Shown piece by piece: positions 1 through 64,000 of a stretch of 64,000 bases of DNA. The position numbers were made by a program, and so were the translations under genes. Origin of the DNA: Halorhabdus rudnickae (GTDB lineage: Archaea > Halobacteriota > Halobacteria > Halobacteriales > Haloarculaceae). The notes under the pieces were generated by a model. It did not search any database and was not told where the DNA came from. It was given only the letters and a program-made list of their open reading frames with translations. The stretch covers positions 1,984,001-2,048,000 of the forward strand of contig NZ_CAAHFB010000001.1 of NCBI RefSeq assembly GCF_900880625.1, in the 5' to 3' direction. Within the stretch, counting starts at the first letter, position 1. Each line of letters begins with the position of its first letter.

Positions 1-708
1 CAACTCGGGTGGCAACGTGTGGGCGGCCAGTCCGTGATCGACGGCCATATTCCGGTAGGCTATCGCGGCCGCCCGATCGCCGGCTTCGACGCCCGCCAGC
101 AACTGTGCTTCCCCGGGATCGACAGTCGTGTTTGCCCGCAGGCGCGCGGCTAGCTCGGGCCGGTCGTAGTACCGCGCGGCAAGTTCGAACAGCTGGACGG
201 CGCGGTACCCCAGTGGATCCAGATCCGGATCAGTCCGCCCGACCGCCGCGTCAGTGCTCGTTAGCACGTTGTCCCATCGCTCGCCCGAATCGAGCCGCGA
301 TCCGAGCTGTGTTCGGGGGTCGTACGCGATGACGACGGCGTTCGAGGCGAACGCCACGTCCCAGGTGGTGATTTCGGGCTGTAGACGCTCCCGGAGCAGC
401 GAGGCGTCGGCGCTGACGACTACGTCCGGGCGTTTCTGTTCGTCCGCGACCATTCGCATGACTGCGTTGGAGCCGTGGAACTCCCCCTGGTAGTCGTAGG
501 CCGAATGCTCCCCGAACGCCGGCCCGACCACGTTCTCGAACACCCTCGCCAGGCTCCCCGCCGCGAGGACCGACGCGGTCGGATCACTGGATCCGGGACA
601 GCCCGCCAGCGCTCCCGCCCCGACCCCAGCGACGCTCGCGAGAAACGCCCGGCGGGTGATGGTCACCGGACGGGTTGGCTCTGCCGGTGCTGGCGTCTGT
701 TGGCCCAT
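1..708 (-). CDS. wtpA: Molybdate/tungstate ABC transporter substrate-binding lipoprotein (3' end off window)
   Basis: The reading frame runs from an ATG at 708 to the window edge, giving the first 236 residues. The N-terminus has a twin-arginine signal (TRRAFLASVAG) and a lipobox ending in AGC, so it is a Tat-exported, membrane-anchored lipoprotein. The body opens with VLAAGSLARVFE and reaches AYRNMAVDHGL, both typical of ModA/WtpA-type oxyanion binding proteins that deliver molybdate or tungstate to an ABC permease. The permease and ATPase genes should lie to the left of the window. It is divergent from a ModE-like regulator, which supports the oxyanion role. Choosing molybdate or tungstate is not possible from this part. 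A sulfate-type binder is a less likely alternative. Confidence 0.85.
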   Translation of the reverse strand, partial: MGQQTPAPAEPTRPVTITRRAFLASVAGVGAGALAGCPGSSDPTASVLAAGSLARVFENVVGPAFGEHSAYDYQGEFHGSNAVMRMVADEQKRPDVVVSADASLLRERLQPEITTWDVAFASNAVVIAYDPRTQLGSRLDSGERWDNVLTSTDAAVGRTDPDLDPLGYRAVQLFELAARYYDRPELAARLRANTTVDPGEAQLLAGVEAGDRAAAIAYRNMAVDHGLAAHTLPPEL

Positions 709-865
709 CGATTCTATCCCGTCGATATGCCCGACTGGACATAACGGTTGTGCCGAACGCAGTCGGTGCGAGACTGGTCGCTGCCAGCGAGTGGTTCCAG
801 GGGTCAGAGTGTGGCTCTGTCCCAGTCGCCGACAGGGCTATGCGTCGCCCCGGAGAAGCGGGGAT

Positions 866-1546
866 ATGGACGCGGGCTTCGAGGCCCATCTCCGAATCGA
901 CGGCGTGAGCTTCGACGCGTCGGACGCAGCACTGCTTGCCGCGATCGACGAACACCGGTCGCTGAACGCGGCGGCCGAGGCGCTCGGTCGATCCTACTCG
1001 CGGGCCCACGATCGCCTGAAAGAACTGGAATCGGTCCTGGGATCCCTCGCCGAGCGCAGCCGGGGCGGCCGCCAGGGTGGCGGCAGTGAGCTCACCTCGA
1101 AGGGCCGGGATCTGCTGGATCGGTTCGACCGCCTTCAGGCGGTTCTTTCGGACTCGGCTCGGACCGACGAGGTGGCTATCGAGGGCCAGGTTCGGGACCG
1201 TGACGGGGAACTGGCCACTGTCGAGACGCCGGCCGGGACGGTCCGGGCGTTGCTGTTCGAGGACGTCACTGCGGTCGAGGTGCTGTTCCGGGCTGACGCC
1301 ATCACGCTCCACCGCCCGGAGACATCTCCGTCGGCCACTGATACCAGCGCTCGAAATCGATTCGACGGCATCGTCGAGCGCGTCGCGTCGGGCGAGGCGA
1401 TCGCTCACGTCGACGTCGCGGTCGCCGCCGATCTGACGCTACGGGTGACCGTCACTCAGGATAGCATCAGTATGCTCGAACTCGAATCGGGGACGCCGGT
1501 CGTCGCGTCGTTCAAGGCGACCGCGACCCGCGCGGTCCCGCGTTGA
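866..1546 (+). CDS. ModE-like molybdate/tungstate-responsive transcriptional regulator (HTH + TOBE)
   Basis: A 226-residue protein in two parts. Residues about 5-90 form a ModE/LysR-like winged helix-turn-helix with the signature SLNAAAEALGRSYSRAHDRL. Residues about 110-225 look like a TOBE/MOP oxyanion-binding segment (IEGQVRDRDGELATVETPAG). ModE proteins bind DNA and sense intracellular molybdate. Its position, head to head with the binding-protein gene starting at 708, suggests it controls that transporter from the shared 157-bp spacer. The frame is open upstream, but I chose the ATG at 866 because the domain homology starts directly after it and the upstream codons read as spacer. The linker is rich in Gly and Arg (RGGRQGGGS). 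Confidence 0.8.
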   Translation: MDAGFEAHLRIDGVSFDASDAALLAAIDEHRSLNAAAEALGRSYSRAHDRLKELESVLGSLAERSRGGRQGGGSELTSKGRDLLDRFDRLQAVLSDSARTDEVAIEGQVRDRDGELATVETPAGTVRALLFEDVTAVEVLFRADAITLHRPETSPSATDTSARNRFDGIVERVASGEAIAHVDVAVAADLTLRVTVTQDSISMLELESGTPVVASFKATATRAVPR

Positions 1547-1635
1547 TCGCCCGCCAGTGCCGGCCCGGACACCGAACGACCAGAGCGGTATCGTCCCTCA
1601 CGATACCGTGCTGGGGACTGGCCTCGCCTGCCGGC

Positions 1636-2184
1636 TCACTCCTCAGCGGGCAGGAACGGTGCGGGGTCGTCGTGACGCAATTCGACGTACTCGTCGTTCA
1701 ACCGGCGACAGAACAGTCGGATCTCCCCCGCGGTCCGGACGGCCTGCAACGTCTCGCCGGCCTGGGTCCGGTCGTAATAGGCCGGGATCAACACGGCGAC
1801 GTTCTCGGCAGGGGCCCGCTCGACGATCAGGAGGTAGACCGTCGATCCGTCGCTCGCACGGAAGACTTCGACTTCCCTGAAGGTGTAGGCGTCGGTGAGT
1901 GTCTCCAGGTCCTCGTACTCCGGGCCGGACAACAGGACATCCAAACCGGTCCGGGACTCGTTGTCCACGAACACTGAATCCCCCGGGTGAAGCTCCAGTG
2001 TCTCCCAGTCTTCCGACCGGTAGGACTCGGCGGTCGCCGCCTGCTCGTCCAGGACGGCCTGCCAGCCGTCGCTTGCACGGACGTTCCGCGGGACTCCGTC
2101 CACCGTCGGATCGTCGGTCGCTCCATCCAGTGACTCCTCGTTCGCCCTGCCGGGCGGGTCGTCGTCCGCCGAACCGTTGGGCAT
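1636..2184 (-). CDS. Conserved haloarchaeal protein of unknown function
   Basis: A 182-residue acidic soluble protein that I do not recognise as any named family. The first 50 residues are polar and probably disordered (SADDDPPGR). The remainder alternates predicted strands and charged segments, including [20 protein letters not shown] and [20 protein letters not shown]. There is no signal peptide or membrane segment. The ATG at 2184 is preferred over an upstream in-frame start because a T-run (TTTTTCCC on the minus strand, 2213-2207) lies about 29 nt before it, as expected for a leaderless haloarchaeal gene. It is divergent from the peptide transporter operon. Confidence 0.6.
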
Positions 2185-2237
2185 GTGCCTACACGGACGG
2201 TCGTGGGGAAAAACATTGCTCGTCCGCTCCCGCAAGG

Positions 2238-2244
2238 TATTTTT
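2238..2244 (+). promoter_or_regulatory. TATA-like box of the peptide transporter ATPase gene
   Basis: TATTTTT lies 31 nt before the GTG at 2269. The same spacing recurs at several other genes in this window and supports leaderless initiation at that GTG rather than at the upstream in-frame GTG at 2185. Confidence 0.5.
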
Positions 2245-2268
2245 CCGCCGCTCTGCCAACTCTTCTCA

Positions 2269-5013
<2,745 letters not shown>

Positions 5014-5102
5014 TCAGTAACGTCCGGCGCTACCTGGTTTATTGTTGCCGATAATCAAGAAATATCGTGGATTCGTGCGCTACCGTCTACCGGCTGCGTC
5101 AC

Positions 5103-5109
5103 TATTAAG
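5103..5109 (+). promoter_or_regulatory. TATA-like box of the peptide-binding protein gene
   Basis: TATTAAG starts 31 nt before the ATG at 5134, so the binding-protein gene probably has its own promoter and a leaderless transcript. Confidence 0.55.
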
Positions 5110-5133
5110 AGGGTCGATTGTTAGTGTGAACAC

Positions 5134-6864
5134 ATGGCACACAGTGACGATGAACGGTCACGACGTGAATTCCTACAAGCAGCCGGGACGGCGACAGTCG
5201 CGGTGATGGCCACCGGCGCGACCGCCGGCTGTCTGGGCGGCGACGATACCCCGACGGAGGACAACGGGGACTCCGCCGACGGGACCGATACCGGCGGCGA
5301 CACTGGGGCCGACGGCGACACCGGGTCCGACGGCGAACCCGGCGGTGCGACCCTCCGGTACGGACGGGGGGCTCACTCGGCAACGCTCGATCCCCAGAAC
5401 ACCACCAGCGGCGAGGTGGCGAAAGTGACCAACCAGGCCTACGAGGGACTGATCGCCTTCCAGCCCGGCGAGGCCACCCTTACCGAGGCCTTAGCCACCG
5501 ACTGGTCGATGGAGGGAGACTCGGTCACGCTGACTCTGCGTGAGGGTGTGACCTTCCACGACGGAACCGAGTTCACCGCCGCTGACTTCGTTGCAACCTA
5601 TCGCCGCTTCGTCGACGAGGACTACGAATACTACTTCGAGGACGCCTCCGCGTACGGGCCTTTCACGCTGGGCAACTGGATCGACAGCGTCGAGGCCGCC
5701 GACGACTACGAACTCGAAATTACACTCACCCAGTCGTACGCCCCCTTCCTGCGGAATCTGGCGATGTTCCCCTCTGTCGTTATCTCGAAGGAGGCCATCG
5801 AGGGCGACGTCAACCTCGACGAGGAGATGGTCGGAACGGGCCCCTTCGAGTTGTCCAATCTCGACGACGCCAATAACCGCATTCAGCTGACGGCGTTCGA
5901 CGACTACTGGGGCGAGAGTCCCGAACTCGGCGAGGTGCTGTTCCTGACTCGCGGCCAGAACAACACGCGCGCCCAGGCCTTAGTCGAGGGCGAGATGGAG
6001 ATCATCGACGGGCTCGATCCCAGCAGTATCGACATCGTCGACGGCTCGGACAGTGCCCAAATCCGCACGATCGAGGGGATCAACATCGGGTACATGGCCT
6101 TTAACATGTCCCAGGTCGAGGCGTTCCGCGACCGCCGTGTCCGGCAGGCGATCAGCCACGCCATCGACACCCAGGCAATCGTTGAGAATATCTACGAGGG
6201 TATCGCCACCCAGGCTGACCAACCCATCCCGCCGGCCCTGTTCGGCCACAACGACGACCTTAGTCCCTACGAGACCGACCGTGAACGAGCCCAGTCCCTG
6301 CTCGAGGAAGCGGGTTACGGCGATGGCTTCTCGTTCTCGCTGACGACCTTCCAGAATCCCCGAGGGTACAACCCGGCCCCGATCCGGACCGCCCAGACCA
6401 TCCGGACGAACCTCGCCGAGATCGGCATCGAGGTGACTATCGACGACCGGCCGTTCTCGGATTACCTCACCTACACCAGCGAAGGACGCCACCAGGCGAC
6501 GCTGTCGGGCTGGTACACCGACAACGCCGACCCCGACAACTTCTGTTATGTCCTGTTGCACCCACAGTGTGAGGTTCCCGAGGGCCAGGACTGGGTCTCC
6601 TGGGACACTGAGGGCTTCAACACGTCGAACTACGCAGCGTGGGCCAACAGTGAGTACATGAGCCTCGTCGAGGACGCCCAGACGACCGCCGACCAGGGCG
6701 AACGCGCCGACCTGTACAATCAGGCTGCGGCCGTCGCCCACGAGCAAGCCCCGTGGGTCTACATCGATTACGCCCAGGAGGTCCGAGGCGTCGCCTCGAC
6801 CGTCTCGGGGTACACCGTCGCCGCAATCGGCGGCCCGTACCTCACGAACGTCACTGTCGAGTGA
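5134..6864 (+). CDS. dppA: Peptide/solute ABC transporter substrate-binding lipoprotein (family 5)
   Basis: A 576-residue exported receptor for a Dpp/Opp-type importer. The N-terminus has a Tat motif (SRREFLQAAG) and a lipobox ending TAGC at Cys33, so it should be lipid-anchored outside the membrane. An acidic Asp/Gly/Thr linker follows (about residues 35-70), typical of halophilic lipoproteins. The family 5 solute-binding fold begins at LRYGRGAHSATLDPQNT and contains LREGVTFHDGTEFTAADFV, the usual signature. Length matches the family. It sits between the fused ATPase and the permease genes. Internal promoters before it and before dppB would allow the receptor to be made in excess. Confidence 0.92.
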   Translation: MAHSDDERSRREFLQAAGTATVAVMATGATAGCLGGDDTPTEDNGDSADGTDTGGDTGADGDTGSDGEPGGATLRYGRGAHSATLDPQNTTSGEVAKVTNQAYEGLIAFQPGEATLTEALATDWSMEGDSVTLTLREGVTFHDGTEFTAADFVATYRRFVDEDYEYYFEDASAYGPFTLGNWIDSVEAADDYELEITLTQSYAPFLRNLAMFPSVVISKEAIEGDVNLDEEMVGTGPFELSNLDDANNRIQLTAFDDYWGESPELGEVLFLTRGQNNTRAQALVEGEMEIIDGLDPSSIDIVDGSDSAQIRTIEGINIGYMAFNMSQVEAFRDRRVRQAISHAIDTQAIVENIYEGIATQADQPIPPALFGHNDDLSPYETDRERAQSLLEEAGYGDGFSFSLTTFQNPRGYNPAPIRTAQTIRTNLAEIGIEVTIDDRPFSDYLTYTSEGRHQATLSGWYTDNADPDNFCYVLLHPQCEVPEGQDWVSWDTEGFNTSNYAAWANSEYMSLVEDAQTTADQGERADLYNQAAAVAHEQAPWVYIDYAQEVRGVASTVSGYTVAAIGGPYLTNVTVE

Positions 6865-6909
6865 GCTAACATATCAATCGACCCATACGTAGAAATACAC
6901 GACGGGACC

Positions 6910-6916
6910 TTTTTAT
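6910..6916 (+). promoter_or_regulatory. TATA-like box of the dppB permease gene
   Basis: TTTTTAT begins 31 nt before the ATG at 6941, placing a separate leaderless promoter in the gap between the receptor and permease genes. Confidence 0.5.
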
Positions 6917-6940
6917 CCGTCGACGTGTCCTCATCCAACA

Positions 6941-7954
6941 ATGGTATCGAAGCGGTTCGTCACGAAACGCCTGCTCCTGCTGGTGCCGGTGCTGTTCGGC
7001 GTCTCGACGCTCGTGTTCGCCATCCTGCACCTCTCCCCGGGCGATCCTGCGGTCGCGATCGCCGGCCAGCGCGCCAGCCAGGCGTTCATCGACCAGGTCC
7101 GCTCGGACCTGGGGCTGGCCGATCCGCTCTGGCAACAGTACGTCCGGTTTTTGGGCGACGTTGTGACCTTCGACTTCGGGCAGTCCTACCAGATCCAGCG
7201 TGGGACGCCCGTCAGTTCGATCCTGGCCCAGCGACTCCCGATCACGATTGAACTCGCGGTCCTTGGCCAGATCGCCGGGCTGGTCTTCGGGCTGCCGTTA
7301 GGCATCCTCTCGGCGGTGAAACAGGATACGGTGACCGATCACCTGACGCGGATCGGCGCACTCAGCGGCATCTCGATTCCGATCTACTGGAGTGGCCCCT
7401 TGCTCATTCTGCTGTTCGCACAGCTTCTCGGTCTGTTGCCAACGAGCGGACGGATCGGATCCGAGTATTTCCTCGAACCCGTCACCGGCCTCATCCTGGT
7501 CGATACGCTGGCGATGGGTGAGTTCGACGCGTTCGTCTCCGCGGCGACCCACTTGCTGTTGCCTGTCATGGTGCTTGGCATCTACCAGATGGCGCTGATC
7601 TCCCGGATGATGCGTTCCTCGATGATCGAGGTGCTGCGCCAGGATTATATGCGGACTGCCCGGGCGAAAGGCCAGGGCGCGAAGATTACTGTCATGAAAC
7701 ACGGTCTCCGCAACGCTTTCATCCCCGTTATCACGATCGTCGGTATCCAGTTCGGGACGCTACTGGGCGGGGCCGTCCTAACCGAGACGGTCTTCGAGAT
7801 CAACGGCATCGGCACCCTCCTGGTCGACGCGATCAACCAGAGTGACTACCCGGTCGTACAGGCGACTGTCTTGGTGTTCGCGGTCCTGTACACGCTGGTG
7901 AACCTGGTTGTCGACCTCACCTACTCGGTTCTTGACCCACGGATCGAACAATGA
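6941..7954 (+). CDS. dppB: Peptide ABC transporter permease, DppB type
   Basis: A 337-residue integral membrane subunit. It starts KRLLLLVPVLFGVSTLVFAILHLSPGDP, the canonical DppB opening. It carries the EAA-type ATPase-contact loop at YMRTARAKGQG near residue 230 and ends SVLDPRIEQ, as DppB proteins do. About six membrane segments are evident. It pairs with DppC to form the translocation pore. The stop codon overlaps the start of the next gene by 4 nt (ATGA), so translation is likely coupled. Confidence 0.93.
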   Translation: MVSKRFVTKRLLLLVPVLFGVSTLVFAILHLSPGDPAVAIAGQRASQAFIDQVRSDLGLADPLWQQYVRFLGDVVTFDFGQSYQIQRGTPVSSILAQRLPITIELAVLGQIAGLVFGLPLGILSAVKQDTVTDHLTRIGALSGISIPIYWSGPLLILLFAQLLGLLPTSGRIGSEYFLEPVTGLILVDTLAMGEFDAFVSAATHLLLPVMVLGIYQMALISRMMRSSMIEVLRQDYMRTARAKGQGAKITVMKHGLRNAFIPVITIVGIQFGTLLGGAVLTETVFEINGIGTLLVDAINQSDYPVVQATVLVFAVLYTLVNLVVDLTYSVLDPRIEQ

Positions 7955-8874
7955 GTACCGAAACAGCCAATGCATCGACGGACGCAGAACGCTCGCTTCT
8001 CGAACGACTGCGCGCCAGTCCGTTCCTCTCTCAGTTACTGGCCAACCGACTCGCAGTCATCGGGCTCTCGATCATCGCGTTCGTCGCGATACTGGCGATC
8101 TATGCGCGGTTCACATACGATTTAGAGAGCCTGATGGCGACCCGATACGGGGTCAATCCGGCCGAGGTCCCGCCCAACGCCGAGTACTGGTTCGGAACCG
8201 ACGGCCAGGCCCGGAACATCTTCCCGCGAGTCATCTACGGCGCCTGGTACGCGATGCTCTACGGAACTGTCACCGTCCTGGCCTCGACGGTGCTCGGGAT
8301 CTCTTTTGGCATCCTCGCAGCCTACTACGGCGACCTCGCTGATAACGTCATCATGCGGACGATGGATGTCCTCCTGTCGTTCCCGTCACTACTGTTGGCG
8401 CTTGCCCTGGTGACGATCTTCCCCGAGGAACTGGGCCTCTGGCGGGCGGTCGCCGCGCTGACGCTGGTCTACACGCCACGGTTCGCCCGCGTCGTCCGTG
8501 GGGCCGCACTGAAGGTTCTCGAAGACGAATACATCGAGGCGACCCGCGCGCTCGGGGCGACCGACCCCCGATTGCTCGTCCGGCACGTCCTCCCGAACTG
8601 TCTGGCGCCGATCACCGTCCAGTCGACGCTGAACTTCGGGCTAGCGATCATCGACATCGCGGCCCTCTCGTTTCTCGGGTTCGGTGCCAGTCCCGGTGAA
8701 CCGACCTGGGGGATGATGCTCTCGAACGGTGTCGAGTTCGGCCTGTTTTCGGGCATCTGGTGGTGGTCGTTCTTCCCCGGATTCGTGCTCGCCCTGACGG
8801 TGCTCGGGTTCAACCTCCTGGGTGACGGCATGCGCGATGCTCTCGACCCGCGCATGCGTGAGACCGTTGACTGA
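7951..8874 (+). CDS. dppC: Peptide ABC transporter permease, DppC type
   Basis: A 307-residue permease that partners DppB. After a short polar N-terminus it has the first membrane helix (LAVIGLSIIAFVAILAIY), a periplasm-facing segment with WFGTDGQARNIFPRVIYGA, and the EAA loop YIEATRALGATD near residue 195. The end, LLGDGMRDALDPRMRE, is the standard DppC signature. Its start overlaps the dppB stop. The transporter module is therefore complete here: a fused ATPase, a receptor and two permeases. Confidence 0.93.
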   Translation: MSTETANASTDAERSLLERLRASPFLSQLLANRLAVIGLSIIAFVAILAIYARFTYDLESLMATRYGVNPAEVPPNAEYWFGTDGQARNIFPRVIYGAWYAMLYGTVTVLASTVLGISFGILAAYYGDLADNVIMRTMDVLLSFPSLLLALALVTIFPEELGLWRAVAALTLVYTPRFARVVRGAALKVLEDEYIEATRALGATDPRLLVRHVLPNCLAPITVQSTLNFGLAIIDIAALSFLGFGASPGEPTWGMMLSNGVEFGLFSGIWWWSFFPGFVLALTVLGFNLLGDGMRDALDPRMRETVD

Positions 8875-8884
8875 TCGTACCGCC

Positions 8885-9262
8885 GTGGATCCGACCGCCG
8901 ACTCCTCGTCCGGACACGATGCGGCCCGAGACCCCGGCCGGTCGGTGCGTGCCGCTGCCCGGATCGTCCTGGCCGGAATCGCCGTCGGTATCGGTGCGTC
9001 CTTGGCGCTGCTGGCCGTCGATACGCCGAAGGGCGCGACCGACACCGCCTTCGCGCTCGGCGCGCTGATTTTCGGATTCGGCCTCACGACCTGGGCCGGC
9101 GCGGTCGGTCTGGGCGAGACGATCGAGCGCATGCACGAGTACGCCGACACCGACTCGGGGTGGACCGAGGCGGGTGCCAGACGCGCTTTCGCCACACTGA
9201 CGTGGTTCGGTAGCGGGTGGCTGTTCGGTGCTGTCGGGACCGCGATCGCGTTTGGCGTCTGA
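8885..9262 (+). CDS. Small haloarchaeal membrane protein, unknown function
   Basis: A 125-residue protein with a polar N-terminus and three likely membrane segments (ARIVLAGIAVGIGASLALLAV; TAFALGALIFGFGLTTWAGAVGL; LTWFGSGWLFGAVGTAIAFGV). I do not recognise a family. The GTG at 8885 was chosen because it lies 10 nt after the dppC stop and leaves no long overlap; an upstream in-frame ATG at 8822 would overlap dppC by over 50 nt. It may be co-transcribed with the transporter, but nothing links it to transport. Confidence 0.6.
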   Translation: MDPTADSSSGHDAARDPGRSVRAAARIVLAGIAVGIGASLALLAVDTPKGATDTAFALGALIFGFGLTTWAGAVGLGETIERMHEYADTDSGWTEAGARRAFATLTWFGSGWLFGAVGTAIAFGV

Positions 9263-9278
9263 CCGTCTCCGGAGATCC

Positions 9279-11273
9279 CTACTCGAACTTCCCCAACAGT
9301 CGCGCATAGAAGTCGCCGCTACCGTTCCCGTGGTCATCGTCATCGGCGAGTTTCTCGACGATAAGCTCCGGTGTCGAGCGAGCCAGCGTGTCCGTCCGTG
9401 GCGTGCGATCGACCTGTAACTCGCCGTCTTCGAGCCCCAGCGCCTGGATCCCATCGACGCCGATCTCGCGGTCGGCCGTCGCCCTGATCTCTCTGGCGAG
9501 GTGAGAGACGAACACGGCCGTCTGGTCGCGCTCGGCGAGTGCTTCGAGGATACCGGCCATGATCTTCGCGCTCGCCCCCGGTTCCGTGATACTCTCTAGT
9601 TCGTCGACTAGTACCAGCGTCTCGCCGTCGCTTGCCGCCTCGGTGACCAACTCGCCAAAGGATCGTAGCGTGCTCTCGAAGGCCCCCGCATCGAGGGTTC
9701 CCTGGGTCTTGGCGTGGTAGTGCAAGGCATCGATCCGGCCGACGCGGGCCCGCTCGGCTGGGACTGGCAGGCCCATGTGTGCCAGGATCACTACCAGCGC
9801 AAGCAGATCCAGCGTCGAGGTCTTCCCGCCGCTGTTGACGCCCGAGAGGAGCCTAACGCCGTCGACTTCGTAGTCGACTGGATCGACAGCGTCGAACGCC
9901 ACGTCCAGAAGGGGTGAGCGCCCACCTTCGATCGCGATGCCGTCGCCATCGAGGTCGGGCATCGTCGCCTCGAAGTCCGCACCGAAGCGAGCGATAGCGA
10001 GTTCGACATCGAGTTCCAGGGCCGCCTCGACCAACTGCTCGGCCGGCCCGCGCATCGCGGCCAGGTCGTCGGCTAGTTCGGTCTTGAGCCGCTCGGCTCG
10101 TCGATCGCGGGCGGTCGTCAGTTCCTCCCGGAGCCGTGAGACGACGGTCTCCTCTCGCTCGACCGGAAACGTCGGCTCGTCCGGGACGACCCGTCTGGCG
10201 ACGTCAGCGACGTCCCGGAGGGACAGCGTCTCGATCACGTGCTCGCGGGCCGCCTCGACGGCGTCGTCGTACTCGGCGGCCAGTTCTCTCGAAAGCACCT
10301 CGTCGACGCCAGCGCCCCGCTCGACCAGCGACAGCAGGTCCGCCCCCTCGATGGTGACGTCCTGTTGTTCGATGGCCGCACGGAGACGATCGTTTGCGAC
10401 CGATTCGGCCTCGCTCACGACGGCCTCAAGGTCGTCGACGGCGGTCTGGAGCCGCTCCAATTCGTCGTCGCCGGTCGGCGTCCCTTCCGCGTCGAGTCGA
10501 TCCAGCGCGGCTTCGAGTGCCGCCAGATCACAGGGGGCATCGAGATCGGCCGCCCGGTGGACGGCGATCGCCGCGAGCAGGCGCTCGCGGTTGTGCGCGA
10601 AAAACGCAAGCGGCCGCTCCGGGACGACCGAGACCGGATCCTGGAGGGCGTCGGGTTCGACACGGACGTCACCGTCGACGTCGACGCCCGCGAACGAATC
10701 GTCCAGCGCCACCACCGTCGCGTAGCCACGGGCCAGTTCCGCGAGATCGCGGCTGTCATCGACCACTTCGACACTCAACTCGGGGATCGCCTCTCGCGCA
10801 CTGGCGTAGGTCTCGCCGTCGGTCGTCGCGAGACACCTGTCACGCACCCGGATGTCTCCGGGTCGTTCGAGCGGGTCGACGTCACCGAGTGCCCGTCGAA
10901 CCGCCTGGTCGGGATCGCGTTCCATCGCCCGCTCGCTCAATGCCCGGACCTCCCCGATACGGGAGGTGCTGGCGCTGGGATACAGCGTCTCCAGACGGGC
11001 GGCCGCGTAGTCGGTGACAGTACGCTCCTGGAGCAGTTCCTGGATATCCTGATACACCTCCCTGGCACGAGGCGTCGCGAGAAACTCCCGCTCGTCGTCG
11101 TGTCGTTTCCGGATCGCCGCCCGGACGATCCGGGCGGCTCGACCCTGGCTGATGCCGGGTGCCCGCGCGACGGCTGCGACGTTACCGTTCTCGATCGCCT
11201 CCTGTGGGTCTTGGAGTTGGGCCAGCGATTCGGCCGTCTTCGTACCGACGCCGGGGATCGCCTGGAGCTCCAT
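9279..11273 (-). CDS. MutS2-like DNA-repair ATPase with N-terminal helix-hairpin-helix
   Basis: A 664-residue protein. Residues 1-50 contain two helix-hairpin-helix-like units (IPGVGTKTAESLAQL and APGISQGRAARIV), which bind DNA without sequence preference. The centre is long helical and charged. The C-terminal 200 residues are a MutS-type ABC ATPase: LLSGVNSGGKTSTLDLL (Walker A), TLVLVDELESITEPG (Walker B and following region) and AVFVSHLA. It lacks the N-terminal mismatch-recognition domain of MutS and the Smr nuclease tail of bacterial MutS2, so it is best described as a MutS2/MutS5-like ATPase of the haloarchaeal type. Its role is likely to be in recombination or branched-DNA processing rather than mismatch recognition, which is inference. 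Confidence 0.85.
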   Translation of the reverse strand: MELQAIPGVGTKTAESLAQLQDPQEAIENGNVAAVARAPGISQGRAARIVRAAIRKRHDDEREFLATPRAREVYQDIQELLQERTVTDYAAARLETLYPSASTSRIGEVRALSERAMERDPDQAVRRALGDVDPLERPGDIRVRDRCLATTDGETYASAREAIPELSVEVVDDSRDLAELARGYATVVALDDSFAGVDVDGDVRVEPDALQDPVSVVPERPLAFFAHNRERLLAAIAVHRAADLDAPCDLAALEAALDRLDAEGTPTGDDELERLQTAVDDLEAVVSEAESVANDRLRAAIEQQDVTIEGADLLSLVERGAGVDEVLSRELAAEYDDAVEAAREHVIETLSLRDVADVARRVVPDEPTFPVEREETVVSRLREELTTARDRRAERLKTELADDLAAMRGPAEQLVEAALELDVELAIARFGADFEATMPDLDGDGIAIEGGRSPLLDVAFDAVDPVDYEVDGVRLLSGVNSGGKTSTLDLLALVVILAHMGLPVPAERARVGRIDALHYHAKTQGTLDAGAFESTLRSFGELVTEAASDGETLVLVDELESITEPGASAKIMAGILEALAERDQTAVFVSHLAREIRATADREIGVDGIQALGLEDGELQVDRTPRTDTLARSTPELIVEKLADDDDHGNGSGDFYARLLGKFE

Positions 11274-11382
11274 CTACCGGAGCCACGACGCCCCGCGAGA
11301 AAAAACCTCACGCCCACCTATCGAGTGCTGCGGAGACTCACCCGGGGAGGTCGAGACGATTCTCCCACTGCGGTACTCGGGT

Positions 11383-11598
11383 TTACTCTCTCGTGTCGAT
11401 GCCGACCAACTCATAGAGCAGACACTGCCGGGTCAGGGCTGTCCCGAGCAGTACGACTCCGACGACAAGCGCTAACGCGGCGATAACTGTCCCCAGTGCC
11501 GATAGAAAACCTGCCAAGACGGCGAGTCCGACGGCCCCGAGGACGAGGCCGGCGACGATGCGAACGGTGCGATCGACCGAGCCGACGTTTTGCTCCAT
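11383..11598 (-). CDS. DUF2892-type small membrane protein
   Basis: A 71-residue protein. It begins MEQNVGSVDRTVRIVAGLVLGAV, matching the NVGxxDRxxRxxxG signature of the DUF2892/YgaP membrane family, and has two hydrophobic segments. A Cys follows in TRQCLLYELVGIDT; in the family this region is often CPLY. The bacterial relatives are inner-membrane proteins sometimes fused to rhodanese domains, but no role is assigned here. Monocistronic. Confidence 0.8.
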   Translation of the reverse strand: MEQNVGSVDRTVRIVAGLVLGAVGLAVLAGFLSALGTVIAALALVVGVVLLGTALTRQCLLYELVGIDTRE

Positions 11599-11731
11599 GA
11601 TGGTAGCATCTTAGACACCGAGACGGTTACCTGTTGTGGGTAGTATTGCTATTTTCATACAAGAATGTCACGGCCTCCTGCCCATAAATCAGCTCGTCTC
11701 GAAGTACCCGTGGTCCCGTCGCCAGTCCGAC

Positions 11732-13519
11732 TTACTCGATCACTTCGACATCGGCGAACTCGAAGCGTGCGCCGCCGGACTCGGCGTCGGCCACTGTCAC
11801 GGCCCAGCCGTGGGCTTCGGCAATCTGGCGGACGATAGTGAGTCCAAAGCCCGTTCCATGCTCCAGGGTCGAAAACCCAGGCTCGAAGACGGATTCGCGG
11901 TGTTCGGAGTCGATCCCCTGGCCGTCGTCCATCACGTAGAAACCCGCTTCGCACCGCCCGACTCGGACGGTGACGGTTTCGCCGCCGTGTTCGACGGCGT
12001 CCTGACGAGCTTGCGAGTCAGAGCTCGTGGAGCTATGCTCCACGGCGTTCCGGAACAGGTTCTCGAAGACGTGCCGGAGGCGGTCGTGATCGGCGCGGAT
12101 CGTGAACTCCTCGGTGATTTCGAGTGTCGCCGTTCCCGTCGCCACGGCGTCCCAACACTGTCCGACGATGTCGGCGACGCGGACGGGTTCGGTTTCGCCG
12201 ACGGTCTCGCCCTGGCGGGCGAGCGTGAGCGTGTCCTCGACGATGCCCTCCATGCGATCGAGCGCGCGTTCGATCGGTTCGAGGTGCTCGCTCCCGCAAT
12301 CCTCGCCGAGCAACGCGAGTCGCCCCTGGGCGACGTTCAGCGGATTGCGGAGATCATGAGAGATGACATCGGCGAACTCGGCGAGTCGATCGATCTCCCG
12401 CCTGAGCTGTCGTTCACGCTCCTTGCGGTCGGTAATGTCCCGTGCGACGCTCAGAATCGCCGTCTCCCCGAAGTACGTAACGAGGCTCGACGTGATTTCG
12501 ACCGGGATCTGTTCACCGTCTTTCCCGACGTGCACGGTCTCGAAGGTCACTCCACCTTCTTCCCGGATCGTCTCGATGCGATCGTCGATCTTTCTCACCG
12601 CCTCGTCGACGTCGAGATCCCACGGTGTCATCCCGAGCAACTCGCCCTCATCGTAGCCCAGGCGCTGACAGGCGGTCTCGTTGACGGCGAGAAACTGGCC
12701 GTCGAGTCTGTGGACGAACACGGCGTCGTTGATCCCGTCAAAGAGTCCCTCGAAGGTCTCCATCGTCTCCCGGCGTTCCCGTTCGCGCGCCCGGCGCTCG
12801 GTGACGTCGCGCAACGACGCCACAGCGCCCTGGATCGTCCCGTCAGCGTCTTCGAGCGGAAAGTACCGAACGTGAAACGACCGCTGCTCTCCGTCCGGTC
12901 GCGTTCGTTCGGTCTCGTACTCGACCGACTCGCCGGCGAGTGCCCGATCGACGTACGGTTTGATCGCTTCGAAGCGCTCGCTCCCAAGGACATCCGCGAG
13001 TCGCTCGTCCGCCGGAACGCCCTCGTCGATGCCGTAAAGGTCCCGGTAGCGGTGGTTGGTCAACACGTACCGGTACTCGCGATCGACGGCCGCAAGCAGG
13101 TTCGTCGAACTCTCGACGGCCTGCTCGTACCGGCGGAGACGACACTCGGTTTCGATACGGTCGGTGATGTCCGATCCCGAAACCAGCAGGTGTGTGACCT
13201 TGTCCGCGTCGTCACGGAGTCCGGAGACGTGCCACTTGACATGTCGGATCTCGCCATCCGCTGTCCGGACCACGTTCTCGTGGACGTCGGCCTCGTCGTT
13301 CTCTTTGACATCTTCGAGGACTGCTTGGAGGCCGACGTCACTCTCCTCTGGAACCACCGTTTCGAACCAGTCCGTGCCAAGCAGCTCCGCCCGGTCGTAG
13401 CCCAGCACCGCACAGCCGTGGTCGTTGATCCGCTGGACCGTCCCGTCGACCCCGAGGATCAGCATGATCGTGGCGGCCTTCTCGAAGGCCTCCCGGGCAA
13501 CTTCGTCCTCGGAAACCAT
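11732..13519 (-). CDS. PAS-domain sensor histidine kinase
   Basis: A 595-residue soluble sensor kinase. Three successive PAS domains occupy about residues 5-125, 130-250 and 255-370 (for example GYDRAELLGTDWFETVVPEE and GYDEGELLGMTPWDLDVDE). The H-box is FADVISHDLRNPL near residue 390, with His as the phospho-acceptor. The ATPase domain has N-box ENLFRNAVEHS, G1 DDGQGI and G2 GTGFGLTIV. No membrane segments are seen, so it should sense an internal cue through the PAS domains. No response regulator is adjacent, so it is an orphan here. The ATG at 13519 follows a TTAAA-type box about 30 nt upstream (minus strand), favouring it over the upstream in-frame start. Confidence 0.92.
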   Translation of the reverse strand: MVSEDEVAREAFEKAATIMLILGVDGTVQRINDHGCAVLGYDRAELLGTDWFETVVPEESDVGLQAVLEDVKENDEADVHENVVRTADGEIRHVKWHVSGLRDDADKVTHLLVSGSDITDRIETECRLRRYEQAVESSTNLLAAVDREYRYVLTNHRYRDLYGIDEGVPADERLADVLGSERFEAIKPYVDRALAGESVEYETERTRPDGEQRSFHVRYFPLEDADGTIQGAVASLRDVTERRARERERRETMETFEGLFDGINDAVFVHRLDGQFLAVNETACQRLGYDEGELLGMTPWDLDVDEAVRKIDDRIETIREEGGVTFETVHVGKDGEQIPVEITSSLVTYFGETAILSVARDITDRKERERQLRREIDRLAEFADVISHDLRNPLNVAQGRLALLGEDCGSEHLEPIERALDRMEGIVEDTLTLARQGETVGETEPVRVADIVGQCWDAVATGTATLEITEEFTIRADHDRLRHVFENLFRNAVEHSSTSSDSQARQDAVEHGGETVTVRVGRCEAGFYVMDDGQGIDSEHRESVFEPGFSTLEHGTGFGLTIVRQIAEAHGWAVTVADAESGGARFEFADVEVIE

Positions 13520-13585
13520 TAGATGTCCTGAGTGTCGGAACTTGTTTAAGTATTGCTTCGGGTGGACGCTCACCCGTCGATCCAG

Positions 13586-14614
13586 TCACCGAGAGTCGAG
13601 TCCAATGCCGTCGGCGATGAGTTCGTGGGAGCGAAGCGCGTCGTCGTGGTCGGCGACGACCTGCTGGACCATTACCTCCTCGACGCCCACCCGATCCGTG
13701 AGTTGCTCGAACAGTCCCGCCAGCGTCTCCGGGCTTCCCGAGATCGCCCGCGGCCACTCCCCGTCATCGAGCGTGGCCGGCGTCGGGTCGGGAACGCCGC
13801 CGAGTTCCTCGATGGCGTCCGCGACCGAGGGCGTCGAGCCGACGACGCCGCGTGCCATCCGCTGGAAGGACGCCTCGGCGACCGCCCGCTTGCGTGCTGC
13901 CTTCTCGTCGGTTTCGGCGGCGATCGCGTTGACCGCGACCATCCCGTCGGGTGCCTCGAGGCCCCCGCCGAGTGTCGAGGGTTCGAAGTGCTCGCGGTAG
14001 GTCTCGAAGGCCCGGGTCGCAAATCCCGGCCGGATGAACGCCGCGAAACAGTACCGCAGGCCGAGTTTTCCGGCAATCTTCGCGCTGGAGGGACTCGATC
14101 CGAGCACCCACGGGACCGGCGGTTCCTCGCCGGATCGGGGAATTTCGAGGTCGCTGTAGGGGTGATCGTCAGGATACTCCTCATAGAGGTGGGAGATGAC
14201 GGCTTTGATTTTCTCCGTGTGATCCTCGTCCGGGTTCTCGACGCGGCGATCGGTTCCCAGCGCGCGATCGGCGGCCGGCGAGCCGTTCGCCCGGCCCAGG
14301 CCGGCGTCGATACGGCCCGGCGCGAGACCGTCCAGTGCGCCGAATACTTCGGCGACTTTGTAGGGGCTGTAGTGGTTGAGCAGGACGGCACCCGATCCCA
14401 GCCTGATCGACGCTGTTTCGGCGGCGAGGTTCCCCAGCAGCACTTCGGGCGTGGTTCCCGCAAGGGTATCGCCCATCGCGTGATGTTCGGCTACCCAGAA
14501 CCGGTCGTAGCCGAGTTCCTCGGCCTGCCGTGCGGCGGCGACCGTGTTCTCGTAGGCGTCGCTGGCAGCCCCGTCGTCGGGGACTGGCGAGAGATCGACA
14601 AGTGAGAGATCCAT
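13586..14614 (-). CDS. LLM-class flavin-dependent oxidoreductase (luciferase-like monooxygenase)
   Basis: A 342-residue protein of the bacterial luciferase superfamily. It starts MDLSLVDLSPVPDDGAASDAYENTV and contains YDRFWVAEHHAMGDTLAGTTPEVLLG near residue 40 and RIDAGLGRANGSP near residue 105, signatures of single-component LLM oxidoreductases that use FMN or coenzyme F420. Haloarchaea make F420, so either cofactor is possible. Substrate unknown. The gene is isolated between the histidine kinase and larE, and gives no context clue to the substrate. Confidence 0.88.
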   Translation of the reverse strand: MDLSLVDLSPVPDDGAASDAYENTVAAARQAEELGYDRFWVAEHHAMGDTLAGTTPEVLLGNLAAETASIRLGSGAVLLNHYSPYKVAEVFGALDGLAPGRIDAGLGRANGSPAADRALGTDRRVENPDEDHTEKIKAVISHLYEEYPDDHPYSDLEIPRSGEEPPVPWVLGSSPSSAKIAGKLGLRYCFAAFIRPGFATRAFETYREHFEPSTLGGGLEAPDGMVAVNAIAAETDEKAARKRAVAEASFQRMARGVVGSTPSVADAIEELGGVPDPTPATLDDGEWPRAISGSPETLAGLFEQLTDRVGVEEVMVQQVVADHDDALRSHELIADGIGLDSR

Positions 14615-14759
14615 AGTCGAATTCGGGGGCGCCGCGGGGTAACCGTTCGGCTACCAGCAGATTTGGGGCAGGGGATCAGAACGATCGTGCGATCGGATGC
14701 GCCTCGAGACACCTCCCGGGACAACGGGCTTTTGCGCGTCCGTTCCCTACCGACCGGCG

Positions 14760-15710
14760 ATGGACTCCAGTCAGCGGCCCGTCACCGAGAAACTCGCGGC
14801 GGCCCGTGCCGACCTGGCCGACCGTGACGGTGTCCTGATCGCCTTTTCGGGCGGCGTCGACTCCAGCGTCGTCGCTGCGATCGCCGCCGAGGCCCTCGGC
14901 GAGGACGCCGTCGCCTGCACGGCCAGAAGCGAGACGCTTCCCGAGGCCGAACTGCAGGAGGCCGAGCGCGTGGCGGCGGAGATCGGGATTCGCCACGACG
15001 TCGTGACGTTCTCGGAACTCGACAGCGAGGACTTCGTCGAAAACGACGGCGACCGGTGCTATCACTGCCGGTCAATGCGTCTCTCGGCGATGTTCGACCG
15101 CGCGCGCGAACTCGGCATCGAAACCGTCTGTGACGGCACGAACGCCTCCGATCCCGGCGCGGGACACCGTCCCGGATTGCAGGCCGTCGAGGAACTGGAC
15201 GCCTATTCGCCGCTGCTCGAACACGACATCACGAAAGCAGAGGTCCGTGAAATCGCCCGCCACTACGACCTCTCCGTGGCCGACAAACCGTCGATGGCGT
15301 GCCTGTCCTCACGTATTCCCACTGGACTCGAAGTGACCGAAGAGAAACTCACACGCATCGAGAAGGCCGAACGCGTCCTCCGGACCTGGGGCTTCGAGCA
15401 GTTCCGCGTCCGCGATCACAAAGGCATCGCCCGGATCGAGGTCGGCGAGGAAGAACTCGAGGCGGCCCTCGACCCGGAGTTCGTCCGCGCCGCTCGTGAA
15501 CACATCGGCGACCTCGGTTTCGAACATGTCACGCTCGACCTCGAGGGGTACCGGACGGGCAGCGTCAGCCCGGCACGGGAGGACGAACGGAGTGAGCCCT
15601 CGAATCGAGGGAGCGGTGAAACCGCGAGCAGCGAGGTCGACCGCAGAGAGACTTCCGACACCGCTGGGGACATCTTTTCGGCGGAGTATCCGACGACTCA
15701 AAATCAGTAG
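14760..15710 (+). CDS. larE: LarE-type ATP-dependent sacrificial sulfur transferase
   Basis: A 316-residue ATP-pyrophosphatase. The PP-loop is IAFSGGVDSSVV near residue 29. The family motif RCYHCRSMR lies near residue 102, and PSMACLSSRIPTG near residue 182 holds the Cys that I take to correspond to the sacrificial cysteine of characterised LarE. LarE thiolates the nickel-pincer nucleotide precursor used by lactate racemase, but larA, larB and larC are not in this window, so the substrate may differ. The ATG at 14760 is chosen over an upstream in-frame ATG because the conserved domain begins about 20 residues later. The last 45 residues are a polar, low-complexity extension encoded partly by small palindromes (see 15597-15625). 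Confidence 0.88.
   Translation: MDSSQRPVTEKLAAARADLADRDGVLIAFSGGVDSSVVAAIAAEALGEDAVACTARSETLPEAELQEAERVAAEIGIRHDVVTFSELDSEDFVENDGDRCYHCRSMRLSAMFDRARELGIETVCDGTNASDPGAGHRPGLQAVEELDAYSPLLEHDITKAEVREIARHYDLSVADKPSMACLSSRIPTGLEVTEEKLTRIEKAERVLRTWGFEQFRVRDHKGIARIEVGEEELEAALDPEFVRAAREHIGDLGFEHVTLDLEGYRTGSVSPAREDERSEPSNRGSGETASSEVDRRETSDTAGDIFSAEYPTTQNQ
15597..15625. repeat. Two adjacent perfect palindromes inside the larE 3' end
   Basis: CCCTCG-aat-CGAGGG (15597-15611) is followed by GCGGT-gaa-ACCGC (15613-15625). Each has a perfect 5-6 bp stem with a 3-nt loop. They are translated as part of the polar C-terminal extension of LarE. The composition resembles hairpins that normally sit between genes. 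Confidence 0.75.
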
Positions 15711-15729
15711 TCGACGGCCGAGCCGTGGC

Positions 15730-17904
15730 TCACCGTTCGAGCGGCAATCGTTCGTCTTCGTCCGGTCTGCGGAACTTCCATAGCGCCAACAGGGCCTCGA
15801 AGGCGACGATCAGGCCGACCGTCAGTGCCCCTGCCTCGATGGGGGCGAGCCCGACAGCCCCGGCCCGATCCAGCAGGAACGGGTTCGGACTGGCGAGATA
15901 GCCGATCACCAGCGAGACGATCCAGACTGGCGAACGGAGGCGGAACAGCGACACGCGGCCGGAGAACAGTTTCCGGCGCCACGATCCCACAGGGAGGTAC
16001 CGCCGGAGCAGGAACACGGTCGCCTCGTAGACGGCGATGAGCAGTCCGCCCACGACTATCGGCGTCATCCCGAGCAGGTCGTTCCCCTCGATGAATCCAC
16101 GGAGCAAGCCGGGGAGCTGGTCGTAGTACCCCTCGGGAAGCGGCGCGTCGCTGGCGAGGTAGCCGGCCACACCGGCAAGTATCCAGGCGTACGGCCGGCG
16201 GGCAGCCACAGCGTCCGGGGAGGGAAGCAGTCCCTCGCTACCCGTCCAGGACAGCAGCAGTAGCGTCCCCTCGAACAGCGCGATCATCGTCGCCGCGACG
16301 ATGAACGGTGCCATCCCGGTCGGATCGGGATTGAAGATGAACGCGATCCCGGCGAAGGCCGCCCAGAACAGCAACCGGCGGTCGGCCAGCCACTGTCGGG
16401 AGGTGACGCCCATCATGATCGCGAGCATGATGAAAAGCGGGATCTGGAAGATCGCGGCGAAAAAGCCCATCATCAGGACCATCAGGTCGAAGGTCTGGGT
16501 CAGGCCGAAGGCAATGTCGGCCGCACCTTCCGAGTAGTACAGGAAGTACGTGAAGATCGCCGGCAGGACGAGCAGGTACGCGAAAGCGATCCCGATTGTC
16601 GCCAGAACCAGGCTGGTCGGCACTGCGGCGAGGTAGTACCGGCGCTCTCGGGGGTAGAGACCGGGACGCATGAACAGGTACGTCTCGTAGACGAACGCCG
16701 GCAGCGCGACGACGAACCCAGCCAGCGTTGCCACCTTGAAACGGGCGAATATTGTCGCTAGGGGCTGGTAAACGCGCGGACAGGCCGGTTTGATCGTCGC
16801 CCCCTCGGCCATCGCGACGCCGGGGCCCGCCCCGATGTCGACCATCGCGGCGGTGAGCACCCTGGCGGGATCGGTGGGGACGTGGCTCGTCGTCGGGCAC
16901 AGTTGGTAGGTGCCCGGCAGGAACGAGTACCAGATCACGTTGATGATCTGCTCGCCGAACGGGAAGATCACCGCACTCACGCCGGCCATCAACACGAGGA
17001 CGACGCCCAGTCGACGGACCATCTCCTCGACGTGGTCCGCCAGAGGCATCTCTTCGTCATCCGGCGCGTGTTCCTCTTCAGCCCCGACTACCGGTGTTGC
17101 TCCGGTCGCTCTCTCGCCACTAGGGTCGCGATCGCCCGGACCTTCTTGGACACTGCCTTCGCCGTCGTTGCTCGCCCCCTCGGCGTCCGTTTCGCCACTC
17201 TCGGCCCCGTCGTCGGGGCCGGTCTCTCCGTCCCCGCTGGTGTCGTCGGCGTCGGCCTCGTTGCCGCCATCCGCATCCCCGTCATCGTCGCTGTCCGTGT
17301 AGGAGCCACCGCCTGCCTCCATGTTGGGATCGTTCGGATCCCATTCGCCGGCGCCTTCCTCATCGTACCGCTCCTGGAGTCGCTCGATGCTCTTCTCGGC
17401 CTCGGTCGCCTCCCCCTGGCCGTCTTCGTCCGCACCATGTTTCCCGTCCCCGTCCCCCCGATCTTGGGCCTCGTCGTCCGCACTTTCTCCGCTCTCTTCA
17501 CCCGATCGCTCATCGTCGTCTTCGGCTGGCTCTGGACTGTCCTCTGCAACCGCTCTTTCACCGTCGTTTTCGGCTGGCTCTGGACTGTCCTCTGCAACTT
17601 CCACTTCACCGTCTGTGATATCCCCATCGGTCGTCCTTTCGTCGCTGTCTGGAACCGTCTCTTCGTCGTCGTTCCCGTCGCAATCCCCGTCAGTTTCCGT
17701 TCCGTCCGGCTGTTCTTCGTTCGAGTCGACGGGACGGTCACTGCCGCTCTCGTCGGGTTCACCGTCGCCCTCACCGGAATCGGATGCATTCGCATTCGTC
17801 GGCTCGTTGGCGACGTCCCCCTCGGATTCGGCGGCCCCCTCCGACCCTTCCCCAGGGGTCTCGACGTCCTCGTCGCGGTCCCCGGAGCCGTCGCCGTCGG
17901 TCAT
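15730..17904 (-). CDS. tatC: Sec-independent protein translocase TatC with long acidic N-terminal extension
   Basis: A 724-residue protein. Residues 1-285 are almost entirely Asp, Glu, Gly and Ser, with an internal in-frame repeat around EDSPEPAE (offset 48 bp, near 17523 and 17571). The TatC core follows: MPLADHVEEMVRRLGVVLV, then six membrane segments with the TatC landmark FARFKVATLAGFVVALPAFVY and YPRERRYYL, then extra hydrophobic segments at the C-terminus. TatC binds twin-arginine signal peptides and organises the translocase in the membrane, needed here for the many Tat lipoproteins. Haloarchaea carry two TatC genes; this is the single-length one. It is divergent from the double-length tatC at 18013 with a 108-bp shared promoter region. 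Confidence 0.93.
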   Translation of the reverse strand: MTDGDGSGDRDEDVETPGEGSEGAAESEGDVANEPTNANASDSGEGDGEPDESGSDRPVDSNEEQPDGTETDGDCDGNDDEETVPDSDERTTDGDITDGEVEVAEDSPEPAENDGERAVAEDSPEPAEDDDERSGEESGESADDEAQDRGDGDGKHGADEDGQGEATEAEKSIERLQERYDEEGAGEWDPNDPNMEAGGGSYTDSDDDGDADGGNEADADDTSGDGETGPDDGAESGETDAEGASNDGEGSVQEGPGDRDPSGERATGATPVVGAEEEHAPDDEEMPLADHVEEMVRRLGVVLVLMAGVSAVIFPFGEQIINVIWYSFLPGTYQLCPTTSHVPTDPARVLTAAMVDIGAGPGVAMAEGATIKPACPRVYQPLATIFARFKVATLAGFVVALPAFVYETYLFMRPGLYPRERRYYLAAVPTSLVLATIGIAFAYLLVLPAIFTYFLYYSEGAADIAFGLTQTFDLMVLMMGFFAAIFQIPLFIMLAIMMGVTSRQWLADRRLLFWAAFAGIAFIFNPDPTGMAPFIVAATMIALFEGTLLLLSWTGSEGLLPSPDAVAARRPYAWILAGVAGYLASDAPLPEGYYDQLPGLLRGFIEGNDLLGMTPIVVGGLLIAVYEATVFLLRRYLPVGSWRRKLFSGRVSLFRLRSPVWIVSLVIGYLASPNPFLLDRAGAVGLAPIEAGALTVGLIVAFEALLALWKFRRPDEDERLPLER

Positions 17905-18012
17905 CGTTCCGGCGGGTTAGCCCCCGCCTATTGTAAGCCTTCTTTTCGCCGGTTCGCGGGCGCCCCGATGGATAAATTGATAACGGGGGTTCTGTTAACC
18001 ATACCGAACGCC

Positions 18013-20190
18013 ATGTCCGGCGCGCTCGACGACGGGACCCGCCGCACGCTCGCCAGTGGTCGGGAGACTCTGGGTGCGATGCTTCGCTCGGCCCAGAAGG
18101 ACCTCCAGAAGGTCTTTATCGCGTTCGTTCTCGGGCTCGTCGGCTCGGTCTGGGTCTTGCGAGTGTTCGTCTGGGACCGACTAAAGGCCGATCTGTTCGC
18201 CCAGATGGGCGTCGAGACCCGCGAGGCTACCCGCGTCATCGCCGTCACACCCTTCGACGTAATTCTCCTACAGGTGAAAATCGGGCTCGCCGTCGGCATC
18301 TTGCTCGCCCTCCCGCTTTTTATCTACTTCTCGCGGGGCGCGCTCAGACGCCGGGGCTGGTGGCCCCAGGCACCGATCGCCCGCTGGAAACTCCTCGCCC
18401 TGGCGCTGGCGATGGTGCTTCTGTTCGTCGGCGGGATATTCTACGCCTACACCGTCTTCTTCCCGATCATGTTCGCGTTCCTGGCGAACAATGCGCTCAA
18501 CGCCGGGCTGACGCCGACCTATCACATCGTCAAATGGGCGCAGTTCGTCTTCCTGCTCGCGCTTTCGTTCGGCATCGCGGCCCAGCTCCCGCTCGTGATG
18601 AGTACCCTCGCCTACAGCGAGATCGTCCCCTACGAGACCTTCCGCGATAAGTGGAAGTACGCCGTCCTCGGGCTGTACGCCGGTGGGGCCGTCTTCACGC
18701 CGCCGGATCCGCTCACCCAGCTCATGTGGGCAACGCCGCTGGTGGGGCTGTACGCGATCAGCCTCCGGATCACCCGGCTGGTCGTCGTCGCCAAGCGCTC
18801 CAGTGAACGCATCGACATCACGGCCGCGCTCGCAGACCGCTGGAACGTCCTGGCGGCCGGCGCGCTGGTCGCGTTCGCACTCGTCTTCGGTTTCTTCGCC
18901 CGCGGCGGTATCGCGGCCCTCAACAATGGCCTCGCTGCACTCCCGTTCTCGATTTCTCTCCCGACGCTGGGCGAACTCACTGGTCTGCCAAACGACGTCG
19001 TGGCCGCCGTTCTCGGGGCCCTCGTCGCGCTGATCGTCGTCGCCTGGCTGGGGTATCGGATCGTCAACCGGCAACTCAGTGAACTGGCCGGCCCCGCCGC
19101 ACGGGCACTGGGTGACCCGAGTTCGATCGATCTGGACAACTTAGACCGGGCCGGCGTCGAAGCTGCACCGCCCGAGGCCTTCGAATCGCTCTCCGAGGAA
19201 GACGCCCTGGCACACGCCCAGCGGGCGATGGACGAGGGCGAAGCCGAGAAGGCAGAGATCATCCTCGAGCGCTTCGACGAGGCGGCCGAACGGGCCGACA
19301 GCGAGGGCACTGACAGCGACACTGCTGACGAGCAAGCCCAAGGTGGTGTCGTCTCGGAGACGACTGCGGGTGTCGTCGACGCGTTCACCGAGGAGGAGAC
19401 GACCGAGGACGACATCGGCGGGTACCTCTATGATCTCCGGTTCATCGTCAACTCGCTCAGGTCGAAGGCGTTCCGGATCGTGGCCCTGTTCGGAGCCGTC
19501 CTGGCCGCGTCGTTCATGTACCTCTACTCGGGTGGGATCGGTGAGATCCGAAACGACTTCGTCTCCCGTCTCCCGCCCGAGATGGCTATGGACGTCGACA
19601 TCGTCGCGCTACACCCTGTCGAGCATCTCATCTTCGAGATCAAGTTCTCGACGCTGCTGGCGATCGTCGCCGTCCTCCCGCTCGTGTTGTACTACGTCTG
19701 GCCGGCCCTGGAGGACCGCGGCGTTGCTACCGGGGACCGTCGCGTCCTGCTCGTCTGGGGTGGCTCGATCGTCCTTGGCCTGACGGCCGGGAGTTACGTC
19801 GGCTATACGTACGTCGCTCCATCGGTCATCTCCTGGCTGGCCGCCGACGCTCTCGGGGCACACATGGTCGTCGCCTACCGAATCAACAGTTTCGGCTGGC
19901 TGGTCGTCTTCACGACCGTCGGGATCGGCATTCTTGCCGAGATTCCGGTGACGATGCTGTTGTTCGACCGCGGTGGTATCGTCCCCTACCGGATCATGCG
20001 TGAGCGCTGGCGCGTGGTCGTGCTCGCGTTCTTCGCAGTGGCTGCGCTCATGACGCCGGGTGGGATGTTCTCGATGCTACTGCTGGCGGTTCCGGCCTCC
20101 CTGGCATATCTCTTCGGACTTGCCGTCCTCTCGGTCGTCACCCTCGGCGGCCGTCGGGGCAGCGGCCGGCAGCCGGACGTCGCAGGCTGA
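18013..20190 (+). CDS. tatC: Double-length TatC (TatCt-type fusion of two TatC domains)
   Basis: A 725-residue protein with two complete TatC domains joined by an acidic cytoplasmic linker. Domain 1 (about 1-290) includes LQVKIGLAVGILLALPLFIYF and YSEIVPYETFRDKWKY. A hydrophobic segment and a charged linker follow (about 340-460). Domain 2 (about 465-725) includes VEHLIFEIKFSTLLAIVAVL and IVPYRIMRERWRVVV. Such fusions are known from haloarchaea (the TatCt form). The frame is open far upstream, but that part is antisense to the other tatC. The ATG at 18013 fits the start of the domain; the in-frame ATG at 17968 region is an alternative start. Functionally it should act with the neighbouring TatC in folded-protein export. 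Confidence 0.9.
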   Translation: MSGALDDGTRRTLASGRETLGAMLRSAQKDLQKVFIAFVLGLVGSVWVLRVFVWDRLKADLFAQMGVETREATRVIAVTPFDVILLQVKIGLAVGILLALPLFIYFSRGALRRRGWWPQAPIARWKLLALALAMVLLFVGGIFYAYTVFFPIMFAFLANNALNAGLTPTYHIVKWAQFVFLLALSFGIAAQLPLVMSTLAYSEIVPYETFRDKWKYAVLGLYAGGAVFTPPDPLTQLMWATPLVGLYAISLRITRLVVVAKRSSERIDITAALADRWNVLAAGALVAFALVFGFFARGGIAALNNGLAALPFSISLPTLGELTGLPNDVVAAVLGALVALIVVAWLGYRIVNRQLSELAGPAARALGDPSSIDLDNLDRAGVEAAPPEAFESLSEEDALAHAQRAMDEGEAEKAEIILERFDEAAERADSEGTDSDTADEQAQGGVVSETTAGVVDAFTEEETTEDDIGGYLYDLRFIVNSLRSKAFRIVALFGAVLAASFMYLYSGGIGEIRNDFVSRLPPEMAMDVDIVALHPVEHLIFEIKFSTLLAIVAVLPLVLYYVWPALEDRGVATGDRRVLLVWGGSIVLGLTAGSYVGYTYVAPSVISWLAADALGAHMVVAYRINSFGWLVVFTTVGIGILAEIPVTMLLFDRGGIVPYRIMRERWRVVVLAFFAVAALMTPGGMFSMLLLAVPASLAYLFGLAVLSVVTLGGRRGSGRQPDVAG

Positions 20191-20206
20191 GACGTCGCCG
20201 ACCGAC

Positions 20207-21418
20207 TCACAGCGCGAACACGAGTTCGAACGTCACCACCGAGGCGACTGTGGCGAGTACGGGGACGATGTTCTGCATGAGAAGGACCCGCCCGGTCGTT
20301 TTCGGGTCGAACAGGTCCGAGGCGTCCGGAATATCCTCGCCATCTCCCTCCTCGATCGGCTCGGGTTCCGCGTGGTCGGGGTCGGACAGGCCAGGTTCGC
20401 CGACGGTGGCCTCGTCCTCGTCTGCGGCCAGCGCACCCACGGACACCTGTGGCGTTTCCGATCCCCTGACGGCGTCTTCGAGTGCGACAGCCCGGGTCGC
20501 CCGTCCCCAGCCCAGTCCGACGATGCAGGTCGTCGCGATCATCACGAAACTCGCGGGGATACGCGCCGCCGACAACGCGATGACGATCGACGACGCGACG
20601 ACTGCGACGACGATCGCCGCCGTCAGCGGCAGGTCGGTGATGTCGTTGCCCAGGGTTTCCATCGTCCGGCGGGCAATGGTGAACGCCCCGATCGCCACCG
20701 TTGCCGACCCGACGACGATGGCGACGTCCATGTCGAGTTCGCCCGACCCGACCAGTGGCGCGACCGCGTTGGCGATGTTGCTCGTCCCCGAGGAGAAGGC
20801 CATCAGACACCCGATCGCCACGAGGACGAGTGTCCCGACGAACTCCCGGCGACTTGTTCCTGGTCCGGCGACCGGGCGCGGGAGCACACCTTCTCGTTCG
20901 AAGACCACGAGCGGCCCGTCGGACTGATCGATCGAGATCAACCGTCGCAAGCGCGGGTAGAAGTACCGGCCGATCACCGCCGAAATCCAGAAGCCGAGTA
21001 TCGGCGAGGCGAGCCACCAGGAGACGATCCCGCCGACGACCGCCCAGTCGAGCGTCCCGGAGGCCACCCCCAGGCCGGCGATCGCACCGACGGCCGTCAT
21101 CGATGTCGAGGCCGGCGCACCCGAGACGTTGCCGAGCAAGAGTGCCCCGCCGATGAAAAAGAGAACGACGATGCTGACCGGCAGGGTGAACACGCCCGGA
21201 TCGGTCAGCAGGTCTCGCCCCAGTGTGTCTACGACCCGGCGACCGATGGTGAACGCACCCAGGAAGAAACTCACCGACATCAGCCCGGCGGCGGCGACCT
21301 TTCCGATCGCACCCGCGCCGACGGCCGGCCCGAACGCCGGCCCGGTCGTCGCGCCACCGACGTTGTACGCGACGAAACTGGCGATCAGAACCCCAACGAC
21401 GAGTAGTGTCTCGACCAT
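20207..21418 (-). CDS. Inorganic phosphate transporter, PiT family
   Basis: A 403-residue membrane protein. The PiT duplicated signature is present in both halves: FVAYNVGGATTGPAFGP near residue 15 and SSGTSNIANAVAPLVGSG near residue 215. Further support comes from LLGNVSGAPASTSMTAVGAIAG and GNDITDLPLTAAI. PiT proteins move metal-phosphate or phosphate with a cation; haloarchaeal ones are likely sodium-driven. About ten membrane segments are evident. Near the C-terminus an acidic soluble insert (about residues 320-375) precedes the final helix. No PhoU-like gene is adjacent. Confidence 0.9.
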   Translation of the reverse strand: MVETLLVVGVLIASFVAYNVGGATTGPAFGPAVGAGAIGKVAAAGLMSVSFFLGAFTIGRRVVDTLGRDLLTDPGVFTLPVSIVVLFFIGGALLLGNVSGAPASTSMTAVGAIAGLGVASGTLDWAVVGGIVSWWLASPILGFWISAVIGRYFYPRLRRLISIDQSDGPLVVFEREGVLPRPVAGPGTSRREFVGTLVLVAIGCLMAFSSGTSNIANAVAPLVGSGELDMDVAIVVGSATVAIGAFTIARRTMETLGNDITDLPLTAAIVVAVVASSIVIALSAARIPASFVMIATTCIVGLGWGRATRAVALEDAVRGSETPQVSVGALAADEDEATVGEPGLSDPDHAEPEPIEEGDGEDIPDASDLFDPKTTGRVLLMQNIVPVLATVASVVTFELVFAL

Positions 21419-21660
21419 ACTCTCACCTTTCAGTGTTCGTTTCGTCAGTCGATACTGCTCTCGATGCCATCAATCGCTCGGTCACGGCGGTGGCCCCGTT
21501 CGATGAACCGCTTGGCCATCTTCACGCTCTGGCTCTCGTTCATTCCTGTCCAAGAGATCTCGTTATCCGTCACGTTTCAAGCCATTCGAAAGATTGTCTG
21601 GCCGGCAAGTCTTTCAGCTGAAAACGCGACGCTGAAGTATTCCAGGGATAATCTCTCGGT

Positions 21661-21837
21661 ATGCCCAAGATAAGCGTCGAGGTGCCCGCGGAACTGATCG
21701 CGGACCTGGATACTCATGTCGGCGAGGACGGAAAGTTCGTCAACCGCAGCGAGGCGATCCGGGCGTCGATCCGCAAGACACTGGATATCCTCGACGAGAT
21801 CGACGAACGACAGGGGAGGTTCGACGATGAGCACTAA
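21661..21837 (+). CDS. Small ribbon-helix-helix (CopG-like) DNA-binding protein
   Basis: A 58-residue protein: MPKISVEVPAELIADLD, then KFVNRSEAIRASIRKTLD and a polar tail. This is the classic ribbon-helix-helix pattern: one strand, then two helices with NRSEAIR in the turn. Such dimers bind operator DNA through the strand. Its last 11 nt overlap the start of the next gene (ATG at 21827), so the two should be translated together, suggesting that it regulates the transporter or its own operon. The operator cannot be identified by eye. Confidence 0.85.
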   Translation: MPKISVEVPAELIADLDTHVGEDGKFVNRSEAIRASIRKTLDILDEIDERQGRFDDEH

Positions 21838-22528
21838 TCGGTCTTCACCACTACCGCTCCCGCGGCTCGGCTTGATCGCGGTGTTCGTCACTGCCCTGGT
21901 CACGTCACAGGTCACTGCGAGCAAGATCGTCGGGATCGACCTCCCCGTTTCGATCCCGCTCGCCGGGCCGACAATACTCGTTCCCGCAGCGGCCTTTGCC
22001 TACGCGGTGACGTTTTTCGCCTCCGATTGTTACGCCGAACTGTACGGTCGCCGGGACGCGACGCGGCTGGTCAACGTCGCGTTCGCGATGAACTTCGTCC
22101 TGCTGGCGCTGGTCTGGCTCGCGATCGAGGCCCCGATCTTTGCGGAGTCTCCTGTCGGCCAGTCGGCCTTTGCAAAGGTGCTGGGCTCGAGTACGGGCAT
22201 CGCCGTCGGGAGTATGCTTGCATATCTCGTCAGTCAGAATCTCGATGTCGTCACTTTCCACTGGCTGCGGGACCGTACGGACGGTCGCTTCTTGTGGCTG
22301 CGCAATATCGGGTCGACGTTGACCAGCCAGGCCGTGGACACGGTGATCTTCATTACGGTCGCGTTCATCGCCTTCCAAGGCATGCCCGTCGGCGACGCGC
22401 TCGGACTGATGGTCGGCCAGTATCTCGTCAAACTCGGCGTCGCGCTGCTTGATACGCCCTTCGTCTATACCGTCGTCGGGTTCGTCCGCCGTCACGACCG
22501 CTCGCCCTCCCCCGTGATGGGCGACTGA
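21827..22528 (+). CDS. Queuosine/archaeosine-precursor-type transporter (YhhQ/DUF165 family)
   Basis: A 233-residue protein with about six membrane segments. Family landmarks are VTASKIVGIDLPVSIPLAGPTILVPA, FFASDCYAELYGRR and FLWLRNIGSTLTSQAVDT. Bacterial YhhQ members import 7-deazaguanine precursors of queuosine; in archaea the related base is archaeosine in tRNA, so import of preQ0 or a related base is the natural inference. The ATG at 21827 lies inside the preceding small regulator gene, so the two form a tightly coupled pair. Confidence 0.85.
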   Translation: MSTNRSSPLPLPRLGLIAVFVTALVTSQVTASKIVGIDLPVSIPLAGPTILVPAAAFAYAVTFFASDCYAELYGRRDATRLVNVAFAMNFVLLALVWLAIEAPIFAESPVGQSAFAKVLGSSTGIAVGSMLAYLVSQNLDVVTFHWLRDRTDGRFLWLRNIGSTLTSQAVDTVIFITVAFIAFQGMPVGDALGLMVGQYLVKLGVALLDTPFVYTVVGFVRRHDRSPSPVMGD

Positions 22529-22550
22529 TCGGCCCCCCGAACTTTGTCTC

Positions 22551-23321
22551 TCACTCGAGTAGCTGGGCAAACGCATACTGCGGTTTGACGTCGTCAACCC
22601 GGACCGTTACGGTCTCGCCCTCACTTGCGCCCGCGACGAACAGCGTGAACCCATCGACCTTCGCGATGCCGTCGCCTTCACTCCCCTCGTCGACAATCTC
22701 GACCTCTATCGTGTCGCCCTCTCGAACGGGTGCCGTCAGACGACTCTTGCCGACCAGATACAGCTCCGAGGACGAATCACGCGAGGCGTCCGGACGCACC
22801 TCCCGGACGTACTCGAATTCCGTTTCGACATCCGTTTTCAGGTCCTGGAGGTCCCGGCCGTCGAAGACCTTGACTGCGAGATCGCCGCCCGCGTCGAGGA
22901 TTTCCAGTGCCACGTCCAGCGCCTGCCGGGCCAGGTGAACCGACCGGGCGTGATCGAGATCGTACTCGCCGGTGACGTTCGGGGCCATGTCCGAGAGGAC
23001 GAGGTTGGCCGACCCCACGGCCTCGGTGATGGCCTCGACTGTCGATTCTTCGGTGATGTCCCCCCGGATCGTCTCGACGGGAACGTCTGGGTCTTCGAGG
23101 GGGCCGATACGCTGGCGGTCGACGCCGACCACGCGGCCGCCATCCCCGAGGCGCTCGGCGGCGACCTGGAGCCACCCGCCGGGGGCCGCCCCCAGGTCGA
23201 CGACGGTCCGCTCGGTTCCCAGTAAGTCTGCCGTCTCGTCGAGCTGCCGGAGTTTGTACGCCGAGCGGGCGCGGTAGCCTTCCTGCTTTGCGCGGTTGTA
23301 GTACTCGTCTTTGCCACTCAT
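22551..23321 (-). CDS. rlmE: RlmE/FtsJ-type 23S rRNA ribose methyltransferase with C-terminal TRAM domain
   Basis: A 256-residue enzyme. It starts MSGKDEYYNRAKQEGYRARSA, the usual RlmE opening with the catalytic Lys in RARSAYKL. SAM-binding motif I is VVDLGAAPGGWLQVAA, and LVLSDMAPNVTG and LAVKVFDG complete the K-D-K-E site. Residues about 200-256 are a TRAM-like RNA-binding barrel (APVREGDTIEVEIVDEG), a common archaeal addition. The product should methylate the 2'-O of a uridine in the 23S A-loop. The first nine codons and 113 bp upstream are duplicated at 25227-25366. Confidence 0.92.
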   Translation of the reverse strand: MSGKDEYYNRAKQEGYRARSAYKLRQLDETADLLGTERTVVDLGAAPGGWLQVAAERLGDGGRVVGVDRQRIGPLEDPDVPVETIRGDITEESTVEAITEAVGSANLVLSDMAPNVTGEYDLDHARSVHLARQALDVALEILDAGGDLAVKVFDGRDLQDLKTDVETEFEYVREVRPDASRDSSSELYLVGKSRLTAPVREGDTIEVEIVDEGSEGDGIAKVDGFTLFVAGASEGETVTVRVDDVKPQYAFAQLLE

Positions 23322-23434
23322 GAGCTGCTCACCGGAATTCGTCCCATCTGCTGGATGGAGATCGCGGGCGAATCGACGTTCATACACGAAGAAACGCCGT
23401 CGAAGCGGAAAGGGACATCGGATAGCGTCGGCGA
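23295..23434. repeat. 140-bp direct repeat, copy 1 (covers the rlmE start and upstream region)
   Basis: This copy matches 25227-25366 at 135 of 140 positions without gaps. It spans the first nine rlmE codons and 113 bp upstream. The two copies lie 1932 bp apart and enclose the ATPase gene at 23750. Confidence 0.9.
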
Positions 23435-23660
23435 CGACAGCCTCGGCGCGCCGCCACGCAAGGACCGAATCGTGAAATCACAATACCGTTGCACCTGTGT
23501 GAATACAGTTGTCTCACAGCCGTTCTCATCGTCTGACTCCATGAACTGTGACCAGCGCGCCTTTGCCGTCCTTGCTGGAGTCGAACTGGGAACCTGGCAT
23601 ATGGCGACGACGGCAGTGGCTTCGGATAATTATCGCCCCACTCACCGGAAGTTCCAGGTT

Positions 23661-23708
23661 AGGTAGTTCAAAATAAGGTATTCTAAAATACCCTATCTTA
23701 ATCTACCT
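23661..23708. repeat. 48-bp imperfect inverted repeat upstream of the ATPase gene
   Basis: The arms 23661-23684 and 23685-23708 pair at 19 of 24 positions around one centre. The core is the perfect GGTATT-ctaa-AATACC (23677-23692) and the tips AGGTA/TACCT also match. The segment is strikingly AT-rich for this genome. It could be an operator, a cruciform or the end of a lost element. It lies between rlmE and the ATPase gene in a 428-bp spacer. Confidence 0.75.
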
Positions 23709-23749
23709 TAGCCGACGCTGTTATTGCGGTGGCCCCAGATTGTGGGGAT

Positions 23750-25132
23750 ATGGATGCGTTCGTCGACCGCGGTGCGGACATTGCAGCTCTCAAAGAGCGG
23801 TACGACACCGACGAGCCGTCGCTGATCACCGTCTGGGGCCGCCGGCGTGTGGGAAAGACGGAACTGGTCGAACACTCCATTCGTGGCCGGGACGATGTCG
23901 TCTACTACCAGGCCACGGAAACGACGAAACAGGTGCAACTCGACGATTTCGTGGCGGAGGCGGCGAGAACCTTCTCGGGCATCGAGCGCATCCGCCGCGA
24001 GTGGGAAGATGTCCTCGGTTACCTTTTCGAGCAGGACGCGCTGATCGTCCTCGACGAGTTTCCGTTCCTCATCGAAAGCGACGAGGGCCTCCCTTCGGTC
24101 ATCCAGCGGCTGTGGGATCACGAGGTCGAAGACAGGAGTGCCACGCTGGTGCTCGTCGGCTCGTCGATTAGTATGATGAAGGAGTCGGTGATGAGTGGCG
24201 GGAGCCCACTTCACGGCCGGTTTGATATGCGCCTCCAGCTGGAGGAATTGCCGTTCGATGCTGCCACGGAGTTCGTCCCCGACTACGACCTCGAAGAGAC
24301 GGTGCTGGCGTGGGGCGTCTTTGGCGGGACGCCACACTACCTGCAGGCCGTTGACGACGACCGGCCACTGCGGGACAACATTCGGGATGCCGTCCTCTCC
24401 AAGCGGGGGTTTCTCCACGACGAACCCGAGTACGTACTGCGCACCGAATTGGAGAATCCAAATCGCTATTTCTCGATTCTGAAGACGATTGCCGCCGGGA
24501 ACGCGACTCCGAACGAGATCGCGCAGGCAGCTGGCATCGACTCCGACCAGATCAGTCACTACCTGAAGAACCTGCAGGACTTAGAAATCGTCGACCGGGA
24601 GGTGCCGGTGACCGAGAACCCCGCGCAATCCCGGCGCGGGCAGTACGTGTTGACGGATGCGCTGTTCCGATTTTGGTTCCGATTCGTCTACGGACAGGGT
24701 GAGAAGTACGACCGGGCAGGCACCGATGCCTACGAGGAGCTGATCGAACCGTACCTCGCGGACGCGGTCAGTCCGAAGTTCGAGGAACTGTGTCGAGCCG
24801 CCGTGTACAACCTCTATGACGGGTACACGTTCAATCGCGTGGGCCGCTGGTGGTATCAGGAGCAGGAGATCGACGTGGTCGGACTGACGACTGGCGAAAC
24901 GATGGTCGCTGGCGAGTGCAAGTTCACTAGCCAGCCGATGGGGTACGACGTACTGGCCAACCTCGAACACGACGTGGCGGACATCCGTTGGACGCCCCAG
25001 GGCGGGGGCGACGTCGCCTCCGAGTTCTGTTTGTTCTCCCTGAACGGCTTCAATCAGAGTCTTATCGAGGCCGCAGAAGAGCGCGACGACCTCCGCCTCT
25101 TTTCGATAGAAGATATCGTCACCGCGTTTTGA
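23750..25132 (+). CDS. Archaeal ATPase (STAND-like) with DUF234/PD-(D/E)XK-like C-terminal domain
   Basis: A 460-residue protein of the archaeal ATPase group. Walker A is GRRRVGKTEL (about 30-39) and Walker B is ALIVLDEFPFLI (near 101). A winged-helix segment follows at about 245-300 (NEIAQAAGIDSDQISHYLKNL), with YVLTDALFRFWFRFVYG leading into the C-terminal domain. That domain has EIDVVGL followed about ten residues later by GECKF, the D...ExK layout of PD-(D/E)XK nucleases. Family members are common in archaeal mobile regions and their function is largely unknown. The ATG at 23750 is 29 nt after TTATTG, fitting leaderless initiation. Flanking direct repeats suggest the gene arrived as a unit. 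Confidence 0.85.
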   Translation: MDAFVDRGADIAALKERYDTDEPSLITVWGRRRVGKTELVEHSIRGRDDVVYYQATETTKQVQLDDFVAEAARTFSGIERIRREWEDVLGYLFEQDALIVLDEFPFLIESDEGLPSVIQRLWDHEVEDRSATLVLVGSSISMMKESVMSGGSPLHGRFDMRLQLEELPFDAATEFVPDYDLEETVLAWGVFGGTPHYLQAVDDDRPLRDNIRDAVLSKRGFLHDEPEYVLRTELENPNRYFSILKTIAAGNATPNEIAQAAGIDSDQISHYLKNLQDLEIVDREVPVTENPAQSRRGQYVLTDALFRFWFRFVYGQGEKYDRAGTDAYEELIEPYLADAVSPKFEELCRAAVYNLYDGYTFNRVGRWWYQEQEIDVVGLTTGETMVAGECKFTSQPMGYDVLANLEHDVADIRWTPQGGGDVASEFCLFSLNGFNQSLIEAAEERDDLRLFSIEDIVTAF

Positions 25133-25226
25133 TCCCGGGGCCACGAGTAGTCGGTACTCGTTCCTTCTGGAAAGTGACTGCCGGCGTCGATTTGACGCGT
25201 TCAGTTGGTAGTTACCGGGCCGAGTA
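25133..25226. other. Short spacer after the ATPase gene with a terminator-like hairpin
   Basis: Just after the stop codon, ACGAGTA-gtcgg-TACTCGT (about 25150-25168) can form a 7-bp hairpin. No further gene is seen before the second repeat copy at 25227. Confidence 0.4.
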
Positions 25227-25366
25227 GTTGTAGTACTCGTCTCTGCCACTCATGAGATGCTCACCGGAATTCGTCCCATCTGCTGGATGGAGATCGCGGG
25301 CGAATCGACGTTCATACACGAAGAGACGCCGTCAAAGCGGAAAGGGACATCGCATAGCGTCGGCGA
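25227..25366. repeat. 140-bp direct repeat, copy 2 (truncated rlmE start)
   Basis: This is the second copy of the rlmE 5' region. On the minus strand it would encode MSGRDEYYN followed by a stop after four unrelated codons, so it is a dead fragment. Five substitutions separate it from copy 1. Confidence 0.9.
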
Positions 25367-25433
25367 GAGTCCGTGAGTTCGCCTGTGCCCGTACCGGATC
25401 GGGGAATACACCACAATATCCGCTCTCTGGGGG

Positions 25434-27698
25434 TTACAGACTCCCGGCCCATCCCGATCGGCGGAGTACCTCGTAGGACTCCTTGAGTCGCTCGTCGTAG
25501 CTGGGTTGATTCCAAGTGTCCCACTCGTAGGTCGTTGTCCGGAGTGTCCCCCTGTCGATCCCGGCGGCGGCGCTATCGAGGGCGACGGCATCGGACTGGG
25601 CGGAGTCGGCTTCCGTCTGATAGGTCACGACGCCGATCTCGACACCATCGAACGCCGTGCGGTCGAGCCCGGACTCCCAGGCGGTCTGGATCCGGCGCTT
25701 GCTCGATGGATCCGCAACGTTCAGCAGGGTCCACGGGAGTTTGAGTTCGACTACCGCGCCGTCTGGGGCAGCGTAGACATCGGTCAGCGAGTCGTAGGCG
25801 GCCGCGTCCGGGTCGCCGTTGCCGTACCGCAGCTGTCCCGTCTCGACCGCGTCGAACGGCACCCGCTCGTCGGTCGCCGGGACCGTGTAGCCGAGGTTGA
25901 CCGGCTCACGAACCGGGACGAACCCGGCATCCCCGCTGCGATAGGCGTCGATGTCCAGCCCCGCCAGCGAGCCGAACTCGCGTGCGAAGGCGTCGTAGGA
26001 CGATTCGACAAGGAGTTTCGAATCGGCCGGGCCTGACAACTGAGCTACGAAGTCCGCTGGTGCCGTCACACCTGTCCCGAAGGGAAGCGTGGTCGATCGA
26101 CCGGTCAACCCGACGGTCACCATCGCGTTGGTCACGGCCCAGTCGATCGGCGCGTCCGATCGGGCCAACGCCAGTCGGACGCACAAGCCTTCGTAATCGT
26201 GGGTCACGCGGACGGCTTCGAGCGATCGGGCCGAGGCGTCGGTGACCGTGGTCGCCGGGACACGCTTCGCGTCGGTCCACTCCTCGTCCGTACCGCCAAG
26301 GGAGACGCCATCGACCGGGTCGAACGCCAGCAAACCGAATCGCTGCTCGGGCGTCTCGATGTTCGACCAGAAGGGGCGACGGCCCGACACCGAGCGGGCG
26401 TCGAGATTCCAGGTGCGTTTGAACCACTCATTCTGCCAGGCGAAGGCGATCCCGCCGGCCGCACCGGCGTGGCGGATGTCCTCGTACATCGCGGCGACAA
26501 TCTCGCCCTGTCTGGTCTCGGTGTGACGGCCCTGATCGCGGCCGTGAACGTGTCGGTGGGCGATACCCCGGGAACTCGGGACGCCGAACTCGGCGACCAC
26601 GAGCGGATGGGCCGTCGCGTCCACGAGATCGTTCAGATAGCCCGCGTAACTGTTCTGCTCGCCGCGGTGGTCGACGTACTCGACGTATTTCGGCGTCTCG
26701 TTGAGCAGGTCAGGATAGTACGGATAGGCGTGATACGCGGCAAATGTCCCCGCGCTGAAGTCGTCGGTGGCACTGATCGCGTCCGGGTCGATACCGACTC
26801 GATCCTCGTCAGGAAACGGTTCGTAGGGATGGGAGAGTGGATCGGTCGTCACCCAGTTGACGAACGCGGCCGGGTGCTGGGTGTTGTACGTCTCCATCTC
26901 GTGGGCGATGGCCCGATCTAGCCGGCCTGCGAGCCACCGCTCGAACGCCGGCGCGCCTCCTGCCTGGAGGTAGCGGCTCTCGGCCGACTCGACGCTGTCG
27001 GCCTCGTTGGTTGCGACGACGACCTCCGGCGGCCACTCGATTCCGAACAGCAGGCCGAGCGTCGCGTCACTGACATCGGCGTCGTATGTCCCGCTTGCGT
27101 GGCCTGGTCGGTCCGGGAGTGTCGTCGCGCCGTGGAGCACGTCGACAGTCCGCTGAAGCCCCCGATCGACGGTCGCAGACAGTTCACTGGCGTCCTCGGC
27201 TTCGAGGAGGGCGGGCGTCGGGACCCACGTTCCCTGCAAAACCAGCAGCGGGTCGGTCGCCGACTCGTTGTAGGCCGCAAGCGCACGGTAGAATTCGGGT
27301 GGATGGATCGTATAGGTTCGAACCACGTTTGTGATCTCACCCATCGCGGCGATCCACCGGTCGTACTCCTCGCGGGTGATCGCCGCCTGACCCGGGAACG
27401 CGCCGGGTTTCGTCATTCCCAGATTGATCCCACGGGCGGTAAGCGGGACGTAGCCGTCGTCGGTCCTCCGTTCGAAGCCCTCTTCACCGACTCGAAACGG
27501 GATGTGAGTCTCCTCTCGTGGCGCTGTCGTCGCTGGATCTGGGTCCGTCGATGTTGAACGAGTCCGTCCCGTCCCGGACCCTGTCTTTGTGCTCGTTTCG
27601 TCCGGGGACCCATCTTCCGACCCTGCCGGACAGCCGGCCAGACCCGTGACCCCGCCGACACCGACCGACGCCAGAAACCGACGCCTATCCATATCCAA
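25434..27698 (-). CDS. Tat-exported glycoside hydrolase-like lipoprotein
   Basis: A 754-residue secreted protein. The signal is MDRRRFLASVGVGGVTGLAGC, with twin arginines and a lipobox Cys, then a Ser/Thr/Asp-rich linker. The middle (about 70-430) resembles a TIM-barrel glycoside hydrolase: VPLTARGINLG at its start, PLVVAEFGVPSS and AFAWQNEWFKRTWN carrying candidate acid/base and nucleophile Glu residues. The C-terminal 300 residues look like beta-rich carbohydrate-associated domains (VELKLPWTLLNVADPSS). I cannot name the GH family. It is divergent from the response regulator of the polysaccharide module at 27785, which suggests trimming or release of the same polymer. The second Met of the MDMD start is an alternative start. 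Confidence 0.75.
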   Translation of the reverse strand: MDMDRRRFLASVGVGGVTGLAGCPAGSEDGSPDETSTKTGSGTGRTRSTSTDPDPATTAPREETHIPFRVGEEGFERRTDDGYVPLTARGINLGMTKPGAFPGQAAITREEYDRWIAAMGEITNVVRTYTIHPPEFYRALAAYNESATDPLLVLQGTWVPTPALLEAEDASELSATVDRGLQRTVDVLHGATTLPDRPGHASGTYDADVSDATLGLLFGIEWPPEVVVATNEADSVESAESRYLQAGGAPAFERWLAGRLDRAIAHEMETYNTQHPAAFVNWVTTDPLSHPYEPFPDEDRVGIDPDAISATDDFSAGTFAAYHAYPYYPDLLNETPKYVEYVDHRGEQNSYAGYLNDLVDATAHPLVVAEFGVPSSRGIAHRHVHGRDQGRHTETRQGEIVAAMYEDIRHAGAAGGIAFAWQNEWFKRTWNLDARSVSGRRPFWSNIETPEQRFGLLAFDPVDGVSLGGTDEEWTDAKRVPATTVTDASARSLEAVRVTHDYEGLCVRLALARSDAPIDWAVTNAMVTVGLTGRSTTLPFGTGVTAPADFVAQLSGPADSKLLVESSYDAFAREFGSLAGLDIDAYRSGDAGFVPVREPVNLGYTVPATDERVPFDAVETGQLRYGNGDPDAAAYDSLTDVYAAPDGAVVELKLPWTLLNVADPSSKRRIQTAWESGLDRTAFDGVEIGVVTYQTEADSAQSDAVALDSAAAGIDRGTLRTTTYEWDTWNQPSYDERLKESYEVLRRSGWAGSL

Positions 27699-27753
27699 TC
27701 GAGCGGCTCGAACCCCATTAACGCCTCGCGGGATGGGTTGCTATGGGATGCGC

Positions 27754-27760
27754 TTTTATC
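27754..27760 (+). promoter_or_regulatory. TATA-like box of the response regulator gene
   Basis: TTTTATC begins 31 nt before the ATG at 27785 and marks the probable promoter of the regulator-HEAT-GT2-kinase gene row. Confidence 0.55.
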
Positions 27761-27784
27761 CAACTAGGTATCATCTATAAGCTA

Positions 27785-28162
27785 ATGACAGGGAACGTCC
27801 TCGTCGTCGACGACGACGAAACGATTCGGCGGCTCGTCGACCACCGCCTGAGCGCGGCCGGGTACGACGTGTGCGTCTGTGAAGACGGGCGCGAGGCTGC
27901 CGATCTGCTCGACAGCGGGTACGAGCCGGATCTCGCTGTTCTGGACGTGATGATGCCCCGGCTGGACGGAACCAGGCTCGTGAGGATGATCCGCGGGGGA
28001 GAGCTCGCAGTCAGGTCAGATCTCCCGATCGTGATGCTGACCTCTCGAGGCCGGGAAGAACACGTCCTCGAAGGGTTCGAGTCCGGCGTCGATGATTATG
28101 TCACCAAACCGTTTCGGAGCACGGAACTACTGGCCAGGATTCGGAGACACGTCGATGGTTAA
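27785..28162 (+). CDS. Single-domain response regulator (CheY-like receiver)
   Basis: A 125-residue receiver domain with no output domain. Acidic pocket residues are in VVDDDE (start), the phospho-acceptor Asp is in LAVLDVMMPRLDG near residue 54, the conserved Thr in IVMLTSRG and Lys in YVTKPFRS. It should be phosphorylated by a histidine kinase, the nearest being at 30839 in the same gene row. With no DNA-binding output it would act by protein contact, possibly on the HEAT protein or the glycosyltransferase that follow; that is inference. Confidence 0.93.
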   Translation: MTGNVLVVDDDETIRRLVDHRLSAAGYDVCVCEDGREAADLLDSGYEPDLAVLDVMMPRLDGTRLVRMIRGGELAVRSDLPIVMLTSRGREEHVLEGFESGVDDYVTKPFRSTELLARIRRHVDG

Positions 28163-28261
28163 TCCTGTTTGCTGTCTCTTCACCCTGGCATCTGTCACCC
28201 CTAGACTCCGCTATGTGTCACCTGCATACACCCGACTGTCCGCATACTGGGGAGGCCATTG

Positions 28262-29386
28262 ATGGCTGACGTGGTCGTGTTCGGGTATACCGTTCCGCTG
28301 GAGGTGGTCCTCGTAGCTGTCGCGCTGGTCATCGGCCTCGCGCTCGGAATCTCGTTTTTCCTCACGATCTCGCTGTCGGTCTATCGGTCGGTCAACGAAA
28401 CTCGGCGTGATCGGGTCCGCCCTGTCCTCCGGGAGGAACTGTTCGAGCGTCTGTTCGCCGAAGAACCCGACTGGGGCGCGTGGGTCAAGGAGTTATCCCA
28501 CGTTGAGCGAGAGGTCACTGAGTCCCTACTCGACGAACACCTCCGGGAACTGGACGGACAGGAGGCCACACAGCTCCGCGGGCTCGGCGAGGCGTTGGGC
28601 ATACCCGAGCGTGCCGCTGGCCAGCTCTCAAACAGAAACATGTACACGCGATTGGACGCACTCACGTGGCTGACGATACTGCAACGTCCGGAGCCCATCC
28701 TTGAGTCGTCGTTCGAACCGACGACGCCCAACGAGCGGGCGGCGATGGTGACCCTCTTGCAGTCAAGTGATCGCCTGCCTGACGCGGCAACTGGCGTCTC
28801 GATCCTGCTCGACGGGACCGACGAGCAGTTCACCGTGTTCGGACAGGACACGCTGTATCGGGTCGCGAGGGCCGACCCGGGACCGCTGTTGCAGACGGCA
28901 AGCAGTGAGTACGACGCCTGGCCGGAACCCCTTCTGGCACAGGTGCTTGCGGTGTGTGCACACCTGGAAACGAGCGTCCGCGATGGAGATCTGAACTGGC
29001 TGACGGCCGCCCTCGAGACCGAAAACGAGGCGATCCGCGCGGCCGCGGCCGAGGCACTCGGTAGCTTCGGCTGGCGAGCATCGCTCCGCGATCAGATGTT
29101 CCTCGAGCGGGCGACAGACGACCCCTCCCCACGCGTACGAGCAGCCGTCTACCAGATGCTGGCGACGTGGGGTGATCAGAAAGCGCTCTCGATACTCCTG
29201 TTCGCACTCGTCGAAGAGAAGCACCCGCGAGCGCTCACACTGGGGACGACGGCGCTCGTCGGACGCCGCGACCGGATCGACACCGACGCCGGAGCAGTAC
29301 TGGGCGATGCCTGGGACTGGAGCGCCGAACACGCGACCTACGATCGCCTCGCTCGCGAGACAGGCGGCGAACAGGTAGGTGGATAA
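28262..29386 (+). CDS. Membrane-anchored HEAT-repeat protein
   Basis: A 374-residue protein. One N-terminal membrane helix (about 9-40, VPLEVVLVAVALVIGLALGISFFL) is followed by a cytoplasmic alpha-helical domain with HEAT-like repeats, the clearest being NEAIRAAAAEALGSFGWRASL and SPRVRAAVYQMLATWGDQKAL. HEAT arrays are protein scaffolds. A Shine-Dalgarno-like GGAGG (28251-28255) precedes the ATG, consistent with internal translation in a polycistronic message. The stop lies 1 nt before the ATG of the glycosyltransferase, so the two are probably partners in the membrane. Confidence 0.85.
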   Translation: MADVVVFGYTVPLEVVLVAVALVIGLALGISFFLTISLSVYRSVNETRRDRVRPVLREELFERLFAEEPDWGAWVKELSHVEREVTESLLDEHLRELDGQEATQLRGLGEALGIPERAAGQLSNRNMYTRLDALTWLTILQRPEPILESSFEPTTPNERAAMVTLLQSSDRLPDAATGVSILLDGTDEQFTVFGQDTLYRVARADPGPLLQTASSEYDAWPEPLLAQVLAVCAHLETSVRDGDLNWLTAALETENEAIRAAAAEALGSFGWRASLRDQMFLERATDDPSPRVRAAVYQMLATWGDQKALSILLFALVEEKHPRALTLGTTALVGRRDRIDTDAGAVLGDAWDWSAEHATYDRLARETGGEQVGG

Positions 29387-29387
29387 G

Positions 29388-30815
29388 ATGCACTCGATCG
29401 AACACGTCCTCTCGACCGGGCTGACTCTCTTTGGCTTGTTCCTCATCAGTTACTACGTCGTGGTCAACACCTGGTACCTACTGTTGCACGTCCTCGCGTT
29501 GCTCGAACTCCGTGAGGACGTCGCGGAGTCTCACTGGGATCCGCCGTTCAGGAAGTTTGCCAGTCCTTTTTACCCCGGTATCGGTGTCGTCGTCCCCGCG
29601 TACAACGAGGAGGCGACAATCGTCGAGAGTGTCCAGTCGATGCTGTCGCTGAACTATCCTGAGCTGGAGGTGATCGTGGTCAACGACGGCTCAACGGACG
29701 CGACGCTCTCCCGTCTGATCGAGAACTTCGACCTCGAAGTCGTCGACGCCGATATCCCCTTCGACATCCCCACAGAAGAGATCCACGACGTCTACCGATC
29801 GACGACCTACGAGGAGTTGCTGATCGTCGACAAGGAAAACGGCGGAAAGAGCGACGCTCTCAACGCCGGCATCTGGCTGACCGAAATGGGACTGTTCTGT
29901 GCGGTGGACTCGGATACGGTTATCGATCGGGACGCACTGCTGTCGCTGGTTCGACCCTTCCTCGAAGCGCCCACGACAGCCGTCGCCTCTGGTGGCGTGA
30001 TCCGTGTCGCCAACGAGTGTACGATCGAAGACGGCGTCGTCAAAGATGTCGAGTTGCCGAAGACCGGCTTGGCTGGCCTGCAGGTCATGGAGTACCTTCG
30101 GGCGTTTTACTCTGGTCGGCTGGGACTCAACCGGATCAACGGTCTCATCCTCATCTCCGGCGCTTTCGGCCTCTTTCAGACTGACGCAGTCAGGGATATC
30201 GGCGGGTACAGACACGACACCATCACGGAGGACTTCGACATCGTGGTCCGACTCCACCGTTATCTGAAGGAGGCAGACCGGGAGTACACCGTCGATTTCG
30301 TCCCCGAGCCCGTGGCCTGGACGGAAGTCCCGGCAACCCGCCGCGTGCTGGGTCGCCAGCGCCGTCGATGGTACCGCGGGATGGTCGAGACGGTCGTCAC
30401 CCACCGGCGGATGTTGTTCAATCCGCGATACGGCCACGTCGGCACGTTCGTCATGCCCTTTTTCGTCGCGGCAGAGGCTATCGGTCCGCTGCTCGAAGGG
30501 TTGGGATACGTCCTGTTGCCGCTGGCGTGGTACTTCGGGTTTTTGGACATCGAGTTTTTCGTCGTGTTCTTTTTGCTGACGACCGGGTTCGGTGTCTTCC
30601 TCTCGTGGTTCGGTGTCTTCAGCGAGGTCTGGAGCTTCAACCGCTACGACAGCCCCTGGCAGGTGCTCCGTCTGCTCTGGTACGGTGTCCTGGAGAATTT
30701 CGGCTACCGACAGTGGAAGACAATCGTCGCGTGGCATGGTCTCTTCGAGTATCTCAGAGGCGTCGATACGTGGGGTGCGATGGAACGAGCCGGGTTTTCG
30801 ACCGAAGACGAATAG
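29388..30815 (+). CDS. Processive family 2 glycosyltransferase (surface polysaccharide synthase-like)
   Basis: A 475-residue membrane GT2. An N-terminal helix (FGLFLISYYVVVNTWYLLLHVLALL) precedes the GT-A domain: VVVPAYNEEATIVESV, the nucleotide-sugar motif VNDGSTDAT, CAVDSDTVID with the metal-binding DxD, the acceptor motif TEDFDIV, and QRRRWYRGM, the (Q/R)xxRW polymer-binding motif of processive synthases such as cellulose, hyaluronan and poly-GlcNAc synthases. Three or four C-terminal helices form the export channel. Product sugar is unknown. The GTG at 29379 overlaps the HEAT gene; the ATG at 29388 is preferred. Confidence 0.92.
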   Translation: MHSIEHVLSTGLTLFGLFLISYYVVVNTWYLLLHVLALLELREDVAESHWDPPFRKFASPFYPGIGVVVPAYNEEATIVESVQSMLSLNYPELEVIVVNDGSTDATLSRLIENFDLEVVDADIPFDIPTEEIHDVYRSTTYEELLIVDKENGGKSDALNAGIWLTEMGLFCAVDSDTVIDRDALLSLVRPFLEAPTTAVASGGVIRVANECTIEDGVVKDVELPKTGLAGLQVMEYLRAFYSGRLGLNRINGLILISGAFGLFQTDAVRDIGGYRHDTITEDFDIVVRLHRYLKEADREYTVDFVPEPVAWTEVPATRRVLGRQRRRWYRGMVETVVTHRRMLFNPRYGHVGTFVMPFFVAAEAIGPLLEGLGYVLLPLAWYFGFLDIEFFVVFFLLTTGFGVFLSWFGVFSEVWSFNRYDSPWQVLRLLWYGVLENFGYRQWKTIVAWHGLFEYLRGVDTWGAMERAGFSTEDE

Positions 30816-30838
30816 TAATTCCAGTGGAATAGCAGATT

Positions 30839-31981
30839 ATGAGCGAACAGGAAGTCCGGGACTACTTTCGGGATCTGTACGAACTGGGGGTGGATGAGAC
30901 GGCGTCACTGGACGAGAAGATCGAACGGGCCATCTCCGTCGGTCAGGACCGGCTTGACGTCGACTACGGCGTCCTCTCGTATACGGGTGCAGGCGAGTAC
31001 GAAGTGATCGGATCGACGATCCAGAGCGGTGACTACCAGACCGGTTCTGTCCACGAACTGGAGACGACCTGGTGTCGCCACGTCGTCGGCCAGGAGGCGT
31101 TGGTGGTAATCACTGACGCCGGAGACTCGGCGTACAGCGACGATATCGCACGGGAAGTGACCGGTCTGCAGTGTTACATCGGCGCGCCGATCACCGTGGA
31201 CGGGGACACCTACGGGACGCTGTGTTTCTCGGGAGAGGAGCCGCGTGCTGTAGAGTTCACAGAAGACGAACAGCGGTTCGTCGAACTGCTGACCCAGTGG
31301 ATCAGCCACGAGATCGAGCGCGAGCGACACTACCAGGCCCTCGACACCCAGAACGAGCGCTTGAACGAGTTTGCGGGGGTGCTCGCACACGATCTGCGCA
31401 ACCCGTTGACCAGCGCACTCGGGTACACCGAACTCGCGGCCGAGACGGCCACGGATCCCGAAGCGGAGTACCTCGATATCGTCGTGGACTCGCTTGGTCG
31501 GATGGAAACGCTGATCACAGACACGCTTTCGCTCGCCAGAGAGGGGGTCGATGTCGGGGAGCGTGAATCGGTACAGCTCTCGGTGATCGCCCGTGCCGCC
31601 TGGGACACCGTCGAACCCGACGCCGCGTCACTCGAAATCGTCGACGACCGAACCATCCAGGCAGACGCGTCTCGTCTCCGGCAGTTGTTCGAGAACCTCT
31701 TTCGCAACGTCGACGAACATTGCGGCACTGACGTGGCAGTGACCGTCGAACGAACCGAAGATGGGTTCGCAGTCGAAGATACGGGTCCGGGCCTCCCGCC
31801 GGCGATCGCCGACTCGTTGTTCGGTGGATCGTACGGCGAGCAGAGACGGGGGCTGGGTCTGCTGATTATCGAACGCGTCGTCTCGGGCCATGGCTGGAGT
31901 GGCTCGGTCCACTCCTCGGAGGCGGGCACTCGATTCGAGTTCTCAGACGTTGGGGTCGTGACAAACCCACCGACTCGGTGA
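30839..31981 (+). CDS. GAF-domain sensor histidine kinase
   Basis: A 380-residue soluble kinase. Residues about 15-165 form a GAF domain (VDYGVLSYTG, CYIGAPITVDGDTYGTLCFSG). The H-box is FAGVLAHDLRNPL near residue 183. The ATPase region has ENLFRNVDEHC, VEDTGPGL and GLGLLIIERVV. The N-box reads NLFRNVDEH, where the usual Asn-Ala-x-x-His has Val, Asp in place of Ala and the next residue, a mild departure. It follows the GT2 gene by 23 bp, so it is likely co-transcribed and phosphorylates the response regulator at 27785, forming a dedicated two-component control of polymer synthesis. That pairing is inferred from position. Confidence 0.9.
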   Translation: MSEQEVRDYFRDLYELGVDETASLDEKIERAISVGQDRLDVDYGVLSYTGAGEYEVIGSTIQSGDYQTGSVHELETTWCRHVVGQEALVVITDAGDSAYSDDIAREVTGLQCYIGAPITVDGDTYGTLCFSGEEPRAVEFTEDEQRFVELLTQWISHEIERERHYQALDTQNERLNEFAGVLAHDLRNPLTSALGYTELAAETATDPEAEYLDIVVDSLGRMETLITDTLSLAREGVDVGERESVQLSVIARAAWDTVEPDAASLEIVDDRTIQADASRLRQLFENLFRNVDEHCGTDVAVTVERTEDGFAVEDTGPGLPPAIADSLFGGSYGEQRRGLGLLIIERVVSGHGWSGSVHSSEAGTRFEFSDVGVVTNPPTR

Positions 31982-32149
31982 CCGCTCCAGGCGAACTGGT
32001 TGGCCGTGACAGATCGGCAGTGACACCCGGTTTCCTGATTCACATTCTGCTCGTGGCGGAGTCCCGTTCGCGAGGCTGGACGAACAGCCCGTGATCGCCG
32101 TCCGTGCCGCCGGGAGACGGGCGGCCGTCGCCGTCGGGAACATGAAGTC

Positions 32150-32157
32150 TTTTTAAA
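32150..32157 (+). promoter_or_regulatory. TATA box of pcn
   Basis: TTTTTAAA begins 33 nt before the ATG at 32183. It is one of the clearest promoter boxes in the window. The preceding 160 bp after the kinase gene holds no gene that I can see. Confidence 0.6.
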
Positions 32158-32182
32158 TGATGCGATCGTACTCCGCGTCAAG

Positions 32183-32926
32183 ATGTTTAACGCCATCGTG
32201 AGCGCGGATACGTTGCGGGCGGCGCTGGATTCGGTCAGCGTGCTGGTCGAGGAGTGCAAGCTACGACTCGAGGACGACGGGTTGCACATCCGGGCCGTCG
32301 ATCCGGCCAACGTGGGCATGGTGGACCTCTTCCTCGAGGCAGCGGCCTTCGAGTCCTACGAGACCGACGGCGGCGTCATCGGCGTCAACCTCTCGCGACT
32401 GGAAGACATCGCTGGCATGGCCGAGACCGACCAGTTGATCCACCTCGAACTCGACGAGGAGACCCGGAAACTCGAGATCGCCATCGACGGTCTGGAATAT
32501 ACGCTTGCGCTGATCGATCCCGACTCGATCCGCCAGGAACCCGACCTGCCAGACCTGGATCTCGCCGCCGAGATCGTCCTCGAAGGCCGTGACCTCGATC
32601 GGGCCGTCACGGCCTCTGACATGGTGAGCGACCACATCGCACTGGGGGTCGACGAGACCGACGAGCTGTTCTACGTCGATGCCGAGGGCGACACTGACGA
32701 CGTCCACCTCGAACTCGACCGCGGTGATCTGATCGACCTGACGGCCGGACCCGCCCGATCGCTGTTCTCGCTGGATTATCTCAAGGACATGAACAAGGCG
32801 ATCCCGAGCGACGCCGAGGTCCGGATGGAACTGGGCGAGGAGTTCCCCGTGAAGATGCACTTCGACATCGCCGAGGGGCAGGGTTCGGTCACCTACATGC
32901 TCGCCCCGCGCGTCCAGAGCGACTGA
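32183..32926 (+). CDS. pcn: DNA polymerase sliding clamp (PCNA)
   Basis: A 247-residue clamp subunit, the standard PCNA length. It begins [24 protein letters not shown], has the centre-loop region [15 protein letters not shown] preceded by EPDLPDLDL, and ends [12 protein letters not shown], matching the PCNA C-terminus (the LAPRI/V element that contacts client proteins). Homotrimers encircle DNA and tether polymerase, ligase and repair enzymes through PIP boxes. The following genes include the primase large subunit, so this is a replication gene cluster. The surface is very acidic, as in other haloarchaeal PCNAs. Confidence 0.97.
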
Positions 32927-33088
32927 CTCCCGCGTTCGAGACCGTCAGCCGTCTCGACCGACCGCGATCGACCTCGCCCGACGACTCGCGCTCACCGCTC
33001 GTTTTCGACGGTAGTTCGGTTGGCTGTCGCAACTGGTCTTGCGCTCGTCTGACGTATCGTTTTGTGTGATGATGCCCAACTCCCGGGT

Positions 33089-33694
33089 ATGCCGAGTCTC
33101 GGTGACGCCTACGGTGATTCCCGGTGGGGCGACCGCAACCCACGTGCCGTCTATGCGGGGATTGCTGTCTTCGCTGCCGGCGCAATCGCCATCGTCACCG
33201 GGATCGTCCTCGTCGCGACGCCGCTGTCCGGCACGTTCGGCCTCGAGCAGAGCGGCACGTACCGGATCGCTGGCGTGATCGCCGGCCTGGGCGTCCCCGC
33301 GGCGCTGCTGGGCGTGGTCGCCGGGCTGCCGTCCTCACGGCGCCAGCGGATCGGTGTCGGAATCGGTGCGCTCGTCGCCGTCGCGGGCGTCGCGCTGTAC
33401 TGGCACGCCTATCCCGCCCACTGGACGGCCAGCGAGTCGTCGCTGGCGTTTCACACCGCTGTGGTCTACTTCCTCGGTGGCTGTCTGGCACTGTGGTTCG
33501 TCTTCTCGGCGCTGGCGGGCTATCATGTCCGTAATAACCCTCACGGGACGGTCAGACTACGTCTCACCCGACAGGGCGAAACCCGGACCGTCGAGGTGAG
33601 TCGCGACGAGTACCAGCGCTACGCCCGTGCGGTCAGCGACGGCGGTGAGGACGAAAGCGTCATTCAGGAGATCGAATCGAAGTACGAGCAGTGA
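33089..33694 (+). CDS. Conserved haloarchaeal membrane protein between pcn and priL
   Basis: A 201-residue protein with four likely membrane segments (AVYAGIAVFAAGAIAIVTGIVL; IAGVIAGLGVPAALLGVVAGL; GVGIGALVAVAGVALYW; FHTAVVYFLGGCLALWFVFSALAGY) and a charged cytosolic tail of about 55 residues ending IQEIESKYEQ. I do not recognise a functional family. It begins at the ATG at 33089. Position between two replication genes may only reflect conserved gene order. Confidence 0.75.
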   Translation: MPSLGDAYGDSRWGDRNPRAVYAGIAVFAAGAIAIVTGIVLVATPLSGTFGLEQSGTYRIAGVIAGLGVPAALLGVVAGLPSSRRQRIGVGIGALVAVAGVALYWHAYPAHWTASESSLAFHTAVVYFLGGCLALWFVFSALAGYHVRNNPHGTVRLRLTRQGETRTVEVSRDEYQRYARAVSDGGEDESVIQEIESKYEQ

Positions 33695-33726
33695 CACAGG
33701 CGTCGTGACATCGTTGCTCCCGAGGG

Positions 33727-33733
33727 TTTATTC
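33727..33733 (+). promoter_or_regulatory. TATA-like box of priL
   Basis: TTTATTC starts 32 nt before the ATG at 33759, arguing for that ATG over the earlier in-frame start that would overlap the preceding gene. Confidence 0.5.
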
Positions 33734-33758
33734 GCCCACGGTTGGTACCCCTGCGTCG

Positions 33759-34847
33759 ATGGAGCCGTTGCACGCGCGCTATCCGTTCCTGGAGGCTGCC
33801 CGCGAGGCCGTCGAGGCGGCCGACGTCGACCTGGCGACCGTCGTCGCCGAGCGAGGCCCCGCGGTCGATCGCGGCCGCGAGCGGGTCGTCTCGGCGCTGT
33901 TCGAGGGCTCGGTCGGCGATACACACCGACGCCCACGCGTCGAATTGCTTTCCTATCCTGTCGCGCGCGTACTCGTCTCGTTGATCGACCAGCCGGCGCT
34001 CACCCACCGCTACGCACGGGGGGAGGCCGCGACGGCCCACGAGCGATTCCGGGAGGACCTCGAAGCGAGCGATTTCAGAACGACCGACCGTCGCGGCCTC
34101 GACCTCGCAACGTTGCTGGCCGAGTTCGACCGTCAGGACGCGGTCGAACCGGTCGGGACTGTCGATCTCACGGAGGCCGACCGGTTCTCGGTGGCCGTCG
34201 GTCCCTATCTGGAACTGGCCGCCGGCCAGTACGGCGACGACTGGGCGTTAGTCAACCGCTCGCTGGCCGACGGTCGCGTGCCGGTCGAGCGCGAGGAACT
34301 GCTCGAACTCCTCCGGCAAGCCGTCGAGAATCGGATCCTTTCGGGACTGCCGCTGACCGTCCCCGACACGATCGCCGAGGCGCTGGCCGAAGACGTCGAG
34401 GCGATCGAGGGGCGCCTGGACGAACTCGACCTGACGCGGGACATCGATGCGGTCGTCCCCGAGCTGTTCCCACCGTGTATGACCGCGCTGCTCGATCAGG
34501 TCCAGAAGGGCGAACACCTCGCTCATCACTCCCGCTTTGCGATCACCTCTTTCCTCGCCTCGATCGGTATGTCCACTGACGAGATCGTCGATCTCTACGA
34601 GGTGAACCCGGGCTTTGGCGAGGAGATGACTCGCTACCAGACCGACCACATCCGCGGGGAGACCTCGCCGACGGAATACTCTCCACCCGCCTGTGCCACG
34701 ATGCAGTCCTACGGCGACTGCGTCAACATGGACGATCTCTGTGAGGAGATCTCTCATCCGCTGGGCTACTACGAGGCGAAACTCGAAGACGCGGACGAAG
34801 AAGAGATGACCGACTGGCGCGAACGTGAGGCTGAGAGTAACGACTAG
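33759..34847 (+). CDS. priL: DNA primase large subunit PriL
   Basis: A 362-residue protein. N-terminal MEPLHARYPFLEAAREAVEAADVDL and VELLSYPVARVLVS are PriL-like. The C-terminal half carries four conserved cysteines that ligate the [4Fe-4S] cluster of archaeal and eukaryotic large subunits: Cys in LFPPCMTALL, then Cys in PPACATMQSYGDCVNMDDLC (three cysteines). PriL partners the catalytic PriS, not in this window, to make primers. It follows pcn by two genes. Its stop overlaps the convergent gene by 4 nt. Confidence 0.93.
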   Translation: MEPLHARYPFLEAAREAVEAADVDLATVVAERGPAVDRGRERVVSALFEGSVGDTHRRPRVELLSYPVARVLVSLIDQPALTHRYARGEAATAHERFREDLEASDFRTTDRRGLDLATLLAEFDRQDAVEPVGTVDLTEADRFSVAVGPYLELAAGQYGDDWALVNRSLADGRVPVEREELLELLRQAVENRILSGLPLTVPDTIAEALAEDVEAIEGRLDELDLTRDIDAVVPELFPPCMTALLDQVQKGEHLAHHSRFAITSFLASIGMSTDEIVDLYEVNPGFGEEMTRYQTDHIRGETSPTEYSPPACATMQSYGDCVNMDDLCEEISHPLGYYEAKLEDADEEEMTDWREREAESND

Positions 34848-35089
34848 TTGTCGTCGTCCTTGTCGTCACTGCCGCTTTCGTCATCGTTGACCCCGTAGCG
34901 CGTCACCAGCAGTCCCGCGGCGGAGATGGTGACGATGAACCCGAACAGCGCCGTCACCAGCGCGTACCCGCCGATCTGGGTCACATTGCCGCTCGTCGAA
35001 AATACCGTACTCAGCGTGGCCAACACGCCGATAAACAGCACGACGACGACGGAAGAGACGACAACCTGTAACTGCGTTTCCCTGTCCAT
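34844..35089 (-). CDS. Small two-helix membrane protein, haloarchaeal
   Basis: An 81-residue protein: a short charged start (MDRETQLQ), helix 1 (VVVSSVVVVLFIGVLATLSTVF), helix 2 (GYALVTALFGFIVTISAAGLLV) and an acidic tail of repeated Asp/Ser. Function unknown. The ATG at 35089 is the likely start. The 3' end overlaps the priL stop by 4 nt on the opposite strand. Confidence 0.7.
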   Translation of the reverse strand: MDRETQLQVVVSSVVVVLFIGVLATLSTVFSTSGNVTQIGGYALVTALFGFIVTISAAGLLVTRYGVNDDESGSDDKDDDN

Positions 35090-35258
35090 GATCGTTGCTA
35101 ATCGTTCCGTTGGCCGGTGCAAAAGCGCTTCGAAGCGTTCCCGACCGTCGAAACTATCGAAACCGGAACTCCGGACTCGGCCAGCCGTGTGATTTAGGCA
35201 TCCCGAGACCGTAATTTCAGGTGGACGCAGATGAGAAACGACAAGCGTCCGATCCCCT

Positions 35259-35969
35259 ATGACCGATATTGCCCATCCAGTCCGGGGCGATAGAGTTCCA
35301 CTCCCACCGGACCCTCGCTCGATGGATGACCGGGCCGCGCGAGCCTGGACCGAAGCGATGGCCGTCCGATCGCTCGGCGACGACCGCTACGCTGTCGACA
35401 GTGCGAGCGGTGCCACTTACGTCGTCGACCTGCCCGGTCGAACGTGTTCCTGTCCCGATCACGAGATCCGCAAGCAACGCTGTAAACACCTCCGCAGGGT
35501 CGCCCTTGAGGTGACTCTGGGCCGCGTCCCGCCGCCCGGACAGCGTCGAGTCGCCTGTGACGCCTGTGGAACGGAGACGTTCGTCGACGAGGAGGCCCCG
35601 GAACCGCACCTCTGTCCCCACTGCCGGCTGGAGCACGGTGACCGTGTCGTCGACCGCGAGACCGGCGACTGGTTACACGTTGTCGCCGTCCGCGCCGACC
35701 GTGCCGAGGAAGTCTGGCTCTCCGAGGCCGACTGTACCGTCGCGGAATACCCCACCAATCGCGCGTATCCCGACGACGACCTTGTGGTCGAGGCCGTCTA
35801 CATCGCCGACGTGGCCCGGGAGACGAATCCAAAGCGCTACGCGTTCCCGCTGTCCCGGCTGGAACGCCGTCAGGTCGGGACGCTTTCGGACGCAGAACGG
35901 AGCGGGCGGTCGGCACAATCGCCGATCAGCGGGGCCACCGACGAGAGAATGCGCCTCCCCGTCGAGTGA
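35259..35969 (+). CDS. SWIM zinc-finger protein
   Basis: A 236-residue protein. The SWIM motif CSCPDHEIRKQRCKHLRRV (CxCx..CxH) is near residue 68. A second zinc ribbon follows (CDACGTETF...CPHCRL). SWIM domains are found in nucleic-acid or protein-binding factors, some linked to recombination. A beta-rich acidic C-terminus follows. The in-frame ATG at 35322 is a plausible alternative start. It lies tail to tail, 4 bp apart, with hjc, so a recombination link is possible but only suggested by location. Confidence 0.85.
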   Translation: MTDIAHPVRGDRVPLPPDPRSMDDRAARAWTEAMAVRSLGDDRYAVDSASGATYVVDLPGRTCSCPDHEIRKQRCKHLRRVALEVTLGRVPPPGQRRVACDACGTETFVDEEAPEPHLCPHCRLEHGDRVVDRETGDWLHVVAVRADRAEEVWLSEADCTVAEYPTNRAYPDDDLVVEAVYIADVARETNPKRYAFPLSRLERRQVGTLSDAERSGRSAQSPISGATDERMRLPVE

Positions 35970-35973
35970 TCGG

Positions 35974-36414
35974 TCACTCCTCGTCGCCGTCGAACTCCGT
36001 CAGACTCGTCCGTTCGGACTCTCCGACGAGTTCCGCGAAGTCGGTCCCGTCCGCGAGTGCCGTCTCCTTCTTGACGCGATAGCTTCCGGCGTCAGTCGTA
36101 TAGAGGTCTGCCGGGTGAAAGAAGTACCAGTCCTCGCGGTCGAAGCGCACGCCGATGCGCGGCTTGGCACCGAAGTTCCGCGCGAAATAGACCAGGTTCT
36201 CGACCTCTTCCCCGTCGAGATAGATCGGATCGCCGGCGCTGGACTTGGCCTCGATCGCGTAGAAGTTTCCCCCGTCGCCGGCGAGGACATCGGGTAACTC
36301 CCGTTCGGTAGCCGATCCGCTGGCCGGTGCGCGCATCACCGCAAAGCCCGCATCGTCGAGTTCGTTGACGAGTTCGCGCTCGCGGCGGTCGCCCTTCGCG
36401 TTCGATCCTACCAT
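35974..36414 (-). CDS. hjc: Holliday junction resolvase Hjc
   Basis: A 146-residue archaeal resolvase. It starts [24 protein letters not shown]. The catalytic PD-(D/E)XK residues are visible: Glu in RERELVN, Asp in ELPDVLAG and Glu-x-Lys in YAIEAKSS. Hjc dimers cut four-way junctions during recombination. A C-terminal acidic tail of about 35 residues exceeds the minimal family length. Neighbours include pcn and priL, an information-processing cluster. Confidence 0.95.
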
Positions 36415-36483
36415 TGTCGGGGTCTGGCTGGCTGCGACCTTGAACGCGTCGGCTCTGATCCCCGGTCGGGGGTCGTCTATCCG

Positions 36484-37356
36484 TCACGCTTCCCGGTCGC
36501 CCCGGACGGTCACGACCGGGACGGGAGCCGACCTGACCGTCTTCTCGGCGACGCTGCCCAGCAGGACCCGGTCGACGCCGCGGCGGCCGGTCGTCCCCAT
36601 CACGACCGCCTGACAGTCGTGTTCGTCGATGGCTGTGAGGATCCCCTCGTCGACCGCGCCCGTCTCGACGTGGGTCGTAACCTCGACGCCGCGCTCGGCT
36701 GCCCTGCTGGCGATCGCCTCGACGGCCGCTCGCTCGGCACGCTGGAACTCCTCGTCAGTCATCATCGACTGCATGTCCGGCCCGACGCTCGGGACTTCGG
36801 CGACCGACAGCAGGTGGATCGCCGCATCGGTTCGTTCGGCCAACGCCAGGGCATGCTCGCCAGCCCGCTCCGCGGGGTCGCTGCCGTCGGTCGGGACGAG
36901 GATCCGTTCGTACGGGAACACGAACGTGTCCTCCCCCTGCATCCGAGCGGTCAGGACCGGCACGTCCGCCAGTCGGACGACCTTCTCGGTGACGCTGCCC
37001 AGCAGGTACCGCGAGAGCCCCTCTCGGCCGTGGGTCGGCATCACGATCAGGTCGTACCCGAACTCGGTGGCGTACTCGACGATCGTTTCGGCCGGGACCC
37101 CCTGGACGATGTCGGTACTGTACTCGACATCGAGGGTCTCTAGGGTCTCGCCCGCGTCGGCGACGATCCCCTCGCCACGGCCGACGAGGCCGTCGACGAC
37201 GCCCTGGTCGGTGAGGGTGACGCTGTGCTGTTCGGTGTCGGCGACGTGCAACAGTCGGATCTCGCTGTCGAGGTAGGTGGCGATCTCGGCGGCGTGATGG
37301 AGGACCTCGGCGTTGCCGGTCGTGTCGTCGACGGGGAGGAGGATCTTGTCGTACAT
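36484..37356 (-). CDS. Tandem-domain universal stress protein (UspA family)
   Basis: A 290-residue protein with two Usp domains. Each starts with a hydrophobic strand and Asp (ILLPVDD near residue 4; ILVPTDGSD near residue 150) and ends with the nucleotide-binding signature: GREGLSRYLLGSVTEKVVR in the first, GTTGRRGVDRVLLGSVAEKTVR in the second. Such proteins bind ATP or related nucleotides and respond to stress; the target is unknown. The ATG at 37356 matches the domain start; the longer in-frame extension upstream has no homology. Confidence 0.9.
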   Translation of the reverse strand: MYDKILLPVDDTTGNAEVLHHAAEIATYLDSEIRLLHVADTEQHSVTLTDQGVVDGLVGRGEGIVADAGETLETLDVEYSTDIVQGVPAETIVEYATEFGYDLIVMPTHGREGLSRYLLGSVTEKVVRLADVPVLTARMQGEDTFVFPYERILVPTDGSDPAERAGEHALALAERTDAAIHLLSVAEVPSVGPDMQSMMTDEEFQRAERAAVEAIASRAAERGVEVTTHVETGAVDEGILTAIDEHDCQAVVMGTTGRRGVDRVLLGSVAEKTVRSAPVPVVTVRGDREA

Positions 37357-37540
37357 CTCTCTCCGTAGATGTTTTCTCGGCAGCATGATAAATTCGATCC
37401 CGCCAGTGGAAGTCGCGTTCGTGGTTCGCGTTTCATTGGGATCTTCGCGTCGGCGGTCCTGCGTCGCTGAGGTCACGCCGTTCGTGGACTACGAGAAGGC
37501 CTGTACCGGATCATCGGAACTTCAGTCCACGATGACGACA

Positions 37541-37984
37541 TCAAGAGAACAGTCCCCCGCTCCCTTCATTGCGGATCGTGACGTTGATCGTGTCCAGGAC
37601 GCCCTCGGTTTCGTTCCATCCCTGGATTTGGTACCATCTCGGGGTGTAGGGTTTGCTCACAGGACCATTGAGCCCAATAGAATAATATCCTACTGTATAA
37701 TTTCTCTCACGCAATTTCTCCCATTCATTGTCCCGTTTCTCGTAATACTGAATCCGATCAAGAGATTCTTCGCCTGAGATATTTTCGATCGGGTATGACA
37801 ATTGGTTGCGCGTGTGTCCAGCATAAGAGAGGTTCGAGAAGACAACGCCAGTTGTCGGCTCCTCGAACGTGACGTTGAACTGACTGGGCGGCCCGTCACT
37901 GGTAAAGACTCCTAAACAGCCACTGGTAACGATGGTCACTCCGAGGGCCACCAAGACCAACACCGAGCTGAATTTGAATTTCAT
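37541..37984 (-). CDS. Small Sec-type lipoprotein, unknown function (paralogue of next gene)
   Basis: A 147-residue lipoprotein. A hydrophobic signal (FSSVLVLVALGVTIVTSGC) ends in a lipobox Cys at 22. The rest is beta-rich with N-glycosylation sequons (NVT, NLS, NIS, NYT, NET, NVT). It shares the pattern SFxEPxTGxxFSxxxYxG with the neighbour at 38010, so the two are diverged tandem paralogues. The codon use is AT-richer than the surrounding chromosome. No function assigned. Confidence 0.7.
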   Translation of the reverse strand: MKFKFSSVLVLVALGVTIVTSGCLGVFTSDGPPSQFNVTFEEPTTGVVFSNLSYAGHTRNQLSYPIENISGEESLDRIQYYEKRDNEWEKLRERNYTVGYYSIGLNGPVSKPYTPRWYQIQGWNETEGVLDTINVTIRNEGSGGLFS

Positions 37985-38009
37985 CCGTCGAATTGATGTC
38001 TATCGTCAA

Positions 38010-38441
38010 TCACTCGTTCCGCGTCACTGTGGCGTTTATCGAGTCAATGACTGCGCCGCTTTCGTTCTTCGCAACAATCGAATATCGATATGTCTGGTCC
38101 TTTGATGATTTAAGGGGTGCATCTAGATAGATCTGCGAAAAGTTCTCATATATGCCCCCCTTTGTTGCAGAGTGCTTGTTGTACTCTCCATTATTCTCCG
38201 TGTAACGTGTCACAAGTATCTCCGATATATTGCTCTCTTCAGTGACGTTTGGGAGTCCGTAGATTAATTGCCCACCTTCCGATCCGCCGTAGTACATGTC
38301 GGAGAACCCGATACCCGTTTTCGGCTCAGAGAACGAAACGCTCCAATCAGACGGGGACTGGGCGTCTTGGCCAAGACAGCCAGTGGTGATAGGCACTGCT
38401 ATCACGACTGCCAACACCAAAAGAACTGATTTCTCTACCAT
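38010..38441 (-). CDS. Small Sec-type lipoprotein, unknown function (paralogue of previous gene)
   Basis: A 143-residue lipoprotein from ATG 38441. The signal KSVLLVLAVVIAVPITTGC ends at a lipobox Cys. The body shares DWSVSFSEPKTGIGFSDMYYGG with FNVTFEEPTTGVVFSNLSYAG in the gene at 37541, and ends IDSINATVTRNE versus LDTINVTIRNE. Both follow the phospholipase-like gene in the same orientation and may form one transcript with it. Confidence 0.7.
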   Translation of the reverse strand: MVEKSVLLVLAVVIAVPITTGCLGQDAQSPSDWSVSFSEPKTGIGFSDMYYGGSEGGQLIYGLPNVTEESNISEILVTRYTENNGEYNKHSATKGGIYENFSQIYLDAPLKSSKDQTYRYSIVAKNESGAVIDSINATVTRNE

Positions 38442-38475
38442 TGGCACCTTGAATGATGGCTTTGTTATTGATTCC

Positions 38476-39888
38476 TCAAGTGTATCCGGTCAACTCGGCA
38501 GCAAGTCCAGCTGCGTACATCTCGGCCCATTCCATGCATTGTTTCGTTTTATCACCCACATGCTCCAATGGATGAGAGTTCTCATGCACTGCTACCGCAA
38601 CTTCTGACGCGTAGGGGTGTGTATCGGATCCAAGCTTTCTAGCGTGATAATCGTACTTCGATAGCACGTACCACGGATCTGTGACGACTTCGAGGTTCTC
38701 AATGTCTTCAAGGTCTTCCTTGAATAATTCGTCAAATCTGCTGTCAACTTTCTTCTCGTATGTTCTATGTATCGATCTGTGCCAGGCAGTCTCAGTAAAC
38801 CACGCTCCGGTATGTAACGGATTGGCTAGATCTTCGATGATATGCATTGCGAACGCTAGTTGTTTGAACCTATCTTCCCCAGAGTTATCCTCCGCATTTT
38901 TCATAAATTTCTGTGTATACTTTGGCCCACCTCCCACAGGTCCAGTTACTGCCTGTAGTCCTACTGGGTCTGGATTCCAGGCGTGAGCATAAGCCTGGGC
39001 TTTCTCTTCAGGAAATATATCGTCTGGGAAGATCTCTGGAGCCGGATCGTAATCCATTCTTTCCTCGTTATCTGGTATTTTTGACCACTCTCCAATGTCA
39101 GAAGCGGTCACATTATCTAGTGATCCTGGTTTTGCCCCACTGTTCACTGCGATCTCGGTGATTTTCTCATGAGTTGAATCCGGATGCCACATTGGCTCAA
39201 CCTCCTCGGTTTCGCCCGTATCGTCGTCTTTCATGCCGGAGCCAATAACATCCGACAATTCTGATAGAGTGGCCGCGTCTTCCTCGCTCACACTGGTCGT
39301 TCGGACGCCCTTCGATTTGCGTACCCTCGACTCGGCACCCTTCAACGTCCGTTTAACGGCCGATTTGTCGCTTTCGAGCGCATAATACGTGGTTTTCCCC
39401 TCTTTCTCGTGTTTCGGTCCGTTCTCACGCTCCTGTTTTCTCCGCCGACCACCACTGTGCGTTTGCCAGCGATCGTCCTCTCGCTCTCGTTTTCGCTTTT
39501 CCTGTTGCTTCCGGATTTCTTCCCAGGCTTTCGTTTCCGATGTGACCTCGATCGTTGACCAGATATCTTTCAGCGACTCGCGAGCCGCACGCTTTTGCTT
39601 TCGATCGACTGTCGCTTCCTCGACATACCCGGTGAGTGCGTCGGCCATTGATTCCCGCTCGTTGCCCAACAGCACGAGCCAGTTGAACTTCTTGAGGTTG
39701 GACCCGATGTAGAGATTCGGCGCAGGCGCAGGCTCGAGATCGGTAACTGGTTGCGGATCCGATCCTTCGGCACCCCGGCCGAGGGACACCAGTGAGCTTC
39801 CCACTCCGGAGAGCCCAGCAATCGAGGCGGCAGTCGTTTTGAGGACCGTTCGTCGACTCGTTCCGCGGGACCAATTCTGTTCAGCCAT
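38476..39888 (-). CDS. Tat-exported zinc-dependent phospholipase C / S1-P1 nuclease-like protein
   Basis: A 470-residue exported protein. The Tat signal is TSRRTVLKTTAASIAGLSG. Residues about 60-215 are unusually basic and charged (KQQEKRKRERE), likely a coiled-coil. The C-terminal part has HEKITEIAV and, near residue 335, LAFAMHIIEDLANPLHTGAWF, which matches the H..xD..xPxH metal site of zinc phospholipase C and S1/P1 nucleases, with Glu-Asp in place of the usual residues. Function is therefore likely a metallohydrolase on the outer surface. GC content is lower than neighbours. Broken copies of this gene lie at 40283-40490 and 40770-40879. The ATG at 39888 sits just before the signal. Confidence 0.7.
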   Translation of the reverse strand: MAEQNWSRGTSRRTVLKTTAASIAGLSGVGSSLVSLGRGAEGSDPQPVTDLEPAPAPNLYIGSNLKKFNWLVLLGNERESMADALTGYVEEATVDRKQKRAARESLKDIWSTIEVTSETKAWEEIRKQQEKRKREREDDRWQTHSGGRRRKQERENGPKHEKEGKTTYYALESDKSAVKRTLKGAESRVRKSKGVRTTSVSEEDAATLSELSDVIGSGMKDDDTGETEEVEPMWHPDSTHEKITEIAVNSGAKPGSLDNVTASDIGEWSKIPDNEERMDYDPAPEIFPDDIFPEEKAQAYAHAWNPDPVGLQAVTGPVGGGPKYTQKFMKNAEDNSGEDRFKQLAFAMHIIEDLANPLHTGAWFTETAWHRSIHRTYEKKVDSRFDELFKEDLEDIENLEVVTDPWYVLSKYDYHARKLGSDTHPYASEVAVAVHENSHPLEHVGDKTKQCMEWAEMYAAGLAAELTGYT

Positions 39889-40117
39889 TCTGAACAACCA
39901 GTTTGGCAATCTTACCGGTGTGTATTAAATTTTGATATTTAGCGGCCTTAAACCTTCTGGCGACTGATGAAATACTATAATAGAAACACAAAAATAATTG
40001 GCCATTCGGTCACAATCTTCCTCATAGCGTTCTGCCAAACCAGATTGCGTGAGCGGCCACATCGGCCATCCGCGACAGAAACGCCTATGCGGACGCCGCC
40101 CCCTCAACGAGACACGC

Positions 40118-40282
40118 GTGGCAAAACAAGCCGAGAGCGCCAGCGAGGTCGCCGTGGCGGACGTGTTGCCCGAGTTCGCCGATGCGTTCCCTTTCGAGAC
40201 TTTCAACGCGATGCAGGCTGAGACGCTGCCGGCCCTGCTGGAGTCCGACGAAAATGTCGTTGTCAGAGTACCGACCGCGTGA
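40118..40282 (+). pseudogene. Truncated 5' copy of the helicase gene (54 codons)
   Basis: From GTG 40118 the frame reads VADVLPEFADAFPFETFNAM, nearly the same as the start of the helicase at 41090 (VADVLPDFADAFPFESFNAM). It breaks just before Walker A, after VRVPTA, and stops. Upstream DNA from about 40021 also resembles the helicase upstream region from about 40990. It is a dead duplicate. Confidence 0.88.
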
Positions 40283-40490
40283 ATGTTCTCTCCCCCATTC
40301 TCGCGTTGTCTTTGGATCGCCCGCCAAGATTTGGTCTGGGATTTGATCTCGACATCTGTCCAGATATCTTTCAGCGATTCGCGGGCCACACGCTTTTGCT
40401 CCCGCTCGGCTGTGGCATCGCCGAGTAGCCGGTGAGCATCCTTGACATTGAATCCCGTTCGTTGCCGAGCAAGACCAAATCATCGAAAAT
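40283..40490 (-). pseudogene. Internal fragment of the phospholipase-like gene, frameshifted
   Basis: On the minus strand, DDLVLLGNERDSMSRMLTGY matches NWLVLLGNERESMADALTGY of the gene at 38476. After a frame change it continues EQKRVARESLKDIWTDVEIK, matching KQKRAARESLKDIWSTIEVT. The match ends where it meets the helicase fragment. It is not translatable as one protein. Confidence 0.85.
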
Positions 40491-40492
40491 CA

Positions 40493-40578
40493 TAGCTCAG
40501 AGACGATCTTCTACGCGAGATAAAGCGGTATCGTATAGCTCAGAGACGATCTTCCACGCGAAATATAGCGGAATCGCA
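40493..40578. repeat. 43-bp tandem repeat (two units)
   Basis: Units 40493-40535 and 40536-40578 match at 38 of 43 positions with no gap. They encode the end of the small membrane protein below. Since 43 is not a multiple of three, the second unit is read in another frame. Confidence 0.88.
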
Positions 40579-40715
40579 TAGATCAGTCCGAGGGCTATCA
40601 AAGTAATGAAGGCCCCCAAAGATGGAACGTCACCTGGATGTGGATAGAGTTCAATGTATATTAGAGCTAAAAACCAGAGCTCGCCGCAATTGAAAATGAA
40701 TGCTTCGGTATCCAT
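40497..40715 (-). CDS. Small membrane protein of unknown function
   Basis: A 72-residue protein with one or two hydrophobic segments (ELWFLALIYIELY and LGAFITLIALGLIYAIPLYFAW). It lies between two fragments of a broken phospholipase-like gene, on the same strand. The 43-bp tandem duplication replaced its original end: the first unit (in frame) reads IPLYFAWKIVSELY, and the second reads DTALSRVEDRL in a shifted frame. It may be a recent or decaying gene. ATG 40715 is preferred to an upstream TTG. Confidence 0.45.
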   Translation of the reverse strand: MDTEAFIFNCGELWFLALIYIELYPHPGDVPSLGAFITLIALGLIYAIPLYFAWKIVSELYDTALSRVEDRL

Positions 40716-40769
40716 TGTGTCTCTCAAGTTAAATAGGCGTGTTCAGTATTTACTTTTTTAGAGCGTCTT

Positions 40770-40879
40770 CTCCCTACCCCAGAAAACCCGGCAATCGAAG
40801 CGACAGTTGTCTTGAGAACCGATCGTCGGATCGTTTTACGAGACATATTCTGGTCTGCTATACTGGAAAGCCATTTTGG
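40770..40879 (-). pseudogene. N-terminal fragment of the phospholipase-like gene (Tat signal)
   Basis: The minus strand reads IRRSVLKTTVASIAGFSGVG, matching SRRTVLKTTAASIAGLSGVG of the gene at 38476, and the homology continues upstream of the start. The codon matching the true start is ATA instead of ATG. It is followed by a few unrelated codons and a stop. With 40283-40490 it forms one broken paralogue. Confidence 0.82.
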
Positions 40880-41089
40880 TAGTTCAATTAGTGTATATTA
40901 AGGGTTGTCATTTGACAATCTCATCCTTCTCTATTCTATGGCGAGACCATCATCGAATAGCATGAGTTGTTCACCGTGCAGGCAATCTCTACATCGTGGC
41001 ATTCCTTCACACCAGATTGAATGACTGAACACACTAGCCAACCCTGGACAGAAACGCCTATGCACGGCCCGCCCCCTGTCTGACCCACA

Positions 41090-43489
41090 GTGGCAGAGCC
41101 AGTCGAAAGCCGAACAGAGGTGCCCGTCGCCGATGTGTTGCCCGATTTCGCCGACGCGTTCCCCTTCGAGAGCTTCAACGCAATGCAGGCCGAGACGCTG
41201 CCGGCCCTGCTGGAGACCGAAGAGAACGTCGTCGTCAGCGCGCCCACCGCCAGCGGGAAGACCGCCGTCGCCGAGGTCGCTATCTCGAAGACCATCGACG
41301 CCGACGGGACGGCCCTCTTTCTGGCTCCTCTCAGAGCTCTCACCAACGAGAAGGAGAGCGAGTGGGAGCGCTTCGAGGAGCTGGGCTACTCCGTCTATGT
41401 CGTCACTGGCGAGCGCGACCTCAATCCGCGCCGGGCCGAGCGCGCGGACGTGCTGGTGATGACTCCCGAAAAGGCCGACTCGGCGACCCGCAAGCACGAC
41501 TCTCGGCGGTACGGGTTCGTCACCGACGTCGACTGCGTGGTCATCGACGAGGTGCACCTGCTCGACGCCGACCGCCGCGGGAGCGTCCTCGAAGTCACCA
41601 TCTCTCGCCTCCGACGACTCTGTGACCCACGGATTGTCGCCCTCTCGGCGACGATGACCAACATCGACGACGTCGCCGAGTGGCTCGATTCGCCCCCCGA
41701 GAGTACCTTTGCCTTCGGCGACGACTACCGGCCCGTCCCGCTCAACGCCGACGTCAAGACCTACAGCCACGGCGAGAACGCCTTCGCCGACAAATATCGG
41801 CGGCTCTACCGGGCGCTCGACCTCGCCGAACCCCACCTCCGGGAGGACGGGCAGGCCTTGGTGTTCGTCTCCTCCCGCCAGGACACTGTCCAGGCCGCAA
41901 AGAAGACCCGCGACGAACTCGCCGAACGGGACATCCCTATCGGCGCCCGCGGGGACTACGATTTCCACAACGACGCCTCGGAGTTGAACAACAATACGCT
42001 CCGGCAGTCGGTGCTCGATGGCGTCGGCTTCCACCACGCCGGCCTCTCCCGGGAGGACAAGAATCGCGTCGAAGCGTGGTTTCGCGAGGGGAAACTGGAC
42101 ATTCTCTTCTCGACGTCGACACTTGCATGGGGCGTCAACCTCCCAGCCCGCTGTGTCGTAATCCGTGATACCAAATTGCACGATCCACTGGAGGGTGAGG
42201 TTGATATGAGTCCGCTCGATGTCCTCCAGATGCTCGGGCGGGCAGGGCGGCCGGGATACGACGATCAGGGCTATGCGTGGGTGATTACCGATCGTAGCGA
42301 GGCCGACAAGTACCGGCAACTGCTCCGGGACGGCAAGGAGATCGAGTCCCGGTTGGCCGAGAGTCTCGATGCGCATCTCAACGCCGAGATCGCGATGGGG
42401 ACGATCGGCGATCTGGACGACGTGCTGGACTGGCTCGAAACGACCTTCTACTACGTCCGTGCGGGGAACGCGCCCGACCGGTACGAGGCCGCCGGATCGC
42501 TCCGTGAGCAGGCCAGTTCGACGCTTCGGGGACTGGTCGACCGGGGGTTCGTCGAGATGGACGACGACCTCCGGGTTTCGGCGACCGCGCTGGGCCGACT
42601 CGCCTCGCGGTTTTACCTCCGGCTCGATACGGCCCGGCACTTCGCCGACCTGGCCGAGGCCGCGAGCGAGCAGGAACTCGGCGAGCGCGACGTACTTACC
42701 GTCGTCGCGGGTGCCGGCGAGTTCGACAGTGTCAGCGCCCGGACCGACGAACGCGACGCCGTCCGTGCGGTGCTGGGTGAGGCGAGCGATCCCGGCACCG
42801 TCGTCGACGTCGATCTCGATGCCGGTCAGCGGAAGGTCCTGGCGATCCTGGAGGCCAGCACCCGCGGGACGACCCCGGCCGAACTGCAGAGCGACGCCTG
42901 GGTCATCCGGCAGAACGCGATGCGCCTGCTGGCGGCGCTGCGGGCCTTCCTCGACGAGTTCGATGGCTCGCGGGCGGCCAACCTCGCCCGCCGGGTCGAG
43001 GCCAGGGTCGAACACGGGATCGGGAGCGACGCTGTCGGCCTGACGGCCATCGACGGCGTCGGTTCCGGGCGGGCGAGTAAACTCGCCGCCGAGGGGTTCG
43101 CTACGCCCGCCGACGTGGTGAGCGCTGGCGCCGACGCCCTCGTCGATGTGGGTCTGAGCGAGGGCGTGGCCGAGCGCGTCCACGACAGCGCTGGGGAGTT
43201 ACCCGCTATCGATGTCGAGTGGGGCGAATTCCCCGAGACGATCGCCCGCGGCGAGAACGAGATGTGCGAGGTAAGCGTCCGGAACAAAAGCGGCGGCGCA
43301 CGGGCCGGCGTCCGCGTCACCGTCAACGGTGTCGAAATGACCGCGAGCGAGACCTACCTTGGTGAGGCGACGCTCCCGGTTGGCGTCTTCGGTGGCGATG
43401 CTGAGGCACTTCAGTTCGCCGTCGAGGTCGCGTTCCCGGAACTCCCGCTTCGGCCGGTCGTCGAGACGCGGACGGTCGCGGTGAAGTGA
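41090..43489 (+). CDS. Hel308/Ski2-like DNA helicase with C-terminal beta-rich domain
   Basis: A 799-residue superfamily 2 helicase. Motif Q lies at FNAMQAETLPAL, Walker A at APTASGKTAVAEVAI (near 46), DEVH at VVIDEVHLLDADRRG, motif III at ALSATMTN, and motif VI at QMLGRAGRPGYDD (near 380). The winged-helix and ratchet-like helical region follow, then a helix-hairpin-helix AIDGVGSGRASKLAAEGF near 655. The last 90 residues (from WGEFPETIARGENEMCEVSVRN) are predicted beta strands. Archaeal Hel308 unwinds forked DNA at stalled replication. The extra tail recalls the Ig-like end of Sec63 modules in Brr2-type helicases. Start GTG 41090. The first 54 codons are duplicated at 40118. Confidence 0.92.
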   Translation: MAEPVESRTEVPVADVLPDFADAFPFESFNAMQAETLPALLETEENVVVSAPTASGKTAVAEVAISKTIDADGTALFLAPLRALTNEKESEWERFEELGYSVYVVTGERDLNPRRAERADVLVMTPEKADSATRKHDSRRYGFVTDVDCVVIDEVHLLDADRRGSVLEVTISRLRRLCDPRIVALSATMTNIDDVAEWLDSPPESTFAFGDDYRPVPLNADVKTYSHGENAFADKYRRLYRALDLAEPHLREDGQALVFVSSRQDTVQAAKKTRDELAERDIPIGARGDYDFHNDASELNNNTLRQSVLDGVGFHHAGLSREDKNRVEAWFREGKLDILFSTSTLAWGVNLPARCVVIRDTKLHDPLEGEVDMSPLDVLQMLGRAGRPGYDDQGYAWVITDRSEADKYRQLLRDGKEIESRLAESLDAHLNAEIAMGTIGDLDDVLDWLETTFYYVRAGNAPDRYEAAGSLREQASSTLRGLVDRGFVEMDDDLRVSATALGRLASRFYLRLDTARHFADLAEAASEQELGERDVLTVVAGAGEFDSVSARTDERDAVRAVLGEASDPGTVVDVDLDAGQRKVLAILEASTRGTTPAELQSDAWVIRQNAMRLLAALRAFLDEFDGSRAANLARRVEARVEHGIGSDAVGLTAIDGVGSGRASKLAAEGFATPADVVSAGADALVDVGLSEGVAERVHDSAGELPAIDVEWGEFPETIARGENEMCEVSVRNKSGGARAGVRVTVNGVEMTASETYLGEATLPVGVFGGDAEALQFAVEVAFPELPLRPVVETRTVAVK

Positions 43490-43553
43490 GCTAATCACGA
43501 CAACGTCCGCCATCAGTTCCGTGTTTGAATACAGGATCCGTGACGATACTGGT

Positions 43554-44195
43554 CTAGAGCCGCTCGACCAATAGCTCCCGCAGCTCGTCGATGTCCTCGG
43601 CGACCACGTCCGGGATCGAGCGATCGATGCCGTTGTGGACGCCAGTGAAGCCGATGGTGAACGCGCCGGCGGCTTTCGCTGCCGACGCCCCGTTCGTCGA
43701 GTCCTCGATGGCGATGCAATCGGCCGGGTCCTCGCCCGCCAGTCGCCCAGCCCGCTGGTAGACGTCAGGCGCTGGCTTGCCTGCTTCGACATCGGCGGCG
43801 CTAACGATCGCGTCGAAATCGTCTTCCAACTCGAAGCGGTCCAGAACGACATCGATCCAGTGGTGTGGCGAGGAGGTCACCAGCGAGATGCCGTGGCCGT
43901 CGGCGCGAACGTCTCGGAGCAGTTCGGGGACGCCAGCGACAATATCGGCTTCTTCGCCGTAGATTTGGCGACCCGCCGCCTCGAACAGCTCGAGGAACTC
44001 CTCCTGAGAGATGGCCGCACCGTAGTTGTCGTCGAGGTAGTCGTAGATCTCGCGGTAGTACATCCCCGTCGTCTCCTCGGGCGGAACTTCCTGGTCGGGG
44101 ACGACTTTCGGGTAGATGTCCTCGCTCTCGTGGCGCTTCCAGTGGGCCTCGGAGCTGATTATCACGCCGTCCATGTCACAGAGGACTGCAGTCAT
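43554..44195 (-). CDS. HAD-family phosphatase (beta-phosphoglucomutase-like)
   Basis: A 213-residue hydrolase. Motif I is AVLCDMDGVIISSEAHW at the N-terminus, with the nucleophile Asp. Motif II is LVTSSPHHW, motif III Lys is in AGKPAPDVYQRA and motif IV is CIAIEDSTNGASAAKAAG. A helical cap lies between motifs I and II. The group includes phosphoglycolate and beta-phosphoglucomutase-type enzymes; the substrate cannot be fixed. ATG 44195 starts at the domain. The upstream 290 bp to the next gene hold no gene that I can support. Confidence 0.92.
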   Translation of the reverse strand: MTAVLCDMDGVIISSEAHWKRHESEDIYPKVVPDQEVPPEETTGMYYREIYDYLDDNYGAAISQEEFLELFEAAGRQIYGEEADIVAGVPELLRDVRADGHGISLVTSSPHHWIDVVLDRFELEDDFDAIVSAADVEAGKPAPDVYQRAGRLAGEDPADCIAIEDSTNGASAAKAAGAFTIGFTGVHNGIDRSIPDVVAEDIDELRELLVERL

Positions 44196-44486
44196 ACCCG
44201 GACGTACGTCAGCGTGGACAAAGCGGTGGCGGTTCGACGTCAGGCGGTGACGTGTCTCGCCGGCCCCGATCGCCATCTCCTGTCGTACGCGCTGCCAGCG
44301 AGGGGCTCTGAATGGCCGTTGTTTGAGCTGGGATCGACAGTGTACACCCCAACGCGCTCTCGTGCGGTCCGACTGGCCCGGTCGAACTGATCGATACGGC
44401 ACCCCACCTGTGGGCACTGGTCGATGCTGTCACGGGCGAGCCAGTCCGGGCCATGCAGTGATCCGCCTGTCGGCGTGTTCTCGATC

Positions 44487-45062
44487 TCAGTTCTCCTGGA
44501 TCGCGTCGACGACCATCGCCGCGGCGACGATCGGTTCTTTTGGGACGTCGCTCGCGTCGTCGATGACGATATCGTACTGATCTTTCAGCGAGAACTGGCC
44601 CTCGATCCGCCCGACGTGATTCCCGTCGAGGTCCGTGATCTCGTACTTGTGTGGGATCCAACCACCGAACGGGACGACCGACCGGGCCAGAGTGACGGTC
44701 GCACCACGCGAGTTGATCTCGGCGAGTTTGGCCTCTGTCCGTGCGTCCCGAATCTTCCACGTATCTTGGAAGATCGAGTAATCGTTGTCGAGGATGACGA
44801 GTTCCTCGCCAGTCCGGGCGTCACTGAGGACGTAATCGCCGGCCACGTCGAGGATGCCGCCCGCTTTCACCGTGAACACCTCCTCGCCGTTGGCGTCGAC
44901 GAATGGGAACTCTTCTTTCATCTTGAACATTTTCTGCTTGCCGCGGAGGACGACGTTGCCACGGCCGTCCTCGGCTCGATACTTGTTTCGAATCAGTGAC
45001 TGGACAACGGTGTAGCGGTCGCCGGTCAATTCGATGCCCTGGATGGCGTATTTGCCGGTCAT
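44487..45062 (-). CDS. LURP-one-related (tubby-like) protein
   Basis: A 191-residue protein of the LURP-one-related family, a tubby-like barrel. It starts MTGKYAIQGIELTGDRYTVVQ. Recognisable segments are VVLRGKQKMFKMKEEFPFVD, YSIFQDTWKIRDARTEAKLAEI and YEITDLDGNHVGRIEGQF. Plant and bacterial members may bind membranes, lipids or DNA; no role in archaea is known to me. A TATA box (TTTATATA on the minus strand, 45092-45085) begins about 30 nt before ATG 45062, so I prefer it to the ATG two codons upstream. Confidence 0.85.
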   Translation of the reverse strand: MTGKYAIQGIELTGDRYTVVQSLIRNKYRAEDGRGNVVLRGKQKMFKMKEEFPFVDANGEEVFTVKAGGILDVAGDYVLSDARTGEELVILDNDYSIFQDTWKIRDARTEAKLAEINSRGATVTLARSVVPFGGWIPHKYEITDLDGNHVGRIEGQFSLKDQYDIVIDDASDVPKEPIVAAAMVVDAIQEN

Positions 45063-45106
45063 ACCCATCGTAGTCTCGTCTTGGTATATAAATGTCGACG
45101 TGCCAC

Positions 45107-45576
45107 GACGTAGGCGAGCAACCGACCGTACCCGCCGCGGCCCGCCGCTTCGCCGGTGACGATCTGCACTTCTTTGCCGGCCAGTCGCTGCTCGGCGAAC
45201 CCGCTCGCGTTTTACCCCACCCGCGGAGCCACGCCCGTCCCGCGCCTGTGTCGGGAACCCTGTCTCACTCTCCTGGGGCCACTTCGGCATAGGGTTCCGA
45301 CGTGTCCACGCCCAGCAACCGGATCGTCTCGCGGGTGCCGTTCGCGTATTCGATTTCCATTGTGTCGCCGTCGACCACTTCGACGACCGTGGCGGTCCTG
45401 CTGTCGCCCGACGGGACCGTCGGTGAGCTCGAGCCGTCGGAGGGCATTTCAACTGTCGTTTCCCCGCCGAACGCTGGTGACGTGGCCGTCTGGGCGTCCG
45501 GCCCGGACTCGGGCAGTCCCGTACAGCCGGCGAGCACCACGCCCGCGATCACGACGGCGACGACGCGTCTGCGCAT
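45107..45576 (-). pseudogene. Decayed staphylococcal nuclease-like lipoprotein
   Basis: From ATG 45576 a lipoprotein signal (MRRRVVAVVIAGVVLAGC) leads to VVEVVDGDTMEIEYANGTRE and IRLLGVDTSEP, the start of the thermonuclease fold. A TGA stop at about 45263 follows. In the same frame homology continues as VPDTGAGRAWLRGWG, and then in another frame as FAEQRLAGKEVQIVTG and GRGGYGRLLAYV. So it has at least one nonsense change and one frameshift. The C-terminus is missing and the remnant abuts the promoter of the next gene. Confidence 0.85.
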
Positions 45577-45704
45577 ACTGCTTTCAGATGGACCGGAAGC
45601 ACGAACGTTCGGACTCTGGGTGCGTGGAGGTCCTTTCCCGTTGGCCCCGGTAACGATCAGAAACCGGCCGCGCGTTTATATCGGAGAGTGAGGGCAGCCG
45701 GGGT

Positions 45705-46460
45705 ATGCACGATGGTATCCACGTCGTCGCCGGGGAGTGTACGACTACCTTCGAGGGTTCGCGCGTCCGCGAACACGAACAGTGCGGACAGGTCCTGGTC
45801 GTCGTCAAGCCCGACAACACCGTGCTGGTCCACGACGCCGAGGGGTATCAGCCGGTCGCCTGGCTCACGCGTGCGGAGACGGTGACCATCGACCGCACCC
45901 ACCTCGCGGCCAGTGATGGCAACCAGCGTCTCGAAGTCACCATCCACGAGGAGACAGCCAGCGGTCGCTACCCTGTCAGTGCAGCCGGTACGCCGGTCGG
46001 CGAGTGCCCGGACTGTGGGGACGCCCTCGTTCGCGTCGCCGACGCCGTCGTCTGCACGGGCTGTGACGCCCGGCACGGACTGCCCGGCGACGCCGAGATA
46101 CTGGACGATCACTGCGACTGTGGCCTCCCCCGGATCCGCGTCGAGCGCGGCCGCGCCTTCGAGGTCTGTGTCGACCGCGAGTGCGAATCGATGGACGAGG
46201 CAGTCGCCGGCGTTTTCGATCGAGAGTGGGACTGTCCCAACTGCGAGGGTGACCTTCGGGTCCTCCGGCGTGGCGGTCTGCTGGCGGGTTGTGAGCACTA
46301 TCCTAACTGTGACACCGGTTTTGCTTTTCCTGCCGGCGTGGTGGTCGAGGAGTGTTCATGTGGGCTCCCGTTGTTCGAGACCGCCGGCGGCAAGCGCTGT
46401 CTGGACGCCACCTGTGAGGCCTGGCACGAGGTCGGTGTCCAAGCAACCGACGGGCAGTGA
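45705..46460 (+). CDS. NucS-N-terminal-like domain fused to zinc fingers
   Basis: A 251-residue protein. The first 75 residues (DGIHVVAGECTTTFEGSRVR, VLVVVKPDNTVLVHDAEGYQPVAWL) resemble the N-terminal dimerisation/DNA-binding domain of the NucS/EndoMS endonuclease (DUF91). Residues after 95 contain paired Cys motifs: CPDCGDAL...CTGC, CDCGLPRI, CPNCEGDLRVLRR with CEHYPNC (topoisomerase-type zinc ribbon) and CSCGLPLF. The NucS nuclease domain with its PD-(D/E)XK residues is absent. It may be a DNA-binding factor rather than a nuclease. It precedes endA and trpS, and the order may be an operon. Confidence 0.8.
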   Translation: MHDGIHVVAGECTTTFEGSRVREHEQCGQVLVVVKPDNTVLVHDAEGYQPVAWLTRAETVTIDRTHLAASDGNQRLEVTIHEETASGRYPVSAAGTPVGECPDCGDALVRVADAVVCTGCDARHGLPGDAEILDDHCDCGLPRIRVERGRAFEVCVDRECESMDEAVAGVFDREWDCPNCEGDLRVLRRGGLLAGCEHYPNCDTGFAFPAGVVVEECSCGLPLFETAGGKRCLDATCEAWHEVGVQATDGQ

Positions 46461-46508
46461 TTCGACTTCGATCGTAGCGCCTTTGACCGCCCGCCGGCAG
46501 GTCGGACC

Positions 46509-47555
46509 ATGGAACTGGTCTTGGAAGAGAACACGGTCCGGGGCAACGGCGAGGCCCGCGAGCGGTTCTACGACTCACGGGGCTACGGCCGGGCCGACGC
46601 CGGCGGGCTTACCCTGGCCCCCGTCGAAGCCGCCCACCTCCTCTATCGGGGCGACATCCAAGCCGTCCGCGACGCCGACAGTGGCGATTCGCTCGCCTTC
46701 CGAGCATTGCTTTCTTCGGCTGCCGTCTCGGAAATCGACTTTCTGGTCTACAAGGACCTCCGGGATCGGGGGTTCTATCTCTCGCCCGCCCGGGAGGGAT
46801 GGGTCGACGATCCCACGGGGGCGGATTTCGTCGTCTATCCGCGCGGACAGGGTCCCTGGGACGACGATATTGCCTACCGCGTCCGGGCCGAAAGCGAGCG
46901 GACGGCCATCGACGCGGCCACGTTGGGTGATAGCGTCCTGGCGGTCGTCGACGAGGAATCGGCGATCACTTACCTCGAAACCAGCCGTCGTGAGATCGAC
47001 GGGTCGACCGCGGTCGACCTACCGACCGGCGTTGGGGCCGACTTGCTGGGCGATCGGGTACTTGTCTGGAGTCCGCCCGAAGCGCTCTATCACGAAGGGT
47101 TCTACGGACAACCGCTCGACGACGAAACTGGCGATCCCCTTCAGCTATCGCTGATCGAGGCCGCCGCGCTGGCCGGTCGTGGCGTCATCGACCTCGCGGA
47201 CGGCGAGGCTGCGATCGTCGAGTGTGGCCGCGAGGTCGAAGGCGAGCGCTTCGACCGGCGGCTGGCTGTCTATCGTTCGCTCCGCGAGCGTGGCGTCGTC
47301 CCCAAGACGGGCTACAAATTCGGTGCTGACTTCCGGACTTACGCCGACGTCGAAAGCGTCGATTCGCTTGGCCACTCCGAGCTGCTCGTGCGGGTGTTGC
47401 CGGCCGATCACGCCTTCTCGCCGCGTGATCTCGCCCTGGATGTACGCCTGGCTCACGGCGTCCGGAAACAGATGGTGTTCGCGTTGGTGACCCGCGCCGA
47501 CAATACCGATTCTCCCCGGATCGAGTGGCTCGAAGTCGGTCGACTGACGCCGTGA
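46509..47555 (+). CDS. endA: tRNA-splicing endonuclease EndA (two-repeat type)
   Basis: A 348-residue enzyme consisting of two related repeats, as in other euryarchaea, which dimerise. The catalytic residues lie in the second repeat: Tyr in GYKFGADFRTY near residue 275, His in LGHSELLVRV near 295 and Lys in GVRKQMVFALVT near 325. The first repeat (DFLVYKDLRDRGFYLSPA) lacks them and is structural. The enzyme cuts bulge-helix-bulge RNA, needed for tRNA introns and for excision of the 16S and 23S precursors from the rRNA operon at 59.8 kb. Followed by the trpS leader. Confidence 0.94.
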   Translation: MELVLEENTVRGNGEARERFYDSRGYGRADAGGLTLAPVEAAHLLYRGDIQAVRDADSGDSLAFRALLSSAAVSEIDFLVYKDLRDRGFYLSPAREGWVDDPTGADFVVYPRGQGPWDDDIAYRVRAESERTAIDAATLGDSVLAVVDEESAITYLETSRREIDGSTAVDLPTGVGADLLGDRVLVWSPPEALYHEGFYGQPLDDETGDPLQLSLIEAAALAGRGVIDLADGEAAIVECGREVEGERFDRRLAVYRSLRERGVVPKTGYKFGADFRTYADVESVDSLGHSELLVRVLPADHAFSPRDLALDVRLAHGVRKQMVFALVTRADNTDSPRIEWLEVGRLTP

Positions 47556-47572
47556 ACGACCGATGGAAAACC

Positions 47573-47579
47573 ATTAAAC
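47573..47579 (+). promoter_or_regulatory. TATA-like box of the trpS leader
   Basis: ATTAAAC starts 31 nt before the leader ATG at 47604, with a purine-rich GGAAAACC just upstream. The 18-bp gap after the endA stop makes this a promoter inside a gene row. Confidence 0.6.
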
Positions 47580-47603
47580 CTCTGCTGGTGGAGACCTACG
47601 CAT

Positions 47604-47684
47604 ATGGCGTCCACTTCCCCCGACATCCGTCGCTGGCACCCTCGGGAAGTGGACAGTGTCGCCGTCGCCGGCTGGCGGGCGTAA
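47604..47684 (+). CDS. Putative Trp-containing leader peptide of trpS
   Basis: An ORF of 26 codons plus stop (MASTSPDIRRWHPREVDSV then AVAGWRA), first ATG after the promoter, no ribosome site. Trp codons are at positions 11 (47634) and 24 (47673), 2 of 26, well above normal. It ends 80 bp before trpS. Competing hairpins overlap its end (see next entry). Its length equals that of the pheST leader at 53412. This design matches bacterial attenuation leaders: scarcity of charged tRNA-Trp would stall the ribosome here. Translation of it is not proven. Chance remains possible because GC-rich sequence gives many short ORFs; the joint position, length and amino acid content argue against that. Confidence 0.6.
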   Translation: MASTSPDIRRWHPREVDSVAVAGWRA

Positions 47685-47703
47685 CTCGCCGCCCGGCGGG
47701 CGA
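47666..47703 (+). promoter_or_regulatory. Competing hairpins at the end of the trpS leader
   Basis: Three short stems can form: CGCC/GGCG (47666-47669 with 47674-47677), GGCG/CGCC (47678-47681 with 47687-47690, stop codon in the loop), and TCGCC/GGCGA (47686-47690 with 47699-47703). The second and third share bases and exclude each other. A ribosome stalled at the Trp codon at 47673 would cover the first two. Confidence 0.45.
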
Positions 47704-47764
47704 CGCTCCCTCCGCTTTCTCGGCTCGGTGGCCTCAAGCACTAATCATCCAGACTATCACAGCA

Positions 47765-49375
47765 ATGACGCGAGACACACACTCCGACGACGAATCGCCA
47801 GACGACCGACGGTCCGAGTCGACCGACCCGAAACTGCGGCCCGACGGCGGGGCGGCCGCCGGTGCCGACGACACGACGCTGGACCCGTGGGGTTCCTCGA
47901 CTGTCTCCGATTATCGCAACCTCTTCGAGGAGTTCGGCATCGAGGAGTTCGAGGCGTTACTTCCCGAGGTACCTGACCCACATTATCTGATGCGCCGAGG
48001 GGTCATCTTCGGCCACCGCGACTACCGGCCCATCGCCCGTGCCATGCGCGAGGACGAACCTTTCGCTGTTCTCTCGGGCTTCATGCCGACCGGTGACCCC
48101 CACATCGGACACAAACTCGTCTTCGACGAGATCATCTGGCATCAACAGCAGGGCGGGGACGCCTACGGTCTCATCGCCGATCTGGAGGCCCACGCCGCCC
48201 GCGGGCTGACCTGGGACGAGATCGACGAGCACGCCAGAGATTACGTCCTCTCACTGCTCGCACTGGGTTTCGACCCCGAAGAGGGGACCCTTTATCGCCA
48301 GTCCGAGAACCGGGAGTTACAGGATCTGGCGTTCGAACTCGGCGTGGAGGCCCGTTTCGCCGAGTTCGAAGGCATCTACGGCTTCGACGGCGAGACTGAC
48401 GTCTCTCACATGCAAAGCGTCGTCACACAGATGGCCGACATTCTCTACCCGCAACTCGACGAGCCGAAACCGACCGTCATTCCCGTGGGTCCCGACCAGG
48501 ATCCCCATATGCGGCTGGCGCGTGACGTGGCCGCCCGGATGCGGTACTTCGGCGTTACAGAAGCGTATGCCTCTTTCGAGACCGACGACGCGGAACGCCA
48601 ACTTATCGCGGAAGCCTACGAGACCCTTTCGGAACAACACCCCGACCAGACCGTCCGGTGTGGCGACGCCGCAACCTACCTCGACAATGGGCGGGATCGC
48701 GACGCGACCGATCCCGACACCATGATCGTCGATCGCGTCATCACGATGCTCCGGGAGGCGGGCAAGGAACCCCTCCGTCCCCGGGTCCGGTTCCTCGATC
48801 GCAACGCCACCGAGGAAGCGTTCGACACCCTCATCGAAGCCATCGACGGCGAGAAGCGCGTCTACGACGAGCATATCGACGTGTTCGACCTCTCCCGGGA
48901 AGCGGCCGAGGAACTCGCCCGCGAGGTCGAACTCGATCACGGTGGCTATGGCTTCCTCCCACCGTCGTCGATCTACCATCGCTTCATGACTGGGCTCACC
49001 GGCGGGAAGATGTCTTCGTCAGTCCCGGCGAGTCACATTAGCCTGCTGGACGACCCCGAAGACGGCTACGACAAGGTCCGGTCGGCGACGACGGGCGGCC
49101 GCGAAACGGCCGACGAACAGCGCGAACTCGGCGGCAAACCGGACGAGTGTCCAGTCTACGAACTGTACGCCTACCTGCTCGCGGATGACGACGACGAACT
49201 CGCGACGGAGGTCTACGAGGAGTGTGCCGGTGGCGAACGGCTCTGTGGCGGCTGTAAGGAGCAGGCGGCCGAACTCATGGAAGCGTTTCTCGGGGATCAT
49301 CAGGAGAAGCGCGAGGAGTGGGCCCAGAAACTCGACGAACTGGACATCGAATTCGACTCCGATCGGAACCGGTGA
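47765..49375 (+). CDS. trpS: Tryptophanyl-tRNA synthetase
   Basis: A 536-residue class I synthetase of the archaeal/eukaryotic type. An acidic, disordered head (1-45) precedes the Rossmann domain: SGFMPTGDPHIGHKLVFDEI (HIGH-like) near residue 100, VIPVGPDQDPHMRLARDVA (Trp pocket and tRNA region), and KMSSSVPASHI (KMSKS-like) near residue 415. The C-terminal end has a Cys cluster (CAGGERLCGGC) and helical anticodon-binding part. Charges tRNA-Trp. Start at the ATG at 47765, 80 bp after the leader stop; the frame is open upstream but crosses the leader in another frame. Confidence 0.95.
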   Translation: MTRDTHSDDESPDDRRSESTDPKLRPDGGAAAGADDTTLDPWGSSTVSDYRNLFEEFGIEEFEALLPEVPDPHYLMRRGVIFGHRDYRPIARAMREDEPFAVLSGFMPTGDPHIGHKLVFDEIIWHQQQGGDAYGLIADLEAHAARGLTWDEIDEHARDYVLSLLALGFDPEEGTLYRQSENRELQDLAFELGVEARFAEFEGIYGFDGETDVSHMQSVVTQMADILYPQLDEPKPTVIPVGPDQDPHMRLARDVAARMRYFGVTEAYASFETDDAERQLIAEAYETLSEQHPDQTVRCGDAATYLDNGRDRDATDPDTMIVDRVITMLREAGKEPLRPRVRFLDRNATEEAFDTLIEAIDGEKRVYDEHIDVFDLSREAAEELAREVELDHGGYGFLPPSSIYHRFMTGLTGGKMSSSVPASHISLLDDPEDGYDKVRSATTGGRETADEQRELGGKPDECPVYELYAYLLADDDDELATEVYEECAGGERLCGGCKEQAAELMEAFLGDHQEKREEWAQKLDELDIEFDSDRNR

Positions 49376-49436
49376 CGGCCCGGGGTGTCGGATCGTCGCC
49401 GTTCCAATCGACGTGAGACGAGCGGACAGACCCTGA

Positions 49437-51224
49437 TTAGAAGATCGCTATCGGGTAGTGGGTGGCCGTCCCGGCAACGATGACCCAAGTCACGAACAGC
49501 GCGTTCGTGAACGCGCCCGTCCAGATACGTCCCGTCTTCCGGAAGAAATACGTCGAGATTAGCGGTGCGATCGAGAGCAACACGAGGAACTGGAAGGCGA
49601 GGATCGTCAGCAGGTCCACGCCGGCCGTCAGGAAGTTACTCATCAGATGGCCGGTCGTGACCATCCACCCGTACTGGACGGCAAGCAGGAGGACGAACGG
49701 CCCCCCGACTATCGCCCAGTTTGTCGCCATCTCCCGCCGGACGGACGCATAGCCGTCACGCGGCCGTAACTCGCCGTGTAGCAGGATTCCGAGCGCGACG
49801 AAGAACACAGTGAACGGGATCAGATACCGCAGGACGATCCAAAACTGGAAGGTCTCGAGTGGTCGGATCCCGAAGACCCAAAAGCGAAAGCCCTGTCCGG
49901 TCAGGTATTCGGTGATCGAGAGCAGGAGGTACAACCCACCGACGATGCCGATACTCGAAAGCGCTGCCCGCCCGATCGTCCGGAGGCCGGTATCGGTTCC
50001 TAGCCCGTATGACGCTCGAAGATCGGCGAACGATCCGTCCTTGGTATAGTGGAACACGGCAAAGCCCACTAGGATCACGATCGCGTTGAACGTCGCCCAC
50101 ACCGCGACGCCGGTCGTAATCTCCTGGGGCAGGAGCGAACTCGCCGCAAAGGTGCTCTGGCCCCATTCCTGGAGGTGATAGTAGGTCAGGATCGGCAGGA
50201 AGAACGCGACGAGTGCCGTACCGATCCGAGCAACCCCTTCGAGTCCGACCGATTCGGGCAGTTCCCGGCTGAATCCGGCCGAGCGATCGTACCGTTCGAC
50301 AAGCAGCGACCCGAGCGGGAACATGAACACGATGCCGCCGAGCATCGCCAGCAACGTGCCCAGTTCCTTGAAGTACCAGGTCTGATCGCCGGGTGGCAGC
50401 GGGTCCTCACCATCTAAGGTCGTCTGGAACCACTCGATCGAGTCTGCGGTCGCGGTCGGCGAGAGGTGCAGCCCTGGATGGGTCGTCCCCGGCGTAATGA
50501 GTTTTCGGGCCGTCCCGTCCTCGATACTTCCGTAGACGCGCCCTTCTTCGACGGTGCTGTCGGTCCCGAAGACGCTCTGCAACTTCCCACTGTTCTCGAC
50601 GTTCCGTGCCTTGTTTAGTTCCCACATGTAGGGGAACTCCTCGTACTCGCCGTAGTCGACCAAGAGATTACGCGGGAATTCGGGAGTTCCTTCGGGTGCA
50701 CCGAACGACCCTGTGGACGATCCGTACAGTACCATCGACTCGTAGCCGTCAGGGTGGACGGCCGCCGCAGCGACGCTTGCCCATCCGCCCATCGAGTGGC
50801 CTTCGAGGCCAATATTGTCCGTATCGACCATCGACAGCGACCGGAGGTACTCCAGGGCCGGCGGGCCGCCGAACCCGTGGGCGAACGCCGGCGGATCGGA
50901 TCCCCCGTGGCCGGTCTGATCGACCGCCAGGACGACGAACCCGCGTCTGGCGTACTCGATCGCGAACGGCGATTGAGTCTCGTGATAATTGATGTAGCCG
51001 TGTGTCGCGAGGATCGCCGGCGCCGGGTCGGCCGTCGAGACACCGGGAGGGACGTACAGCTCTCCGGTCATCATCGTCCCGTTCGTTGCCTCGAACTGAA
51101 CGTCCCGGACCTCCACCGTCTGGCCGTTCGTCTCTACCCAATAGGCTGTACCACTACCGACCAGAACCAGCACGAGTGCAACGATGAACACCGTCGTTCG
51201 TGCATCGAGATCAGTAACCGCCAT
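49437..51224 (-). CDS. Alpha/beta hydrolase with long C-terminal membrane domain
   Basis: A 595-residue protein. One N-terminal helix (TTVFIVALVLVLVGSGTAYW) tethers an outward-facing alpha/beta hydrolase domain (about 30-300): ATHGYINYHET (oxyanion hole), LAVDQTGHGGSDP, GLEGHSMGGWASV (nucleophile Ser in GHSMGG) and HPGLH near the end (candidate His). About eight to ten membrane helices follow (300-595). The domain order suggests a cell-surface ester or peptide hydrolase with a membrane permease-like part. Similar bacterial and archaeal proteins are poorly characterised. An AT-rich box (TTATATAATAT, minus strand, 51258-51246) lies about 31 nt before the ATG at 51224. Confidence 0.85.
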   Translation of the reverse strand: MAVTDLDARTTVFIVALVLVLVGSGTAYWVETNGQTVEVRDVQFEATNGTMMTGELYVPPGVSTADPAPAILATHGYINYHETQSPFAIEYARRGFVVLAVDQTGHGGSDPPAFAHGFGGPPALEYLRSLSMVDTDNIGLEGHSMGGWASVAAAAVHPDGYESMVLYGSSTGSFGAPEGTPEFPRNLLVDYGEYEEFPYMWELNKARNVENSGKLQSVFGTDSTVEEGRVYGSIEDGTARKLITPGTTHPGLHLSPTATADSIEWFQTTLDGEDPLPPGDQTWYFKELGTLLAMLGGIVFMFPLGSLLVERYDRSAGFSRELPESVGLEGVARIGTALVAFFLPILTYYHLQEWGQSTFAASSLLPQEITTGVAVWATFNAIVILVGFAVFHYTKDGSFADLRASYGLGTDTGLRTIGRAALSSIGIVGGLYLLLSITEYLTGQGFRFWVFGIRPLETFQFWIVLRYLIPFTVFFVALGILLHGELRPRDGYASVRREMATNWAIVGGPFVLLLAVQYGWMVTTGHLMSNFLTAGVDLLTILAFQFLVLLSIAPLISTYFFRKTGRIWTGAFTNALFVTWVIVAGTATHYPIAIF

Positions 51225-51351
51225 CCACAGCCAAATCCTATCCCATATTATATAATTATTGTTGTGTGCCGTTCTGGGTGGTCGGTTTGCCCGGCCACTC
51301 CGCTTCAATGAAAGTCACCAACTCACTCGGCCCTTTCGAGATAGGAAGGTC

Positions 51352-51358
51352 TTTTTCC
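51352..51358 (+). promoter_or_regulatory. TATA-like box of the MATE gene
   Basis: TTTTTCC begins 33 nt before GTG 51385, suggesting leaderless initiation there. It lies in the divergent spacer with the membrane hydrolase. Confidence 0.4.
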
Positions 51359-51384
51359 GCCGACGAACTACGTCCGCTCACTTC

Positions 51385-52881
51385 GTGTCACGCCTTCCGC
51401 TTTCGATCGACAGCGCCGTCCAGTCGATCAAGCGCGTTGGTTCTCGCGTGAATCCCGTTCGTGGCGTCATTCTCTTGCTCGGTCTGGGGCTTGCTCGTCT
51501 CGGGTTGATCGACGCCTCGCGGGCACGCCGAGCGACGGATCTCTCCTGGCCGCGCGTTGTCACCGGGATCGCCCGGATGTCGAAAAACGCCGCCGACGTC
51601 GCCATGGTCGGGGCGGCCTCGGGGATCGTCGCCAATCCCGCGATCTCCGGGATCGGACTGGCCGGCCCGTTCTGGGGTCTGGCTTTCGCTTTCGGCGGTG
51701 GGTTCGCGGCCGGGACGATCGCACTTGTCTCTCAGCGCTTTGGTGCCGAGGAGTTCGCCCAATTGAGCCAGGCCGTCCGTTCGAGTTTCTTGGTCGTCGT
51801 CACGGCGACGATACCCATCGGCGCCGCGTTCTGGCTCGTCCCCCAGGAGCTCATCGGCCTGCTGAACAGCGATCCGCAGGTCATCACCTATGGCGCGACG
51901 TATCTCAAGATCCTCGGACTGGGCGTGCCCTTTGCCGGACTCAACCTCGTAGGAAGCCGCGTGCTCATCGGCGCTGACGACGCCCAGATTCCCATGATCC
52001 TCCGAGGTGGCGGTGCGGTCCTGAATATCGCCCTCAACGCCGTGTTCATCTTCGGTCTCGGGCTGGGCGTGGCTGGTGCGGCCTGGGGGACTGTCCTGGC
52101 GAACGTCATGGTCACGTCGTTGTTCGTCGTCGGCTTGATCGTCGGCTGGCTTCCCCTCATCGGGCAGTTCCCGGTCTCGGTCTCCCCCCGAGGGACGTAC
52201 ATTCACTGGGGGGACGTCACCGACATCGTCTCGATCGGGACGCCCGTCGTCGGCCGGAACATGACCTGGACGGTCGCTCGTTTCCCCATGCTCGCAATCG
52301 TCGGGATGTTTGGAACGACGACGCTCGCGGCCTATACCGTCGCCCGGCGTCTCTGGGGGCTGATGAACGTGCCCGGCTGGGGCTTCGGGCTTGCGGCGTC
52401 CAGTCTAGTGGGCCAGCATCTGGGGACCGACGACGAGGAGACCGCCGAGATCTACGGCCGAGAGATCGTCCTGATGGCGGTCGCGACCTACACCGTCTCG
52501 GCAGCGATCGTCGCGCTGGTCGCCCATCCTACTGTTGTCCTGTTCGGAACCGAGGCCGGGGCCGTCCCGATCGCCGTCGGCCTCGTCTTTGCAGCCTGTG
52601 TTGCGATCATCCCGCAAGGAGTCAACAGCACTATCGCCGGAGCCTTAGACGCCACCGGCGACACGAACTGGCCGTTCGTCTACCAGGCTCTCGGGGTGTT
52701 CGTCGTCTCGATCCCGGCGGCCTACCTCGGTGCAACGACCACGATCGGCGTCTGGGGACTGTATATCGCCTTCCTCGGCGAGACGCTCGTCCCCGCGGTG
52801 GGCAACTACTACCGCTTCTCGACGGGCAAGTGGAAGGCAATCAGTCGGGAGTACCGCCCCGAGACGGCTCTGGACGACTGA
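51385..52881 (+). CDS. MATE-family multidrug/organic cation exporter
   Basis: A 498-residue membrane protein with about 12 helices. Family landmarks: MSKNAADVAMVGAASGIVANPAISGIGL in the first helices, GVPFAGLNLVGSRVLIGADDAQIPM midway, and NSTIAGALDATGDTNWPF in the second half. MATE proteins export cationic drugs or metabolites using Na+ or H+. The start could also be a GTG at 51448; the box-spacing rule favours 51385. Substrate not inferable. Confidence 0.88.
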   Translation: MSRLPLSIDSAVQSIKRVGSRVNPVRGVILLLGLGLARLGLIDASRARRATDLSWPRVVTGIARMSKNAADVAMVGAASGIVANPAISGIGLAGPFWGLAFAFGGGFAAGTIALVSQRFGAEEFAQLSQAVRSSFLVVVTATIPIGAAFWLVPQELIGLLNSDPQVITYGATYLKILGLGVPFAGLNLVGSRVLIGADDAQIPMILRGGGAVLNIALNAVFIFGLGLGVAGAAWGTVLANVMVTSLFVVGLIVGWLPLIGQFPVSVSPRGTYIHWGDVTDIVSIGTPVVGRNMTWTVARFPMLAIVGMFGTTTLAAYTVARRLWGLMNVPGWGFGLAASSLVGQHLGTDDEETAEIYGREIVLMAVATYTVSAAIVALVAHPTVVLFGTEAGAVPIAVGLVFAACVAIIPQGVNSTIAGALDATGDTNWPFVYQALGVFVVSIPAAYLGATTTIGVWGLYIAFLGETLVPAVGNYYRFSTGKWKAISREYRPETALDD

Positions 52882-53083
52882 TTGCCGACCGCGACGGAAC
52901 GTTCTCTGGGTCCAGTGATCAGGCCACGGGCGTTTTCGACGCCATTTGATCGCGATAACTGCCGATCAATGAGATGAAATTGAAAAAACTCATTTGAATT
53001 GGTTTCGTCACTATCATACTGGCTCCCAAACAACCCACGACGGGACACACTGGTGTCACGATTTCGTGAATCCAACGACAACC

Positions 53084-53239
53084 ATGGCAGAAACGAATGC
53101 GTCTAATACTGGTATCCGGAAGCTCTTGTACGTCCTTTTCGCGATTCAACTCACGATCATTGGTGCAGTGGTCGAGCCATTTTGGCCACTTATTGTCGCT
53201 GGCGTCGTCATAAGTCTCATCGTAATAATCAGTCCGTAG
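53084..53239 (+). CDS. Small single-pass or double-pass membrane protein
   Basis: A 51-residue protein: a polar start (MAETNASNTGIRK), one continuous hydrophobic region (LLYVLFAIQLTIIGAVVEPF and PLIVAGVVISLIVIISP) with a short break. Codon use and the ATG after ACAACC suggest a real gene, but length makes it uncertain. The 200-bp spacer before it after the MATE gene shows no other gene. Confidence 0.45.
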   Translation: MAETNASNTGIRKLLYVLFAIQLTIIGAVVEPFWPLIVAGVVISLIVIISP

Positions 53240-53380
53240 GTATCGAAGCAGATCCCGGAGACGTTTGTCTTCCGTTGGGGATCACCCTCCATTTCGACTG
53301 GGTCGTGCAAGATCATCCGTCCACAGAACTGTCTGAAAGCCGCACAGGTGGGCTGATCGGTACGGTCACAGGACGGAACG

Positions 53381-53388
53381 TTTTTGTG
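53381..53388 (+). promoter_or_regulatory. TATA-like box of the pheST leader
   Basis: TTTTTGTG starts 31 nt before the leader ATG at 53412, the same spacing as at trpS and at several protein genes here. Confidence 0.6.
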
Positions 53389-53411
53389 TGGGTGCTCACC
53401 AACCCTGTGGT

Positions 53412-53492
53412 ATGGCACCGGACGTCCACGCTCGGTGGACCGCCAGTCAGCCGAGAGCCGCTCGGGCGTTCGGCTTTTTCGAGGGGTTCTGA
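53412..53492 (+). CDS. Putative Phe-rich leader peptide of pheST
   Basis: An ORF of 26 codons plus stop that begins MAPDVHARWTASQPRAAR and ends RAFGFFEGF. Phe codons are at positions 20, 22, 23 and 26: 4 of the last 7. The last codon before the stop is Phe. The ATG is the first after the TATA box. It ends 125 bp before pheS, with hairpins between. E. coli pheST is governed by a Phe-rich leader peptide (pheM) through attenuation; this is the same design in an archaeon. Not proven to be translated. The same length (26 residues) as the trpS leader strengthens the case. Confidence 0.68.
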   Translation: MAPDVHARWTASQPRAARAFGFFEGF

Positions 53493-53562
53493 CGATCGGT
53501 GGACTCCCCGCATTCGGGAAACTGAGTCGGGGACGAAACCGATCGCCCGGGTTCTTCGCCCG
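53493..53562 (+). promoter_or_regulatory. Nested and alternative hairpins between pheST leader and pheS
   Basis: A perfect 8-bp inverted repeat, CGATCGGT (53493-53500) with ACCGATCG (53538-53545), directly follows the leader stop and encloses CCCCG/CGGGG (53506-53510 with 53528-53532). Alternatively CCCG/CGGG (53507-53510 with 53515-53518) can pair. A further stem CGGG/CCCG (53548-53551 with 53559-53562) lies downstream. A ribosome stalled at the last Phe codon would cover the first arm. Confidence 0.55.
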
Positions 53563-53617
53563 CAGGGCCGAGTGAGAACCGTTAACTGAGCAACCCCAGT
53601 GTATCCGACAACAACTG

Positions 53618-55123
53618 ATGGAACTCCCGACCGACCAACTCGCGGTCCTGGAGGCCGCGAGCGCCGACGACAGACGCACCGTTGCACAGCTGAGCGAGGA
53701 GACGGACCTCGCCACGGCAGCCGTCACGCGGGCCGCTTTCGAACTCGAAGCCGAGGGTCTAGTCTCCGTCACCGAAACGACCGACGAATCCGTCTCGCTG
53801 ACCGACGAGGGTCAGTCGTATCTCGACGCCGGCCTGCCCGAACACCGCCTTTATCGGGCCGCCATCGAGCAGGGGGCCGACGAGCATGCCGTCTCGATGG
53901 GCCAGGTCATCGGCGCCGCCGATCTGGGCGGCGAGGCCGTCGACATTGCGCTGTCGAATTTCGCTCGGAAGGGGTACGGCGAGATCGAATCCGGCGAGAT
54001 CACTGCCGATCCCGACGCTGATCTCGGTGCTGATGCGGAAGCGAGCGCCCTGGAGGCCATCGACGCCGGCAAACCCGTCGATGACGACGACGCTCTCGAT
54101 CAACTCGACCGGCGTGAGCTGATCGAGCGCTCCGAACGAACTGTCCGATCGGTCGAACTCACCGACGCGGGCGTGACGGAACTCATGGCCGGCGTCGAGG
54201 AAGCCGAACGGGTCGATCGACTGACCTCCGATCTTCTCACCAGCGGCGAGTGGGAGGACGTCGAATTCGCCGACTACAACGTCGAAGCCGACGCCGAGGC
54301 GATCGACGGCGGGAAGATTCACCCACTACGCGGGATGGCCGAGCGCGTCAAGGAAGTCCTCGTGGGCATGGGCTTTGAGGAAATGGAGGGGCCTCATGCC
54401 GACGCGGAGTTCTGGATCAACGACGCGCTGTTCATGCCCCAGGATCATCCCGCGCGCACGCACTGGGATCAGTTCGCACTGGAGGTCCCGCCGATGGACA
54501 ACCTGCCCGCGGAAATCCGCCACGATGTCGAGCACGCCCACCGCGAGGGCGTCGGAGAAGACGGCGAGGGCTATCACTCGCCGTGGGGTGAGGAGATGGC
54601 CCGTCAGATCGACCTGCGTGGCCATACTACCTCTCTGTCGGCCCGTCACCTCGCTGGCGTCGCGAAGGGTGACCTCGAACCCCCGCAGCGCTTTTTCTCC
54701 GTCGAGAAGGCCTATCGCAACGACGAGATCGACTCGACCCACCTGCTGGAGTTCTTCCAGATCGAGGGGTGGGTGATGGCCGAGGATCTTTCGGTGCGGG
54801 ATCTGATGGGGACATTCACGGAGTTCTACGAACAGTTCGGGATCACTGACCTGGAGTTCAAGCCGACGTACAATCCCTACACGGAGCCGAGTTTCGAGCT
54901 GTTCGGCGAACATCCCGTCACCGGCGAGGTCGTCGAGATCGGCAACTCCGGGATCTTCCGGCCCGAGATGCTCGACCCTCTCGGCGTCGAGTGTGACGTG
55001 ATGGCCTGGGGACTTGCCCTCGAACGACTGATGATGCTGGTCACCGGCGCCGAGGACATCCGTGATGTCCACGGGACGCTGGTCGACCTCGACTATCTCC
55101 GCACCGAGGAGGTGCGTTACTGA
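53618..55123 (+). CDS. pheS: Phenylalanyl-tRNA synthetase alpha chain
   Basis: A 501-residue class II synthetase catalytic subunit of the archaeal/eukaryotic type. The first 200 residues are winged-helix-like repeats (LSEETDLATAAVTRAAFELE). The catalytic core begins near 225: motif 1 GMGFEEMEGPHADAEFWIN, motif 2 SVEKAYRNDEIDSTHLLEFFQIEG, and motif 3 GLALERLMML. It joins PheT to charge tRNA-Phe. The stop shares its last A with the ATG of pheT. Preceded by the Phe-rich leader. Confidence 0.96.
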   Translation: MELPTDQLAVLEAASADDRRTVAQLSEETDLATAAVTRAAFELEAEGLVSVTETTDESVSLTDEGQSYLDAGLPEHRLYRAAIEQGADEHAVSMGQVIGAADLGGEAVDIALSNFARKGYGEIESGEITADPDADLGADAEASALEAIDAGKPVDDDDALDQLDRRELIERSERTVRSVELTDAGVTELMAGVEEAERVDRLTSDLLTSGEWEDVEFADYNVEADAEAIDGGKIHPLRGMAERVKEVLVGMGFEEMEGPHADAEFWINDALFMPQDHPARTHWDQFALEVPPMDNLPAEIRHDVEHAHREGVGEDGEGYHSPWGEEMARQIDLRGHTTSLSARHLAGVAKGDLEPPQRFFSVEKAYRNDEIDSTHLLEFFQIEGWVMAEDLSVRDLMGTFTEFYEQFGITDLEFKPTYNPYTEPSFELFGEHPVTGEVVEIGNSGIFRPEMLDPLGVECDVMAWGLALERLMMLVTGAEDIRDVHGTLVDLDYLRTEEVRY

Positions 55124-56847
55124 TGCCCACTGTCGACATCGACACCGACGAACTCCGGACGCTGACCGGCCACGAGGAGAAGAGCGACGCCGACCTGCGC
55201 GATGATCTCTTCGAACTGGGCCTGGAGTACGAGGGCGAGACCGAGGACGGTGAGCTGCGCTTCGAGTTCGAGCCCGACCGGCTGGATCGTCTCTCCGTCG
55301 AGGGGGTCGCCCGGTCGCTGCGCTACCAGTACGGCGACGATCGCGGCATCTACGTCCCGAACACTAACGATCCCGACTGGACGATCCGCGTTGAGGACGT
55401 CCCCGAGGATCGACCCTACGTCACGGGTGCGATCGTCCGCGGGCTGGATCTCGACGAGGCTTCCCTGGACTCGTTGATCCAGCTTCAGGAGAAGCTCCAC
55501 GCGACGATGGGTCGCAAGCGCGCGAAGGGTGCGATCGGAGTTCACGATTTGACCATGCTCAAGGGGGGATCGGCCGGTGACAGCGAGAAGTCCATCCGCT
55601 ACACCGGTATCGACCGCGACGGCGAGGAATTCGTTCCACTCGAGGGCGACGAAGCGATGACGCCGGGCGAAGTCCTCGAAGGCCACCACATCGGCACGGA
55701 ATACGCCGATCTGGTCGCCGACTACGACACCGTCCCGGCGATCTACGACTCGATCGGGCTGTTCTCGTTCCCACCGGTGGTCAACGGTCGCCGGACCGAG
55801 GTCTCGACCGAGTCGCGAGACCTCTTCATCGAGATGACCGGGACCGACCAGTGGACGATCGACCACATGCTCAATGTCGTCTGTTACGCCTTGGACGCCC
55901 GCGGCGGGACGATCGAAGAGGTCCGCGTCGAGTACGCGAACGGCCCCGAGGAGTACGGCACCGAGCTGGTTCGTCCCGACTTCTCGACGAAAACCAAGAC
56001 GGTCGCTCACGACCGGATCGAGCGCACGCTCGGGATCGAGCTCGCGGCGGAAGACGTGATCGACCTCTTCGAACGATCCGGACTGGACGGCGACGCTACT
56101 GAGGCCGACGATGGGCCAGGCTACGACGTGACGATCCCGCCCTATCGCGTCGATGTCCTCCACCCTGTCGACGTGATCGACGACGTCGGGCGTGCTTACG
56201 GGTTCAATGAACTCGAACCGCGTTACCCCGAGGTGGGGACGATCGGCGGCCGACACGAGCGCGCCCGCCTCGAAGAGGCCGTCCGGACTACCCTGGTCGG
56301 ACTCGGTTTCCAGGATCTATTGAACTTCCACCTCACGAGCGCGGACGAACTGCACGATCGCATGGGGGTCGATCCGGGGACTGCCGTCCTGGGCGGCGGC
56401 GATCCCGTCGCGGTCCGCAACCCCTACAGCGAGGACTACACGGTCGTCCGGACGTGGTTGCTTCCCTCCATTATGCAAGTGTTCTCGAACAACACCCATC
56501 GCCGCTACCCCCAGGACCTCGCGGAGGTCGGGTTCGTCGCCCGGCGAGACGACGAGGCGGACACCAGCGTCGCCGAGGCGCGACACGTCGCAGGTGCGCT
56601 CGCGCGTCACGACGTCTCCTACGAGGACGCCAAGGCACGCCTCCAGGCGCTGGTTGCGGAGTTCGATGCCGACCTGGCGACCCCACCCACGGAACATCCG
56701 TCGTTCATCGACGGTCGGACCGCCACCGTCGAGATCGACGGGGAGGCGGTCGGCGTGATCGGCGAAGTGCATCCCGCAGTCCTCGTCGAACACGATCTAG
56801 AACTGCCAGTGGTCGCCTTCGAGTTCGAGCTGGTAGCGTTGCAGTAG
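55123..56847 (+). CDS. pheT: Phenylalanyl-tRNA synthetase beta chain
   Basis: A 574-residue protein, the length of short archaeal beta chains. B3/B4 region around GAIGVHDLTMLKGG and SIGLFSFPPVVNGRRTEV, the editing domain. B5 region near residues 290-365 (FSTKTKTVAHDRIERTLGIE and VTIPPYRVDVLHPVDVIDDV). The C-terminal catalytic-like core ends in DGRTATVEIDGEAVGVIGEVHP. Overlaps pheS by 1 nt; obligate heterotetramer partner. Followed by a cluster of hairpins. Confidence 0.96.
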   Translation: MPTVDIDTDELRTLTGHEEKSDADLRDDLFELGLEYEGETEDGELRFEFEPDRLDRLSVEGVARSLRYQYGDDRGIYVPNTNDPDWTIRVEDVPEDRPYVTGAIVRGLDLDEASLDSLIQLQEKLHATMGRKRAKGAIGVHDLTMLKGGSAGDSEKSIRYTGIDRDGEEFVPLEGDEAMTPGEVLEGHHIGTEYADLVADYDTVPAIYDSIGLFSFPPVVNGRRTEVSTESRDLFIEMTGTDQWTIDHMLNVVCYALDARGGTIEEVRVEYANGPEEYGTELVRPDFSTKTKTVAHDRIERTLGIELAAEDVIDLFERSGLDGDATEADDGPGYDVTIPPYRVDVLHPVDVIDDVGRAYGFNELEPRYPEVGTIGGRHERARLEEAVRTTLVGLGFQDLLNFHLTSADELHDRMGVDPGTAVLGGGDPVAVRNPYSEDYTVVRTWLLPSIMQVFSNNTHRRYPQDLAEVGFVARRDDEADTSVAEARHVAGALARHDVSYEDAKARLQALVAEFDADLATPPTEHPSFIDGRTATVEIDGEAVGVIGEVHPAVLVEHDLELPVVAFEFELVALQ

Positions 56848-56862
56848 CGGTTTTTCGCCACC

Positions 56863-56943
56863 GGGAGAGCAAGCTCTCCCGAGCCCACACTCACTTCGTT
56901 CGTGTGGACCACGCTTTTCGCGTGACGGTTCGCTCGTGACCGT
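56863..56943. repeat. Cluster of four consecutive hairpins after pheT
   Basis: Four perfect stems lie in a row: GGGAGAGC-aa-GCTCTCCC (56863-56880), CCACAC/GTGTGG (56885-56907), CACGC-ttttc-GCGTG (56910-56924) and ACGGT/ACCGT (56925-56943). The first can act as a terminator. The cluster resembles hairpin-rich interspersed sequences in haloarchaea. The remaining spacer to 57168 is AT-rich and holds no gene that I can see. Confidence 0.75.
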
Positions 56944-57168
56944 TTGTATCAGCACGCAGGCCAGGACCGATGAGTTCCAGCTGCATCCGGATATTGGGTG
57001 GTCATATGTTCATGTATTTGGGAAAATGTGGTCGTGTGATGTGATATGTGCCGACAATGGTGGTCATTTCATTCGATTCGCGCTCCTGTTTCACGGTTTG
57101 GCCAATATTTCCGGTACAGTCCGGTATTTGTGTGTTCCTCTCTCATACAGAAACAGGAGACACAGCGT

Positions 57169-57387
57169 ATGTCAACGACCGACGAATCCGGTTCTGAGGC
57201 GACGTTCGATCCCTCGGCGGACGTGCCGGGCGAGGGCCCGTCTATCGAACTCGACCGGGCCTACGACGATCGTGAGGACCCCTCGACGATGACGGTGTTT
57301 CCGGTCGACGCAGAGTGGCCGGAGATCGGGACGACCTGGATCAGCGTCGATGTCGAGCACGCCGTTCCGGCGAGTGACTACCGCTGA
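57169..57387 (+). CDS. Small haloarchaeal protein (TTWI motif), unknown function
   Basis: A 72-residue acidic protein. The N-terminal 45 residues are polar and probably disordered (TFDPSADVPGEGPSIEL). The C-terminal part reads TMTVFPVDAEWPEIGTTWIS, a pattern (TVFP...TTWI) that I recall from small haloarchaeal proteins of unknown function. ATG 57169 chosen; the longer frame upstream is AT-rich spacer. No partner is implied. It converges with pyrD. Confidence 0.65.
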   Translation: MSTTDESGSEATFDPSADVPGEGPSIELDRAYDDREDPSTMTVFPVDAEWPEIGTTWISVDVEHAVPASDYR

Positions 57388-57417
57388 GCACGGTCGCAGT
57401 TCAGTTTTCCAAAGCAA

Positions 57418-58470
57418 TCAGAGATCTACGCCGACCGCGTCCTCGACGCTGTCGAAGCCATCACGTTCCAGTAGCGTCGCCAGACCTCGATTGACATTTC
57501 GGGCAACAGTCGGTCCACGATAGATGAAGCTCGTGTAGATCTGAACCAGGCTCGCGCCGGCCCTGATCTTCCGATAGGCGTCGGCCGCCGTGAACACGCC
57601 ACCGACACCGATCACGGGCACGTCCGTCCGCTGGGCAACGAACCGAACCATCTCCGTCGCTTCGTCTTCGAGGGGTTTCCCCGAGAGGCCACCCTTCTCG
57701 ACGCGATCCGGGCTCGAAAGGTTCTTCGGTCGGTCGGTCGTCGTGTTCGTCGCCACCACCCCGTCGAGGTCGTATTCGTCGACTAAATCGAGGGCGTCTT
57801 CGACGGCGGGTTCCGGCAGATCCGGCGAGAGCTTGACCAACAATGGACTTGCGCCGGCCTCCGTCAGCGCGGCGAAAATATCTGCCATCGAATCCCGGTT
57901 TTGCAACTCTCGAATGCCCGTTGAATTGGGGCAGGAGATGTTGACGACGTAAAAGTCACCGTGGCCGGCCACCCGTTCGTAGGTCTCACGGTAATCGTCA
58001 GCAGCCTCTCTCAATGGTACCGACTCGGATTTTCCCAGGTTGACGCCGACGGGGTGCTCCACGTCCGTCTCGGCCAGGCGCCGACCGAGGACGGCTGCAC
58101 CCGGGTTGTTCAACCCCATCCGGTTGATGATCGCCTCGTCTTCCACTAGCCTAAACACGCGCGGGCGCGGGTTGCCCTCCTGAGGCTCGGCCGTTATGCC
58201 CCCGACTTCGACGTGGCCAAAGCCCAGCGCTTGCAGGGCGCCCGGCGCCTGACCTGTCTTGTCGAAACCGGCTGCGACGCCGATGGGATTCGGGAACTCC
58301 TGGCCGAACGCCGAGACTTCCAGCCGCTCGTCCTCGACGACGAACGTTCGCTTCAAAATCGCCTCGAGAACTGTCCCATCGACGACGTGGAGCCCACCGT
58401 GAGCGAGCCAGTGAGCGGTCTCGGGAGAGAGCTGAAACAACAGCGGCTTGGCAATGTCGTATAGTGTCAT
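57418..58470 (-). CDS. pyrD: Dihydroorotate dehydrogenase, class 2-like (quinone-linked)
   Basis: A 350-residue flavoenzyme for pyrimidine synthesis. An N-terminal helical segment (YDIAKPLLFQLSPETAHWLAHG) typical of class 2, which docks on the membrane, precedes FMN-barrel motifs: VAAGFDKTGQAPGALQALGFG, QEGNPRPRVFRL, INRMGLNNPGA and VIGVGGVFTAADAYRKIRAGA. The catalytic loop reads NISCPNSTG; class 2 enzymes normally have Ser where this has Cys. The ATG at 58470 starts at the domain. Confidence 0.92.
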   Translation of the reverse strand: MTLYDIAKPLLFQLSPETAHWLAHGGLHVVDGTVLEAILKRTFVVEDERLEVSAFGQEFPNPIGVAAGFDKTGQAPGALQALGFGHVEVGGITAEPQEGNPRPRVFRLVEDEAIINRMGLNNPGAAVLGRRLAETDVEHPVGVNLGKSESVPLREAADDYRETYERVAGHGDFYVVNISCPNSTGIRELQNRDSMADIFAALTEAGASPLLVKLSPDLPEPAVEDALDLVDEYDLDGVVATNTTTDRPKNLSSPDRVEKGGLSGKPLEDEATEMVRFVAQRTDVPVIGVGGVFTAADAYRKIRAGASLVQIYTSFIYRGPTVARNVNRGLATLLERDGFDSVEDAVGVDL

Positions 58471-58501
58471 GAATCGGATGGGTTCCCTGCCGTCGACGAA
58501 A

Positions 58502-58699
58502 TTAGAACTCGTGTTCGACGTCCTCCGGGTTCGCCTTCTGGATGATGATCTTGCTGTCCCGAACCCGTACGAACACCTCGTCGCCGATCTCCAGTCCGGC
58601 GACGGCCAGCTCGTCCTCGTGGAGATTGATGTGGACGTTGTGGTACTCCCCGTCTTCGTCCTTCGCGCCACTCGGGCTGAGCTTCTTCTTGCGCACCAT
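58502..58699 (-). CDS. AbrB/SpoVT-like small protein
   Basis: A 65-residue protein with a basic head (MVRKKKLSPSG) and a swapped-hairpin-like fold signature in INLHEDELAVAGLEIGDEVFVRVRDSKIIIQKANPE. The GxEIGDEVFV pattern is typical of AbrB DNA-binding domains or the antitoxin class. No toxin is next to it. It lies upstream of pyrD in the same direction and divergent from the MC1 gene. Confidence 0.8.
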   Translation of the reverse strand: MVRKKKLSPSGAKDEDGEYHNVHINLHEDELAVAGLEIGDEVFVRVRDSKIIIQKANPEDVEHEF

Positions 58700-58904
58700 C
58701 GCGGTATCTCACCCTGTGGCTCGCCGGACCATACACTTAAGTTTACCGTGCCGGCTCCAGTTCACGTGCTGTCCGGTGGCGCCCCTTCAGTACCGCGCGC
58801 GAGCGCCGAAATCCCGGTTCTGGTGGGTGTTTTCTCCAAATACCGTGGTCCTTCTGTTCATCAGATAAATACTTTGTGTCGCCTGCCCCCCAAGTCGGGG
58901 GGTA

Positions 58905-58912
58905 TTTTTATA
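58905..58912 (+). promoter_or_regulatory. TATA box of the MC1 gene
   Basis: TTTTTATA, the strongest protein-gene box in this window, is 47 nt before ATG 58952. A GGAG at 58938-58941 gives a short leader with a ribosome site. Confidence 0.6.
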
Positions 58913-58951
58913 ATGGGTCATGTTCTGAGTTGACATGGAGAGTCGAAAACC

Positions 58952-59263
58952 ATGGCACGCGATACGGACAAGCGTAACTTTGCGCTGCGCGAGGAGGATG
59001 GTACAGAGTCGAGCGTCTTTTCCGGGGGGACTCCTCGGCAGGCCGCTCTGAAAGCAGCACGTCGACTCGACCCAGCACCGAGTGAGGACGACGCGGACCC
59101 GGAACCGATCCGCCTCCGCGAGAAAGGCACCAAGAAAGTCCACGTCTACGAGGGCTGGGCCTGGGAACAGGAAGCACCCGATGACAAGCCTGACTGGATG
59201 CCGGGCGACATCACGAAAGGTAACGTCTCCAAGCAGGGCGTCGAGCATCTCGAAGAGATCTGA
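58952..59263 (+). CDS. MC1-family chromosomal protein
   Basis: A 103-residue DNA-bending chromosomal protein. The family signature is clear: KRNFALREEDGTESSVFSGGTPRQAALKAARR in the first half, and IRLREKGTKKVHVYEGWAW and PDWMPGDITKGNVSKQGVE in the second. MC1 coats and bends DNA and is one of the main nucleoid proteins in methanogens and haloarchaea. It is more acidic than methanogen MC1, with an Asp-rich insert (PSEDDADPEP) between halves. A strong TATA box implies high expression. Confidence 0.95.
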   Translation: MARDTDKRNFALREEDGTESSVFSGGTPRQAALKAARRLDPAPSEDDADPEPIRLREKGTKKVHVYEGWAWEQEAPDDKPDWMPGDITKGNVSKQGVEHLEEI

Positions 59264-59535
59264 TCGGGGTTTCTTCTCAGAACCTTTCTTGCATATCAAT
59301 CGCAAGTCGATACTCTCTCGGACATCGACGGACAAGTCAGTCTGCGCGGCTCCCACTCGACGTGACTGTTCGCGCACGATGCGCGGGATGACCGCTCGAC
59401 CTCCGGCCGCGCAACACCATTTCTGTACAGTCTCGTCTCTCTCGTTCGATCTCCGATCATCGCCGGGAGTGTGCTAAGGTAGGTCATCCCGATCCGCTTG
59501 TAATCGCATGACGTGGCGGGTCTCCTTCGACGGGC
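59264..59535. other. Gene-free spacer before the rRNA promoters
   Basis: I see no gene in this 270-bp stretch after the MC1 stop. It contains GC-rich sequence and short ORFs without homology. Confidence 0.5.
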
Positions 59536-59546
59536 TTAAGTATTAA
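59536..59546 (+). promoter_or_regulatory. rRNA promoter 1
   Basis: TTAAGTATTAA follows TTCGACGGGC, the haloarchaeal rRNA promoter pattern with an upstream TTCGACG-like element. Confidence 0.7.
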
Positions 59547-59640
59547 CCTCCCATCTGAGTAGATACGCAGCGACGAAGGGCGGTCGACGCCCCTCCGGTC
59601 GCGTCGTGCCACTCGCGTGGTGCGATTCAATCCGACGCCC

Positions 59641-59650
59641 TTAAGTGTAA
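59641..59650 (+). promoter_or_regulatory. rRNA promoter 2
   Basis: TTAAGTGTAA follows TCCGACGCCC, repeating the pattern of promoter 1 about 105 bp downstream. Confidence 0.7.
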
Positions 59651-59750
59651 CAGGGCACTTCGGTTTGAATACGAACGCGGCTCGGGCGGGGCTCGACTTG
59701 CCCCGGTCGCGACGGACCATCCGAACGCCAGTTCGGGGCCAACTCGAAGG

Positions 59751-59758
59751 GTTTATAC
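59751..59758 (+). promoter_or_regulatory. rRNA promoter 3
   Basis: GTTTATAC follows ACTCGAAGG, a third tandem promoter about 110 bp further on. Tandem promoters allow a high rate of rRNA synthesis. Confidence 0.65.
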
Positions 59759-59833
59759 CCTTCCTCGGTCTACGATGTGGTCCGGAAGACATGAGGATTC
59801 CACCCCTGCGGTCCGCCGTATAGATGGGATCTG

Positions 59834-59852
59834 ATGTTAGCCCTGGTAGTTC
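59834..59852 (+). other. 16S precursor processing stem, 5' arm
   Basis: ATGTTAGCCCTGGTAGTTC pairs perfectly over 19 bp with GAACTACCAGGGCTAACAT at 61487-61505. This long stem brackets 16S rRNA and carries the bulge-helix-bulge cut by EndA. Confidence 0.85.
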
Positions 59853-59947
59853 GGTGACACCCGACTGGGTGTCAGCGAACGTGCTTACGATAGCGATCAC
59901 ACCCTTTTGGGTGTGTTCCCGCCTAACCCTCCCCATTCTGGGGAGAC

Positions 59948-61418
<1,471 letters not shown>

Positions 61419-61486
61419 ACTGACCGGGATCGAGGCGTTGCCTCGACCCACCACGCACGTTCGCCGACACGCAGTCGGGCACCTAT

Positions 61487-61505
61487 GAACTACCAGGGCT
61501 AACAT
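61487..61505 (+). other. 16S precursor processing stem, 3' arm
   Basis: GAACTACCAGGGCTAACAT is the exact complement of the 5' arm at 59834-59852. Confidence 0.85.
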
Positions 61506-61517
61506 TGTACGGCGGAT

Positions 61518-61589
61518 GGGCCCATAGCTCAGTGGTAGAGTGCCTCCTTTGCAAGGAGGATGCCCTGGGTTCGAATCCCAGTGGGTCCA
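61518..61589 (+). tRNA. tRNA-Ala (anticodon TGC)
   Basis: A 72-nt tRNA in the 16S-23S spacer. Acceptor GGGCCCA pairs with TGGGTCC, discriminator A. The anticodon stem CCTCC/GGAGG encloses TTTGCAA with anticodon TGC at 61550-61552. The T-arm contains GGTTCGAATCC. No CCA is encoded. The spacer tRNA-Ala is the usual arrangement in euryarchaeal rRNA operons. Confidence 0.97.
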
Positions 61590-61618
61590 TACCTCCGTGC
61601 CCGATCGAATCCGTGTCC

Positions 61619-61628
61619 CTTAAGTGGG
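61619..61628 (+). promoter_or_regulatory. Candidate spacer promoter before 23S
   Basis: CTTAAGTGGG follows CGAATCCGTGTCC, resembling rRNA promoter 2 (TTCAATCCGACGCCC then TTAAGT). Spacer promoters are known in halobacterial rRNA operons. Confidence 0.5.
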
Positions 61629-61794
61629 TCACGACACTCGAATTCGGGTACGGAAGACCGATGCACCATCCCGCGTCAACGCGTGGATGGGAAGGGTTGA
61701 TGCACGCACTGCCACCGACAGGCGTGTAAATGATACCGCGTGTACGTGCGATCCAGGCGTCCACTGGACGCGTTACGTCGAGTTCACACTCGAC

Positions 61795-64000
<2,206 letters not shown>

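Follow-up and report, generated by a model that had tools for sequence, protein, structure and literature searches.

We read the leaders that precede two synthetase operons of the archaeon Halorhabdus rudnickae as cognate leader peptides that serve ribosome-mediated attenuation in the Halobacteria, an interpretation of the comparative data to which we give a probability of roughly 0.7. The window, a stretch of 64,000 nucleotides (contig NZ_CAAHFB010000001.1, positions 1,984,001 to 2,048,000), carries these leader ORFs upstream of trpS and pheST (Table 1). An earlier note on this DNA had proposed that the two operons share one cognate-leader design. This proposal now has strong support: the leaders are conserved, vary in length without losing the frame and have alternative stems that covary, and further leaders occur at cysK and ilvB. 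We infer that stalling in the leader alters either termination or translation of the operon, and which of these is the level of control is the least certain step of the proposal.

Table 1. Coordinates of the leader elements and synthetase genes in the window.
Feature	Position	Strand	Remark
trpS leader TATA-like box, ATTAAAC	47573-47579	+	31 nt 5' of leader ATG
trpS leader ORF, MASTSPDIRRWHPREVDSVAVAGWRA, then stop	47604-47684	+	WRWRW relatives in sister genera
trpS strand 1, UCCACUUCC	47610-47618	+	Partner: strand 2
Conserved Trp codon W11	47634-47636	+	11 nt 5' of strand 2
trpS strand 2, GGAAGUGGA	47645-47653	+	Partner: strand 1 or strand 3
trpS strand 3, UCCGCUUUC	47711-47719	+	Holds conserved U-run; pairs with strand 2
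trpS, tryptophanyl-tRNA synthetase	47765-49375	+	Pfam PF00579
pheS leader TATA-like box, TTTTTG	53381-53386	+	AACG(T/C)TTTT in relatives
pheST leader ORF, MAPDVHARWTASQPRAARAFGFFEGF, then stop	53412-53492	+	26 codons, conserved family
pheS strand 1 (codons 3-6)	53418-53427	+	Partner: strand 2 at first Phe codon
Terminator-like hairpin (53450-53474) and UUUUUC of Phe codons 22-23	53450-53480	+	
pheS strand 2, GGGCGUUCGG	53464-53473	+	Overlaps the cluster's first Phe codon
P1/P2 hairpin, P1 CGATCGGU/ACCGAUCG, then P2	53493-53545	+	Directly 3' of leader stop
pheS, Phe-tRNA synthetase alpha subunit	53618-55123	+	Pfam PF01409
pheT, Phe-tRNA synthetase beta subunit	55123-56847	+	Pfam PF17759, PF03484

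Both leaders in the window are 26 codons long, as the earlier note had said, and in each case 31 nt separate the ATG from the beginning of an A/T-rich box (47573 and 47604 at trpS; 53381 and 53412 at pheST). The same spacing, which had been listed as part of the shared design, was measured at three other sites in the window (5103/5134, 27754/27785 and 2238/2269). However, it is the ordinary geometry of leaderless promoters, and therefore marks the uORFs as 5'-terminal but does not by itself tie them to one another. The distance from TATA box to leader ATG is 29-31 nt in 87 of 92 pheS leaders, and related genomes have CCATTAAA/CCGTTAAA-type boxes at the TATA position of the trpS leader. The leader transcripts are predicted to start at or beside the leader ATG, so that the short ORF would be 5'-terminal, and co-transcription with the synthetase genes is likewise a prediction.

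How general is the pheS leader? An ATG-initiated uORF with a terminal Phe cluster was found upstream of pheS at 70% of 138 loci and in 0% of shuffled controls, a comparison that the earlier note had called for, and no Phe clusters (0%) were found at trpS, ilvB, cysK or trpD loci. The family extends across Halobacteria in many genera with the consensus MASEPh...GFGFFFA. Its length varies from 20 to 29 codons while the TATA distance stays fixed. The central residues are hypervariable, but the tail of cognate codons is retained, as are the segments that pair in the RNA. The member in the window ends in AFGFFEGF; of its final 7 codons, 4 encode Phe. About 30% of the pheS loci scored no leader by the criteria used, some being frameshifted or divergent. 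Since the leader is missing there and, beyond a few genera, at most trpS loci, it must be dispensable. A conserved promoter-like element, GAACCGTTAACTGAC, lies immediately 5' of pheS, also in genomes without the leader, and may allow leader control to be bypassed.

The RNA of the pheS leader is conserved as well as the peptide. Folding of the window sequence indicates that strand 2 can pair either with strand 1 or within a local hairpin. The pairing of strands 1 and 2 shows covariation: across 92 unique loci, each leader's own strands pair at -18.2 kcal/mol versus -15.7 kcal/mol when swapped between species, and 0 of 300 swaps were as good. The earlier note saw no clear U-run terminator, but the pheS stem (53450-53474) is followed directly by UUUUU (53475-53479), and at trpS there is a U-run in strand 3. 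The pheS U-tract is formed by the later Phe codons, which are the rare UUU. Of the 151 Phe codons in the leader clusters, 52 are UUU, compared with 71 of 1070 in the pheS bodies of the same genomes, and a U-run of at least 5 occurs in the Phe cluster of 60% of leaders versus 17% expected (0/1000 simulations). Such a run is absent in 38% of pheS leaders, and thus termination at the Phe codons is not universal. Downstream of the leader stop, the P1/P2 hairpin has an invariant GGA/GAA internal loop and a covariation score of 0.656 versus 0.220 when shuffled (0/500 shuffles). Its covariance model R1 scores 55.7 bits here, the sole significant match in the 2.29-Mb contig, and recovers 32 of the 36 named pheS loci searched. 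A kink-turn was considered for P1/P2 and dropped because its internal loop, GGA/GAA next to a C-C or G-C, shows symmetry and has no 3-nt bulge.

The trpS leader is more restricted in distribution: beyond a few genera, it is absent from most trpS loci. The earlier note's match between leader residues and synthetase stands at pheS but is near chance for the trpS leader in the window, which has 2 Trp in 26 codons, unremarkable alone. W11 is the one Trp shared by all seven members of the genus, and in sister genera the equivalent position reads DWRWR, CWRWR, AWRWRW or GWRWRW. CGCTGG is invariant in the trpS leader alignment A2. Strand 2 has two possible partners, strands 1 and 3, in 10/10 sequences, which confirms the mutually exclusive hairpins of the earlier note, and the pairing of strands 1 and 2 is preserved in two genera by the compensatory change UCCGCUUCC/AGCGGA. 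The last Trp codon lies 11 nt from strand 2 in 8 of the 10 sequences, and the distance from the ATG to strand 2 (38, 41, 47 or 50 nt) preserves the frame. The alternative fold, in which strand 2 pairs with strand 3, has an energy of -50.1 kcal/mol (z -4.65). These strands, with their alternatives and spacing, form a textbook switch whose state would depend on the position of the ribosome. We rejected a terminator hairpin containing the trpS U-run because it would give the wrong physiological sign and because the fold places the U-run in paired form inside the 2:3 stem; 2:3 is therefore better read as an antiterminator.

A blind scan for amino-acid clusters yielded two more cognate leaders on the same chromosome, Cys before cysK and Leu/Ile/Val before ilvB. 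The scan covered one chromosome contig, with most other aminoacyl-tRNA synthetases lying on other contigs, and is noisy, real counts equalling shuffled ones below a score of about 5. The cysK leader ranked second and then first. Other top matches were Lys, Asn, Val, Thr, His and Tyr clusters whose downstream genes do not look cognate. When clusters were tabulated against operons, W.W was confined to trpS with a single exception among 30 trpD loci, C clusters were confined to cysK, and the IVG tail to ilvB. No Trp leader was found upstream of the Trp biosynthesis genes trpD and trpC, and RNAalifold gave no convincing conserved stem at cysK. At ilvB, an ATG behind a TATA box shares the frame of the AUUGUAGGG motif, with no stop codon between them, in 24/24 loci and at several distances (51-78 nt). 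The ilvB string AUUGUAGGGGC is very strongly conserved at the nucleotide level, and the motif is palindrome-like in some genomes (TGTAGGGG/CCCCTACA); an operator or RNA element could explain part of the I-V-G signal.

The features expected of an attenuator are found to differing degrees. Cognate codons are enriched in the cluster matrix, weakly in the window's trpS leader but strongly in its relatives, and they cluster within or beside an arm of an RNA fold that is conserved and can switch. Coding selection is evident from a frame kept across variable lengths at pheS, trpS and ilvB. Mutually exclusive structures are present at trpS, and the pheS stem with its Phe-codon U-tract and the strand-3 U-run of trpS are candidate terminators, though not in all genomes. 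We propose that these leaderless leader peptides probably exert control through a U-tract termination platform. At trpS, when Trp-tRNA is ample, the ribosome would reach the stop codon, strands 1 and 2 would pair behind it, and the free U-run of strand 3, read by RNA polymerase and/or aCPSF1/FttA, would favour premature termination. When Trp-tRNA is scarce, the ribosome would stall at the Trp codon ahead of strand 2 and block 1:2 pairing, and strand 2 would capture strand 3 with its U-run, allowing transcription into trpS.

At pheS, a ribosome short of Phe-tRNA would sit on the Phe codons and cover strand 2 and the U-tract, so that the hairpin-plus-U-tract signal could not form or be read. With ample Phe-tRNA, the ribosome would be at the stop, strand 2 and the U-tract would be exposed, and expression would be damped. 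P1/P2 could form only with the ribosome upstream, and therefore probably acts in the ON state, as an element for pausing or antitermination. The cysK and ilvB leaders follow the same coding logic. A broader claim, that such archaeal attenuators are a widespread class in Halobacteria, controlling synthetase and biosynthesis operons, and that the sensor codons at pheS are themselves the terminator U-tract, shielded by a ribosome starved of Phe-tRNA, is tentative, and we would give it somewhat less than even odds.

Could the leaders act on translation instead? A ribosome that stalls or terminates on the leader might alter folding or re-initiation at the synthetase start, with no early termination. 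The P1/P2 hairpin has no U-tract 3' of it, a long U-run is missing in over a third of pheS leaders, an SD-like GGAGGT is present at the start of ilvB in this genome, and mycobacterial leaderless poly-Cys sORFs are described, in the title of the report, as cysteine-responsive attenuators of operonic expression. However, control by translation alone would leave no function for the over-use of UUU and the selection for U-runs in the Phe cluster, or for the U-run of trpS strand 3, and unsystematic inspection revealed no conserved structure that would sequester the start codon of pheS or trpS. We consider this explanation possible but rather unlikely. Less probable still are translation-independent RNA elements or protein sites, such as synthetase binding to P1/P2 or a DNA operator at ilvB, with incidental reading frames. 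Such sites would fit the highly conserved GGA/GAA loop, which in this contig is confined to pheS, the persistence of P1/P2 in one genome (L303) whose leader frame is broken, and the palindrome-like ilvB motif. But the leaders change length by multiples of three while their ATG keeps a spacing of 29-31 nt to the TATA box, and four separate operons have cognate clusters; both observations require translation.

The uORFs might also encode small proteins, trans-acting or stand-alone, that merely adjoin the synthetase genes. Babski et al. 2016 enter them as small proteins in long 5'-UTRs, and the first residues, MASEP, are conserved. Conservation of the start codons, however, is accounted for by strand 1 pairing, the middle of the peptide varies greatly between the kept tail and paired segments, and the amino acid matches the downstream operon every time, which makes this a very improbable account. 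Chance, or a composition artefact of GC-rich upstream DNA, could produce the near-background trpS leader of the window and the blind cluster scores that equal shuffled controls. For pheS, the comparison of loci with controls already refutes it (0.70 versus 0.00), and the covariation in the pheS strands and P1/P2 and the conservation over many genera leave it a negligible likelihood overall.

Leader-peptide attenuation is a classic bacterial mechanism. Here, four operons with four matching amino acids are conserved across Halobacteria to differing degrees, and part of the pattern is seen in Haloferax volcanii, a genetically tractable archaeon in which attenuation is directly testable. If our reading is true, archaeal transcription and translation are so tightly coupled that a ribosome can steer termination, and archaeal U-tract termination is open to regulation. 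In support of the termination platform, aCPSF1 of Methanococcus binds terminator U-tracts (PMC8716108), and 3' ends in Hfx. volcanii are marked by T-stretches and hairpins (PMC7237163). By dRNA-seq in Hfx. volcanii, Babski et al. 2016 (PMC4983044) listed a uORF of 26 aa within the long 5'-UTR of pheS (HVO_2948) and one of 23 aa upstream of a Trp-tRNA ligase gene (HVO_A0127), so that a model haloarchaeon has features of this kind. The accessible part of that report gives them as small proteins or uORFs and proposes no amino-acid match, switch or attenuation; if our reading is true, uORFs known since 2016 without a function there would gain one.

How do these leaders compare with known systems? 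Our search of a literature library found no report of archaeal attenuation by a leader peptide. Rfam families matched only rRNA and tRNA in the window and none at the leader regions, and the T-box covariance model (specifier loop, T-box) had no match in the window. T-boxes and amino-acid riboswitches also place synthetase genes under the control of amino-acid or tRNA status, but they sense the tRNA or metabolite directly, without translation of a leader. Actinobacterial leaders, namely the Corynebacterium glutamicum ilvBNC attenuator (PMC11857589; Morbach 2000 via a citing paper) and the mycobacterial poly-Cys leaderless sORFs (Canestrari 2020, via a citing paper), resemble ours in a peptide made without a ribosome-binding site and in branched-chain and Cys specificity, as at ilvB and cysK. 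They belong to another domain of life, however, and no sequence relationship is expected. We know of no counterpart among them of P1/P2 or of Phe codons doubling as a U-tract. Ribosome-mediated attenuation in bacteria is exemplified by the enterobacterial trpL, pheL/pheM, ilvB and ilvG leaders. The haloarchaeal leaders share with these a short, cognate-rich peptide, alternative stems, synthetase or biosynthesis genes downstream, and Phe, Trp and branched-chain specificity. Unlike the enterobacterial attenuators, they have an archaeal host, and their ATG lies at the 5' end of the mRNA or close to it, with no Shine-Dalgarno sequence; the cognate codons at pheS are themselves the U-tract, trpS has a 1:2 versus 2:3 switch, and the termination machinery would be archaeal, based on U-tracts and aCPSF1/FttA.

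Haloarchaea carry conserved cognate uORFs that are under coding constraint, with covarying alternative folds and selection for U-tracts within Phe codons. The earlier note claimed that trpS and pheST share a leader design matched to the amino acid of the downstream synthetase. We found that this design is real and stronger than first claimed, with leaders of cysK and ilvB now added, and that it is a general system, not a coincidence between two genes. Both window leaders are present as described, each with 26 codons and an A/T-rich box 31 nt from the ATG. This spacing had been taken as a shared mark of the two operons. It is present at both, but leaderless promoters of haloarchaea generally have it (of 92 pheS leaders, 87 fall at 29-31 nt), so it points to leaders lying at the 5' end of the mRNA rather than to a special trpS-pheS link.

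Genes, leaders and conserved leader blocks (window positions unless contig C1, which contains the window, is named)
Feature	Position	Strand	Sequence or description	Basis
endA	46509-47555			Pfam
trpS	47765-49375			Pfam
pheS	53618-55123			Pfam
pheT	55123-56847			Pfam
trpS leader	47604-47684		26 codons	
pheS leader	53412-53492		26 codons	
trpS strand 1	47610-47618		UCC(A/G)CUUC	alignment
trpS strand 2	47645-47653		GG(A/G)AG(U/C)GGACAGU	alignment
trpS strand 3	47711-47719		CUC(A/C)CUCCGCUU	alignment
Cys leader (L113)	ATG at C1 183116	minus		blind scan
Branched-chain leader before ilvB (L132)	C1:565681-565767		MRLLVTSGVRSGATSGSALLLVGIVGAL, ending LLLVGIVGAL*	same blind-scan list

Our survey of the regions upstream of pheS covered 58 genomes from the order, together with 80 named halobacterial records. 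A short ATG-ORF is usual there, mostly of 24-29 codons and of the form MASEPh...GFGFFFA with a variable middle, and a AACGTTTTT-type box lies about 30 nt upstream of it. A uniform test for ATG-uORFs with at least three of a given residue within six, among the last 14, detected a Phe cluster at 70% of the 138 loci and in shuffled sequence at a rate of 0.00. The same test gave 0 Phe-cluster uORFs at trpS, ilvB, cysK and trpD.

The pheS leader RNA is also constrained. Codons 3-6, typically CCGAACCCC, show complementarity to a strand located at the first Phe codon, GGGGUUCGG; the mean pairing energy is -18.2 kcal/mol within genomes versus -15.7 (sd 0.24) for partners exchanged between genomes. In 92 unique loci, 0 of 300 such exchanges matched the own-genome value, and two subsets were concordant. 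Among Phe codons after the first, UUU accounts for 52 of 151, whereas the pheS bodies of these genomes use it for 71 of 1070. Runs of at least five U occur in 60% of cases versus 17% expected (0 of 1000 simulations), and in some genomes FGFVF is encoded as UUC GGG UUC GUU UUU, which loses one Phe and keeps a U-run. In the window, UUUUU directly follows a local stem at 53450-53474.

Directly 3' of the leader stop, at 53493-53545, lies a two-part hairpin, P1/P2, with an invariant GGA/GAA internal loop between its parts. Its covariation score is 0.656 (shuffled, 0.220 +/- 0.026; slid alignments, at most 0.220). The covariance model scores 55.7 bits in the window; of the 36 named loci searched with it, 32 have a match upstream of pheS at E up to 1. 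Elsewhere in contig C1 (2.29 Mb of the 3.36-Mb genome) the best match reaches only 24 bits (E ~0.1), so the hairpin is specific to pheS in this contig. P1/P2 is a possible new structured RNA element. In Halorhabdus amylolytica, one of the same-genus relatives compared along with H. salina, the leader frame is broken (MAPNAQLRWIVSQPRVDRVFDL*) and P1/P2 is intact (L303, 1221-1357). A promoter-like element, GAACCGTTAACTGA, lies about 36 nt upstream of pheS (53576-53590). It is conserved across the order, even in genomes that lack the leader, which suggests that this possible second promoter could provide expression independent of the leader.

The window's trpS leader contains two Trp codons, of which only W11 (47634-47636) is common to all seven genus members. 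Sister genera encode WRWR or WRWRW at the same position, and GTG-start versions in two further genomes end in RWRWRWR and RWRWH. Alignment revealed four conserved blocks, namely strands 1, 2 and 3 and CGCUGG. Strand 2 can pair with strand 1 (UCCACUUCC) or instead with strand 3 (UCCGCUUUC, including its U-run); these mutually exclusive folds are possible in 10/10 sequences, and in two genera strands 1 and 2 carry a compensatory replacement of A-U by G-C. The window's 2-3 fold has an energy of -50.1 kcal/mol (z -4.65). Although leader length varies by threes, 8 of 10 sequences keep their last Trp codon 11 nt 5' of strand 2; the stop lies 17-23 nt 3' of strand 2. The leader is directly downstream of endA, the tRNA intron endonuclease gene (46509-47684 together). 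Haloarchaeal tRNA-Trp carries an intron, and this neighbourhood may therefore be functional.

When contig C1 was scanned blind for uORFs carrying amino-acid clusters, a Cys-rich one came second, and first once a TATA box was required. The downstream gene is cysteine synthase-like (PF00291) and shares its operon with a gene for an enzyme of Cys/Met metabolism. Cys uORFs of 50-54 codons occur in 7/7 genus members, and the source genome has a second leader-cysK copy of the same type on contig C5 (loci L217-L223 and L242). These uORFs end CC(C)RC(C) at or beside the stop, and the middle is unconserved. At ilvB, the order is leuA-leader-ilvB-ilvN-ilvC, followed by two genes read as leuC and leuD. 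Under a relaxed criterion, almost all of the 30 loci examined (L243-L272) retain the leader tail (LLLVGIVGAL, LLGAIVGAV, RIVGAV). Where a TATA-preceded ATG is present, the frame is open from it to the motif in 24/24 loci, over several different distances of 51-78 nt. A GGGGC...GCCCC hairpin with compensatory changes overlaps the stop; AUUGUAGGGGC, which is part of it (AUUGUAGGGGC...GCCCC), is near-invariant, and part of the I-V-G signal may thus be an RNA or DNA constraint. No Trp leader was found upstream of trpD or trpC. TTGTAC/GTACAA motifs are repeated around the trpD promoter (C1, just 5' of trpD, 2272917) and form a candidate operator; the control of trp biosynthesis therefore appears to differ from that of trpS.

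How would such leaders act? We infer that they are translated, that ribosomes stall on uncharged cognate tRNA and that stalling affects the RNA. At trpS, when Trp-tRNA is scarce, a ribosome waiting at the last Trp codon would occupy the 1-2 loop and forbid that pairing, which would free strand 2 to capture the U-run of strand 3. A ribosome reaching the stop would permit 1-2 pairing and leave the U-run free. If a free U-run promotes termination, the sign is physiologically sensible, with scarce Trp-tRNA giving more TrpRS. Whether the output is premature termination or translation is the least certain part of this model. Premature termination is supported by the U-tracts, by the binding of the archaeal termination factor aCPSF1 to U-tracts (PMC8716108) and by the T-stretches and hairpins at Haloferax volcanii 3' ends (PMC7237163).

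Transcription of such leaders has experimental support from dRNA-seq in Hfx. volcanii, where sixteen uORFs were reported in long 5'-UTRs, including 26 aa before pheS HVO_2948 and 23 aa before HVO_A0127, a tryptophan-tRNA ligase (Babski et al. 2016, PMC4983044). The uORF section of that paper marks no second start site at these two loci and does not discuss amino-acid match or attenuation. A search of freely accessible full texts returned nothing relevant on archaeal leader-peptide attenuation. The closest analogues are the bacterial leader-peptide attenuators, the Corynebacterium glutamicum ilvBNC leader, described as made without a ribosome-binding site (PMC11857589), and the mycobacterial leaderless poly-Cys sORFs named in the title of one report. 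The predicted haloarchaeal system would work like bacterial leader-peptide attenuation and is a candidate member of that class.
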